DNA of 41,688 nt from Lentisphaeria bacterium. Its GTDB lineage: Bacteria > Verrucomicrobiota > Lentisphaeria > Victivallales > UBA1829. The translations under genes were made by a program, and so were the position numbers. Position 1 is the stretch's first letter. The number at the start of each line of letters is the position of its first letter. The notes under the pieces were generated by a model. It made no database searches. It saw only the letters and a program-made list of their open reading frames with translations, and was not told the origin of the DNA. Shown piece by piece: positions 1 to 41,688 of this stretch. The stretch is taken from the NCBI GenBank assembly GCA_017963105.1, contig JAGCTY010000102.1, positions 1 to 41,688 of the forward strand. The letters run 5' to 3'.

Positions 1-1624
1 CCGGGTCGATCGCGCCGACCGGGCAGGTCTTCACGCAGAGCTTGCACTTGATGCACTTGGCCGGGTCGATGGCGACGTCGACGAGCGCGGGGCAGGCGAG
101 CGCTTCGCAGACGTGGTCCTGGACGTGCGCGAGATATTCGTTCTTGAAGTAACGCAGCGTGGAGAGCGCGGGGTTCGGGGCGGTCTGGCCGAGGCCGCAG
201 AGCGCGCCCTTCTTGATCTTCGGCGCGATGTCCTCCAGAAACGCGATGTCGTCCATGGAGCCCTTGCCGGAGGTGATGCGCTCCAGGGCTTCGTACATGC
301 GGGTGGTGCCGACGCGGCAGAACGTGCACTTGCCGCAGGATTCGCGGCGGGTGAAGTTCAGGAAGTAGCGCGCGGTCTCCACCATGCAGCGGTTGTTTCC
401 GATCACGATGAGGCCGCCGGAGCCCATGATGGCGCCGAGCTTGCCGAGGGAGTCGTAGTCGATCTTCACGCCGAACTCGGAGGCCGGGATGCAGCCGCCG
501 GAGGGACCGCCGGTCTGGACGGCCTTCACGGTGCCGGGCTCGGCTCCGCCGATGTCGTACACGATCTCGCCGAGCGTGATGCCCATCGGGACCTCGACGA
601 GGCCCGGGGTCTTCACGTCGCCGGCGAGGGCGAAGATCTTGGTGCCCTTGCTCTTTTCCGTGCCGATGGCGGCGTAGGCGTCCGCACCGATCTGGAAGAT
701 GATCGGGATGTTCGCGAACGTCTCGACGTTGTTGATGGCGGTCGGGAGGGTGTTCCAGCCGCTGTCCGTGGGGAACGGCGGGCGGAAACGCGGGGTGCCG
801 CGCTTGCCTTCGAGCGAGTGGATCATGGCGGTCTCTTCGCCGCAGACGAATGCGCCGGCGCCTTCCTTGATCGTGATCTCAAGCGGGGCTTCGCGGCCCG
901 GGAGCTTGTTGAGGCCGGCCTTCTTCATCTCCTCGATGGCGATCGTGAGGTGCTTGATGGCGAGCGGGTATTCCGCGCGGCAGTAGATGAAGAGGCGGGT
1001 CGCGCCGGTGGCGTACGCGCCGATGAGCATGCCTTCGAGAACCTGGTACGGGACGCTTTCCATCATGGAGCGGTCCATGAACGCGCCCGGGTCGCCTTCG
1101 TCGGCGTTGCAGATCTGGACTTTGTCCGGGACCTTCTTCGCCGCGAGGAAGCTCCATTTCATGCCGGTGGGGAAGCCCGCGCCGCCGCGTCCGCGGAGGC
1201 CGGAAGCCTTCACTGCGTCAACGACCTGTTCCGGGGTCATGGAGAAGACCTTTTCGAGGGCGGAGAACCCGCCGTTGGCTTTGTATTCGTCGAGGGAAAC
1301 GGGGTTGATGTGTCCGGCGAGACGGGTTACGAGGAGCTTTTCGAGCTTGGAGCGCTTTTCCGGGAAGACGAACCGGCCTTCTTCGCTCTGGGCAAGGATG
1401 GCGGCGGCGGCTTCGTCGGTGCCTTTCACGCGGCCGTAGAAAATGCTGGAGCCGTCGGTGAGTTCGAGTTCGACGATCGGTTCGGCGTAGCAGTGGCCCA
1501 TGCAGCCTGTTTCGCTGACGGGGATGCTGCCGGCCTGTTTGCGGATGGCTTCGAGTACGGCGCCTGCTCCGGCGGCCAGACCGCAGGAGGCGGTCCCGAC
1601 TTTAATGCGTTTGATGTCTGCCAT
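1..1624 (-). CDS. hydB: NuoF/HydB-like NADH-binding flavoprotein subunit (3' end outside window)
   Basis: NADH-oxidising FMN/iron-sulfur subunit, of the type found in electron-bifurcating [FeFe] hydrogenases (HydB/HndC) and in complex I (NuoF). About 541 codons are visible. In order they show an N-terminal thioredoxin-like 2Fe-2S domain (starting MADIKRIKVGTASCGLAAG), the NuoF core with the glycine-rich NADH site (LRGRGGAGFPTGMKW) and FMN region (NADEGDPGAFMDRS), an SLBB segment, the 4Fe-4S motif ESCGKCTFCRVG, and the start of a C-terminal bacterial ferredoxin domain (KCIKCKLCVKTCPVGAI), cut by the window edge. The extra N- and C-terminal domains favour HydB over plain NuoF. The ATG lies 6 bp after the upstream NuoE stop, so the two genes are co-transcribed. 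A hydA catalytic subunit would be expected beyond the left edge; this is inference. Confidence 0.9.
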   Translation of the reverse strand, partial: MADIKRIKVGTASCGLAAGAGAVLEAIRKQAGSIPVSETGCMGHCYAEPIVELELTDGSSIFYGRVKGTDEAAAAILAQSEEGRFVFPEKRSKLEKLLVTRLAGHINPVSLDEYKANGGFSALEKVFSMTPEQVVDAVKASGLRGRGGAGFPTGMKWSFLAAKKVPDKVQICNADEGDPGAFMDRSMMESVPYQVLEGMLIGAYATGATRLFIYCRAEYPLAIKHLTIAIEEMKKAGLNKLPGREAPLEITIKEGAGAFVCGEETAMIHSLEGKRGTPRFRPPFPTDSGWNTLPTAINNVETFANIPIIFQIGADAYAAIGTEKSKGTKIFALAGDVKTPGLVEVPMGITLGEIVYDIGGAEPGTVKAVQTGGPSGGCIPASEFGVKIDYDSLGKLGAIMGSGGLIVIGNNRCMVETARYFLNFTRRESCGKCTFCRVGTTRMYEALERITSGKGSMDDIAFLEDIAPKIKKGALCGLGQTAPNPALSTLRYFKNEYLAHVQDHVCEALACPALVDVAIDPAKCIKCKLCVKTCPVGAIDP

Positions 1625-1630
1625 GGCGGA

Positions 1631-2086
1631 TCAGCCTTTCGCTTTGTACTCGTTGAGGATCTTGGTCAGGCTCTTGCGGTCGAGCTTGCCGTAGACGCGT
1701 CCGTTGATGGAGAGGACGGGGGCGAGGGAGCAGCAGCCGAGGCACGCGACCGTCTCGATGGAGAAAAGGCCGTCTTCGGTGGTCTCGCCGTCGCCGATGC
1801 CGAGTTCGGCGGAGACCCAGGCGCGGATCTGCGTGGAACCCTTGATATGGCAGGCGGTGCCGTCGCAGACGCTGAGTTTGTACTTGCCGGGTTTGGTGCG
1901 TTTGAACTGGGCGTAGAACGTGAGGACGCCCTCGACTTCCGCGGCCGGGATGCCGAAATGCTCGGCGGCCGCCAGGATGCCGTCGTTCGAGACGTATCCT
2001 TCGCGGGTCTGGATGAGCTGGAGCCCCTTGATCAGGTTGCCCTTGTCGGGCTCCACTTCTCCGAGGTAGGAAAAAGCACTGTTCAT
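1631..2086 (-). CDS. hydC: NuoE/HydC-like 2Fe-2S thioredoxin-like subunit
   Basis: Small electron-transfer subunit (151 aa) that carries a 2Fe-2S cluster and partners the NuoF-like protein encoded 6 bp downstream. Ligands are visible as CDGTAC and CLGCC (the C-x4-C plus C-x3-C pattern of the NuoE family). The N-terminal half is the helical bundle (QTREGYVSNDGILAAAEHFGI). The frame is open upstream to 2164, but the ATG at 2086 is chosen because AGGGG sits just before it and the protein then begins where family members begin. A promoter (about 2155-2182) lies just upstream. In a fermenting anaerobe the pair most likely belongs to a bifurcating hydrogenase; complex I or a formate dehydrogenase module are alternatives. 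Confidence 0.9.
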   Translation of the reverse strand: MNSAFSYLGEVEPDKGNLIKGLQLIQTREGYVSNDGILAAAEHFGIPAAEVEGVLTFYAQFKRTKPGKYKLSVCDGTACHIKGSTQIRAWVSAELGIGDGETTEDGLFSIETVACLGCCSLAPVLSINGRVYGKLDRKSLTKILNEYKAKG

Positions 2087-2154
2087 GATTTCCCCTGTGG
2101 GTGTGTTGATGGGTGGGTAGAATGTGCAGGTTGTTTGCTTTATGCGCAAACTAT

Positions 2155-2182
2155 AATATAGCACGTTTTTCTAAATAAACAA
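2155..2182 (-). promoter_or_regulatory. Promoter of the NuoE/NuoF operon
   Basis: On the minus strand TTGTTT (2177-2182) and TGC-TATATT (-10 at 2155-2160) are 16 bp apart, about 70 bp before the NuoE start. The -10 matches the one repeated at many other genes in this window. Confidence 0.6.
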
Positions 2183-2229
2183 GCCGGAAAGACGATGCGA
2201 TGGTCTTTATCTTCCGAAAAACCGGGGTT

Positions 2230-3033
2230 TTATTCCGCGGGCCCGCCGGAGGGATCCTCCTGTCCGGCGGCACTCGGGTCCCGCCAGAAGGGATCGTACG
2301 GGGAATCGTCGGGGGAGAGGTAGCCGATGCGGTCCTCGAAGCCGGACGAATCCGCCGGACGCGGCGTAAAATCCGTCCGGGCGACGGCATGGCCGTCAGC
2401 GAAGGAAACGACGCACGCTTTGGAATGCCGGAAGTCGGCATAGCCGCCTTTCCCCGAGGACGGATTGTACAAAAAGGCGGTCGGCGCGGGACGGCCGTCG
2501 GTCCCTGCGAGAAAACACGCGGAATCGGCGAGGAGGATCAGGCGCGACGGTGTCTTGACGGCCTGGATGCGGCAGGGCCGGTAGTTCGGCGGCTGCGCGG
2601 ACGGCCCGCTGAAGGAAAGCTGGTAGTTCATGCCGTATCCGGCATAACGGGCAGTCCAGGCGAGGTTGGTGTAGAGGGCGCTCTTCGCGGCGGGACACTC
2701 GAAAACACGGCCTTTGGCTGCGCTGGAATCCGGCACGATGCGGGAGAGGATGCCCGGCCCGCGGTGGTCCGCGGAGGATTCCCAGCTGGCGAACGAGGCG
2801 TCCCAGGCGGGGCAGAAATACCCGCCGCTCGCGTCGACGTACAGGAGATGCATCAGCGTGACTTCACGGATGTTGCCGAGACAGAGCGCCAGCCGGGCGC
2901 GGTCCCGCGACGACGACAGCGCGGGCAGAAGCAGTCCGGCCAGGATCGCGATGATCGCGATCACGACCAGAAGCTCCACCAAAGTGAACCGGTGCACGGC
3001 GGCGCCGGAAATCAGACGGGCTTGCTGTTTCAT
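2230..3033 (-). CDS. Prepilin-type N-terminal domain protein with H-X9-DG motif (pseudopilin-like)
   Basis: Secreted or pilus-associated protein of 267 aa. Residues 16-39 form the class III prepilin signature ([20 protein letters not shown]) that inserts in the inner membrane and is cut by a prepilin peptidase before Phe16. The residue before the cut is Arg, not the usual Gly. Near the C-terminus His203, nine residues, then Asp213-Gly214 form the H-X9-DG motif known from many Planctomycete and Lentisphaerota pseudopilins. The middle has several Cys (74, 113, 154, 173) that may form disulfides. These proteins are abundant in Lentisphaerota and their individual jobs are unknown. No partner genes are adjacent; a secretin-containing locus lies 20 kb to the right. 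Confidence 0.85.
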
Positions 3034-3282
3034 TTTTCTCTTTGCGTGACGGGCACAAATGCCGGAGGGATCCGGCGCGAAAAAAACGGAAAGGCGGGGA
3101 TCCGGCTTGCTGAAGCCCAGTTCAGCTCACGGTTGCTCGACAGTTCGTGATTCGCACACGATTCACCCGGTCCTTCCCGCGGACGGCGGAAAATACCATA
3201 CACCCGGATGGTGGAAAATGCAAACGGAAAGCACGTTTTCATGAGGCGGTCGATGTGGCTTTTTGAACACGCTCGCCTACAC

Positions 3283-3359
3283 GGGCGCTCGGGAGCGGGC
3301 GCGCCTGCGCGTTGCACGCAAGTTTCAGTTAAAACCAGTTCCTTTTAACTGAAACTTGG
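3283..3359. repeat. Long hairpin repeat, copy 1
   Basis: A GC-rich 36-bp lead (GGGCGCTCGGGAGCGGGCGC onward) is followed by a perfect inverted repeat: arm CAAGTTTCAGTTAAAA (3319-3334), loop CCAGTTCC (3335-3342), opposite arm (3343-3358). No T-run follows, so it is not a classical terminator. Confidence 0.85.
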
Positions 3360-3527
3360 GGGGCTGATAGAATACTCTTTAATGGCGTTTCTGTGCGAAG
3401 GACAACCGATCGACAGGGGGCGGCCGCCGGGACGGTCTGCAAATTCCCCCTCAGCGTCTCATGGGGAAGGTTGACGTGGCAGTTTTTGTAGATCATCGAA
3501 TCCGTTTGAGCTCGCGCACATGCGCTT

Positions 3528-3604
3528 GGGCGCTCGGGAGCGGGCGCACCTGCGCGTTGCATGCAAGTTTCAGTTAAAACCAGTTCCTTTTAACTGAAAC
3601 TTGG
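3528..3604. repeat. Long hairpin repeat, copy 2
   Basis: Nearly identical to copy 1 (two differences, both in the GC-rich lead). Arms at 3564-3579 and 3588-3603 with the same CCAGTTCC loop. It lies downstream of feoB. Confidence 0.85.
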
Positions 3605-3691
3605 CAGGTTTTCGGCGTTCAACCCGTTTCCTGGCGTTTTCTTAAAAATGCCAGTGATGAACCGTGATTGATCGGGAGGCGAAAACGGGCC

Positions 3692-5860
3692 TCAGAGCAG
3701 GTAATTCGTGCCGATCTTCAGCAGCAGGCCGAGCTGGTACACGACGAGCGTGGTCACGTAGGCCAGCACGAAGAGCCCTGCGGCCTCGAAGAACATCCAC
3801 TTCCACGAGTTCAGCTCCCTGCGGATGATCGCGAGCGTGGCCAGGCACGGAATGGAGAGCAGGCAGAAGAGCATCATGCAGAACCCCTGGAGCGGAGTGT
3901 AGGCACGGCGGAGCTGCTGACGGAGCGGTTCCTGCTGGTCCTCGGGCGCATCCTCGGCGACTTCGCCTTCGGCGTACAGGATGCCGAGCTGGGAGACGAA
4001 GACCTCCTTGGCCGCCAGTGCGCCGATTGCGGCGGTCGTGACGCGCCAGTCGAAGCCGATGGGGCGGAACGCGGGTTCGAGGAACTTGCCGACGCGCCCT
4101 GAAATGGTGTATTCGGCGATTTCGGCTCGTTTCTGGTTTTCGATGTGCTTGAAGGCGGCGGACTGTTCCTCCGCGCTGAGGGAGGTATCGGAGGCGACGG
4201 CCATGATTTGCGCGCCGTAGTCGGCGTCGAACGTCTTCTTCTCCGGGAAATTGTTCGCGATGAAGAGGAGCACGGAGACGCCGAGGATGATCGTGCCCGC
4301 TTTTTTCAGGTACATCACGCCGCGGTCCCACATGTGCAGCAGGATGCTTTTCGCGGTCGGGACGCGGTAGGGCGGGAGCTCCATCAGGTAGACCTCGCCG
4401 TCCCCTTTGAACAGCGTGGATTTGAGGAGGCGGGCGGCGAGCATCGCGAAAGCGACGCCGATGGCGTAGATCAGGAACATGATGAACGCCTGGTATTTGA
4501 CCGCGAAGAACGCCGGGACCAGCAGCACGTAGATCGGCAACCGTGCGCCGCAGCTCATCAGCGGCAGCACCAGGATGGTAGTCCGGCGGTCGCGTTCGGA
4601 CTCGATGCTGCGCGTGGCCATGATCGCGGGGACGTTGCAGCCGAACCCGAGCACGAGCGGCACGAAACTCTTTCCCTGCAGATCGAACTTGCGCATGATG
4701 CCGTCCATCACGAACGCCGCGCGCGCCATGTAGCCGGTGTCCTCCAGGAACGCGATGGCGAGGAAGAGGAACAGGATGTTCGGGAGGAAGACCACCACGC
4801 CACCCACGCCGTGGATCACGCCGTCGATCAGCAGGCTGCGCAGGACGGGCTGGACGTCCGGCGACCAGAAGCGTTCGATCATGCCCTGGATCCATCCGAA
4901 CAGCCATTCGATGCCGGCGGTCATCGGCGCGGCGCAGGTGAACGTGAACCAGAACATGAGGTACATGACGACGAAGAACAGCGGCAGCCCGATCCACTGG
5001 TTGGTGACTACGGCGTCGATCTTGTCGGAGATTTCGCGACGGCGTTCCTGCGTGAACGAGATGGCGTCGCGGCATGCGCCTGAGATCATGGCGTAGCGGC
5101 AGTCGGCCATAAAGGTTTCGGCGGTGATGGCGTGCCGGGCGTAGAGGTGCGTGATCTGGGCGTCGATGATGGCGTCGAGCCCCTGGAATTCCGGGAGCCG
5201 CATCACGCAGGTGTCCTTCTCCAGCAGCTTGATGGCGAAGAAGCGCGCGGGGATGTGGCGGACGCGGTCGGTCATGGCGGGCTCGATCCACTCCACGATC
5301 TCGTGGATGGCGTCGTCGACGTCCGCGCCGTAGGTGAGCTTCGGGACATCGTGGTCCTCCAGGTGAAGCAGGCTTTCCGCGAGGGCGTTTTTGAGCATGT
5401 CGATGCCGTCGCCGCGGGACCCGACCGTCTGGACGATGCTGCATCCGAAATACGACTGGAGCTTCTGGATGTTGAACTTGAGTCCCTTCTTTTTCGCCTC
5501 GTCGCTCATGTTGAAGACGATCAGCATCGGGATGTGGAGTTCGGCGAGCTGCGTGGAGAGGTACAGGCTGCGCTGCGGGATCGACGAGTCGATCACGTTC
5601 ATGATGAGGTCGATCCCGGGCTTCGTGAGCTCCTCGAACGCGACGCCCTCCTCGGGCGAGCTGGAGGACAGGCTGTACACGCCGGGGATGTCGATGAGCT
5701 CGATCTCATCCTCGCCGAGCATGAATTCCCCGGTCTTGCTTTCGACCGTTACGCCGGGATAGTTGCCGACATGCTGCCGCGCGCCGGTAAGGCAGTTGAA
5801 AATCGTGGTTTTGCCGCAGTTCGGATTTCCGGCCAGGACGATCCGGTATTTGCGGCTCAT
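3692..5860 (-). CDS. feoB: Ferrous iron transport protein B
   Basis: Inner-membrane Fe(II) transporter with a cytoplasmic GTPase domain, 722 aa, a normal length. The G domain shows G1 GNPNCGKT (residues 11-18), switch region GNYPGVT, G3 DIPG (57-60) and G4 NMSD (117-120). The C-terminal half carries the Gate-type membrane segments, including GFGCNVPAIMATRSI with the conserved Cys and the second Gate region near VVTTLVVYQ. Its ATG overlaps the feoA stop (ATGA), so translation is coupled. Gene order feoA-feoB is standard; no feoC is visible. Ferrous iron uptake fits an anaerobic lifestyle. Confidence 0.97.
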   Translation of the reverse strand: MSRKYRIVLAGNPNCGKTTIFNCLTGARQHVGNYPGVTVESKTGEFMLGEDEIELIDIPGVYSLSSSSPEEGVAFEELTKPGIDLIMNVIDSSIPQRSLYLSTQLAELHIPMLIVFNMSDEAKKKGLKFNIQKLQSYFGCSIVQTVGSRGDGIDMLKNALAESLLHLEDHDVPKLTYGADVDDAIHEIVEWIEPAMTDRVRHIPARFFAIKLLEKDTCVMRLPEFQGLDAIIDAQITHLYARHAITAETFMADCRYAMISGACRDAISFTQERRREISDKIDAVVTNQWIGLPLFFVVMYLMFWFTFTCAAPMTAGIEWLFGWIQGMIERFWSPDVQPVLRSLLIDGVIHGVGGVVVFLPNILFLFLAIAFLEDTGYMARAAFVMDGIMRKFDLQGKSFVPLVLGFGCNVPAIMATRSIESERDRRTTILVLPLMSCGARLPIYVLLVPAFFAVKYQAFIMFLIYAIGVAFAMLAARLLKSTLFKGDGEVYLMELPPYRVPTAKSILLHMWDRGVMYLKKAGTIILGVSVLLFIANNFPEKKTFDADYGAQIMAVASDTSLSAEEQSAAFKHIENQKRAEIAEYTISGRVGKFLEPAFRPIGFDWRVTTAAIGALAAKEVFVSQLGILYAEGEVAEDAPEDQQEPLRQQLRRAYTPLQGFCMMLFCLLSIPCLATLAIIRRELNSWKWMFFEAAGLFVLAYVTTLVVYQLGLLLKIGTNYLL

Positions 5861-6159
5861 GGCTGGTCCTGCCTGCGGATGATGATGTTCGCGGCATCAT
5901 CGCGGTGAATGGACAGGCTGCTCTCCATGACTTTGATGCGGAGAAGACCGCCGAACGGCGCGTGTGCCTCCATTTCAAGGCGGGTGCCGGGCACGATCCC
6001 GACGTCCGCAAATTTTTTTCTCCCGCGCAGGGACGGTTTCATGCTGACCACGATGCCGACCTTGCCGACGGGAAGGTCCGCCAGGGTGCTTTCCCCCGGG
6101 TTCAGGACGGGACCGGACGATGCCCCGGCCTTCCTGGACGGGGAATTATCATCATTCAT
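5857..6159 (-). CDS. feoA: Ferrous iron transport protein A (SH3-like)
   Basis: Small cytoplasmic protein (100 aa) thought to help FeoB. The SH3-like FeoA fold is recognisable in LADLPVGKVGIVVSM, FADVGIVPGTRLEM and DDAANIIIRR. The first about 25 residues (NDDNSPSRKAGASSG) are an extra unstructured extension. ATG at 6159 is chosen; a GTG at 6207 is in frame but would add a basic stretch unlike the family. It overlaps feoB by 4 bp. Confidence 0.92.
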   Translation of the reverse strand: MNDDNSPSRKAGASSGPVLNPGESTLADLPVGKVGIVVSMKPSLRGRKKFADVGIVPGTRLEMEAHAPFGGLLRIKVMESSLSIHRDDAANIIIRRQDQP

Positions 6160-6237
6160 GATGAAGGGAATCCTTTTCTGCCGGCTCCGCGCAGGGATGC
6201 GGGACACGGCTGTGCAGTGTGTTTTGTTTCAGTATAT

Positions 6238-6266
6238 AATATACCATGCGGGCACGGGGTTTTCAA
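6238..6266 (-). promoter_or_regulatory. feoAB promoter
   Basis: Minus-strand TTGAAA (6261-6266), 17 bp, TATATT (6238-6243), about 80 bp before feoA. No obvious Fur box was recognised. Confidence 0.65.
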
Positions 6267-6318
6267 GAAAAAGAGGCATGAAAGGGCGAAATGTCGGCGA
6301 AAAGAATGGCAAAATGTT

Positions 6319-6346
6319 TTGTATTTCCCGGGAACGGTGGTATATT
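6319..6346 (+). promoter_or_regulatory. azlCD promoter
   Basis: TTGTAT (6319-6324), 16 bp, TATATT (6341-6346), 32 bp before the azlC ATG. It lies in the divergent region shared with feoA. Confidence 0.6.
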
Positions 6347-6377
6347 AGTACCTTCATTTTTCGGAGAATTCTCAGGC

Positions 6378-7103
6378 ATGAACCAAAAACCGGTCTTGAA
6401 ACAGGCGTTTATCAGTTCGCTGCCGGTCCTGATGGGATATACCGCCATGGGGTTTGCGGCGGGCGTCCTGCTGGCCGCGAAAAGCGGGATCCGCCTGCCC
6501 GCGTTCTGGGCGTTCCTGACCAGCGCCACCAGCATTTCCGGCGCGCTGCAGTTCATGCTCGTGGACTGGATCCGGAAGTCGCAGCCGATGCTGGACGTGG
6601 CGCTTCTGACCGTCTGCCTGAACATTCGTTACTCCATGTACGGGCTTTCCCTCATCGAACGTTTCCGGGGGATCCCGCTCGCGAAAAAGCTCTACCTGAT
6701 CTGGAGCCTCACAGACGAGACCTACGCGCTCGAAGTCGAAAACAAGGTCCCGCCCGGAGGCGATTCCATCCTGTACTGCATCACGCTCGCCGCGCTGAAC
6801 CATTTCTACTGGATTTTCGGCGTCACCGCCGGTGCGCTCGCCGGAACCGCCCTGCCGTTCCCGAACAAGGGCATCGACTTCGCCATGACCGCGCTTTTCC
6901 TGGTGATCCTGACCGACCAGTGCCGGGAACGCAAAAACCGGGTGTACGCGGCGGTCGGCCTGCTGGCGTCCATCGCCTGCGCGTTGTTTTTCGGCGCGGG
7001 GAAAATGCTGATCCCGTCCATGATCCTCATGCTGTCCGCCCTGGTCGTGTTCCGGAAACCGCTTGAGAAACTCGAATCGTGGAAACCCGGAACGAAATCA
7101 TGA
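6378..7103 (+). CDS. azlC: AzlC family branched-chain amino acid exporter, large subunit
   Basis: Inner-membrane permease of 241 aa that, with AzlD, exports branched-chain amino acids or analogues. Family features are visible in VLMGYTAMGFAAGVLL near the N-terminus, TSATSISGALQFM, and the motif LNIRYSMYGLSL, followed by SLTDETYAL. Several hydrophobic helices run through the protein. The ATG at 6378 is preferred over 6291 because the earlier stretch overlaps the promoter and does not resemble the family. The stop overlaps the azlD start by 4 bp (ATGA), so the pair is translationally coupled. Confidence 0.93.
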   Translation: MNQKPVLKQAFISSLPVLMGYTAMGFAAGVLLAAKSGIRLPAFWAFLTSATSISGALQFMLVDWIRKSQPMLDVALLTVCLNIRYSMYGLSLIERFRGIPLAKKLYLIWSLTDETYALEVENKVPPGGDSILYCITLAALNHFYWIFGVTAGALAGTALPFPNKGIDFAMTALFLVILTDQCRERKNRVYAAVGLLASIACALFFGAGKMLIPSMILMLSALVVFRKPLEKLESWKPGTKS

Positions 7104-7450
7104 ACGGGACCTCGACCGAATATCTGCTGATCCTGACCGCCGTCACCGCGGGCGTCACCTTCCTGCTCCGCGCGCTGCCGTTCCTGTTCTTCGGCTCGGG
7201 CAAACGCCCGCCCGCGCTGGTCCTGAGCATCGGAAACGTCCTGTCCCCGGCGGCGATCGCCATGCTGGTGGTGTACTGTTTCGCCTGTTACGCCCAGGAC
7301 CGCGCGCCCGCCGAACACATGTTCGGGCTGGCGGAGATTGCCGCGGCTGTCGTGGTGGTCGCGCTTCAGCTGTGGAAACGCAATCCGCTGGTGTCCATCC
7401 TGGCGGGGACCGCGGTATACATGACACTGGTGCAGACCGTCGTGCCCTGA
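7100..7450 (+). CDS. azlD: AzlD family branched-chain amino acid exporter, small subunit
   Basis: Partner of AzlC, 116 aa with about four hydrophobic helices. Family motifs: TAVTAGVTFLLRALPFLFF near the start, LSPAAIAMLVVYCF in the middle, and WKRNPLVSILAGTAVYM at the end. The ATG at 7100 overlaps the azlC stop; a GTG at 7079 is in frame but less likely. Confidence 0.92.
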   Translation: MNGTSTEYLLILTAVTAGVTFLLRALPFLFFGSGKRPPALVLSIGNVLSPAAIAMLVVYCFACYAQDRAPAEHMFGLAEIAAAVVVVALQLWKRNPLVSILAGTAVYMTLVQTVVP

Positions 7451-7489
7451 CGCCGGCGGAAAAGGCAGAATGAGGAACGGAATCCGGGC

Positions 7490-7885
7490 TCAGAAGTTCT
7501 TGAACGCTTCGAGCAGCTTGTCCTTCAGCGGGTTGTCTTCATAATCGACCATGATGAAGGAACCGTGGGAGACTGCGGAAAACTTGAATCCGTAGATGTA
7601 GATGAACTTGTTCTTGTCCACGTATTCGATTTTCGCGCGGGCCTTTTTGTACTTCGTATTGAACTTGTAGAAAGCGACCTGGCGATTTGCGACCTTCAGC
7701 GCGAATCCTTCGTCCGCATGGATCGGCTCGACCGCCATCGCACCGTCATATGTCCCGCCGGTCTGCTGCATCATGTAGCGGCAGAGCTCCACCGCGGTAC
7801 GGTTGTTGTTTTCAACGGTGCTCTTGCAGCCGACGAACAGGATGACGAGGGAGGCGGCGAAAAGAATGCAAAGCGATCTGAACAT
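7490..7885 (-). CDS. Small predicted lipoprotein, unknown function
   Basis: 131 aa. The N-terminus is a type II signal peptide: MFRSLCILFAASLVILFVGC with a lipobox LFVGC, so the mature protein would start at Cys20 and be lipid-anchored. The mature part mixes beta-prone stretches (QVAFYKFNTKYKKARAKIEYV, KFIYIYGFKFSAV) with a C-terminal helix. I do not recognise the family. The frame is open upstream to 7951, but only the ATG at 7885 gives a proper signal peptide. It is convergent with azlD and has its own promoter. Confidence 0.75.
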   Translation of the reverse strand: MFRSLCILFAASLVILFVGCKSTVENNNRTAVELCRYMMQQTGGTYDGAMAVEPIHADEGFALKVANRQVAFYKFNTKYKKARAKIEYVDKNKFIYIYGFKFSAVSHGSFIMVDYEDNPLKDKLLEAFKNF

Positions 7886-7923
7886 GACAGGCCCTTCCGG
7901 TTGAAAAAATAGCACGGTATGAT

Positions 7924-7951
7924 AATGTAAAATCATTTTCCGCAAAGTCAA
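7924..7951 (-). promoter_or_regulatory. Promoter of the small lipoprotein gene
   Basis: Minus-strand TTGACT (7946-7951), 16 bp, TACATT (7924-7929), about 40 bp before the ATG. Confidence 0.5.
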
Positions 7952-8036
7952 GTCTGCAAGAAGAAAAAAGCCGAAATCATTCCCGGGGCGGTTCCGGGAT
8001 TCGCCCGGACTCGGTCCCTGTCCCCGAACCGGCCCG

Positions 8037-8603
8037 TTACTTGAGCGGGCGCAGAAGGGCGATCACCTGTCCCAGCACCTTGGAATCCGGTTCCGAATCC
8101 ATATTCACCTGACGGCAGGACGGTGTGCTTCCGTTCTGTTCCAGCACGATCATGCCGGGATGAAGCCGGACCGGCCTGGTCCAGACGATCAGAATGTCGC
8201 CCGGATCGACCTTGAATCCGGCGGGAAACGTATTCAGGAATCCGTACTGGACGGCGAAAAGGTCTTTGGCGCGAACATTGTCCGGCAGCAGACTGGAGTC
8301 CACGTGATAATACGAGGCCGGAGCACCGGAATGGTCCGTATTTTTCAAGTAAAACGGGACACAGACCGGGCTTTTTTTCGGCAGGCCCGTTCCCATTCCG
8401 ACGGGCCGGATGCTGCGGCGTCGCCCTTTCTGCCGCATGATGACGCGTTTGCGTTCCAGTGCGGCGACGTGCGCCGCAGCCGTAGACGGTTTAATGGAAA
8501 AGTATTCGGCAATGTCGTAAAGAGTGGGCGAGATCGCGTTTTTACCGATGAAATCGCGAATAAATCCCGCAATCTCAAACTGCCGTTTCGTTATTTTCTT
8601 CAT
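8037..8603 (-). CDS. LexA-like repressor with apparently degenerate protease domain
   Basis: 188 aa. Residues 5-68 match the LexA winged helix (TKRQFEIAGFIRDFI, SPTLYDIAEYFSI, STAAAHVAALERKRVI). The C-terminal part follows the S24/LexA beta fold (YYHVDSSLLP, FKVDPGDILIV, HPGMIVLEQNG, VLGQVIALLRPL). The region that should carry the catalytic Ser (GDSM in LexA) reads YGFLNTFPAG, the region of the catalytic Lys (TVKR) reads SCRQ, and the Ala-Gly cleavage bond appears as Ser-Gly (SGAP at 92-95). It is therefore likely a LexA-derived regulator that cannot cleave itself. Inverted repeats at 8722-8764 overlap its -35 and could be its own operator. Divergent from apgM. Confidence 0.8.
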   Translation of the reverse strand: MKKITKRQFEIAGFIRDFIGKNAISPTLYDIAEYFSIKPSTAAAHVAALERKRVIMRQKGRRRSIRPVGMGTGLPKKSPVCVPFYLKNTDHSGAPASYYHVDSSLLPDNVRAKDLFAVQYGFLNTFPAGFKVDPGDILIVWTRPVRLHPGMIVLEQNGSTPSCRQVNMDSEPDSKVLGQVIALLRPLK

Positions 8604-8699
8604 TCGTCCTGGTCCTGGTCGGGATTCGCGCGGCGCCGGTTGGAAAAGGAAATCGGCACCATGGCTTTTGAATAAATGGAATCATGTTTTCGACAAAAT

Positions 8700-8728
8700 A
8701 CAATACAACATGGTAATGCGTCTTTCAA
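8700..8728 (-). promoter_or_regulatory. Promoter of the LexA-like gene
   Basis: Minus-strand TTGAAA (8723-8728), 17 bp, TATTGT (8700-8705), about 97 bp before the start codon. The -35 lies within the first inverted-repeat half-site. Confidence 0.45.
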
Positions 8729-8764
8729 GCGCGTTTTGCAACTTTCTTGAAAGTATTTTCAAAG
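8722..8764. promoter_or_regulatory. Candidate operator: repeated TTTCAAG half-sites
   Basis: CTTTCAAG (8722-8729) and CTTGAAAG (8746-8753) form an 8-bp inverted repeat, and TTGAAA-GTAT-TTTCAA (8747-8762) is a second palindrome sharing a half-site. The cluster overlaps the -35 of the LexA-like gene, which suggests autoregulation; binding is inferred only. Confidence 0.45.
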
Positions 8765-8848
8765 TATACTAACAATTGTATGCCGTTCCTGACACCGTCA
8801 GACCTCACGATCAACTGCGGAAAACCTCCCGCGTCGGGCGGCGGGGTC

Positions 8849-8877
8849 TTGACTTTTCGTCTTCCGCATGGTATCTT
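8849..8877 (+). promoter_or_regulatory. apgM promoter
   Basis: TTGACT (8849-8854), 17 bp, TATCTT (8872-8877), about 50 bp before the apgM ATG. Confidence 0.6.
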
Positions 8878-8926
8878 ATTATAATCAGAACACAATTCAA
8901 TCCGCGATAAAAAAGGAAAATTGATC

Positions 8927-10150
8927 ATGAGCGCATGTGACCTGAAAGGCAAGGCCGTCGTCTTCCTCGGCGACGGTATGGCCGATCTCCCGATCCCCGA
9001 ACTCGGCGGAAAGACTCCCCTCGAAGCCGTCCCGACCCCGACCATGGACAGGATCGCCGCCAACGGCGCGTCCGGCACGTTCCTGACCCTGCCGGAAGGT
9101 TATCCGACCTCCTCGGACGTGGCGAACATGTCCGTGCTGGGCTACGCTCCCTCGCTGTACTACCCGGGCCGCGGTCCGATCGAGGCGGTCAGCCAGGGCA
9201 TCCCGCTCGCGGCCGACGACGTCGCGTGGCGCTGCAACCTGATCACAGTGGAGGACGGCATCCTGAAGGATTATTCCGCCGGTCACATCACGAAGGAGCA
9301 TTCCCGCGTCCTGATGGAGGCGCTTCAGGAACGGTTCGGTTCCGACAAGCTCACGTTCTATCCCGGCGTCAGCTACCGCAACCTGCTGATCCTGCATGGA
9401 ACGGAATTCTCCCCGAACGTCGGCTACTACAAGCCGGATTCCTCGCAGGACATTCCTGTCGCCGAACTGCCGTGGACCGCGCTGGACGACTCGAAGGAAG
9501 CCGCGCACACGGTGGAGTTCCTGAATAAACTCTGGGCGGATGCCGCCGCGTTCCTGGCCGAACACCCGCTGGTGAAATCCGGCGAGGCGAAAGGCAACGC
9601 GATCTGGCCGTGGAGCCCGGGCCGCACGCCGTCGTTCCCGAAGTTCACGGAACGCTACGGCGGCAAGACCGGCGCGGTGATCACGGCGGTCGACGTGATC
9701 TCCGGCATCGCAAAGTGCGCCGGGATGGATGTGATCCCCGTCGAGGGCGCCACCGGCTACATCGACACGAACTACGAAGGCAAGGCGGCGGCGGCCATCC
9801 GTGCGATCGAAGACCACGATTTCGTGTACGTGCATCTCGAGGCCATCGACGAGACCGGGCATGAAGGCCGGCTCGACCTCAAGATGCAGGCGATCCGCGA
9901 CTTCGAGAACCGCATCATCAAGCCCGTCGTCGAGGCGCTCCAGGGACGCGGCGTCACATTCGCGGTCCTCCCCGACCATCCCGTGCCGCTCTCCATGCGC
10001 CAGCATACGCGCACCCCGGTGCCCGTCTGCATCTGGGGCCCGCACATCCAGCCCGATTCCGTTATGGAATACTCGGAAAAGGCCGCGCCGAACGGCTCGC
10101 TCGGGTTCATGACCGGCGACGCGTTCATCCGGATGGTGCTCGGCCTCTGA
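8927..10150 (+). CDS. apgM: Cofactor-independent phosphoglycerate mutase, archaeal type (ApgM family)
   Basis: 407-aa enzyme of the alkaline phosphatase superfamily, interconverting 3- and 2-phosphoglycerate in glycolysis. Metal and phospho-enzyme features are visible: the N-terminal FLGDGMADLPIPELGGKTPL, the nucleophile region GYPTSSDVANMSVLGY, ITAVDVISGIAKCAGM, the metal ligands in HLEAIDETGHEG, and DHPVPLSMRQHT near the C-terminus. ATG 8927 is chosen because AAAGGAAA precedes it; a TTG two codons upstream is less likely. Some members of this family in anaerobes act as homoserine kinases, so the substrate cannot be fixed from sequence alone. A terminator follows. Confidence 0.9.
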   Translation: MSACDLKGKAVVFLGDGMADLPIPELGGKTPLEAVPTPTMDRIAANGASGTFLTLPEGYPTSSDVANMSVLGYAPSLYYPGRGPIEAVSQGIPLAADDVAWRCNLITVEDGILKDYSAGHITKEHSRVLMEALQERFGSDKLTFYPGVSYRNLLILHGTEFSPNVGYYKPDSSQDIPVAELPWTALDDSKEAAHTVEFLNKLWADAAAFLAEHPLVKSGEAKGNAIWPWSPGRTPSFPKFTERYGGKTGAVITAVDVISGIAKCAGMDVIPVEGATGYIDTNYEGKAAAAIRAIEDHDFVYVHLEAIDETGHEGRLDLKMQAIRDFENRIIKPVVEALQGRGVTFAVLPDHPVPLSMRQHTRTPVPVCIWGPHIQPDSVMEYSEKAAPNGSLGFMTGDAFIRMVLGL

Positions 10151-10182
10151 GAAAAAACGGAACGGAAAACAAGTTCATTTTT

Positions 10183-10218
10183 GCCCGGATCGTCTTTGCG
10201 ACGGTTCGGGCTTTTTTT
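10183..10218 (+). terminator. Rho-independent terminator after apgM
   Basis: Stem GCCCGGATCGTC (10183-10194) with GACGGTTCGGGC (10200-10211), G-U wobbles only, followed by seven T (10212-10218). Confidence 0.85.
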
Positions 10219-10232
10219 CCTTCGATCCGATG

Positions 10233-10310
10233 CAAAGCAGGCTCTGCCCGGCACACGTTGTGTGTGCCTGAGCGGAGCCGGGCTCTGCTACAGTGGAGGA
10301 CATGTCCTCC
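10233..10310. repeat. GC-rich palindromic element at the end of prmC
   Basis: GCCCGGC (10246-10252) pairs with GCCGGGC (10277-10283); inside it GGCACAC and GTGTGCC form an alternative stem; a perfect 16-bp palindrome GGAGGACATGTCCTCC follows (10295-10310) and covers the last codons of prmC. It resembles in style the repeats at 11228 and 39265. Confidence 0.5.
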
Positions 10311-11130
10311 CGGTGAGGAAGCGTACCGCGCCGTACTGGTCATGCAGGAGCGCGGGAGTGCGCAGGTAGTTTGAGGCGAGTTCGAGCGCGCGGTCCGCGT
10401 TGCACGGATCAAGCTCGAAAAAAACGCGTCCGACAGGGGTCAGGAACGCGGGAGCCTGTTCCAGCGCGCGGGCGATGACGTCCAGGCCGTCGGCGCCGCC
10501 GAACAAAGCTTCGTCCGGCTCGAAATCGCGCACGTTCGGGGGAAGTTTGCCGCGGTCGCCCTCCGGAATGTACGGGAGGTTCGCCGCGATGAGGTCGAAC
10601 TTGCGTCCGGCGACCGGAGCGAAGAGGTCGCCCCGCAGGAACGTCACGTTCGGCAGCGCAAGTCTTTTCAAATTGAGCTCAGCCCACTTCAGTGCGGCGG
10701 GGGAAAGCTCGGTTCCGACAACCGTCAGGTCAGGGCGCTCCGATGCGAGCGCCAGCGAGATCGCGCCGCTGCCCGTACCGAGTTCGCAGACGGATGCGCC
10801 GCGCGGCAGGCCGTCGAGCATGAGGTCGATGGAATACTCCGTTTCCGGGCGCGGGATCAGGCAGCCGGGGCCGACGGCAAGCTCCAAATTGCGAAACGGT
10901 GCGTGCCCGAAAACGTACTGCCACGGTTCGTTCGTCAGGCGGCGGGCCAGGAAGGATTCCGCCCGGGTCGGAACATCGGACGGCGTCTCTTCATGGGCGT
11001 GAAGCGCGAATTCGCGGTCGGGGATGCCGGCGGCCTCGCAGACGATGTAGTGAGCCTCAAGATCCGCCGCCTCGAATCCCGCCTGCGAAAAGCGTTCCGT
11101 GAGTTTTTTTTTCAGTTCGAGAAACGTCAT
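10288..11130 (-). CDS. prmC: Peptide chain release factor N5-glutamine methyltransferase
   Basis: 280 aa. Methylates the Gln of the GGQ motif in release factors RF1/RF2 using S-adenosylmethionine. Shown by the N-terminal helical domain, PLxPRPETE-type motif (LIPRPETE, 91-98), SAM motif CELGTGSGAISLALA (115-129), and the target-binding tetrapeptide NLPY (184-187) where most family members have NPPY. The ATG at 11130 matches the family start (MTFLELKKKL); the longer frame to 11229 is not supported. The last residues (TGRTCPPL) run into a palindromic repeat, so the C-terminus may have been altered by it. No prfA is adjacent. Confidence 0.92.
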   Translation of the reverse strand: MTFLELKKKLTERFSQAGFEAADLEAHYIVCEAAGIPDREFALHAHEETPSDVPTRAESFLARRLTNEPWQYVFGHAPFRNLELAVGPGCLIPRPETEYSIDLMLDGLPRGASVCELGTGSGAISLALASERPDLTVVGTELSPAALKWAELNLKRLALPNVTFLRGDLFAPVAGRKFDLIAANLPYIPEGDRGKLPPNVRDFEPDEALFGGADGLDVIARALEQAPAFLTPVGRVFFELDPCNADRALELASNYLRTPALLHDQYGAVRFLTGRTCPPL

Positions 11131-11227
11131 GGCGGAGGGAAGATCAGGGGGCCGGGTTCTTACAAAAAACGGCGGCATCCGACGTGTCGCGGGAAGAAAA
11201 CCGCGGTGACGCCGTGAAAACCGCCGC

Positions 11228-11278
11228 ACAGCACACAGCAGGCCGTGCTGTCAAAGTGCGCGGCTTGCGCTCGCGCAC
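11228..11278. repeat. Divergent copy of the two-hairpin intergenic repeat
   Basis: CAGCAC...GTGCTG is followed by GTGCGCG (11256-11262), loop GCTTGCGCT, CGCGCAC (11272-11278). Same layout as the 43-bp units at 39265-39393, with different but still complementary stem bases. It lies just downstream of the TRL lipoprotein gene. Confidence 0.6.
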
Positions 11279-11305
11279 GGTGATTCAGTTGGACCTGATC
11301 GTCAA

Positions 11306-11692
11306 TTACTTCTGATTGCTCTTGGCCGGGGCGAGGGTCTGGTCGGGACCGAGGGACTTGCCGGTGCCGAAGACTTCGGTCTTGTAGATGCCGTAGATGC
11401 CGAAATAGTTCGTCACGTGAGTGTTCGTCCAGGCGATTTTGTCGATGCCGCCGTTGACCGCGGCTTCATTGATGGAGGCGTCGCCGCCGGCGACCCAGCC
11501 GAGGATGCTGTAGCAGGAGGAGGAACCGCGGCGGTTATAGGACTGGCTCAGGTTGCCGTCGCCGACGGTACCCGGCAGAACGACGTCCGTGTAGAGGCAT
11601 CCGAGCGGGAACGGAGTGGCGCAGGAGGTGACGGCGAGGGCGCCGAGCGCGGCGCAGGCGGAAAGGACGGCGAGTTTGAGGGACTGTTTCAT
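11306..11692 (-). CDS. TRL-family lipoprotein
   Basis: 128 aa. Signal peptide MKQSLKLAVLSACAALGALA ending in the lipobox AVTSC (Cys24), so it is lipid-anchored. The mature region fits the TRL domain, a small family first noticed near tRNA loci: YSILGWVAGGDASINEAA, NGGIDKIAWTNTHVTNYFGIYGIYKTEVFG. Function is unknown. A good AGGAG ribosome site lies 10 bp before the ATG. The leader carries AGTTTCAGTTAAAA (11715-11728), half of the long hairpin repeat seen elsewhere. Confidence 0.85.
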   Translation of the reverse strand: MKQSLKLAVLSACAALGALAVTSCATPFPLGCLYTDVVLPGTVGDGNLSQSYNRRGSSSCYSILGWVAGGDASINEAAVNGGIDKIAWTNTHVTNYFGIYGIYKTEVFGTGKSLGPDQTLAPAKSNQK

Positions 11693-11746
11693 GGGATTTG
11701 TCTCCTGATATTCGAGTTTCAGTTAAAAGCGTATAGTTTATAAAGC

Positions 11747-11775
11747 AATATATCATACTCCGCCGGTCAAATCAA
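11747..11775 (-). promoter_or_regulatory. Promoter of the TRL lipoprotein gene
   Basis: Minus-strand TTGATT (11770-11775), 17 bp, TATATT (11747-11752). Confidence 0.55.
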
Positions 11776-12024
11776 GTCTTTTTTCCGAACTTTTCCGAAA
11801 AAAGCGGAAAAAACTCCGGCGGACATGCCGATTTGTCCGATGGAAGCTGTCGTGTTGCAACCTGCCGCGCAGCCTCATGCTTTCATACGCCCCACATCTG
11901 TCCGGTTGCTTCGAACTCGGGAACGGCTCCCTTCTCCCCCCTTCCCGCACATACGAACAAGTTTCTCCGGTCCCGGAGCGGAGGGAATGAGCATGGCCCC
12001 TCTCACGCATACGCGCAGTACGTG

Positions 12025-12064
12025 CAAGTTTCAGTCAGAACAGGTTCCTTTTGACTGAAACTTG
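12025..12064. repeat. Long hairpin repeat, copy 3 (diverged)
   Basis: Arm CAAGTTTCAGTCAGAA (12025-12040), loop CAGGTTCC, arm TTTTGACTGAAACTTG (12049-12064). Compared with copies 1 and 2, a T-to-C change in one arm is matched by A-to-G in the other, so pairing is kept. It sits about 60 bp downstream of trmB; the GC-rich lead is only partly kept. Confidence 0.8.
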
Positions 12065-12125
12065 ACTGGGTGTCCGGAATCGTTCTGTTTGACTTCTTTT
12101 TTTCTGTCGGGGGCGGAAAAACAGG

Positions 12126-12734
12126 TCAGAGTTTTCGCCAGGCGCGGTGCGTTACGGTTTTTCCCTCGGATTCCCAGAGCAGTTCGAACCCGGTCTTGAT
12201 GTCCGCGACGTCGGCGATAAGCGAGGTGTCTGACGGCGCGAAGAGGCCGGATTCGGTCACGGTCCGGTCGGCGATCTCCAGATATTCCGCATTGTCCGTG
12301 GAGAAATGAAACACGCCGCCGGGTTTCAGGATGCGCGCGAACTGCGTCATGATGTCCGAAGTGACGAGGCGGTGGCAGCGGTGTTTTTCCTTCGGCCACG
12401 GATCCGGGCACAGCAGGTTCACGCGGTCGAGGAACGCATCCGGGATCGTCCGCGAGATCAGCACGCGCGACTCGCTCTTCAGCACGTGGAGATTTGCCAG
12501 GTGGTCCCGCAGGACGCGTTTTTGGACCTTACGCACGCGGCCGAGCAGCATGTCCGCCGCGATCACGTACACGTCGGGACGCCGTTCGGCCAGCGCCAGC
12601 GCGAATTCGCCGTCGCCGCAGCCCAGGTCGAGCTCGACGCGCGTTCCCGGGGCCGGCATGGGGACCACGTTTTCCAGCCGGGTATAAAGGTTATGGAGCA
12701 TTACGATGCCGTCAACTTGTTTTTTCGCCGTCAT
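12126..12734 (-). CDS. trmB: tRNA (guanine-N7-)-methyltransferase
   Basis: 202 aa. Makes m7G46 in tRNA variable loops from SAM. Shown by the SAM motif ELDLGCGDGEFALALA, the family signature CPDPWPKEKHRCHRLV, and the C-terminal TGFELLWESEGKTVTHRAWRK. The start at 12734 overlaps the last 23 bp of the upstream PHP gene, with AGGGAT before it. It is slightly shorter than many homologues, lacking an N-terminal extension. Co-transcribed with the PHP phosphatase. Confidence 0.92.
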   Translation of the reverse strand: MTAKKQVDGIVMLHNLYTRLENVVPMPAPGTRVELDLGCGDGEFALALAERRPDVYVIAADMLLGRVRKVQKRVLRDHLANLHVLKSESRVLISRTIPDAFLDRVNLLCPDPWPKEKHRCHRLVTSDIMTQFARILKPGGVFHFSTDNAEYLEIADRTVTESGLFAPSDTSLIADVADIKTGFELLWESEGKTVTHRAWRKL

Positions 12735-13587
12735 GGGAATCCCTGTTCTGCTTTGCGGCCAGGAGCCGTTCATAGATTTCGAACGGGATCGCGAGATTGC
12801 CGTCGATCCCGGTTCCCATTTTGACCCGGGGATGGGACGCCCCGTGAAAATCGCTTCCGCCGGAGACCAGCAGCGAACGGGCGCGTGCGAAATCCAGCGC
12901 GTCGGCCTGCTGTTGTTCGGCGAACATCGAGTAGTAGCATTCGAGGCCGTCGAGGCCATAGGAGACCAGCCGCGTGCCGATCTTCCGGAGGGCCGCCCGG
13001 GCTCCGTGTGCCGCGTGGAGCGGATGCGCCCAGACCGCAAGTCCGCCCGCCCCGTGGATCAGACGGATGCAGACGTCGACGGGATAATACTTGCGTGCGA
13101 CGTAGCACGAGCCGCCGCGCCCGATCAGACGGTTGAACACACCCTGCATGTCCTGGAAATACCCTTTTCCGAGCAGAACGGCTGCCATGTGCGGACGCCC
13201 GACGCTTTCGCCGCCCGCCTCGGCCAGGACCTCGTCCATCGAGATATCATACCCTTTCGACCGGATTTTATCCACCATCTCCGCGTTGCGTTCCTCCCGC
13301 CACAGGCGCATCTGTTCCAGCGCGGACCGCAGCGGGGCGCAGCCGGGGTCGATGAACAGCCCCACGATGTGGATATCCTTGCTGAACAACATGCTCGCCA
13401 GTTCGACGCCCGGCACGGCGTGAAGCGGCGTCCCCGACGCGGCGGACAGGAACCGTTCCACGCCCGAAACCGTGTCATGGTCGGTCAGGGCCGCTGCTTC
13501 CAGCCCTGATTCCAGGGCGGCGGCGACCAGTTCCTCCGGCGTCAGGGTGCCGTCGGAACAGCTGCTGTGCATGTGAAGGTCAATCAT
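12712..13587 (-). CDS. PHP-domain phosphoesterase (YciV/RNase AM type)
   Basis: 291 aa cytoplasmic metal-dependent phosphatase. The PHP metal ligands are all present: LHMHSSCSDG at the N-terminus, TDHDT, PGVE, GRPHMA, WAHPL and SDFHG. The family includes 3',5'-nucleoside bisphosphate phosphatases and the 5'-end-processing RNase AM; which one cannot be told from sequence. It starts an operon with trmB, overlapping it by 23 bp, an arrangement that suggests a shared RNA-related role. Confidence 0.88.
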   Translation of the reverse strand: MIDLHMHSSCSDGTLTPEELVAAALESGLEAAALTDHDTVSGVERFLSAASGTPLHAVPGVELASMLFSKDIHIVGLFIDPGCAPLRSALEQMRLWREERNAEMVDKIRSKGYDISMDEVLAEAGGESVGRPHMAAVLLGKGYFQDMQGVFNRLIGRGGSCYVARKYYPVDVCIRLIHGAGGLAVWAHPLHAAHGARAALRKIGTRLVSYGLDGLECYYSMFAEQQQADALDFARARSLLVSGGSDFHGASHPRVKMGTGIDGNLAIPFEIYERLLAAKQNRDSHDGEKTS

Positions 13588-13660
13588 GGTTGCTCCAAAT
13601 CAGGGGATGTCCGGACCATTCCGTCCGGAATATGAGGCGCGTCGGATGTTCCGGCCTTAA

Positions 13661-13688
13661 AATATACAGCGAAAAACGTATTTTTCAA
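13661..13688 (-). promoter_or_regulatory. Promoter of PHP-trmB
   Basis: Minus-strand TTGAAA (13683-13688), 16 bp, TATATT (13661-13666). Confidence 0.55.
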
Positions 13689-13698
13689 TTCATCCGGC

Positions 13699-13726
13699 TT
13701 GATTATCATATTTTTAGTGCTATTTT
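13699..13726 (+). promoter_or_regulatory. Promoter of the DksA-like fusion gene
   Basis: TTGATT (13699-13704), 16 bp, TATTTT (13721-13726), implying a leader of about 130 nt before the ATG. Confidence 0.5.
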
Positions 13727-13864
13727 AAATAATTCGATCGTTTTTTCCGGACTTCCGGTTTTTGTCCGCCTACGATGCGGAAGGCCGGCCCGGCAAGGAT
13801 GAATCGTTTTTCAAAAACACATTGATCCGGCCATCGACAGCCGTAAAACCAGGAGTTGTAACGG

Positions 13865-15157
13865 ATGAAAAAGAATGATCTTAAGCAGGCCAAAACACCG
13901 GCCTCCAAGCCGCTGACTAAAACTGATGCGAAGGCTTCTCCCGCAAAGACGGCTGTCAAACCCGCGACGAAGAAGGCCGCTGCTAAGGCTGAGGTCAAAG
14001 CTCCCGCGAAGAAAGCCGCAAAGGCCGCTCCGGCAAAGAAGGCCGCTCCTGCGAAGAAGGCCGCCGCAACAAAGGCCGCTCCTGCGAAGAAGGCCGCCGC
14101 GAAGGCTGCCGCGAAGGCTGCCCCTGCGAAGAAGGCCGCCCCGGCAAAGAAGGCCGCTCCCGCGAAGAAAGCCGTCGCGAAGGCTGCCGCTAAGGCTGAG
14201 GTCAAAGCTCCCGCGAAGAAGGCCGCCGCGAAGACTACCGCGAAGGTTGCCGCTAAGGCTGAGGTCAAAGCTCCCGCGAAGAAAGCCGTCGCGAAGACTA
14301 CCGCAACAAAGGCCGCTCCGGTGAAGGTTGCCGCAAAGGCCGCCCCGGCGAAGGTTGCCTCGAAAACCGCTGTGAAGGCCGTTTCGGCGAATGCTGCCCC
14401 GGCAAAGAAGGCCGCTCCTGCGAAGAAGGCCGCCGCAACAAAGGCCGCTCCTGCGAAGAAGGCCGCCGCGAAGGCTGCCGCGAAGGCTGCCCCTGCGAAG
14501 AAGGCCGCCCCGGCGAAGGTTGCCGCGAAAGCCGCTCCGGTGAAGGTTGCCGCTAAGGCAGCTCCCGCGGCTAAGGCCGCTCCGGTGAAGGTTGAGGTCA
14601 ATGTCTCTGCAAAAGCGGCTTCGAAATCGGCCGCCGTGCTGAACAACGCCAAGAAAAAGCCGGACAAGAACAAAGACGTCCAGGCCTCCCACCACGGCCG
14701 CATTGTCACGAAGGCCGAGGTCGCGGCATTCCAGAACCAGGCGGAAGCCAGCGGCCACATCATCAGGAAATCGCATTTCTCCCCGAAGATGAAAAAGCAC
14801 TACCGGGATATCCTGCTTGAGCTGAGGGCCGGCTACATGGACCAGCTGAACATCCACCGTGCCGATGCCCTGACCAACAGAAAAACCGGTCCCGGAGCGG
14901 GCATGGCGACGCACATGGCCGACCTCGGAAGCGACAATTTCCAGCATGATTTCGAACTGGGCCTGCTGTCCGACGAAGGCACCGTGATCGAAATGATCGA
15001 CGAAGCGCTGACCCGCCTCGACGAGAACGAATACGGCATCTGCATCGAGTGCGGCAACGAAATCAGCCCGGCGCGTCTCGAGGTCAAGCCCTATGCGCGT
15101 TTCTGCGTGGCCTGCAAGTCCCGCAAGGAAGCGAGCGAGGGGGGGCGTCACCGCTGA
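13865..15157 (+). CDS. Histone H1-like (Lys/Ala repeat) protein fused to a DksA/TraR zinc finger domain
   Basis: 430 aa in two parts. Residues about 20-265 are tandem AAPAKKAA-type and KAEVKAPAKK repeats, extremely basic and like the tail of histone H1 or AlgP, expected to bind DNA or RNA and to be disordered. The last about 130 residues form a DksA/TraR domain: helical hairpin with acidic tip (MADLGSDNFQHDFELGLL) and the C4 zinc finger CIECGN...CVACKS. DksA-type proteins bind the RNA polymerase secondary channel. The ATG is preceded by AGGAG. The repeat DNA is itself a coding tandem repeat (13970-14600), prone to length change, and makes a long false reading frame on the other strand. Confidence 0.85.
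   Translation: MKKNDLKQAKTPASKPLTKTDAKASPAKTAVKPATKKAAAKAEVKAPAKKAAKAAPAKKAAPAKKAAATKAAPAKKAAAKAAAKAAPAKKAAPAKKAAPAKKAVAKAAAKAEVKAPAKKAAAKTTAKVAAKAEVKAPAKKAVAKTTATKAAPVKVAAKAAPAKVASKTAVKAVSANAAPAKKAAPAKKAAATKAAPAKKAAAKAAAKAAPAKKAAPAKVAAKAAPVKVAAKAAPAAKAAPVKVEVNVSAKAASKSAAVLNNAKKKPDKNKDVQASHHGRIVTKAEVAAFQNQAEASGHIIRKSHFSPKMKKHYRDILLELRAGYMDQLNIHRADALTNRKTGPGAGMATHMADLGSDNFQHDFELGLLSDEGTVIEMIDEALTRLDENEYGICIECGNEISPARLEVKPYARFCVACKSRKEASEGGRHR
13970..14600 (+). repeat. Coding tandem repeats (Lys/Ala-rich)
   Basis: Imperfect units encoding AAPAKKA, including two almost identical blocks (about 14030-14140 and 14395-14510). They lie in frame inside the DksA-like fusion gene. Confidence 0.8.
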
Positions 15158-15247
15158 TTCCCGCGAGACGGGACGCATTCCTCCCCGGTGCTGAATAACC
15201 GGTGATTCCCGCCGCGTCATTCCTTCCGCATTATTCCTCTGTCCGCC

Positions 15248-15811
15248 ATGAAGTTTTTCACTCCAGAAGCCCGCATGACGTCCGGATCGTCCCGGGAACG
15301 CCATGTCATCCTTGCCGCCGCTGTGTTCGCGCTTGTGCTGGTGATCCTGGACCAGGTGACCAAGGTCCTGGTCCTGCGGAACATCGAACTGCATGACCGC
15401 GTCACGGTCATCCCCGGTTTCTTCGACCTCACGCATGTCACGAACAAGGGCGCGGCGTGGGGCATGTTTCATAATTTCCCGTGGATTCCGTTCGGGATTT
15501 CCATTGCGGCATTCGTCCTGTTGATCGTCTTCCTGCGGAAACTGAGCGCCGGCTGGCCGGAACGCTGTTTCGCGCTTCTGATGGTCATGTCCGGCATCGC
15601 CGGCAACTGCTCGGATCGTCTCTGGCACGGCGCGGTCATCGACTTCCTCCGGTTTCACTGGCGGAACGTCGCCGAATGGCCGTCGTTCAACGTGGCGGAT
15701 TCGGCGATCTGCTGCGGTGTCACGCTGTTCGTGATCTCCTCGTTCTTCCGGCCCGAAAACAAATCCGAGGTGAAACGGGATGACGCCGGCGACGCTGAGA
15801 AACCTGCTTGA
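15248..15811 (+). CDS. lspA: Lipoprotein signal peptidase
   Basis: 187 aa inner-membrane aspartyl protease (signal peptidase II) that cleaves lipoprotein signal peptides, such as those of the two lipoproteins in this window. Visible motifs: ILDQVTK in the first helix, TNKGAAWGMF, GIAGNCSDRLWHGAVIDFLRF and PSFNVADSAI; the Asp of VIDF and the Asp of NVAD are the expected catalytic pair. Four membrane helices. It overlaps miaA by 32 bp. Confidence 0.95.
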   Translation: MKFFTPEARMTSGSSRERHVILAAAVFALVLVILDQVTKVLVLRNIELHDRVTVIPGFFDLTHVTNKGAAWGMFHNFPWIPFGISIAAFVLLIVFLRKLSAGWPERCFALLMVMSGIAGNCSDRLWHGAVIDFLRFHWRNVAEWPSFNVADSAICCGVTLFVISSFFRPENKSEVKRDDAGDAEKPA

Positions 15812-16697
15812 CGCCATCCGGCGGACGCCCGGGATCCCCGTCGTCATGGGGCCGACCGCCGCCGGGAAATCCGAACTGGCTTTCGCTCTCGCGCGCGAAT
15901 GCGGCGGCGAGATCGTTTCCGCCGATTCCATGCAGTTCTACCGGGGACTCGACGTGGGCACGGCCAAGCCGACCGCCGAAGAACGCCGCCTGGTGCCGCA
16001 TCACCTGATCGACTCCATGGACATCTCGGAGAAATCCGACGTGTTCCGGTTCCGCACGGACGCCCTCCGCATCATCGGCGAAATCCGCGCGCGCGGCCGT
16101 CTTCCGGTCGTGGCCGGCGGCAGCGGGCTGTACCTTCACGCGCTGGTGTACGGGCTGGATGTCCTCCCGGCGAACCAGGGCCTGCGCGACGAACTCGACG
16201 CCGCATATGACAACGAGGAGCATTTTCCCGAGCTCGCGGCCGTCATGGAGCGTGAATGCCCGCTTGATTTCGCAAGATTCTACCCGCACAAACGCAAACT
16301 TATCCGCGCCCGCGAGGTCTTCCTGCTGTCCGGCAAACAGATCACCGAACTGCAGTCCGGCGGGGACGCCCCCGATCCGTCGTTCGCGCAGTTCGTGCTC
16401 GTCCGCGACCGGGCCGACCTGGTGCGCAGGATCCGCCGTCGCGCCGCCGCCATGCTGGATTCCGGCTGGATCGAGGAGGCGCGCGTCATGCTTGCGAAAG
16501 GTCTTCTGCAATCGCCGACCGCGTGGCAGGCCATCGGATACGCGCAGATCGGTGATTATCTCGCGGGGAAAATGACCCGCGCGGAACTGCTGGAATCCAT
16601 CGTGATCGCCACGCGCCAGTATGCCCGCAGACAGGCCACCTGGTTCCGCGGCCGGCACAAGGAGGCCGTCACGCTTTTCGTCCCTCCGGAAGACTGA
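15780..16697 (+). CDS. miaA: tRNA dimethylallyltransferase
   Basis: 305 aa. Adds a dimethylallyl group to A37 of tRNAs reading UNN codons. P-loop GPTAAGKS (24-31), SADSMQFYRGLDVGTAKPT, VVAGGSGLYLHAL, and the C-terminal ATRQYARRQATWFRG are family signatures. ATG at 15780 lies inside the end of lspA, with AGGTGA before it, so the genes are translationally coupled. Confidence 0.95.
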   Translation: MTPATLRNLLDAIRRTPGIPVVMGPTAAGKSELAFALARECGGEIVSADSMQFYRGLDVGTAKPTAEERRLVPHHLIDSMDISEKSDVFRFRTDALRIIGEIRARGRLPVVAGGSGLYLHALVYGLDVLPANQGLRDELDAAYDNEEHFPELAAVMERECPLDFARFYPHKRKLIRAREVFLLSGKQITELQSGGDAPDPSFAQFVLVRDRADLVRRIRRRAAAMLDSGWIEEARVMLAKGLLQSPTAWQAIGYAQIGDYLAGKMTRAELLESIVIATRQYARRQATWFRGRHKEAVTLFVPPED

Positions 16698-16849
16698 GAC
16701 AGGGATTCGTTTAACAGCACGTCCGCGGCTGCGTTTTTCCGCGGAAACGTTATATCCCACACGCAATCCCATCGTCCCGTTCGAAAAAAACGAAAATGGA
16801 ACGGTTTATCAGCAGGAAACGAAGAAGGAACGGGGATTTAAAATAAAAA

Positions 16850-16939
16850 TGGCGGAGAGAGTGGGATTTGAACCCACGATAGAGTTGCCCCTATACAGCA
16901 TTTCCAATGCTGCGCCTTCGACCACTCGGCCATCTCTCC
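16850..16939 (-). tRNA. tRNA-Ser (anticodon GGA)
   Basis: 90-nt class II tRNA with acceptor stem GGAGAGA/TCTCTCC, discriminator G, encoded CCA (16850-16852), long variable arm, T arm GTGGGTTCAAATCCCAC, and anticodon stem CAGCA/TGCTG around loop TTGGAAA (anticodon at 16903-16905). Reads UCC/UCU. Its promoter is just upstream. Confidence 0.96.
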
Positions 16940-16957
16940 GCAGATAAGACAGAATAT

Positions 16958-16986
16958 AATATAGCATACGCCCGCGGCGATTGCAA
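16958..16986 (-). promoter_or_regulatory. Promoter of tRNA-Ser
   Basis: Minus-strand TTGCAA (16981-16986), 17 bp ending TGC, TATATT (16958-16963), 19 bp before the tRNA 5' end. Confidence 0.75.
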
Positions 16987-17099
16987 ACAGAAAAACCGTT
17001 TTTTTGGGAAAAAACAAACCGGTTGCCGCGCGTAACACCGCGGTCGCGGGTTCGGTACGGAAACCGGAAAGGGCCGGCGCCGCGGCCGGGCGACGAACC

Positions 17100-17543
17100 T
17101 CAGAGCCTGCTCGTGATCTTGGCGAGGGCGCCGAGCATGGAGGTCCGTTCGGACGTGGAAAGGCCGTTCAGGAGCTTTTCGCAAAGCCCCTCGACGCGCT
17201 TGATGCTTTCGTCAAGCAGGGTCTGTCCATGGGGAGTAAGGGTGATCTGGACCGCGCGGCGGTCTTCGGGATTCTGGACGCGCTGGAGGAAATCCTTTTT
17301 CACGAGGGACTCGACGAGTTCGGACACGGTCGCGGGCGCGAGCTTCATGGCTTCCGCAAGTTCTTTCAGCGTAACGCCGTTCGGTTTTTCCTCGGTGAGA
17401 CGGCAGACCAGGGACATCGTCTGATGCTGGCGGATGCTGACATCGATCGAGGAGACATTTCCGATGCTATCGACCGATTCACGGAATGCATCATAGAGGC
17501 GTGAAACTGATTTTCTGAGAATAGCGGGGTCGGAATTTGCCAT
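17100..17543 (-). CDS. MarR family transcriptional regulator
   Basis: 147 aa winged-helix repressor. The HTH is TLKELAEAMKLAPATVSELVESLVKKDFL and the wing NPEDRRAVQITLTPHGQTLLDES, the usual DxRxxxxxLT motif. N- and C-terminal helices give the dimer interface. No adjacent efflux or enzyme gene suggests its target; the closest gene on the other side encodes a secreted DA1-like peptidase, transcribed divergently 446 bp away. A palindrome over its own -10 (17583-17603) may be the operator. Confidence 0.9.
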   Translation of the reverse strand: MANSDPAILRKSVSRLYDAFRESVDSIGNVSSIDVSIRQHQTMSLVCRLTEEKPNGVTLKELAEAMKLAPATVSELVESLVKKDFLQRVQNPEDRRAVQITLTPHGQTLLDESIKRVEGLCEKLLNGLSTSERTSMLGALAKITSRL

Positions 17544-17582
17544 GGTTTATGAACTCCGGTTTGCAGGTTGTCAGAGATAGCA

Positions 17583-17603
17583 ACATGATAATATACACCA
17601 TGT
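17583..17603. promoter_or_regulatory. Candidate MarR operator
   Basis: ACATG, 11 bases, CATGT: an inverted repeat spanning the -10 of the marR gene, placed where an autorepressor would bind. Inferred only. Confidence 0.35.
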
Positions 17604-17618
17604 CAAATATTATTGCAA
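17590..17618 (-). promoter_or_regulatory. marR promoter
   Basis: Minus-strand TTGCAA (17613-17618), 17 bp, TATATT (17590-17595). Confidence 0.6.
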
Positions 17619-17920
17619 ATCGAATCAATCACTTTTCTGAAAAATAAGGCAAAGTTACGCAATCCAGTAGACAATGATGGACAGGGTTGGCGCGGCTTTG
17701 CGCGATTTGTTCCAGGGTGTCACGATAAAATCAAAACGGCTCCGCCGGCAGGATTCCATAAACATTTCACTAAAGGCGATTTGACGGGGTGCGAAACTCA
17801 TCCGGAAAGATGACATGCTGTCGTGAAAAAATCAGATGACACTGGCGACACCGGCTTTCTCGCATGATTCAATTGCGGACTTCCGGAGACGCGCCTTTCC
17901 GTCCATGACAGGCCCGGCAT

Positions 17921-17949
17921 TTGACTTTTCGCATCCGACATGCTATATT
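17921..17949 (+). promoter_or_regulatory. Promoter of first DA1-like gene
   Basis: TTGACT (17921-17926), 17 bp ending TGC, TATATT (17944-17949), 40 bp before the ATG. Confidence 0.75.
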
Positions 17950-17989
17950 CTTCCATTATTTTTTTCCAACGGAAAACATGGAGTGAATC

Positions 17990-18799
17990 ATGTTGAAGTC
18001 CCTCTCTTTCTTTCTTCTTGCCGCGGCCGTCCTGTGCATGTTCCCGGCTGGACTTTTCGCTCAGGCAGCGGACGACGCCAAGCCGTCCGCTGCGAAGTGC
18101 GCGCATTGCGGGAAGGAGAAATTCGTTTCGGTTCAGGTGAAGAACTGCGCGGCCAAACTGGTTCCGCTCTGCTATGAATGCGCTATTCTGCCGCGCTGCC
18201 AATACTGTGGTCTCCCGTCCGAAACAGTGTCTGGCGGCGGGGACCGTCTCTGCCGGGACTGCGCGAAGGACTGTATCAAGGATAAGACCGAGGCGGAAAA
18301 AGTCATGAAGGATGTCCGGCAGGTGCTCACCGCGAAATTCAAAATGACGTCCAAGCATAAGATCATTTACGAGCTCGGCACGCGAAAGGACCTCAACCTG
18401 GAGGCCGACGGCGAACACAATGAGCTCGGCTGGTTCGATCCGAAGACGATCCGGAACAAACCCCAGTACACGATCCGCATCCTGACCGGACTTCCGCGCG
18501 ACGTTTTCCGTTCCGTCGGGGCGCACGAACTTGCACATGACTGGATGGACGAGACGCTGCCGCATCTGATGGACAAGCCGGAGATACGCGAGGGGTTCGC
18601 CGAGTTCGTCGCCTGGTCGTTCTCGAAGGCCGAGGGGAACAAACGCATGATGGAGTACACCGAAGGGCGCACGGATGATGTGTATGGCGGCGGATTCCGC
18701 AAGGTCCGCGCAATGATGGGCGACGCGAAGACCGCCGCCGAATGGAAAACCATCCTGCTGAAGGAGTTTCCTCTGAAAGGGAAAAAGAACGGCAAATAA
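17990..18799 (+). CDS. Secreted DA1-like zinc metallopeptidase with LIM-like zinc fingers (short paralogue)
   Basis: 269 aa. Signal peptide at 1-25 (MLKSLSFFLLAAAVLCMFPA...FAQA), so it is exported. Four CxxC knuckles follow (CAHC 37-40, CYEC 61-64, CQYC 70-73, CRDC 88-91), a LIM-like arrangement. The C-terminal domain holds the metallopeptidase motif HELAH (179-183) and REGFAEF (200-206), where the Glu is the likely third zinc ligand. This layout, LIM-like fingers then HExxH, is that of the DA1 family known from plant growth-control peptidases. GGAG precedes the ATG. It has its own strong promoter and is followed by a longer paralogue. Substrate unknown. Confidence 0.8.
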   Translation: MLKSLSFFLLAAAVLCMFPAGLFAQAADDAKPSAAKCAHCGKEKFVSVQVKNCAAKLVPLCYECAILPRCQYCGLPSETVSGGGDRLCRDCAKDCIKDKTEAEKVMKDVRQVLTAKFKMTSKHKIIYELGTRKDLNLEADGEHNELGWFDPKTIRNKPQYTIRILTGLPRDVFRSVGAHELAHDWMDETLPHLMDKPEIREGFAEFVAWSFSKAEGNKRMMEYTEGRTDDVYGGGFRKVRAMMGDAKTAAEWKTILLKEFPLKGKKNGK

Positions 18800-18854
18800 T
18801 CCGTCGTTTCCGCTATTTTTCTTTAAAAAATCAAACATAATCCCCGTTGTGCGT

Positions 18855-18883
18855 TTGACATTCGTTCCCGATCGTGCTATATT
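18855..18883 (+). promoter_or_regulatory. Promoter of second DA1-like gene
   Basis: TTGACA (18855-18860), 17 bp ending TGC, TATATT (18878-18883), 41 bp before the ATG: the best promoter match in the window. Confidence 0.8.
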
Positions 18884-18923
18884 CTTGTCAACTATGAACT
18901 GACAACGGAGTTTCAGAAGCACT

Positions 18924-19937
18924 ATGATGCACCGTCTTTTCACCCTGTTTCTGTTGTTTTTCCTTTCCGTTCTGCTCTGCGGCGGACTGTTCGCCGCGAA
19001 GCGGAATACACTGGTTTGCGACTGGTGCGGCAAGAAGATCGATTCCAACGCCTCGTTCCTGAAATCCGAGGACAAGAATTTCTGCAGCGAGAAATGCTTC
19101 AACCAGTATGCCGAGTCGCTTCTTCCGGTCTGCGACGTCTGCGGCAAACGGTTCAAGTCAGGGTATACCAGCGACGGAAGGAACTTCTGCTCGAAAACCT
19201 GCCTGGAAACCACGTTCCACGAATGCGTCCACTGCCATCGGCGCGAACCCAAGGGATATATCCTCGGCAACAACGTCTTCCTCTGCGAATACTGTCGGGA
19301 ACTGCCTGCGTGCGCCAGCTGCCAGATGCCGCTCGACAAGTTTGCAAAGGACCTCGGCGACGGACGCAAGCTGTGCCGCGAATGCGCCCGCGACGCCATC
19401 TTTACGCAGTCCGAGGCGGAAAAGATCATGACTGCACTCCGTCAGAAGCTCGCCGACAAGTTCAAAATGGGTACGAAGCATCCGATCAAATTCGACCTCT
19501 GCACCCGCGCCGAACTGAAAAAGGAATCCACCGGCGACGGCGAACATGAGCTCGGCCTCTTCATCTTCCACAGGAACACCCTTTCATTTTTCAATCATAC
19601 CATCCGCAGCAAGGATGAATTCCGCATCCTGATCCTGATCGGACAGCCGCCGGACTTCTTCCGCGGAGTCGGGGCGCATGAGCTCGCCCACGACTGGATG
19701 CAGGAGAATCTGCCGCACATCGACGATCCGCAAATCCGCGAAGGTTTCGCCGAGTTCGTTTCCTGGCTGTACGCCAAAACCGAAAAATTGGACCGCGTGC
19801 CGTGGCGCATGGAGCAGAATACCGACCCGGTCTACGGCGACGGCTTCCGCAAGGTGCGCGACATGATGGGCGACGCGAAGACGGCGGCCGAGTGGAAACG
19901 TATTCTGCTGGACTATTATCCCTCGCCCGCGAAGTGA
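18924..19937 (+). CDS. Secreted DA1-like zinc metallopeptidase with extended zinc-finger array (long paralogue)
   Basis: 337 aa. Hydrophobic signal peptide (1-25), then eight cysteine pairs: CDWC 32-35, CSEKC 54-58, CDVC 70-73, CSKTC 89-93, CVHC 101-104, CEYC 121-124, CASC 130-133, CREC 151-154, about four zinc-binding modules. The peptidase part has HELAHDW (252-258) and REGFAEF (272-278) and aligns along its length with the upstream paralogue, down to a shared GDAKTAAEWK near the end. It arose by tandem duplication with gain or loss of zinc fingers. The start is ATG ATG; either is possible. A membrane protein gene follows after 23 bp, probably in the same transcript. Confidence 0.8.
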   Translation: MMHRLFTLFLLFFLSVLLCGGLFAAKRNTLVCDWCGKKIDSNASFLKSEDKNFCSEKCFNQYAESLLPVCDVCGKRFKSGYTSDGRNFCSKTCLETTFHECVHCHRREPKGYILGNNVFLCEYCRELPACASCQMPLDKFAKDLGDGRKLCRECARDAIFTQSEAEKIMTALRQKLADKFKMGTKHPIKFDLCTRAELKKESTGDGEHELGLFIFHRNTLSFFNHTIRSKDEFRILILIGQPPDFFRGVGAHELAHDWMQENLPHIDDPQIREGFAEFVSWLYAKTEKLDRVPWRMEQNTDPVYGDGFRKVRDMMGDAKTAAEWKRILLDYYPSPAK

Positions 19938-19960
19938 AACGATAAGGTTGCGCCGCCGGT

Positions 19961-20860
19961 ATGTCGAAGATGATCCCTGTTTTCGTGACGCTGGCCGTCC
20001 CCATCCTCTTTCTCGTTCTTATCTTTTATCTCCTGGTGCGCGCTATCCGGACTCCGGGAACGCGCTGGTGGGGCATCGTGATCCTGCTCGCCATCCTCAC
20101 CTGCTACTGCACGACCATGGTCGGTATCGCCGGAATGATCGTCGGCAGCAACGCTACCGGATCCGCCGCGCTGGAACGGCATTATTGCGAACAGTTCTGC
20201 GAGGCGCTGAAGCAAACCGAAACGCTCCCCGAAGCGATCGCGTGCATGGATGCCGCCGCCGCGACCGATGAGTACCAAATCCATGAACCGGACAAAAACC
20301 TCCGGTTCCGCTACGTCTGGCTGCTGGGCGGCTGTTTCCTCTTCGCCGGGGCGAACCTGATGATGTTCGGACCCGGACGCCGCGAAAAACGCCACACCGG
20401 CGACTGCATCATGATGATCCTGGCGGCGCTGGTCGTTTTTTTGACCGGAATCTGGCAGATCGCCTGGGGGAACGGCTATGCGTTTCAGGCGTCGGCGTTC
20501 CACAGGTTCCTGACCGGATGGCATGAAACGATCCGGCTGGACGAGATTCGCGCTTCGAACGAGGAAATCGCCGCCTGGCTTTCCGGCGACGGCAGGGTGA
20601 AAGGAATCGACGAGCTTTTCATGAGAATCCGCCTGCTTTCCGTTGAACCGGAGCATCTCACACGTGAAAAAACGGAAAAACAGGATGATGCCGATGCTTC
20701 GGCCCCGGCGGACGCCGGAACGGGGCCGGGCGTCGCCATCATCGGCGGGGCGGACGGTCCGACAGCCGTCTTTATCAGTTCCGAGCTCATGAAGCAGCAG
20801 GCCGGCGGCACGGGTAACGAACCGGCCGGAAATGCGCCGGAATCCGGTACTTCTGAATAA
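19961..20860 (+). CDS. Four-helix membrane protein with C-terminal GGADGPT motif, unknown function
   Basis: 299 aa, not a recognised family overall. Predicted membrane helices at about 8-26, 37-61, 119-137 and 149-170, then a soluble segment and an acidic Ala/Asp-rich linker. Residues 257-276 (DNA 20729-20788) contain GVAIIGGADGPTAVFIS, which matches the sodium-binding loop of the beta subunit of sodium-pumping decarboxylases (OadB/GcdB/MmdB), although nothing else of that large protein is present. It starts 23 bp after the second DA1-like gene and ends before a bidirectional terminator. The motif may be a functional graft or a short linear motif with another role. Confidence 0.7.
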   Translation: MSKMIPVFVTLAVPILFLVLIFYLLVRAIRTPGTRWWGIVILLAILTCYCTTMVGIAGMIVGSNATGSAALERHYCEQFCEALKQTETLPEAIACMDAAAATDEYQIHEPDKNLRFRYVWLLGGCFLFAGANLMMFGPGRREKRHTGDCIMMILAALVVFLTGIWQIAWGNGYAFQASAFHRFLTGWHETIRLDEIRASNEEIAAWLSGDGRVKGIDELFMRIRLLSVEPEHLTREKTEKQDDADASAPADAGTGPGVAIIGGADGPTAVFISSELMKQQAGGTGNEPAGNAPESGTSE

Positions 20861-20874
20861 GTTCTTCCTCTTTT

Positions 20875-20925
20875 CAAAACAAAAAAAAGACGGCTTCATC
20901 TTTGCGGGGTGAAGCCGTTTTCGGT
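20875..20925. terminator. Bidirectional terminator between convergent genes
   Basis: Stem ACGGCTTCA (20890-20898) with TGAAGCCGT (20910-20918). An A-run on the left serves as the U-tract for the serpin transcript (minus strand), and T-rich sequence on the right serves the plus strand. Confidence 0.85.
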
Positions 20926-20945
20926 TTTCTTGTGCGGACGTCCGG

Positions 20946-22178
20946 TTATTTCGCCACGCCCGGATCGTTGACGCGGCCCATGAAGAGGATGAGGCCGGTC
21001 TGGTTGTCGCGGATGAGCACAAGGAACGGACGGTCGGCGCGGAATTCGTTGACGGGATCGGGCATGCCGATGGAGGTGATCCTGGCCATGCCGATGGCGG
21101 TCGCCGCCGCCGCCTTCGTGGAGACTTCGTCCATCTTCAGCGCGGTCTTGTGCACCACGTTCTCAATCTTGAGCGCCTCTTCCGTATCGATGCCGGAGAA
21201 ATCGGCGAAATTGGAGAACGGGTTCTTCATGCCGAGCCCCTGGAGCGTCTTGTTGAGGTTGATCTTGCAGGTCAGGTCGGTCTTCGGCAGCCAAACGCGC
21301 GTTTCGCCGCGCTGACGGCGTCCGAGCCAGGAATCGAGCTTGTCGCCGATGGAGGCGGTGATCGTCTTCAGCGCGGCTTCGCCGTGGTCGACGCCCCCGT
21401 CGATCGGCATGAGCGCGACGAGCTCGAACCGGCGGTTTTCGTAGGGCAGGACGATCGCGTGGACGTTGTCCTGACGGCTGGCGAAATAGGCGATGCCGTT
21501 GCTCTTCTGGTACATCATCTGGACTTCCTTTTCACCGCCGCCGAACTGCGTGAACGCCATCGGCTTGGTGTCGTCCTTCGGGAAAGGGTTCGCCCATTTC
21601 GCCTCGAAATACAGCGTGTTCAGCAGGACCATGGAGGTGTCCTTGCTGAAGAAATCGGGCGTGAGCAGGTCCTTGATCATGTTTTTCGTACGGCCTTCGA
21701 CGTAGGCGTTGATCTTCGCGGCGACCTTCGCGGACTGCCCGAAATCTTCCTTGTAGAACGCGCCGCCGTAATACTTCTTGATCATTTCGGTAAATTCGGG
21801 CAGAACGTTCTGGTCCGTGTCGGTCCAGACGGAGTTCGACACCAGGATCTCGGTCTTTTCCGCCTCGGCATACTGCTTCGTGACCGCGTCGAAGAACGCG
21901 CCGCATTCCGCGGGATCGGCGGGCAGGCCGAGCACCTTGCGGATTTCGTCGGCGGTCGTACCCTTCGCGCCGCAGTAGACCATGCCGAACGCGCCGTCGA
22001 TGCTGAACGGCGAAATGAACCGGTTGCCCTTCGCATCCTCTTTGCAGACGGTATCGAAGAGTTTGAATCCCTGGCGGTTCAGTTCGGCGGCAACCTTCTG
22101 GTCCGCAGCTTCATCGGCGAACGCGGGAAGCGCGATGCTCATGGCGCACAGGGCGGCGTAAAACAGTGTTTTCTTCAT
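20946..22178 (-). CDS. Secreted serpin (serine protease inhibitor)
   Basis: 410 aa, full serpin length after a signal peptide (MKKTLFYAALCAMSIALPAFA). Core motifs are present: NRFISPFSIDGAFGMVYCGAKGTT, LVSNSVWTD, LLNTLYFEAKWANPF, VLPYENRRFELVALMP, and the C-terminal ADRPFLVLIRDNQTGLILFMGRVNDP. The reactive loop hinge reads STKAAAATAIGMARIT; the small residues expected for an inhibitory serpin are kept, though P15 is Ser instead of Gly. P1 probably lies within GMARITSIGM and cannot be fixed. AAGGAG precedes the ATG; the longer frame to 22370 is not supported. It may protect against host or community proteases. Confidence 0.93.
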   Translation of the reverse strand: MKKTLFYAALCAMSIALPAFADEAADQKVAAELNRQGFKLFDTVCKEDAKGNRFISPFSIDGAFGMVYCGAKGTTADEIRKVLGLPADPAECGAFFDAVTKQYAEAEKTEILVSNSVWTDTDQNVLPEFTEMIKKYYGGAFYKEDFGQSAKVAAKINAYVEGRTKNMIKDLLTPDFFSKDTSMVLLNTLYFEAKWANPFPKDDTKPMAFTQFGGGEKEVQMMYQKSNGIAYFASRQDNVHAIVLPYENRRFELVALMPIDGGVDHGEAALKTITASIGDKLDSWLGRRQRGETRVWLPKTDLTCKINLNKTLQGLGMKNPFSNFADFSGIDTEEALKIENVVHKTALKMDEVSTKAAAATAIGMARITSIGMPDPVNEFRADRPFLVLIRDNQTGLILFMGRVNDPGVAK

Positions 22179-22245
22179 GATTTTTGCTCCTTGTATGGTG
22201 TGTTTCAAAAACGTGTTCTGATAATTAGTCGGGAAAACGCCGGAA

Positions 22246-22274
22246 ATCTTAGCGGAGAAAAGTATTTTTTTCAA
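22246..22274 (-). promoter_or_regulatory. Serpin promoter
   Basis: Minus-strand TTGAAA (22269-22274), 17 bp, TAAGAT (22246-22251). Confidence 0.5.
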
Positions 22275-22509
22275 AAAAACACGAACGGGCGGAATATGGG
22301 ACACCCCTCCGAGCCCGGTCAGGATGCCCGAGGAATGCCGGAAACGGCCCATGGAACGCCGGAGTCTCAAAGACCATATTCATATCGGAAAAGCCCGGAA
22401 CCGCGTCGGAATCGCCTTGAAACGGCCCTTGCGCGTATCCTGACGGGACAAGGAGGGCCGCATATCTGTTTCCGAACGTTTCCGCACCTGCCGAATCCTT
22501 CCGAACGAT

Positions 22510-22540
22510 AAAAAACCCGGAACCGAAAACCGGCTCCGGG
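22510..22540 (-). terminator. Terminator of the pilus-like operon
   Basis: On the minus strand stem CCCGGAGCCG (22540-22531) and CGGTTCCGGG (22525-22516) around a GTTTT loop, followed by six T (22515-22510), 23 bp after the last secretin gene. Confidence 0.85.
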
Positions 22541-22562
22541 TCGGAGTTTTGCAACAGGGCGA

Positions 22563-25478
22563 TCAGATCGCGGGAACGCCGCGTCCGCTCTGGTCTTCGC
22601 GGAACGGAGATCCGTCGGGTTTGATCAGGCGGCTGGTCAGGAAGATCAGGAGGTTGGTCTTCTTGGCGCCTTTGCCTTTGCCTTGGAAGAAGCGGCCGAT
22701 CAGCGGGAGGTCGCCGAGGATCGGGTACTGGTCTTCGATCATGGACAGCTCGTCGCGGATCACGCCGCCGAGGACGACGGTTTCGCCGTCGTAGCTCATG
22801 ACGTTCGTGTTCAGGTAACGCGCTTCGATGATCGGCATCTTCAGGGTGTTGGGATACAGCTCGTTGTTTTCTCCCAGCGGGATGGAGTAGGAGTAGTCGG
22901 TCCAGCCGATGAATTCCTGGATGACCGGGGTCATTTCGAGGAAGATCGTGTAGTTGTCCTCTTCCACGCGCGGACGGACCTGGAGCGCGATACCTTCTTC
23001 GGTGGCGCCGCCGAACTGCGGGATGGACGGCGTGAAGACCGGCACGTTGGAGCCGTTGGTGGAGATGGTTTCGAGTTCGGCCTCTTCCCAGTCGGTCGGA
23101 TAGTACTTTTCGGTGACCATGCGGATGACGGCGTTCTGGTTGTTCATGGTCGTCAGGCGCGGCGCGGAAAGGATTTCCGTGGAGTCGGCGTTGTCCAGGG
23201 CGTGGATGCCGCCGGTGAACTGGTAGCCGTCCGCGTTGTAGGTCGACCAGTTGAAGACCGTGTCGTTCTGCGTACCGGTCGTGGCGCCGAAGATGCCGGG
23301 ACTGGTCTGGGAGTTGCGGTTGAAGTGGCTGTTCGGGCCCCAGGTGATGTGGTGTCCGTAGTTCTTCGCCGCTTCGTTCTGGAGGACGCCTTTGTAGTAG
23401 GCCTCGCCGTCTTCCAGGTTCTCGGGAACGAAGTATACATCGCCTTTCGCGACGTTCAGGGACTGCATGTTCCGCGTATCCAGGGACGTGGGGTCGATCG
23501 CCGGGTCAACCCAGGCGGGCTCTTCCCCGGATCCCAGGGATTGGCGACGGGTTTCCGAGGCGTTCTGATAATACATGATGAAGGAGTCGTTGGCGGTAAC
23601 GCCGGTGTTTTCGTCATTGCCGTTGACCGTCGCATACGTCGCGCCGAGCGGCTGGATGCCGCTGGCCGTGACTTCGTCCCACGTCGGGGCGACGCGGGAG
23701 AACGTGTAGTCGAAGGAGAGTTCCTGCAGGTCGTTCATTTCGATTTCGACGAACTTCACCTGGATCAGCACCTGCGGGTCGGAGACGTCCATCTGGTCGA
23801 TGAGGTCTTCCACGCGGTCGAGCGCCTCGGAGGTGTTGTAGACCGTCAGGCGGCTGCTCATCTCGTCGTAGCGGACGGATGCGCCGGTCGGGAACGGGAT
23901 GCCGCGGTCGATCAGGTACTGCTTGACGTTTTCATTGGTCAGGTCGCCGCCGATGATGCCGCTGGCGAGGATTTCCTTGTCGATCGGGAACGTCTTGCGG
24001 ACGAACTCGTCGAGCGGGACGTCCTTGGCCGCGATCACGACCGCGTAGTTTTCGACGCGGAAGTGGAGGTTGGCCGCCTTGCAGATGTAGCGGATGGCGT
24101 CGATCAGGGAGACATTTTCGACCACGAGGTTGACCGTGGTGTTCTCGGCAGTCTGCACGGGCTCTTCGCCGCCGGGGCCGCCGGGGATGTTGTCGTCGTA
24201 GGAGTAGAAATCTCCTTCGTAGGACTCTTCTTCCTCTTCGGGTTCCTCTTCCTCTTCGAACCCGTCATCATCGCCGAATTCGTCTTCTTCGCTGACGGGC
24301 CTGGAGGCGGAATTGGTGTCGTCCGTGTTGAACCGGAGCACGAAGTTGACGCCGATGCGGTCGGGATCCTTGTCCTTGCTGGTGTGCTTAAGGAACTGGA
24401 CGACCTGCGTGATGGAGACTTCCTCGAAGTCGATGCGGTCGATGATGATGTCGTTGAGTTTCTTCTGGGTGGTGCCGACGTTGTCTTCCTTCACCTTGAC
24501 GTCTTCGATGACGACGTCGTCGGAGGTTTCGGACCCGGTCGGGATCGGGGCGATCATTTCCCAGAGGGCTTCCGCTTCACGTTCCAGGTAGACAGCGCCC
24601 TGACGGCGCTTGCCGGTCTCGGATTCGTGGATGTAGATGCGGCGGAGATAGTCGATGGCCGTGATGTTGTAAGGGTCAAGGATGATGACCTGGTTGAACT
24701 TCTCCTGCGCGCGGTTCCATTGCTTGGTGTTGTAGAGCGTCTGGCCCTGGCGGATCAGGACGGAGATGCGCTTCACGCGGTTCTTCGCCTCGGGGATGAG
24801 TTCCTCGTCGGAGGTATCCTTCTTGTACTGGGCGGAGGACTTCATGATGGTGTATTCATCGATGGTCTTGCGCATGATGGGTTCGGAGAGCGGATACACC
24901 TTGATGGCTTCCTCGCACTTTTCGATAGCTTCGTCGTAGAGGCCGATCTGAGCCGTCTCTTCCGCCTCGTTGAAGATCTTCCGCGCCCAGAAGTAGTAGC
25001 AGTTGGAGATCATCTTCTGGACTTCGGCGATCTTCGCCTTGTTGGCGTCCGGGACTTCGCCGTTGACGACGTCCTGCTCAAGAAGCTTCAGGACATCGAC
25101 GTAGGCGTCGACCGCGACGTCGTATTCTTCGTGCTCGAATGCGGAGGACGCCTTCTTCATGAGTTCGTCGGCGTTTTTCCTCATCGCATCGCGGGCGATC
25201 AGTTCTTCGATGGATGCGGCGGTCTGATCCCGAAGCGCTTCCTTTTCTGCGTCGGTGAGTTCGGCCTCGGGCTGTTCTTCGGTCGTCTCGGCGACGGGAA
25301 TCTCTTCTTCCTCGACCGTCTCAACGACGGGAATTTCTTCTTCCTCGAGGATCACGTCCTCGACGTCCTGCGCGAGGACGGGGATCGAGAACGCGAGCGC
25401 CAGGAGGATGGCGGAATAGCGGGGGAATGCGTGCATGGGAGCCTCCATGAAATATTTCATATCTTTAATCTTCTTCAT
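22563..25478 (-). CDS. Secretin with TPR N-terminus, second copy (Amuc_1098-like)
   Basis: 971 aa outer-membrane secretin. Signal peptide after a short basic start (AILLALAFSIPVLAQD), then an acidic Glu-rich stretch, TPR-like helices (about 90-310), secretin N-domains (TVNLVVENVSLIDAIRYICK; SSRLTVYNTSEALDRVEDLIDQM), and the pore domain (DSTEILSAPRLTTMNNQNAVIRMVTEKYYP; YDGETVVLGGVI; PILGDLPLIGRFFQGKGKG). A second acidic insert (about 395-440) lies between the N-domains. AAGGAG precedes the start. It begins 12 bp after the stop of the first secretin gene, to which it is paralogous. Last gene of the operon. Confidence 0.9.
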   Translation of the reverse strand: MKKIKDMKYFMEAPMHAFPRYSAILLALAFSIPVLAQDVEDVILEEEEIPVVETVEEEEIPVAETTEEQPEAELTDAEKEALRDQTAASIEELIARDAMRKNADELMKKASSAFEHEEYDVAVDAYVDVLKLLEQDVVNGEVPDANKAKIAEVQKMISNCYYFWARKIFNEAEETAQIGLYDEAIEKCEEAIKVYPLSEPIMRKTIDEYTIMKSSAQYKKDTSDEELIPEAKNRVKRISVLIRQGQTLYNTKQWNRAQEKFNQVIILDPYNITAIDYLRRIYIHESETGKRRQGAVYLEREAEALWEMIAPIPTGSETSDDVVIEDVKVKEDNVGTTQKKLNDIIIDRIDFEEVSITQVVQFLKHTSKDKDPDRIGVNFVLRFNTDDTNSASRPVSEEDEFGDDDGFEEEEEPEEEEESYEGDFYSYDDNIPGGPGGEEPVQTAENTTVNLVVENVSLIDAIRYICKAANLHFRVENYAVVIAAKDVPLDEFVRKTFPIDKEILASGIIGGDLTNENVKQYLIDRGIPFPTGASVRYDEMSSRLTVYNTSEALDRVEDLIDQMDVSDPQVLIQVKFVEIEMNDLQELSFDYTFSRVAPTWDEVTASGIQPLGATYATVNGNDENTGVTANDSFIMYYQNASETRRQSLGSGEEPAWVDPAIDPTSLDTRNMQSLNVAKGDVYFVPENLEDGEAYYKGVLQNEAAKNYGHHITWGPNSHFNRNSQTSPGIFGATTGTQNDTVFNWSTYNADGYQFTGGIHALDNADSTEILSAPRLTTMNNQNAVIRMVTEKYYPTDWEEAELETISTNGSNVPVFTPSIPQFGGATEEGIALQVRPRVEEDNYTIFLEMTPVIQEFIGWTDYSYSIPLGENNELYPNTLKMPIIEARYLNTNVMSYDGETVVLGGVIRDELSMIEDQYPILGDLPLIGRFFQGKGKGAKKTNLLIFLTSRLIKPDGSPFREDQSGRGVPAI

Positions 25479-25490
25479 TTCAGCTTCTCC

Positions 25491-28166
25491 TTACCGTCTG
25501 AAGTCCGGGAGACCGTTTTGCGTGTTGGTCCGGACAGGGATGCCGTCGCCGCTGATCAGGCGCGTCGACACCGAAATGATCAGGTTGTCCTTGTGGGACT
25601 CGGCGGCGGACTCGGTGAACAGGCGGCCGATGAGCGGGATGTCCGCGAAGATGGGCCATCTGTCGCTGAGTTGTCCGTGCGTATCGCTGAGGATACCGCC
25701 GATGACCACGGTCTGGCCGTCGTAGACCTTGATCGTCGTCTGGACTTCACGGTTGGAGATTTCCGGCATCTTGAGCGTCATGGGATACTCTTCGCCGGAT
25801 GCGAATTCGCCGATCACGTAGTTGTAGCTGTAGTCGGACCAGCCGGTGAGATCGGTGACCGAGGGATTCAGCTCCAGGCGGATCGTGTAGTTGTTGGGCT
25901 GCAGGGTCGGCGTGACCGTCAGGCTGGTGCCGATGTCGCGTGCGCCGCCGAATTCCGGATAGGAAGGTTCGAACGTGACGCTGGAACCGCAGCTGGTGGA
26001 GATTTCAGGCTCGGTCCAGCGTTCCGGGAAGTACATCTGGCGGACCATCTGAACCTGCGCCTGACGGCCGGAAACGGTCACGACCTTCGGCGTGGAGAGG
26101 ATTTCCGAACGGTCGGTACGGTCGATGGCGTTGATCGTGAGGAAGAGGCTCCAGCTGCCGCCGGGACCGAAGTTCGGAAGGAGGTTCAGGTTGTTCACGA
26201 GCGTGTTGTCGGCGAAACCGGAACTGATGTCCGGGGTCGTGAGCGCGAAGCTGAAATGCTCGCCGTCGGTGGCGGTGTGGGTCAGCGTCCAGTCGAAGCC
26301 GAGTTCCTCCAGGTCGTTCATCTTGATCTCGACCATCTTGGACTCGATGAGGATCAGAGGATCCTGCATGTCCATGTCGCGGATGGCGAATTCGAGCTGG
26401 CGGATGTTCTCGGGGGTGTTCACGACCGTGAGCTTGTTGGCGCGGGCGTCGTAGGCGATGGAGGAGCCGTCCTCGAACGGGATGCCGCTCTCGGCGAAGT
26501 AGGTGCGGAGCGTTTCCGGCGCGATCGAGGTGACGCGCATGCTGTCGGGATCGGACTCGGCGCCGCTCAGCGTGATGAGGTTGCCGACGGTGTCGCCCGA
26601 GCCGATCGTGTCTTCCTGCGTGATGCCGTCGCCGATGCCTTCGGCGCGCATGTTGCCGACGATGCGCAGGATGGTGGCCTGCCGGATCGGAATGTAGCGC
26701 GTGATCATGTCGCTGACGTCGGAACCGGATCCGATCGTGATGATCTTGTCGGTTTCGTCGATGCGGAAGTTAAGGCCGGTGATCTTGCAGATGTAGCGGA
26801 TGACTTCGTACAGCGGGATCTGGTCAAGGTTGAGCGTGACGGTCTTGTCCGCGTATTTTTCGGACTGCGGGACGATGATGTTGAAGCCTTCGCCCTGCGG
26901 GTCGAGGTCCTTGCTGCGGGCGCGCAGAAGCGAGATCGCGGACGTGATGTCGGACCCTTCGAATTCGATGTGGTCGATCATCAGGTCGTTCAGACGGTTG
27001 TACAGCTCGTTGCCCGCGGCTTCGTAGGGATCGGCGCTGCCGGTGATCACGATGTTGCGGACGTCGGGGATGCTCTCCACCCAGGCCCAGTCGGACTGCG
27101 CCTGCTCGCGGAGGAGTTCGTTGTACACGCGGACGTCGGCAATGGCGTAGAGTCTGCGGTAAATCTTTTCCAGAAGGGTGATGGCGTCCTCGTTATAGGG
27201 GTCCTTCACCAGGATCTGTTCCATCTTGTCGCGGGCTTCGTCCCATGCATCGTTCTGGTAGAGGAACTGGCCCGCGCGGAACAGGAGATTGATCTCGCGC
27301 TGGCGTTCATAGTAGCGGGGATCGACGGCGTCGAGGCTGGTCTCGTCCCAGAAATTCTGGCTGTCGATGCGTTCCTGCGTCGAGAACCTCATGGACTCGA
27401 CGGTGGCGGCGAACTGGTCTTTCTTTTTCTTGACCGGGTCGTTGGCGATGGCGACCTGGAGTTCGGCGTTGTCGTAGGAGGGGACGACGTAGTTGCCGTC
27501 CTCGTCGATTCCGGGAGGAATGCCGAGGTAGTAGACGACGTTGGCGCAGATCAGGTCCTTGAGGAGCTTCTGGCCGATTACGATCGTCTCGTCGGTATGT
27601 TTGGTGTCGGAGAGGATGAGGAGCTTGTTGAACGTGTCCTCGCATTCTTCGAGGATCTTGTTGCCGTAGAGGATCTGGGCTTTCTTGCGTTCATTGGCGA
27701 GACGGTCCGCGAAGGCGGCCCTGGTCGGGGACACTTCGCACTTTTCGAGTTCGGCCTTCGCGTCGTCGAAGAGTTTGAACGCGGCATCGAACTGTTTTTC
27801 GTTCGTGCGGGTGATGGCTTTCGCGAGAAGCTCGTTGAACAGCGCCTCGTTCTCAAGCATGTCCGCTTCCACGGAGGTTGTGATTTCCAGTTCCTCGTCG
27901 GAAAGGGCGGGTTCTTCCGGTTCGGCTTCCGCATCAGCGTCAGCGTCGGCTTCCGCATCGGTTTCCGCTTCGGCCTCAGCCTCAATGGCTTCCGCGTCGC
28001 CGCCGGAAACCGTTTCCTCCGCGATTTCCGTTACTACCGCATCGTCATCCGCCGGCAGAGGCTCGTCCTGAGCGGAAAGCATCAGGGCTGTCAGGCCGAA
28101 CGCGAGCGCGAAGACGGCGGCGGGCCGGAGGATCGGGCGAAGAAAACAATGGGGTCTCATCTTCAT
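25491..28166 (-). CDS. Secretin with TPR N-terminus, first copy (Amuc_1098-like)
   Basis: 891 aa outer-membrane secretin. Signal peptide at 1-33; low-complexity acidic region at 55-90 (Glu/Ala/Asp repeats); TPR-like helices at about 100-350; secretin N-domains (KTVTLNLDQIPLYEVIRYIC at 441-460; ANKLTVVNTPENIRQLE); pore domain with DRSEILSTPKVVTVSGRQAQVQMVRQMYFP, YDGQTVVIGGILSD and PIFADIPLIGRLF. It forms a gated channel for a pilus or secreted substrate. AAGGATGAG precedes the start. It lies 66 bp after the Amuc_1099-like gene, with the second secretin following. Confidence 0.9.
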   Translation of the reverse strand: MKMRPHCFLRPILRPAAVFALAFGLTALMLSAQDEPLPADDDAVVTEIAEETVSGGDAEAIEAEAEAETDAEADADADAEAEPEEPALSDEELEITTSVEADMLENEALFNELLAKAITRTNEKQFDAAFKLFDDAKAELEKCEVSPTRAAFADRLANERKKAQILYGNKILEECEDTFNKLLILSDTKHTDETIVIGQKLLKDLICANVVYYLGIPPGIDEDGNYVVPSYDNAELQVAIANDPVKKKKDQFAATVESMRFSTQERIDSQNFWDETSLDAVDPRYYERQREINLLFRAGQFLYQNDAWDEARDKMEQILVKDPYNEDAITLLEKIYRRLYAIADVRVYNELLREQAQSDWAWVESIPDVRNIVITGSADPYEAAGNELYNRLNDLMIDHIEFEGSDITSAISLLRARSKDLDPQGEGFNIIVPQSEKYADKTVTLNLDQIPLYEVIRYICKITGLNFRIDETDKIITIGSGSDVSDMITRYIPIRQATILRIVGNMRAEGIGDGITQEDTIGSGDTVGNLITLSGAESDPDSMRVTSIAPETLRTYFAESGIPFEDGSSIAYDARANKLTVVNTPENIRQLEFAIRDMDMQDPLILIESKMVEIKMNDLEELGFDWTLTHTATDGEHFSFALTTPDISSGFADNTLVNNLNLLPNFGPGGSWSLFLTINAIDRTDRSEILSTPKVVTVSGRQAQVQMVRQMYFPERWTEPEISTSCGSSVTFEPSYPEFGGARDIGTSLTVTPTLQPNNYTIRLELNPSVTDLTGWSDYSYNYVIGEFASGEEYPMTLKMPEISNREVQTTIKVYDGQTVVIGGILSDTHGQLSDRWPIFADIPLIGRLFTESAAESHKDNLIISVSTRLISGDGIPVRTNTQNGLPDFRR

Positions 28167-28232
28167 TGTCTCATCCTTGGTTGTTTTATTTTGAATTATT
28201 GACTATGTATCAACGGGGTTGGGGTGTGCGGA

Positions 28233-29429
28233 TTATCTCTGGCGCTGAAGGAACGGCGAGCTGTCCCTGCGGGTCGGCGTGGTGGGCGGCGCTCCGGGAA
28301 TTGCGCTGCCGGAGTTCGTAGTCGTCGTGGCGGGCGTATCCTTCGGAGCAAGCGGTATATTGTAGGTCTGCGGGGTATCGCCGACGGATTCCACGACGAC
28401 CGCCTTCGTGGCGGGATCGGCGGAAACGACCGTATACAGTTCTTCGCCGGTCTTCTCGGTACCGAGCTTGAACGTGGCGCCGACCTGGGAGATGAACTTG
28501 GTGTCGAACAGGGCGTTGAGGAACCTCACGCGCGGCGCGGGATCGTAGACAGCCTGTTTGGGGCGGCAGGCGATGCGCTCGACTTTGCCGACGCGCTGGA
28601 TGTAGACGATCGGGGACTGCGTCTTGTCGTCCACTTCGATGTCCACGACGCTGAAGTCGACGTTATTGTTCTTGAACGTGCCGCGGTCAATCTGGACGAA
28701 CTCGGAGCGCTTCCTGTCGTTGCGGACGACGTTGAAGGTGGCCTGCCAGTCCTTCTTGTCTTTCTTGGTCATATCGACGGAGACGAGTTCCAGGCCGGTG
28801 AAACGCTGCTGGCTGATCGCGTCGACGTAAACCTGCGTGATATAATTCGGATGGCTGAGCGGGTCGGTGGGATTGGTCTTCGCCTTGAACTCCTGCGTCA
28901 GGGAGAAGCCGTCGTTGTCCTCGTCCGAATCGGGATGCGTGTACTCGGAACTGATGTTGTATTCCTTTTCCCATTCGTCCGGGATGTTGTTGCCGTTCTG
29001 ATCGGCCTTGCCGGCGAGTTCATTTTCCTCGACCTTGATGCGCGGCGCAAGGGCCTTGCCGCAGGCGGGGCACTTGCCGTTCTTCGTTTCGCCGATGGCC
29101 GGATAGGCGTTGGCGGGGATCAGCACATGGCAGAAAACGCATTCGGCCATGGGATACGGCGCCATCAGCTGCGTCCTGTTTGCGGAATCATCCTCGGAAG
29201 CGACCGTGTTCCATTCGGAGAAGATGGTTTCCATCTTGTATTTGGGACCGGCGGAGAAGTCGATGGTTTCGTAGTCGGACGGCTTCTGGACCGGGTTCAC
29301 CTTTGCGTCGACGTACTTGTTCTGAGCCTGCTGGATAAACACCAGCGAATAGTAAAGCAGGGCCGTGAAAAGGATAAGCAGGGCCGCTAAAATGATTTTT
29401 TCGTAGTGCGCGAGAAGAAACTTTTTCAT
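28233..29429 (-). CDS. Amuc_1099-like pilus system protein with zinc ribbon and calcium-binding segment
   Basis: 398 aa inner-membrane protein. One N-terminal helix (about 10-32) anchors a periplasmic part. CVFC (97-100) and CPAC (120-123) make a zinc ribbon. Residues 143-190 contain D-rich calcium-type repeats (DQNGNNIPDEWE; DSDEDNDGF...TNPTDP) like thrombospondin type 3 segments. The C-terminus is a Pro/Thr-rich tail with SAIPGAPP (375-382), also found in the neighbouring Amuc_1100-like protein. Its position between the Amuc_1100-like and secretin genes is the main reason for the name. It may bridge inner-membrane complex and secretin, as PilP does; that is inference. Confidence 0.7.
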   Translation of the reverse strand: MKKFLLAHYEKIILAALLILFTALLYYSLVFIQQAQNKYVDAKVNPVQKPSDYETIDFSAGPKYKMETIFSEWNTVASEDDSANRTQLMAPYPMAECVFCHVLIPANAYPAIGETKNGKCPACGKALAPRIKVEENELAGKADQNGNNIPDEWEKEYNISSEYTHPDSDEDNDGFSLTQEFKAKTNPTDPLSHPNYITQVYVDAISQQRFTGLELVSVDMTKKDKKDWQATFNVVRNDRKRSEFVQIDRGTFKNNNVDFSVVDIEVDDKTQSPIVYIQRVGKVERIACRPKQAVYDPAPRVRFLNALFDTKFISQVGATFKLGTEKTGEELYTVVSADPATKAVVVESVGDTPQTYNIPLAPKDTPATTTTNSGSAIPGAPPTTPTRRDSSPFLQRQR

Positions 29430-29442
29430 TTAGCCTGCTCCG

Positions 29443-31023
29443 TCATTGGGGGGTGATATTGTCGGCACGATAGAACAGATAATTCACAACGATCGTGCAT
29501 TCGATCTCGTCCCGGGTTTCGCCGATCAGAACTTTGCCGTAATCGGGATGATGCGGGTCGGTAAGCTCATAGGAACTCGACGCCGTTGTCACGACGGCGT
29601 TCTGGTCGGTGGTGGTCTGCTGCTGGGCCGCATTCTGGTCGGCGGGCGGCGCTCCGGGGATCGCGGACTGCGTGTTGCCGCGCCGGGCCGTCTGCGTTCC
29701 GCCGAGGGTGTCCGTGTGGGAGGCGACGACGGCATTCGCGTTGATCAGGTCTTCGTACGGGGCGGAGAACTTGATGTCCTTGATGACATACACGCGGTCG
29801 GTCTTGTATGCGTTGTGCAGAGAGTTGATGAACGCGTCGATCGCATCCATGGAGGCGATCATGTCGAGCGTATAGGTGAAATAGAGGATGGGGCCTTCGG
29901 CGTCGCCGTCCATGGTGGAGCCGTAGAACACGCCGGCATTCATGGATTTCAGGCGGCCGATTCCGGCGTCCTTCATCCTGCGGAAGAGGTCTTCCTTGAT
30001 CTGGAAGTTGCGGATGATCGGGATGACCATTTCAGGCACGGGGAGCGCCTGGCGGTTGAGGTTCTTTCCGTAGATGAAATCCTGGACGAGCTGTTCCTTT
30101 TCGATCGCTTCCGCCTCGGCAATGCCGGGGATGATGTCGGACGCAAGGTACTTTTCGTAGAGGAAATCGATGTAGTTCTTGCAGTCGCGCTGGCGCATCA
30201 GGCGCGGGAGCCCGAGGGCGTCGAGGAAGAGTTCGTGCGCGACCCTGTCGTTCACGTTCTCAAGCGTGAGCGCCTGGACGTCATCGCGGAAGATGGCGAA
30301 AGCCTGCGCGAACTTCGCGGCGGCAGCCTTGCGGAAATCCTCGGCGCGGGCGGGGTCGACCACTTCCGGGGCCTCGATGATCTGGTTGAACAGCTTATCG
30401 AAGAGCTGCGAGCGCTCGGTCTGGATCGAATCGGGGATGACGAACGTGTCATCGTCGGAATCCTGGTGAATCTCCCTGTAGAGGTCGGCGAGCAGGGAGC
30501 GGAGCGTTTCCTCGTCGAAGGCGAGGACGACGCGGTTGGACGCCGGATCGTAGAATTCCTTCTCCTCGTCGGTCGGGGGCGCGGGCGTCGCGGGCTTGGT
30601 CTCCGTGACTTCCTCTTCGTCCTCTTCGTCTTCCTCGTCCTTTTCGGGCGCCGGTTTCGGCTTGGCGACGAGGCTCGGATCAACGGGGAGATCGGTCTTG
30701 AGTTCGGCCGGGGACGCGATGTTTTTCAGGAGCTTGAGCAGGGCGGGACGGTAGGGCTTGCCGAAATGACGGTAGATCAGAACATTCTTCTTGCTCAGCG
30801 TCTCGGTATCGGCCTTGATTCTTGTTTCGCTTTCCGCCACACTGTTGGGTTTGCGCGCGGAGTCGATGGATTCGATCGTCCTGACGTTCTCGTCGATTTC
30901 GTTCATGGACTGGGCGATCGTCCGTCTCTTTCCTTCAATAAGGAAAAGCAGGACAATGCTGCTGACAAGCGTAAAGGCCAGAATGATCGTGAGGCCGATA
31001 TTTTTCAGGATAAACTGTTTCAT
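29443..31023 (-). CDS. Amuc_1100-like pilus system protein
   Basis: 526 aa. A single N-terminal membrane helix (about 8-28) followed by a coiled coil (about 30-90), an acidic linker (EKDEEDEEDEEEVTE), an alpha-helical middle, and a C-terminal alpha/beta domain (FTYTLDMIASMDAIDAFINSLHNAY) like that of PilO/Amuc_1100, then a Thr/Gln-rich insert with SAIPGAPP and a final beta segment. It is longer than Akkermansia Amuc_1100. Its ATG shares one base with the PilM stop (TAATG), and the ribosome site GGAGGAAG lies in the poly-Glu codons of that gene. In type IV pili the equivalent protein (PilO) aligns the inner-membrane complex. Confidence 0.72.
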   Translation of the reverse strand: MKQFILKNIGLTIILAFTLVSSIVLLFLIEGKRRTIAQSMNEIDENVRTIESIDSARKPNSVAESETRIKADTETLSKKNVLIYRHFGKPYRPALLKLLKNIASPAELKTDLPVDPSLVAKPKPAPEKDEEDEEDEEEVTETKPATPAPPTDEEKEFYDPASNRVVLAFDEETLRSLLADLYREIHQDSDDDTFVIPDSIQTERSQLFDKLFNQIIEAPEVVDPARAEDFRKAAAAKFAQAFAIFRDDVQALTLENVNDRVAHELFLDALGLPRLMRQRDCKNYIDFLYEKYLASDIIPGIAEAEAIEKEQLVQDFIYGKNLNRQALPVPEMVIPIIRNFQIKEDLFRRMKDAGIGRLKSMNAGVFYGSTMDGDAEGPILYFTYTLDMIASMDAIDAFINSLHNAYKTDRVYVIKDIKFSAPYEDLINANAVVASHTDTLGGTQTARRGNTQSAIPGAPPADQNAAQQQTTTDQNAVVTTASSSYELTDPHHPDYGKVLIGETRDEIECTIVVNYLFYRADNITPQ

Positions 31024-32972
31024 TATTCTTCCTCCTCCTCGTCATCGTCTTCGGAGGGAATGGGTGAAAGCTTCTTGGCAAGGGCCTTTTCAAGCTCCGG
31101 CGAGTCGATGGGTTCCGTCAGTTCGACGGCAAGCAGGAATTTACGGATGGTAAGATGGTCGCAGATGTCGCGTCCTTCATCGTACACGATCTTGATCTCT
31201 TCGTCCTTCGCCTTGAAAATGCTGCTGTTTTCCTTCATTTTCGAGGTGATGTTGTTGATGGCGGCGCTGCGGTCGTTCAGCCAGGTGTCGTTCTTTTCGC
31301 AGATGACGTAGGCGACCATGTTGATCCAGGTCAGGGCGTTGCTGTCGGTTTCCGAGCTGCTCGACGGTTCATTGCTTTCTTCGGGCATGTCCATCGAAAG
31401 CTGTCCGCCGTTGTTCTGGGCCGTTTCCGGGTTGTTGGCGGCCGTGGCATTCGAGGCGGTCTTGATCTGGGAGCTGGGGGCGTTCGAGATCGAGAAATCG
31501 GTCAGCCAGACGTTGTCCGGGATGCAGGTCCTGATGAGCGAATAGAACGCGATGAGGTTGTTGCGTTTTTTCAGAAGATCGACGGCGTCGTCGAAATCGC
31601 TGTTTGCCGCCGTGAGCTTGTTGCTGGCATCCTTCACGCGTTTCTGGATCGCCTCGCGCTGGGAGACGTCGGAGCTGAACTTGTCGCTCTTGGCCGCGAT
31701 GTATTCGGCCTGTTGCGACATGGTCCAGAGTGAAATACCGAAATAGAGCAGCACGACGATCGCGGAAGCCAGGAAGAACGGGCGTTTCGAGCGGAATTCG
31801 TTCTGTTTGCGGATGTAGTCGGGGATCAGGGAGATTTCGACGGGCGACGTGCCGAGGCGGCGGAGCGCCAGGCCGATCGTTTCCGCGTACAGGTGCGCGA
31901 CCTCGGAGAGGACCTGCTGGTCGACCGCGGGACCGATGCCGACGACCTGGAACGGGTTCAGGTATTCCACGGGGATCCGGAGTTTCTCGGAGAAGAACCG
32001 CGGCGTGTACGGCAGGATGGAGGTGCCGCCGGCGAGGAAGAGTTTTTCCGGCTTGCGGCCCTTCTGGGTGGCCCGGTAGACGTTTACGGAACGGTTGATC
32101 TCGCCAAGCAGACGCGTCATGACGTTGCGGATGATCTTGGAGACGGCGGACGCGACTTCCGAGTCGGATTCCTCGTAAGCGCCGCCGAGCGAGACATACC
32201 CGTGCTTGCGCTTCATTTCCTCGGCGTCGGCGTAGGAGATGTTGAATTCCCTGGCGATCTGCTGGGTGATGGTGTCGCCCGCGATCGGAATGGTGCGGAC
32301 GAAGAAGCGGGATCCGTCGAGGAAGATAAGCGTGGAGCAGCGGCCGCCGATGTCGAGGATCATCTGGCATTCGTTGGCGCCGACGTTGTTCGCGCGTGCG
32401 CTGTTGTAACAGGAGGTACCGGCGACTTCGATCAGGACGATGCGCTTGCCGAGTTTTTCCACGAGTTCGGAGATGCGGGAGACTTCCTGCTTCTTCACGA
32501 TGACGATCATGGCGTCGATTTCGCTGCCGTCGGAGTCGGCCGTGGGCTGGAGAATCTGGGAATCCCACACGACCTCGCCCGAGGAGAACGGGATGGCCTG
32601 CTGGGCTTCGTACGAGATGATCTCCTGGATCTTGTTCTTGTCCGTGGTCATCGCGGGGATCTTGACGAACCGGACGAACGCGTTCTTGCCGGAAAGCGAG
32701 ATGTAGACGTCGCGGGCGCTGAAGCCGTTCGTTTTGATGACGTCGGCAAGCGTCTTGAGGATCACGTCCTCGGACGGCTCGTCTGCGGAGGCCGCCGCGG
32801 CGCCGGCTCCGGCGCCGGCCTGAACACCGCCATTGTTCACGGAGGAGAAATCATATTCCGTATATGCGAAACGCTCCAGGGTCAGACTCTGCCCGGGAAC
32901 ATACGAGAATTCGGCGGCCTTGATGCTGTCGCCGCCAATGTCGATGCAAAGAATTAAGTTCTGCTGTGCCAT
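31023..32972 (-). CDS. PilM-PilN fusion (Amuc_1101-like)
   Basis: 649 aa. Residues 5-385 are an actin-like PilM ATPase: LCIDIGGDSIKAAEF, KIPAM, IISYEAQQAIPFS, ILDIGGRCSTLIFLDG, and KLFLAGGTSILPY. Then ISLIPDYIRK (380-389) resembles the INLLP start of PilN, followed by one membrane helix (about 399-417), a coiled coil and a periplasmic domain ending in poly-Glu. PilM and PilN, separate in most type IV pilus systems, are thus one protein here. A Gly/Ala insert (49-62) interrupts the first PilM subdomain. The gene starts 3 bp after its upstream neighbour and overlaps the next by 1 bp. Confidence 0.88.
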   Translation of the reverse strand: MAQQNLILCIDIGGDSIKAAEFSYVPGQSLTLERFAYTEYDFSSVNNGGVQAGAGAGAAAASADEPSEDVILKTLADVIKTNGFSARDVYISLSGKNAFVRFVKIPAMTTDKNKIQEIISYEAQQAIPFSSGEVVWDSQILQPTADSDGSEIDAMIVIVKKQEVSRISELVEKLGKRIVLIEVAGTSCYNSARANNVGANECQMILDIGGRCSTLIFLDGSRFFVRTIPIAGDTITQQIAREFNISYADAEEMKRKHGYVSLGGAYEESDSEVASAVSKIIRNVMTRLLGEINRSVNVYRATQKGRKPEKLFLAGGTSILPYTPRFFSEKLRIPVEYLNPFQVVGIGPAVDQQVLSEVAHLYAETIGLALRRLGTSPVEISLIPDYIRKQNEFRSKRPFFLASAIVVLLYFGISLWTMSQQAEYIAAKSDKFSSDVSQREAIQKRVKDASNKLTAANSDFDDAVDLLKKRNNLIAFYSLIRTCIPDNVWLTDFSISNAPSSQIKTASNATAANNPETAQNNGGQLSMDMPEESNEPSSSSETDSNALTWINMVAYVICEKNDTWLNDRSAAINNITSKMKENSSIFKAKDEEIKIVYDEGRDICDHLTIRKFLLAVELTEPIDSPELEKALAKKLSPIPSEDDDEEEEE

Positions 32973-32975
32973 CGG

Positions 32976-33821
32976 TTATTTCCCCGCGGATTCTTTGATA
33001 GGTTCAAACCGGTCGAAGAGAACCCATGCGAACGGGGTTTTCGAAACGGGAAGCAATTCATCCGGCATGTATTTGAAGGTCTGAGGATTGAACTTGTTCT
33101 TGATGATGTAGTCAAACAGTTTTGCCGTGGTCGTGGCGGTCGGGGAGCCGTCGCCGTCGCCCTTCAGGAGCGTATAGAAGAGTTTCGCGCGCTGGTTGCT
33201 GCCCTGGGTCTTGTCCAGACGGGAGAAGACTTCCTTGCCGCAGTTCTGGAAGCCGTACACGGTGCGTCCGCCGTAGGAGATGGCGGCCATGATGGGGAGG
33301 TCGGTCATCATCTTTTTCAGGTCGCTCGTGATCTTGTTGTAATCCTTGGAAATATCGGAAACGCCGTCGAACACGAAATAGCGGTAAATGACCTCGGGCG
33401 GGATCATCATGCGGACGAAATGCCGTCCATCGTTGGCCTGAAGCGAAGCGAGCGTCTGCTTGCCGCCGATCACGGACCAGACGACATTGCCGCGGTCGTC
33501 GTTGGTCGGCAGGAAGATGTTGACTTCGACCTCGACGTTGTCGAGCCATTTCGGCCACTGCGCGGCGGATTTGGGCTTGTTCGTGGAGAACGCGACGTCG
33601 ACCGCAAGCCAGTGCTTGGCGTTGCTCATGTCGCGCTCGTTCAGGCGCATGTCGATCACGCGCTCTTCATTCTCGATCTTGAAAAACGGGGTGAAAGTCT
33701 GGGAAACATTGACGGCTTTCCCCTCTTTGGGGAACTCAATCGCCCAGCTGCCGGAGCGGGCGGTCTGAGCGGAAACGGTAAATGCCGCGGCCGCGAAAAG
33801 TGCGATGAGAAGTTTTTTCAT
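32976..33821 (-). CDS. Amuc_1102-like pilus system protein
   Basis: 281 aa periplasmic protein with a signal peptide (MKKLLIALFAAAAFTVSAQ). The mature protein is mixed alpha/beta (GSWAIEFPKEGKAVNVSQTF, KHWLAVDVAFSTNKPKSA, DNVEVEVNIFLPT) and shows no known catalytic motif. It is the first gene of the operon, 3 bp before PilM-PilN, which matches the place of Amuc_1102 beside Amuc_1101. ATG 33821 gives a proper signal peptide; the longer frame to 33875 does not. Confidence 0.68.
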   Translation of the reverse strand: MKKLLIALFAAAAFTVSAQTARSGSWAIEFPKEGKAVNVSQTFTPFFKIENEERVIDMRLNERDMSNAKHWLAVDVAFSTNKPKSAAQWPKWLDNVEVEVNIFLPTNDDRGNVVWSVIGGKQTLASLQANDGRHFVRMMIPPEVIYRYFVFDGVSDISKDYNKITSDLKKMMTDLPIMAAISYGGRTVYGFQNCGKEVFSRLDKTQGSNQRAKLFYTLLKGDGDGSPTATTTAKLFDYIIKNKFNPQTFKYMPDELLPVSKTPFAWVLFDRFEPIKESAGK

Positions 33822-33881
33822 GGTTCCAGACCTCTTCGTGGTTTGTTTCTTCTTATGGAGAATGCACACGTCCATGAATAG

Positions 33882-33910
33882 AAAATAACATTGTTTTCTA
33901 ATTCTTTCAA
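33882..33910 (-). promoter_or_regulatory. Promoter of the pilus-like operon
   Basis: Minus-strand TTGAAA (33905-33910), 17 bp, TATTTT (33882-33887), about 60 bp before the first gene. Confidence 0.55.
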
Positions 33911-33974
33911 GTACGTTTCTCCAAAAAATCAGATTATTTTTTTTAATCCCGGAACTTTTTTGCTCCGTTCAGGT

Positions 33975-34373
33975 TCAGTTCTGTGTCTCCGGGGCGGGTT
34001 TCTCCTCCGCGGCTGCCGCCTCAGCGGCAACAGTCGTCTCGGCCGGTTTCGCAGCTTCCGCCGCGGCGGTTTCGGTCTCGGACGCGGTCATCGCGATGGA
34101 AGATTCCTCGCCGACCACGCTGGTGTCGGCCGACTGCAGATGTCCCGCGATGATGGCGGAGGCGAGCGTGAGGATGAAGAAAATGGAAATGCACCAGACC
34201 GTGATCTTGGAAAGGTGGCTCATGGCGTGTGCGCCGAAGACGCTTTCTCCGAGGCCGCCGAACGCGGAGCCGAAGCCGCCGCCGCTCTTGGAGGGCTGAA
34301 CCAGAATCACGGCGATAAGGAGCACCGCCAGAATCACGACGAGCGTGTTGAGGATTGTCGCAAGTGTCGACAT
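33975..34373 (-). CDS. secG: Preprotein translocase subunit SecG
   Basis: 132 aa. Two membrane helices (about 7-25 and 55-77) separated by the typical Gly/Ser loop (LVQPSKSGGGFGSAFGG), as in SecG, which assists SecYE in protein export. The C-terminal about 50 residues are an Ala/Glu/Thr-rich tail not found in short SecG proteins. It stands alone, 153 bp before the pilus-like operon, with its own promoter. Confidence 0.92.
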   Translation of the reverse strand: MSTLATILNTLVVILAVLLIAVILVQPSKSGGGFGSAFGGLGESVFGAHAMSHLSKITVWCISIFFILTLASAIIAGHLQSADTSVVGEESSIAMTASETETAAAEAAKPAETTVAAEAAAAEEKPAPETQN

Positions 34374-34786
34374 GTTTTTATACCTTTATCATTTTTGAGT
34401 TAAAATTCGATGATGAGCGTCCCGTCAGGGCACAATCCCGCATCGGTAATTCTAAAACATAGCATTCTTTTTTCCGTTTTCAAGCGCGAAACGTTATTTT
34501 TTGAGAAAAATAGTCCTGTTTTTTGATGTTTTCTTTTGGTTTTAAAGCATTTTCCGGAAAAATGTTCCGAAAAGCGGTTTTAATCCATTGGAAAGACCCA
34601 TCGTCTGACATGTCTTTTTTTTGATGCGGAAAAAGCATCATAATCATATCTGAAAACCGCAAAATGGCGGAAACGGCGCGGATCCCGGAACCGCAACGGA
34701 AAATGTCAATTGCCGGAGAGCGGACGGCGGAAAGGAAAACCGGGACGGAGGCGGATGGCCCTTTTGCGCCGAACCGCGGTGCCGGA
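34374..34786. other. Intergenic region upstream of secG
   Basis: 413 bp, AT-rich on the left. Holds the secG promoter and a palindrome TTTTCCGGAAAA (34550-34561). A 60-codon open frame at 34480-34662 shows no family signs and is not called. Confidence 0.5.
34456..34483 (-). promoter_or_regulatory. secG promoter
   Basis: Minus-strand TTGAAA (34478-34483), 16 bp ending TGC, TATGTT (34456-34461). Confidence 0.55.
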
Positions 34787-35644
34787 TCAGACGTCGTCTT
34801 CCGGGAAAAGCGCCCGCCGGAAAACGCCGAGGTCGGGGCAGCGGTAGTCCGCGCGGGTTTCCGCCGTGCCCCCGCCGACGCCCGTGGAAATGCGCAGGGT
34901 GCGGGCGCCGGCTCGGATGCCGGATTCGATGTCGGTGTGTTCGCGGTCGCCCGCCATGAGGAGTTCGGAGGGGCGCAGGCCGAGGCGCTTCATCATCACT
35001 CGGAGCATGTCCGGGTTCGGTTTGCCGAAGACGCGCCGGCAGCGGACGCCGGTGGCGGTCTCCAGGCACGCGGTGATCGCACCGCAGTCCACGAGCCAGG
35101 TGCGTTCCGTGGTGGGACAGAAAACGTCGGGATGCGTGGCGAACCACGGGACGCCGTTCCTGATCCACCAGGCGGCGCGGCAGAGCCGGCCGTAGGTCAG
35201 CGACTTGTCGAAGGCGGTGATGACGGCGTCCGGGCGGTCGTCCGGCGAATCGGCGGTTTCTTCAAAACCGAGAGACAGCATTTCCTGCCGGAAGTCCTCC
35301 GTGCCGAGCAGGAAGAGACGCCGGAAGGCGGGAAACTCCGTGCGGAGGGCGTCGGCGACGCTCAGGACCGGCGTCACGACCCGGTCGCGTCCGGTGAGAG
35401 GGATGCCCATGCCGCGGAGGCGCGCAACGTAGGAGTCGATGCTCCGCGACGTGTTGTTTGTGACGAAGCCCCAGGCGATGCCGTGCCGGGTGAGCGCGTC
35501 GAAGAACGGCAGCGACGTCGGGTACAGCGTGTCGCCTTCGTAGACCGTGCCGTCGAGGTCCATCATCACGCAGCGGATTCCCGCCAGCGAGGGCGGCGGC
35601 GAACCCGGTTTGATGTGCAAGGCGGAATCCGCGGCTGCGTCCAT
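34787..35644 (-). CDS. HAD-superfamily phosphatase, NagD-like (subfamily IIA)
   Basis: 285 aa cytoplasmic phosphatase. Motif I MMDLDGTVYEG (nucleophile Asp29, Asp31), motif II FVTNNTSR, the IIA-type cap, motif III Lys in FGKPNPDML, motif IV AGDREHTDIESGIRAG. Relatives act on p-nitrophenyl phosphate, phosphoglycolate or sugar phosphates; the true substrate is unknown. The ATG at 35644 is 5 bp after the glmS stop, so it shares that transcript, hinting at a link with amino-sugar metabolism. The frame stays open far upstream through glmS in another frame, but that part is not coding. Confidence 0.85.
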   Translation of the reverse strand: MDAAADSALHIKPGSPPPSLAGIRCVMMDLDGTVYEGDTLYPTSLPFFDALTRHGIAWGFVTNNTSRSIDSYVARLRGMGIPLTGRDRVVTPVLSVADALRTEFPAFRRLFLLGTEDFRQEMLSLGFEETADSPDDRPDAVITAFDKSLTYGRLCRAAWWIRNGVPWFATHPDVFCPTTERTWLVDCGAITACLETATGVRCRRVFGKPNPDMLRVMMKRLGLRPSELLMAGDREHTDIESGIRAGARTLRISTGVGGGTAETRADYRCPDLGVFRRALFPEDDV

Positions 35645-35649
35645 GGGCG

Positions 35650-37476
35650 TTACTCGACCGTAACGCTTTTCGCGAGGTTGCGGGGCTGGTCGATCTCGCA
35701 GCCGCGTTCGCGTGCGAAGTAGTAGGCGAAGATCTGGAGCGCGACGACCGTGGTGATCGGGGCGACGAAGCGGGAGCTTTCCGGGACGCGGATGATGTTG
35801 TCGGTGAACTTGTTGCAGCAGTCGTCGTCGCCGGAGACGACGGCGATGATCGGGGCCTTGCGGGCGCAGCATTCCTGGATGTTGCCGAGCATCTTGTCCT
35901 TGCCGGGGATGCTGTTGCAGAGCGCGACGACAGGGACGGAGGGCTCGAGCAGCGCGATGGGGCCGTGTTTGAGTTCGGCGGCGTGGTAGCCTTCGGCATG
36001 GACGTAGCTGATCTCCTTGAGCTTGAGCGCGCCTTCGAGGGCGGCGGGGTAGAGGCAGCCGCGCCCGATGTAGAAGAGGTCGTCGGCCTGTGCCGTGGCC
36101 TTCGCGATCTGTTCGATGCGCGGGGCCTGCTTCAGGACTTCGCGGAGGAGGTCCGGGATGGCCTCGATCTCGCGGACGAGGCGTTCGCCCCACTCGTGGT
36201 TGAGGCGGCGGTTGCGGCCGAGGAGGAGCGCGAGCATGAGCAGGACGGTGACCTGGCAGGTGAACGCCTTGGTGGAGGCGACGCTGATCTCGGGGCCGGC
36301 GTGCAGATAGATGCCGCGTCCGCTTTCGCGGGCGATGGTGGAGCCGACGACGTTGCAGAGAGAGGCGACGATCGCACCCTTGTTCACGGCCTCGCGGACG
36401 GCTGCCAGCGTATCGGCGGTTTCGCCGGACTGGCTGATCGGCAGCACGAGCGTGTTCGGCTCGATGATCGGGTTGCGGTAGCGGAACTCGGCGGCCTGTT
36501 CGACGGACGCCGGGATGCCGGAGATGTCCTCGAAATAGTAGGACCCGACGAGACCTGCATGGAAGCTGCTGCCGCAGGCGGCGACGACGATGCGGTTGAT
36601 CTGGGCCATCTCGCGCGGAGTGAGGTTGAGGCCGGAGAGCACGGCGTTCGCGGCCTTGAAACTCAGGCGGCCGCGGATGGAGTTCTCGACGGATTCCGGC
36701 TGCTCGTAGATCTCCTTGAGCATGTAGTGGTCGTAGGAGCCCTTGCCGTCCGCGGAAATCTCCCAGGAGACCTGCGACGCCTGGCGCTGGACCGGGACGT
36801 TCGCGAGGGTGCGGAGCTCGACTTTGGACGGTGTGAGGATGGCCATTTCGCCGTCGTTCAGGTAGATGACGTCGCGGGTGTAGGTCACGAGCGCGGTGAC
36901 GTCGCTGGCGACCATGTTGGCGTCCTTGCCGAGGCCGATCACGATGGGGCTGCCGAGGCGGGCGGTGATGATGGTGTCCGGATGCTTCGAGGAGATGACC
37001 GCGATGCCGTAGGTGCCGGAAATCTGGCGGAGGGCGGCGGCCACGGCTTCGGCCAGGTCGCCGTGGTAAAACTCTTCGATCAGGTGCGGGATGACTTCGC
37101 TGTCCGTGTCGGACGCGAACTTGTGCCCGGCGGCTTCCAGGCGTTTCCGCAGATCGGCATGATTCTCGATGATGCCGTTGTGGACGACGGCGAACTCGCC
37201 CTTCTCGTCGGTATGCGGGTGGGCGTTGCGTTCGCTGGGGACGCCGTGCGTGGCCCAGCGGGTGTGGGCGATGCCGGTGTGCATGTCCTTTTCGCCGGCG
37301 GGGCGTTTCGCCTCCAGGTTGACGACCTTGCCGATGGATTTGACGGTCAGGACGGAATCCCCGTTCAGGAGGCTGATCCCGGCGGAATCGTATCCGCGGT
37401 ATTCCAGGCGTTTGAGGCCGTCGATGAGAAAGGCGAACGCGGGCTTCGGCCCGGTATATCCTACGATTCCGCACAT
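35650..37476 (-). CDS. glmS: Glutamine-fructose-6-phosphate aminotransferase (isomerizing)
   Basis: 608 aa, full length. Makes glucosamine-6-phosphate from fructose-6-phosphate and glutamine, the first step to UDP-GlcNAc. The catalytic Cys2 begins MCGIVGYTG; glutaminase motifs HTRWATHG and HNGIIEN; SIS domains with AACGSSFHAGLVGSYY and LPISQSGETADT; C-terminal DQPRNLAKSVTVE. It lies between glmM (244 bp upstream) and the HAD gene, so this block supplies peptidoglycan or lipopolysaccharide precursors. Confidence 0.97.
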   Translation of the reverse strand: MCGIVGYTGPKPAFAFLIDGLKRLEYRGYDSAGISLLNGDSVLTVKSIGKVVNLEAKRPAGEKDMHTGIAHTRWATHGVPSERNAHPHTDEKGEFAVVHNGIIENHADLRKRLEAAGHKFASDTDSEVIPHLIEEFYHGDLAEAVAAALRQISGTYGIAVISSKHPDTIITARLGSPIVIGLGKDANMVASDVTALVTYTRDVIYLNDGEMAILTPSKVELRTLANVPVQRQASQVSWEISADGKGSYDHYMLKEIYEQPESVENSIRGRLSFKAANAVLSGLNLTPREMAQINRIVVAACGSSFHAGLVGSYYFEDISGIPASVEQAAEFRYRNPIIEPNTLVLPISQSGETADTLAAVREAVNKGAIVASLCNVVGSTIARESGRGIYLHAGPEISVASTKAFTCQVTVLLMLALLLGRNRRLNHEWGERLVREIEAIPDLLREVLKQAPRIEQIAKATAQADDLFYIGRGCLYPAALEGALKLKEISYVHAEGYHAAELKHGPIALLEPSVPVVALCNSIPGKDKMLGNIQECCARKAPIIAVVSGDDDCCNKFTDNIIRVPESSRFVAPITTVVALQIFAYYFARERGCEIDQPRNLAKSVTVE

Positions 37477-37629
37477 AGTATGGTGTCTCCGTGGTTCATG
37501 CAGATTTGAGGTGGAAAATGCGGCCCGAGGAGGAAGGGCGGCCGGGGAAGACGGGCCGGGAAAACGGCACGGAATAGATTTCCCCGGACATGCGGTGGAA
37601 GGATGCTTCCGGGTTTATCGCCGATTCCG

Positions 37630-37660
37630 CTCGCCCCTTTCCGGCGGGGGAAAGGGGACG
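37630..37660. other. GC-rich hairpin in the glmM-glmS spacer
   Basis: CCCCTTTCC (37634-37642) pairs with GGAAAGGGG (37649-37657). No T-run follows on the minus strand, so it is not a clear terminator; it may stabilise or process the glmM-glmS message. No distinct glmS promoter was recognised in the spacer. Confidence 0.4.
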
Positions 37661-37720
37661 GGACGCGGCGGCGGGACCCGGGAACCGCCCCGGGAGCCGC
37701 ATTCGGTTCGGGGGGAACGT

Positions 37721-39061
37721 TCAGCAGAGCGCCTTCTTCAGGAACTCGTTGAACTGGTCGTACCACTTCTGGGCGAGGGCTTCGTCCTTGGCCTCGACGA
37801 GGATGCGGACTTTGTTTTCGGTGCCGGAGTAGCGGATGACGGTGCGGCCGGAGCCGGCGAATTCCTTGTCGGCCTTCGCGACGAGGTCGGTGTAGCCGGG
37901 GATCTCGGCCAGCGGGGGTTTCTGCTTGACGTTGAGGCCGCCGAGAATCTGCGGATATTCCTCCATGAACCCGGTGAGCTCGTGCAGCTGTTTGTCCTTC
38001 TGCTTCATGAGCTTGAGGACATGGAGCGCGGACACGATGCCGTCGCCGGTGGTCGCGTAGTCGAGGAAGATCAGGTGGCCGGACTGTTCCCCGCCCAGGG
38101 AGATGCCTTTTTCGCGCATCCGTTCGATGACGTAGCGGTCGCCGACGGGGGTGATCTCGGTGGTGATGCCGTGCTGCTTCATGGCGTCCACGAGGCCGAG
38201 GTTGCTCATGATGGTGACGGCGATGGTGTTGTTCGGAAGGCGTTTGCGTTCCATCATGTCGAGGGCGCAGAGACCGATGATGCGGTCGCCGTTCACTTCA
38301 TTGCCGTGGCAGTCGCTGAAGATCACGCGGTCGGCATCGCCGTCGAGCGTGATGCCGATGTCGGCGCGGTATTCCTTCACCAGGCGGCAGATGCGTTCGG
38401 GATGGGTGGCGCCGCAGTTGTAGTTGATGTTGAGTCCGTCGGGCGAGACGGAGTCGGCGATGACTTCCGCGCCGAGTTCGCGCAGGATGGTCGGGGCGAT
38501 CACGTAGGAAGCGCCGTTGGCGCAGTCGAGGACCACGCGGAGGCCGCGGAGGCTCACGTTGCCGATCGTCTGCTTGGCGAATTCGATGTAACGGCCGCGG
38601 GCGTCGTCGAGGCGGAACGCCTTGCCGATCTTGTCGCCGGCCACGCCGTTGATGTTGCCGGCCATGATCTCTTCGATGTGGGCTTCCTCTTCATCGGGAA
38701 GTTTGAAGCCGTCGCCGCCGAAGACCTTGATGCCGTTGTCCTTCGCCGGGTTGTGGGAGGCCGTGATCATGATGCCGCAGGAAGCGTTCATGGACCGGGC
38801 GAGGTGGGCGATGGCCGGGGTGGGCATCGGGCCCGCCTGGAAGACGTCCATCCCGGTGCTGACCATGCCGGCCGTAAGGGCGGTCTCGAGCATGTACCCG
38901 GAAAGGCGCGTGTCCTTGCCGATGACGGCGGTGCCGCCGTGCTGGCTGTTCACATAGATTTTACCGAGGGCCTTGCCGAGGGTAAGGGCGATTTCCGGGG
39001 TCACGGGGTGGGAGTTAGCCTGTCCACGAATTCCGTCGGTTCCAAAGAGCTTTCTTTCCAT
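37721..39061 (-). CDS. glmM: Phosphoglucosamine mutase
   Basis: 446 aa. Converts glucosamine-6-phosphate to glucosamine-1-phosphate, the step after GlmS. Start KLFGTDGIRGQAN, phosphoserine loop ITASHNP (Ser102), metal loop LDGDADRV, sugar loop GGEQSGH, phosphate loop RYSGTENKVR. Length is normal. It has its own promoter and is probably transcribed together with glmS. Confidence 0.96.
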   Translation of the reverse strand: MERKLFGTDGIRGQANSHPVTPEIALTLGKALGKIYVNSQHGGTAVIGKDTRLSGYMLETALTAGMVSTGMDVFQAGPMPTPAIAHLARSMNASCGIMITASHNPAKDNGIKVFGGDGFKLPDEEEAHIEEIMAGNINGVAGDKIGKAFRLDDARGRYIEFAKQTIGNVSLRGLRVVLDCANGASYVIAPTILRELGAEVIADSVSPDGLNINYNCGATHPERICRLVKEYRADIGITLDGDADRVIFSDCHGNEVNGDRIIGLCALDMMERKRLPNNTIAVTIMSNLGLVDAMKQHGITTEITPVGDRYVIERMREKGISLGGEQSGHLIFLDYATTGDGIVSALHVLKLMKQKDKQLHELTGFMEEYPQILGGLNVKQKPPLAEIPGYTDLVAKADKEFAGSGRTVIRYSGTENKVRILVEAKDEALAQKWYDQFNEFLKKALC

Positions 39062-39131
39062 AAGAGTTTTCGGCCTTTCCAGAATTTGCTTGTTGAAGCG
39101 GCGGGATGCCGCCAGAAAAAACGAACAATAA

Positions 39132-39160
39132 AATATACATCCTTACAAAAGGATTTTCAA
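39132..39160 (-). promoter_or_regulatory. glmM promoter
   Basis: Minus-strand TTGAAA (39155-39160), 17 bp, TATATT (39132-39137). Confidence 0.65.
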
Positions 39161-39264
39161 GAAAAGACTACAGAAATATACAAGATTTCCATAACCCGCG
39201 ATGTCGTGCTGCCGGGCGAACATGAAAAGAACGGCCCCCGCGGTCCGAAGACTGCGGAGGCCAC

Positions 39265-39393
39265 AGTGCAAGCACTGCTGTAGTAGTGCCGGGCTACGCT
39301 CCGGCACACCGCAAGCGGTGCTGAAGCAGTGTCCGGCTGCGCTCCGGCACACCGCAAGCGGTGCTGAAGCAGTGTCCGGCTGCGCACGGACAC
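39265..39393. repeat. Three tandem 43-bp two-hairpin repeats
   Basis: Units at 39265-39307, 39308-39350 and 39351-39393. Each has a small hairpin with a CAAG loop (CAGTG/CACTG or ACCG/CGGT), a spacer such as GCTGAAGCA, then a larger hairpin with a loop like GCTACGCT or GCTGCGCA. Large stems differ between units (GTGCCGG/CCGGCAC; GTGTCCG/CGGACAC) but stay paired. Confidence 0.8.
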
Positions 39394-39405
39394 GGGTTTA
39401 TCTCA

Positions 39406-41688
39406 TCACGAGATCGTTGCGATGTTGGCCCAGGTGGTGAGCTCCTTGTTGTTGATCTGCCAGTAGCCGACGACGCCGAGCGAGTCGCTGGCCCAGGCGA
39501 TGTCGTCCGTGCCGTCGCCGTTGAAGTCGCCGACGCCCGCAAGCGTCCAGCTGGAACGGTCGACCGCGCTGAGGATGGACCATGAGTTCAGGTAGCCGTC
39601 GCCGATGCCCCAGATGCCGACCACGCCTTCGATGTTGATCATGGCGATGTCGTGCGAGCCGTTGCCGTCGAAGTCGCCCGAGCAGAGGAAATTCCATTCG
39701 CGCGGATTCGCGACGCTGACCATGCGCCAGTCGACAGGATCTTCCACGATCCACGTGCAGTACGCGTTGTAGACGATGCTGTCGTCCCCGACGAAGCTGT
39801 TGCGCCACAGCATGTCGCACTTGCCGTCGCCGTTGAAATCGCCCGTCGAGACGCATTCCCATTCGGCGGAGTAGCCGTTGATGAGCGTCCAGGTCACGCC
39901 GCTTTCCCAGTAACCGAGCAGGCCGACCGTGTCGGACGCGCCCGTCGGGTTCGCGATCAGCACGTCGTCCGAGCCGTTGCCGTTGAAGTCCCCGATGCCG
40001 AGGATCTCCCAGCCCTCGTTCTTGAAGTTCAGCACCTGCGGGACGAACATGCCGTTTTCCTGCGTCATGTCGCCGACCACATAGCCTTCGTAGTTCACGC
40101 GCAGGAGGTCGTCGCGTCCGTCGGCGTTGAAGTCGCCAGCGCCCATCACCGTCCAGCCCGGATCGACCGGAAGGTCCTGCATGGATGCGCCCGTGACGTA
40201 GAAGTTGATCAGGTCGTCTCCGCCACTCGCCTCCATCGTCTCTCTGGCGAGGTACGCATACGTGCCGCCCATGTAGCGTCCGGGGAAGTATCCGACGGTG
40301 ACGTATTCGGGTTCCGGTTCCGGACCGGGTCCCGGGGGTTCGGGTCCCGGACCGGGGGACATGCCGCCCACAGTGACGGCGAGCGTGCCGTCGTACAGCG
40401 ACAGCGAGAATTCCTTATCGCCCACATACGCGTTCTGGCTGAAGGAGAGGGAACCGTATTCGAAGCCGTAATCGTCGACGACCGAGATCACGTCGTCGAA
40501 CACGCCCGCGCCGCTTGCGAGCAGGTATGTGCCATCCATCATATAGTCGTTGACCGTGAGCGTGAAGGACGCCGCGCCGATCGCCATTGCGAGGTTCTTG
40601 ACGAGCACCGTGTCGAGCGGTTCGTACAGCTGGGAGACGTTGAAGTCCACGATCGAGCCGGAGGAGAACGTGATGCCGGTGCAGCTGAATTGTCCGGTGA
40701 GCTTGCCGCCGTCCAGGACGGTGAGTCTGGACATGCTGCCGCCGCTTTCGATGTTCATGACAGCGCCGGAGCCGACCGTGCCGCCGCTGACCTTGCCGCC
40801 GGCGTAAAGGTAAACGGTGCCGTACGCATCAAGGGCCTGCACGGTCCCGCCGACTTCCAGCGTGCCGTAAAGCGTGACGCCGCTTGCCGCTGCGCCTTCG
40901 AGGACCGCGCCGCCGCCGTTCAACGCGGCGTTGGTGACCGTGCCGCCCGTCATGGCGGTCAGGTAGCCGCCGGAGTGGACCAGGATGTCGTCCGCGGAGC
41001 CGCCGGAGGAGACGGTCATCTTGCCGCTGACAACGGCAGTGATCACTCTCCCGCCCTCGATCGCCATAACGGAACCGCCGGAGTTGACCAGCGTGGTGGA
41101 AGCAATGCCGCCGCTGGAAACGAACATCCGGCCGCCGGAGGAGACCATGTTGCCGGTTGCCGTGCCGAAGACCGTCACCGTGCCACCGGAGGAGACCGTG
41201 GTGCTGTCTGCCGTGCCGAAGACCGTCACCGTGCCGCCGGAATTGACCGTGTTGCTGTTCGCCTCGCCGCCGGAGTAGACAATCATGCCCCCGCCGCTGA
41301 CCGTGGTGTCGTATGCCGTGCCGCCCAAATAGACATTCATCACGCCGCCCTGGCCTACCGTGGCCGAGCTGGCGCGTCCGAGCAGATCCATGGTGCCGCT
41401 GACCGTGAAGCCGCTGATATCGGCGCCGCTGTAGACGTACGCGGAGCCGCCGGCTTCGATCAGGCCGGGGTTCACGTACGAGCTGGTGTAGACGATCATG
41501 AGGCCGCCGGAGGCGACCGTAGCAGAGGTCGCCGTGCCGCCGAACACAACGAAACTGCCGCCCGAGAAAACCACGGTTTTTTCCGCCGAACCGCCGGAGA
41601 GGACCGACATGGTGCCGCCGGATGTGAGCGCGGTCTGGTATACTTTTCCGCCGCTGGAGACGGTGGCCAAGCCGGAGCTGAGCGAGGC
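39406..41688 (-). CDS. Giant surface protein: strand-loop-strand (AIDA-type) repeats plus FG-GAP repeats (5' end outside window)
   Basis: 760 residues visible; the frame is still open at the right edge and the repeat continues there, so the N-terminus is missing. The first about 330 residues are short repeats of the form VSSGGTVTVFGTA, the autotransporter passenger strand-loop-strand type, which fold as a beta-solenoid. A non-repeat beta domain follows, then a Pro/Gly/Glu linker (GPGPEPPGPGPEPEPE), then five FG-GAP/VCBS-like units with calcium loops (DFNADGRDD, DFNGNGSDD, DFNGDGKCD, DFDGNGSHD, DFNGDGTDD). There is no beta-barrel at the C-terminus, so it is not a classical autotransporter. Probably an adhesin or other surface protein. 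Confidence 0.85.
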   Translation of the reverse strand, partial: ASLSSGLATVSSGGKVYQTALTSGGTMSVLSGGSAEKTVVFSGGSFVVFGGTATSATVASGGLMIVYTSSYVNPGLIEAGGSAYVYSGADISGFTVSGTMDLLGRASSATVGQGGVMNVYLGGTAYDTTVSGGGMIVYSGGEANSNTVNSGGTVTVFGTADSTTVSSGGTVTVFGTATGNMVSSGGRMFVSSGGIASTTLVNSGGSVMAIEGGRVITAVVSGKMTVSSGGSADDILVHSGGYLTAMTGGTVTNAALNGGGAVLEGAAASGVTLYGTLEVGGTVQALDAYGTVYLYAGGKVSGGTVGSGAVMNIESGGSMSRLTVLDGGKLTGQFSCTGITFSSGSIVDFNVSQLYEPLDTVLVKNLAMAIGAASFTLTVNDYMMDGTYLLASGAGVFDDVISVVDDYGFEYGSLSFSQNAYVGDKEFSLSLYDGTLAVTVGGMSPGPGPEPPGPGPEPEPEYVTVGYFPGRYMGGTYAYLARETMEASGGDDLINFYVTGASMQDLPVDPGWTVMGAGDFNADGRDDLLRVNYEGYVVGDMTQENGMFVPQVLNFKNEGWEILGIGDFNGNGSDDVLIANPTGASDTVGLLGYWESGVTWTLINGYSAEWECVSTGDFNGDGKCDMLWRNSFVGDDSIVYNAYCTWIVEDPVDWRMVSVANPREWNFLCSGDFDGNGSHDIAMINIEGVVGIWGIGDGYLNSWSILSAVDRSSWTLAGVGDFNGDGTDDIAWASDSLGVVGYWQINNKELTTWANIATIS

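Follow-up and report, generated by a model that had tools for sequence, protein, structure and literature searches.

A hairpin segment of decarboxylase beta subunits probably recurs as a portable peptide module in unrelated bacterial proteins

Introduction

The decarboxylase beta subunits OadB, GcdB and MmdB (PF03977, TIGR01109) are the described proteins that come closest to the short module reported here. In the OadB structure the corresponding stretch forms a helical hairpin, H1, at whose tip Asp203 meets Ser382 of a partner hairpin, H2 (PMC7274780). The mutations D203A and S382A abolish sodium binding, to which Asn412 also contributes (PMC7274780). Pfam and NCBIfam recognise the stretch solely as a part of OadB, and our searches of open-access literature returned no description of a free-standing GGADGPT or PF03977 module.

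Short sequences that recur in unrelated proteins are also known from other systems. Rickettsia palindromic elements are short coding inserts in unrelated proteins. C-terminal sorting tags such as LPXTG, PEP-CTERM and GlyGly-CTERM are short conserved stretches common to unrelated exported proteins.

Here we describe a free-standing copy of the OadB stretch in a contig of a Lentisphaeria bacterium (the window, 41,688 nucleotides, JAGCTY010000102.1) and its relatives in other genomes. The module resembles the beta subunits in the 20–22 residues of H1, including Asp203, and in flanking positions. The proteins that host it differ from the beta subunits in three ways: they are without the other OadB helices, H2, Ser382 and Asn412; they score far below the family cut-offs; and no decarboxylase genes lie beside them.

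Results

The host protein in the window is 299 aa long (19961–20860, forward strand, like all of its features given here); four membrane segments are predicted in it, and a long tail forms its C-terminus. The segments lie approximately at 19970–20050 (AlphaFold helix 4–30 plus hydrophobicity) and 20069–20146 (helix 32–64), both with deduced boundaries, and at 20309–20371 (helix 114–136) and 20405–20470 (helix 146–190). The module, GVAIIGGADGPTAVFISSEL, occupies residues 257–276 (20729–20788), 23 residues from the C-terminal end. It was placed by the position of the motif and by Pfam and module-profile matches, and corresponds to H1. Its core, GGADGPT (20744–20764), stands out by residue conservation across 51 non-OadB modules. 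The acidic linker that precedes the module (20666–20728) evolves fast, with mostly nonsynonymous codon changes between orthologs. From a shallow alignment, AlphaFold predicts a moderately well folded body and disorder for residues 239–299. The initial annotation had described GGADGPT near the C-terminus of a 299-residue four-helix protein, behind a soluble linker. Reading frame, coordinates and the four hydrophobic segments agree with this description, and the tail that precedes and holds the module is indeed soluble and predicted to be disordered. Two basic loops, RAIRTPGTR and GPGRREKRH, suggest by the positive-inside rule that the motif-bearing tail is on the outer side of the cell membrane.

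It had also been noted that the rest of OadB is missing, and three comparisons bear this out. Pfam matches OAD_beta to residues 257–281 alone (profile positions 114–138 of 349, E = 1e-4), with a score of 22 bits for PF03977 against a cut-off of 31.6 and 25 of the 349 positions covered. TIGR01109 reaches 17.6 bits against a cut-off of 190.6, and both TIGR01109 and the solved OadB structure 6iva align solely over the module stretch. The window protein contains what characterises H1, GGADGPT with the residue equivalent to Asp203. The second inverted repeat of OadB, with H2 (Ser382) and Asn412, is absent from it according to Pfam and the comparison with 6iva. No Pfam or NCBIfam family scores above its cut-off on the window protein, and a PDB fold search gave no match at E ≤ 0.001. 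The motif is not a chance occurrence, since the reversed-pattern control for a degenerate DNA pattern of the motif had 0 matches in 61 genomes and the window copy matches a 23-position module profile with E = 8e-11 in its own genome (the copy is one of the profile's 51 rows). A full-length OadB, for which a check had been proposed, is encoded elsewhere in the genome (G000:C70:2934–3998, E = 2e-161).

The secreted peptidases initially reported next to the window gene are relatives of DA1-like peptidases: 17990–18799 and 18924–19937 (forward strand) encode two secreted proteins, related and in tandem, whose Cys-rich N-termini resemble zinc ribbons and which have a DA1-like peptidase region. On the reverse strand, a bacterial serpin (20946–22370; Pfam Serpin, E = 6e-95) is convergent with the window gene, and a 971-aa protein (22563–25478) looks like TPR plus secretin-type when its sequence is read.

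Orthologs of the window protein are present in 12 of the 13 genomes of the genus. Five of them contain the motif (G000, the window genome, and G002, G005, G008 and G009); the other seven finish in short tails of unrelated sequence. The initial annotation had raised the absence of the motif from homologues as an objection, which is real for these seven orthologs but does not extend to the genus, where other hosts carry the module. In G010, G011 and G012 the window ortholog is without the motif, and the module is found instead near the end of a zinc-ribbon/coiled-coil protein with a single membrane segment, in copies that match beyond the core too. This protein occurs in 12 genomes of the genus, and the module is in the copies of G010, G011 and G012 only. 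The coiled-coil protein (L265–L276) is conserved genus-wide, with a variable tail that mostly ends in SGGGL. G007, the genome in which no window ortholog turned up, has the module behind the N-terminal membrane segment of an alpha-2-macroglobulin-like protein of 1,650 residues.

In the body tree G000, G010 and G001 group together as a trio with good support. The module is in the window protein in G000, in the coiled-coil protein in G010 and in neither protein in G001. Since the trio differs in all three states, gains or losses of the module take place over short times. In the best explanation the module has interchangeable carriers, and the window protein is one of them. Mutual exclusivity of the carriers was considered as well but is given no weight: simple counting yields only p ≈ 0.16 for 5 and 3 carriers among 12 genomes with zero overlap, and two modules can occur in one Lachnospiraceae genome. 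In the order of the window genome no module was found outside the genus, save for a variant protein (L261 in G036, GGADGPASIY).

In one scan of named genomes, Lachnospiraceae and Geosporobacter subterraneus DSM 17957 yielded module-only proteins. Later surveys covered 200 Lachnospiraceae, 89 Oscillospirales and 99 Bacteroidales genomes. At least 33 of the Lachnospiraceae genomes encode module-only proteins (PF03977 search; 48 genomes were re-searched). As an internal control, about 41 partial OAD_beta matches in the 48 re-searched genomes fall on the module stretch and about 8 elsewhere. Module-only proteins were found in about 14 Oscillospirales genomes, and all matches in Bacteroidales are in OadB-like frames of 353–559 aa, judged by open-frame length. 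The initially proposed search for GGADGPT proteins outside the decarboxylase family was hence successful in the genus, in Lachnospiraceae and in Oscillospirales. Genomes mostly have one to three module carriers. The contigs that hold several of the carriers are multi-megabase in size (G369, G425 and G472), so an assembly artefact does not account for the modules. In phage and plasmid collections the inspected places were OadB genes, either on fecal contigs without annotation or on a citrate-lyase plasmid, and one HAAS-type module is on an unannotated Subdoligranulum plasmid. A scan of IMG/VR returned a few modules, in putative prophage contigs, and no phage-specific module host.

Host domains identified by Pfam are rhodanese, peptidase M56 (BlaR1), HTH_3, HAAS, CDP-OH_P_transf, cyclophilin-like, DUF4430 and GDSL, as well as ABC2 by a weak match; most of the domains adjoin a short OAD_beta match. 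The HTH_3 regulators have two transmembrane (TM) segments. Further hosts are TM-module-TM proteins of 77–98 residues, lipoproteins with the module directly after the lipobox, and secreted proteins with the module in the C-terminal tail. At one locus two related small TM-module-TM proteins lie a few genes apart (L206:2209–2439 and 4846–5172), one with a drifted module (GGAEGPASIII). A rhodanese and a cyclophilin-like protein (L202, L212) have an entire N-terminus of TM segment and module in common. Of two CDP-alcohol phosphatidyltransferases (L234, L251), one carries the module in its first loop and the other in its last, which is good evidence for independent gains. The immediate neighbours at 11 loci inspected, including those of small TM-module-TM proteins, have nothing in common, and no partner protein or conserved neighbourhood was found.

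Modules are found anywhere from residue 6 to the C-terminal tail, and 49 of 73 lie at most 25 residues from a hydrophobic segment or lipobox. In the topologies that we infer for the hosts, the module would be extracytoplasmic in HTH, HAAS, M56 and lipoprotein hosts; the first three have cytoplasmic parts and TM segments, which puts the module outside. A soluble class, with the module at the very N-terminus and without a membrane segment, breaks this outside-the-membrane rule (L204, L216, L225, L232, L236, L246 and L282). Identity in this class is 0.74 for the module and 0.36 for the rest of the protein, values that are biased by how the loci were found. Members of this family, which also includes L284, are about 220 residues long and have no Pfam domain above cut-off; some copies are in putative prophage contigs.

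Within the 51 non-OadB modules G, G and P are invariant and I, D, G and T reach at least 90%. The consensus IGGADGPT[SA][IV]F is very tight. The aspartate is kept in nearly all modules and is occasionally Asn, Cys or Glu. Between the window orthologs L037 and L042 the module shows 10 synonymous codon changes and one nonsynonymous change, the adjoining linker 6 and 11, respectively. Third-position identity among modules is about 0.33. Hence, codons are saturated while residues are kept, which indicates selection on the peptide. Judged by these codon changes, the module is kept by selection wherever it is present. One of the initial proposals, a recurring short module with its own function, agrees with the many unrelated hosts and with selection that keeps the module at the protein level.

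The modules retain H1 residues over so long a match that common descent with H1 of OadB is the one sensible explanation for it. Lachnospiraceae often have two OadB paralogs, with GAADGPT and GGADGPT at the hairpin tip (L292, L294, L297, L299 and others versus L290, L291 and L293). The modules take after the paralog with GGADGPT, in no case the one with GAADGPT. Modules are also slightly closer to OadB of their own lineage than to that of other family genomes (p ≈ 0.004), a statistic that is weakened by relatedness among the genomes. Nucleotide identity between a module and its own oadB is never above 0.76. These observations fit old captures from native oadB genes, or co-evolution with something that OadB touches.

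The initial annotation had also considered a re-entrant hairpin. H1 of OadB is a helical hairpin, whereas for a 77-residue TM-module-TM protein (L209) AlphaFold predicts a beta-hairpin from a shallow alignment of 12 sequences (strands 30–34 and 42–46, pLDDT about 70–84). For the window protein the prediction is disorder, again from a shallow alignment.

Discussion

We are confident that the segment is a portable membrane-proximal hairpin or peptide module of OadB descent. How it works is a matter of much more doubtful proposals, of which use in cis for docking is a possible one. The module would sit on the outer face of the membrane and fold as a compact hairpin, in which two hydrophobic arms flank the GGADGP turn. 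It would then dock its host in cis, either onto a common membrane component or onto other copies of the module. It would neither pump nor translocate sodium, a role that appears excluded, as the protein has no partner hairpin, lacks half of the ion site and has none of the transport helices. The reading as a whole, a portable OadB-descended module of about 20 residues that is found in Clostridia and the window genus and docks in cis, is offered tentatively. Speaking against docking are the soluble class with the N-terminal module, the neighbourhood comparison, which gave neither a partner nor a conserved gene context, the seven of 12 orthologs that do without the module and the predicted disorder of the tail in the window protein. 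No earlier account of such a module came up in open-access literature, and any function of it is putative.

The rival explanations are, in order, a processing or modification site, a tolerated insert, an ion-responsive element and a mimic directed at OadB. The module could be a recognition site for a membrane-near enzyme that processes, sorts or modifies proteins (a protease, a sortase-like enzyme or one that makes a covalent modification). The very tight consensus, the membrane-proximal position, the small number of carriers per genome and the N-terminus common to the rhodanese and the cyclophilin-like protein are all in its favor. We nevertheless consider it unlikely, since the position of the module varies from the N-terminus over the loops of polytopic enzymes to the C-terminus, and cutting in the loops of CDP-alcohol phosphatidyltransferases would break the enzyme. 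C-terminal sorting tags are likewise short conserved stretches across unrelated exported proteins, but the module is not tied to one end, occurs within polytopic-enzyme loops and is mostly present one to three times per genome. No sorting-tag model matches it, and no enzyme is co-located.

One could also argue that the module is a coding insert in the manner of Rickettsia palindromic elements, neutral or selfish, which spreads between genes and is merely tolerated. It shares with these elements that a short in-frame segment in unrelated genes is variable between orthologs; three unrelated hosts carry it in a single genus, and the copies there have the residues SGQSA in common beyond the core. 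This explanation is rather unlikely, for the following reasons. First, the module is conserved as protein, not as DNA: DNA-level similarity is confined to close relatives, and purifying selection is evident. Second, no palindrome or tandem repeat spans the module in the window, which together with the low third-position identity leaves a recent DNA element unsupported. Third, there is no near-identical recent copy, the best being the match to the module's own oadB. Fourth, the module is found in several bacterial families and is biased towards the membrane.

Less likely still is an ion-responsive element, in which the hairpin with its aspartate binds sodium and so tunes regulators and enzymes. 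The aspartate that nearly all modules keep is the sodium-binding Asp203 of OadB (PMC7274780), and several hosts are membrane regulators. However, the ligands Ser382 and Asn412 are missing, variants with Asn, Cys or Glu exist, and the hosts include lipoproteins and enzymes without a sensing role. Given the missing ligands and the variants of the aspartate, a sodium site in the grafted ion-binding hairpin that the initial annotation envisaged is not supported either.

A role as H1 mimic, in which the module would attach to OadB or its partners as a decoy, in assembly or in regulation, is improbable. The modules are nearest to OadB of their own lineage (a small effect, with relatives that are not independent) and never resemble the GAADGPT paralog, but old capture of the native oadB could equally give such a resemblance. 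H1 is moreover buried within OadB, and in G329, G346 and G352 (possibly draft genomes) modules are present and OadB was not found. Finally, a match of only about 25 residues might suggest that the similarity, confined to one strain, is due to chance or to a decayed oadB fusion, the latter of which the initial annotation had allowed for. This is refuted by selection and by conservation of the motif, which five species of the genus and dozens of further proteins share.

For several module proteins OAD_beta is the sole library match, hence automatic annotation may call them decarboxylase subunits. It is conceivable, albeit doubtful, that the hairpin of a transporter's ion site became a free-standing module in Clostridia and in one or more genera of a second phylum, repeatedly gained and lost by many unrelated extracytoplasmic proteins, that binds a common membrane partner and serves as a docking code in gut bacteria. 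If true, this would clearly exemplify how the hairpin of a transporter can become a portable peptide. Should the module serve as a docking or processing code, rhodaneses, antibiotic-sensor peptidases, transcription regulators and lipid enzymes in abundant gut bacteria would be connected through one common partner.
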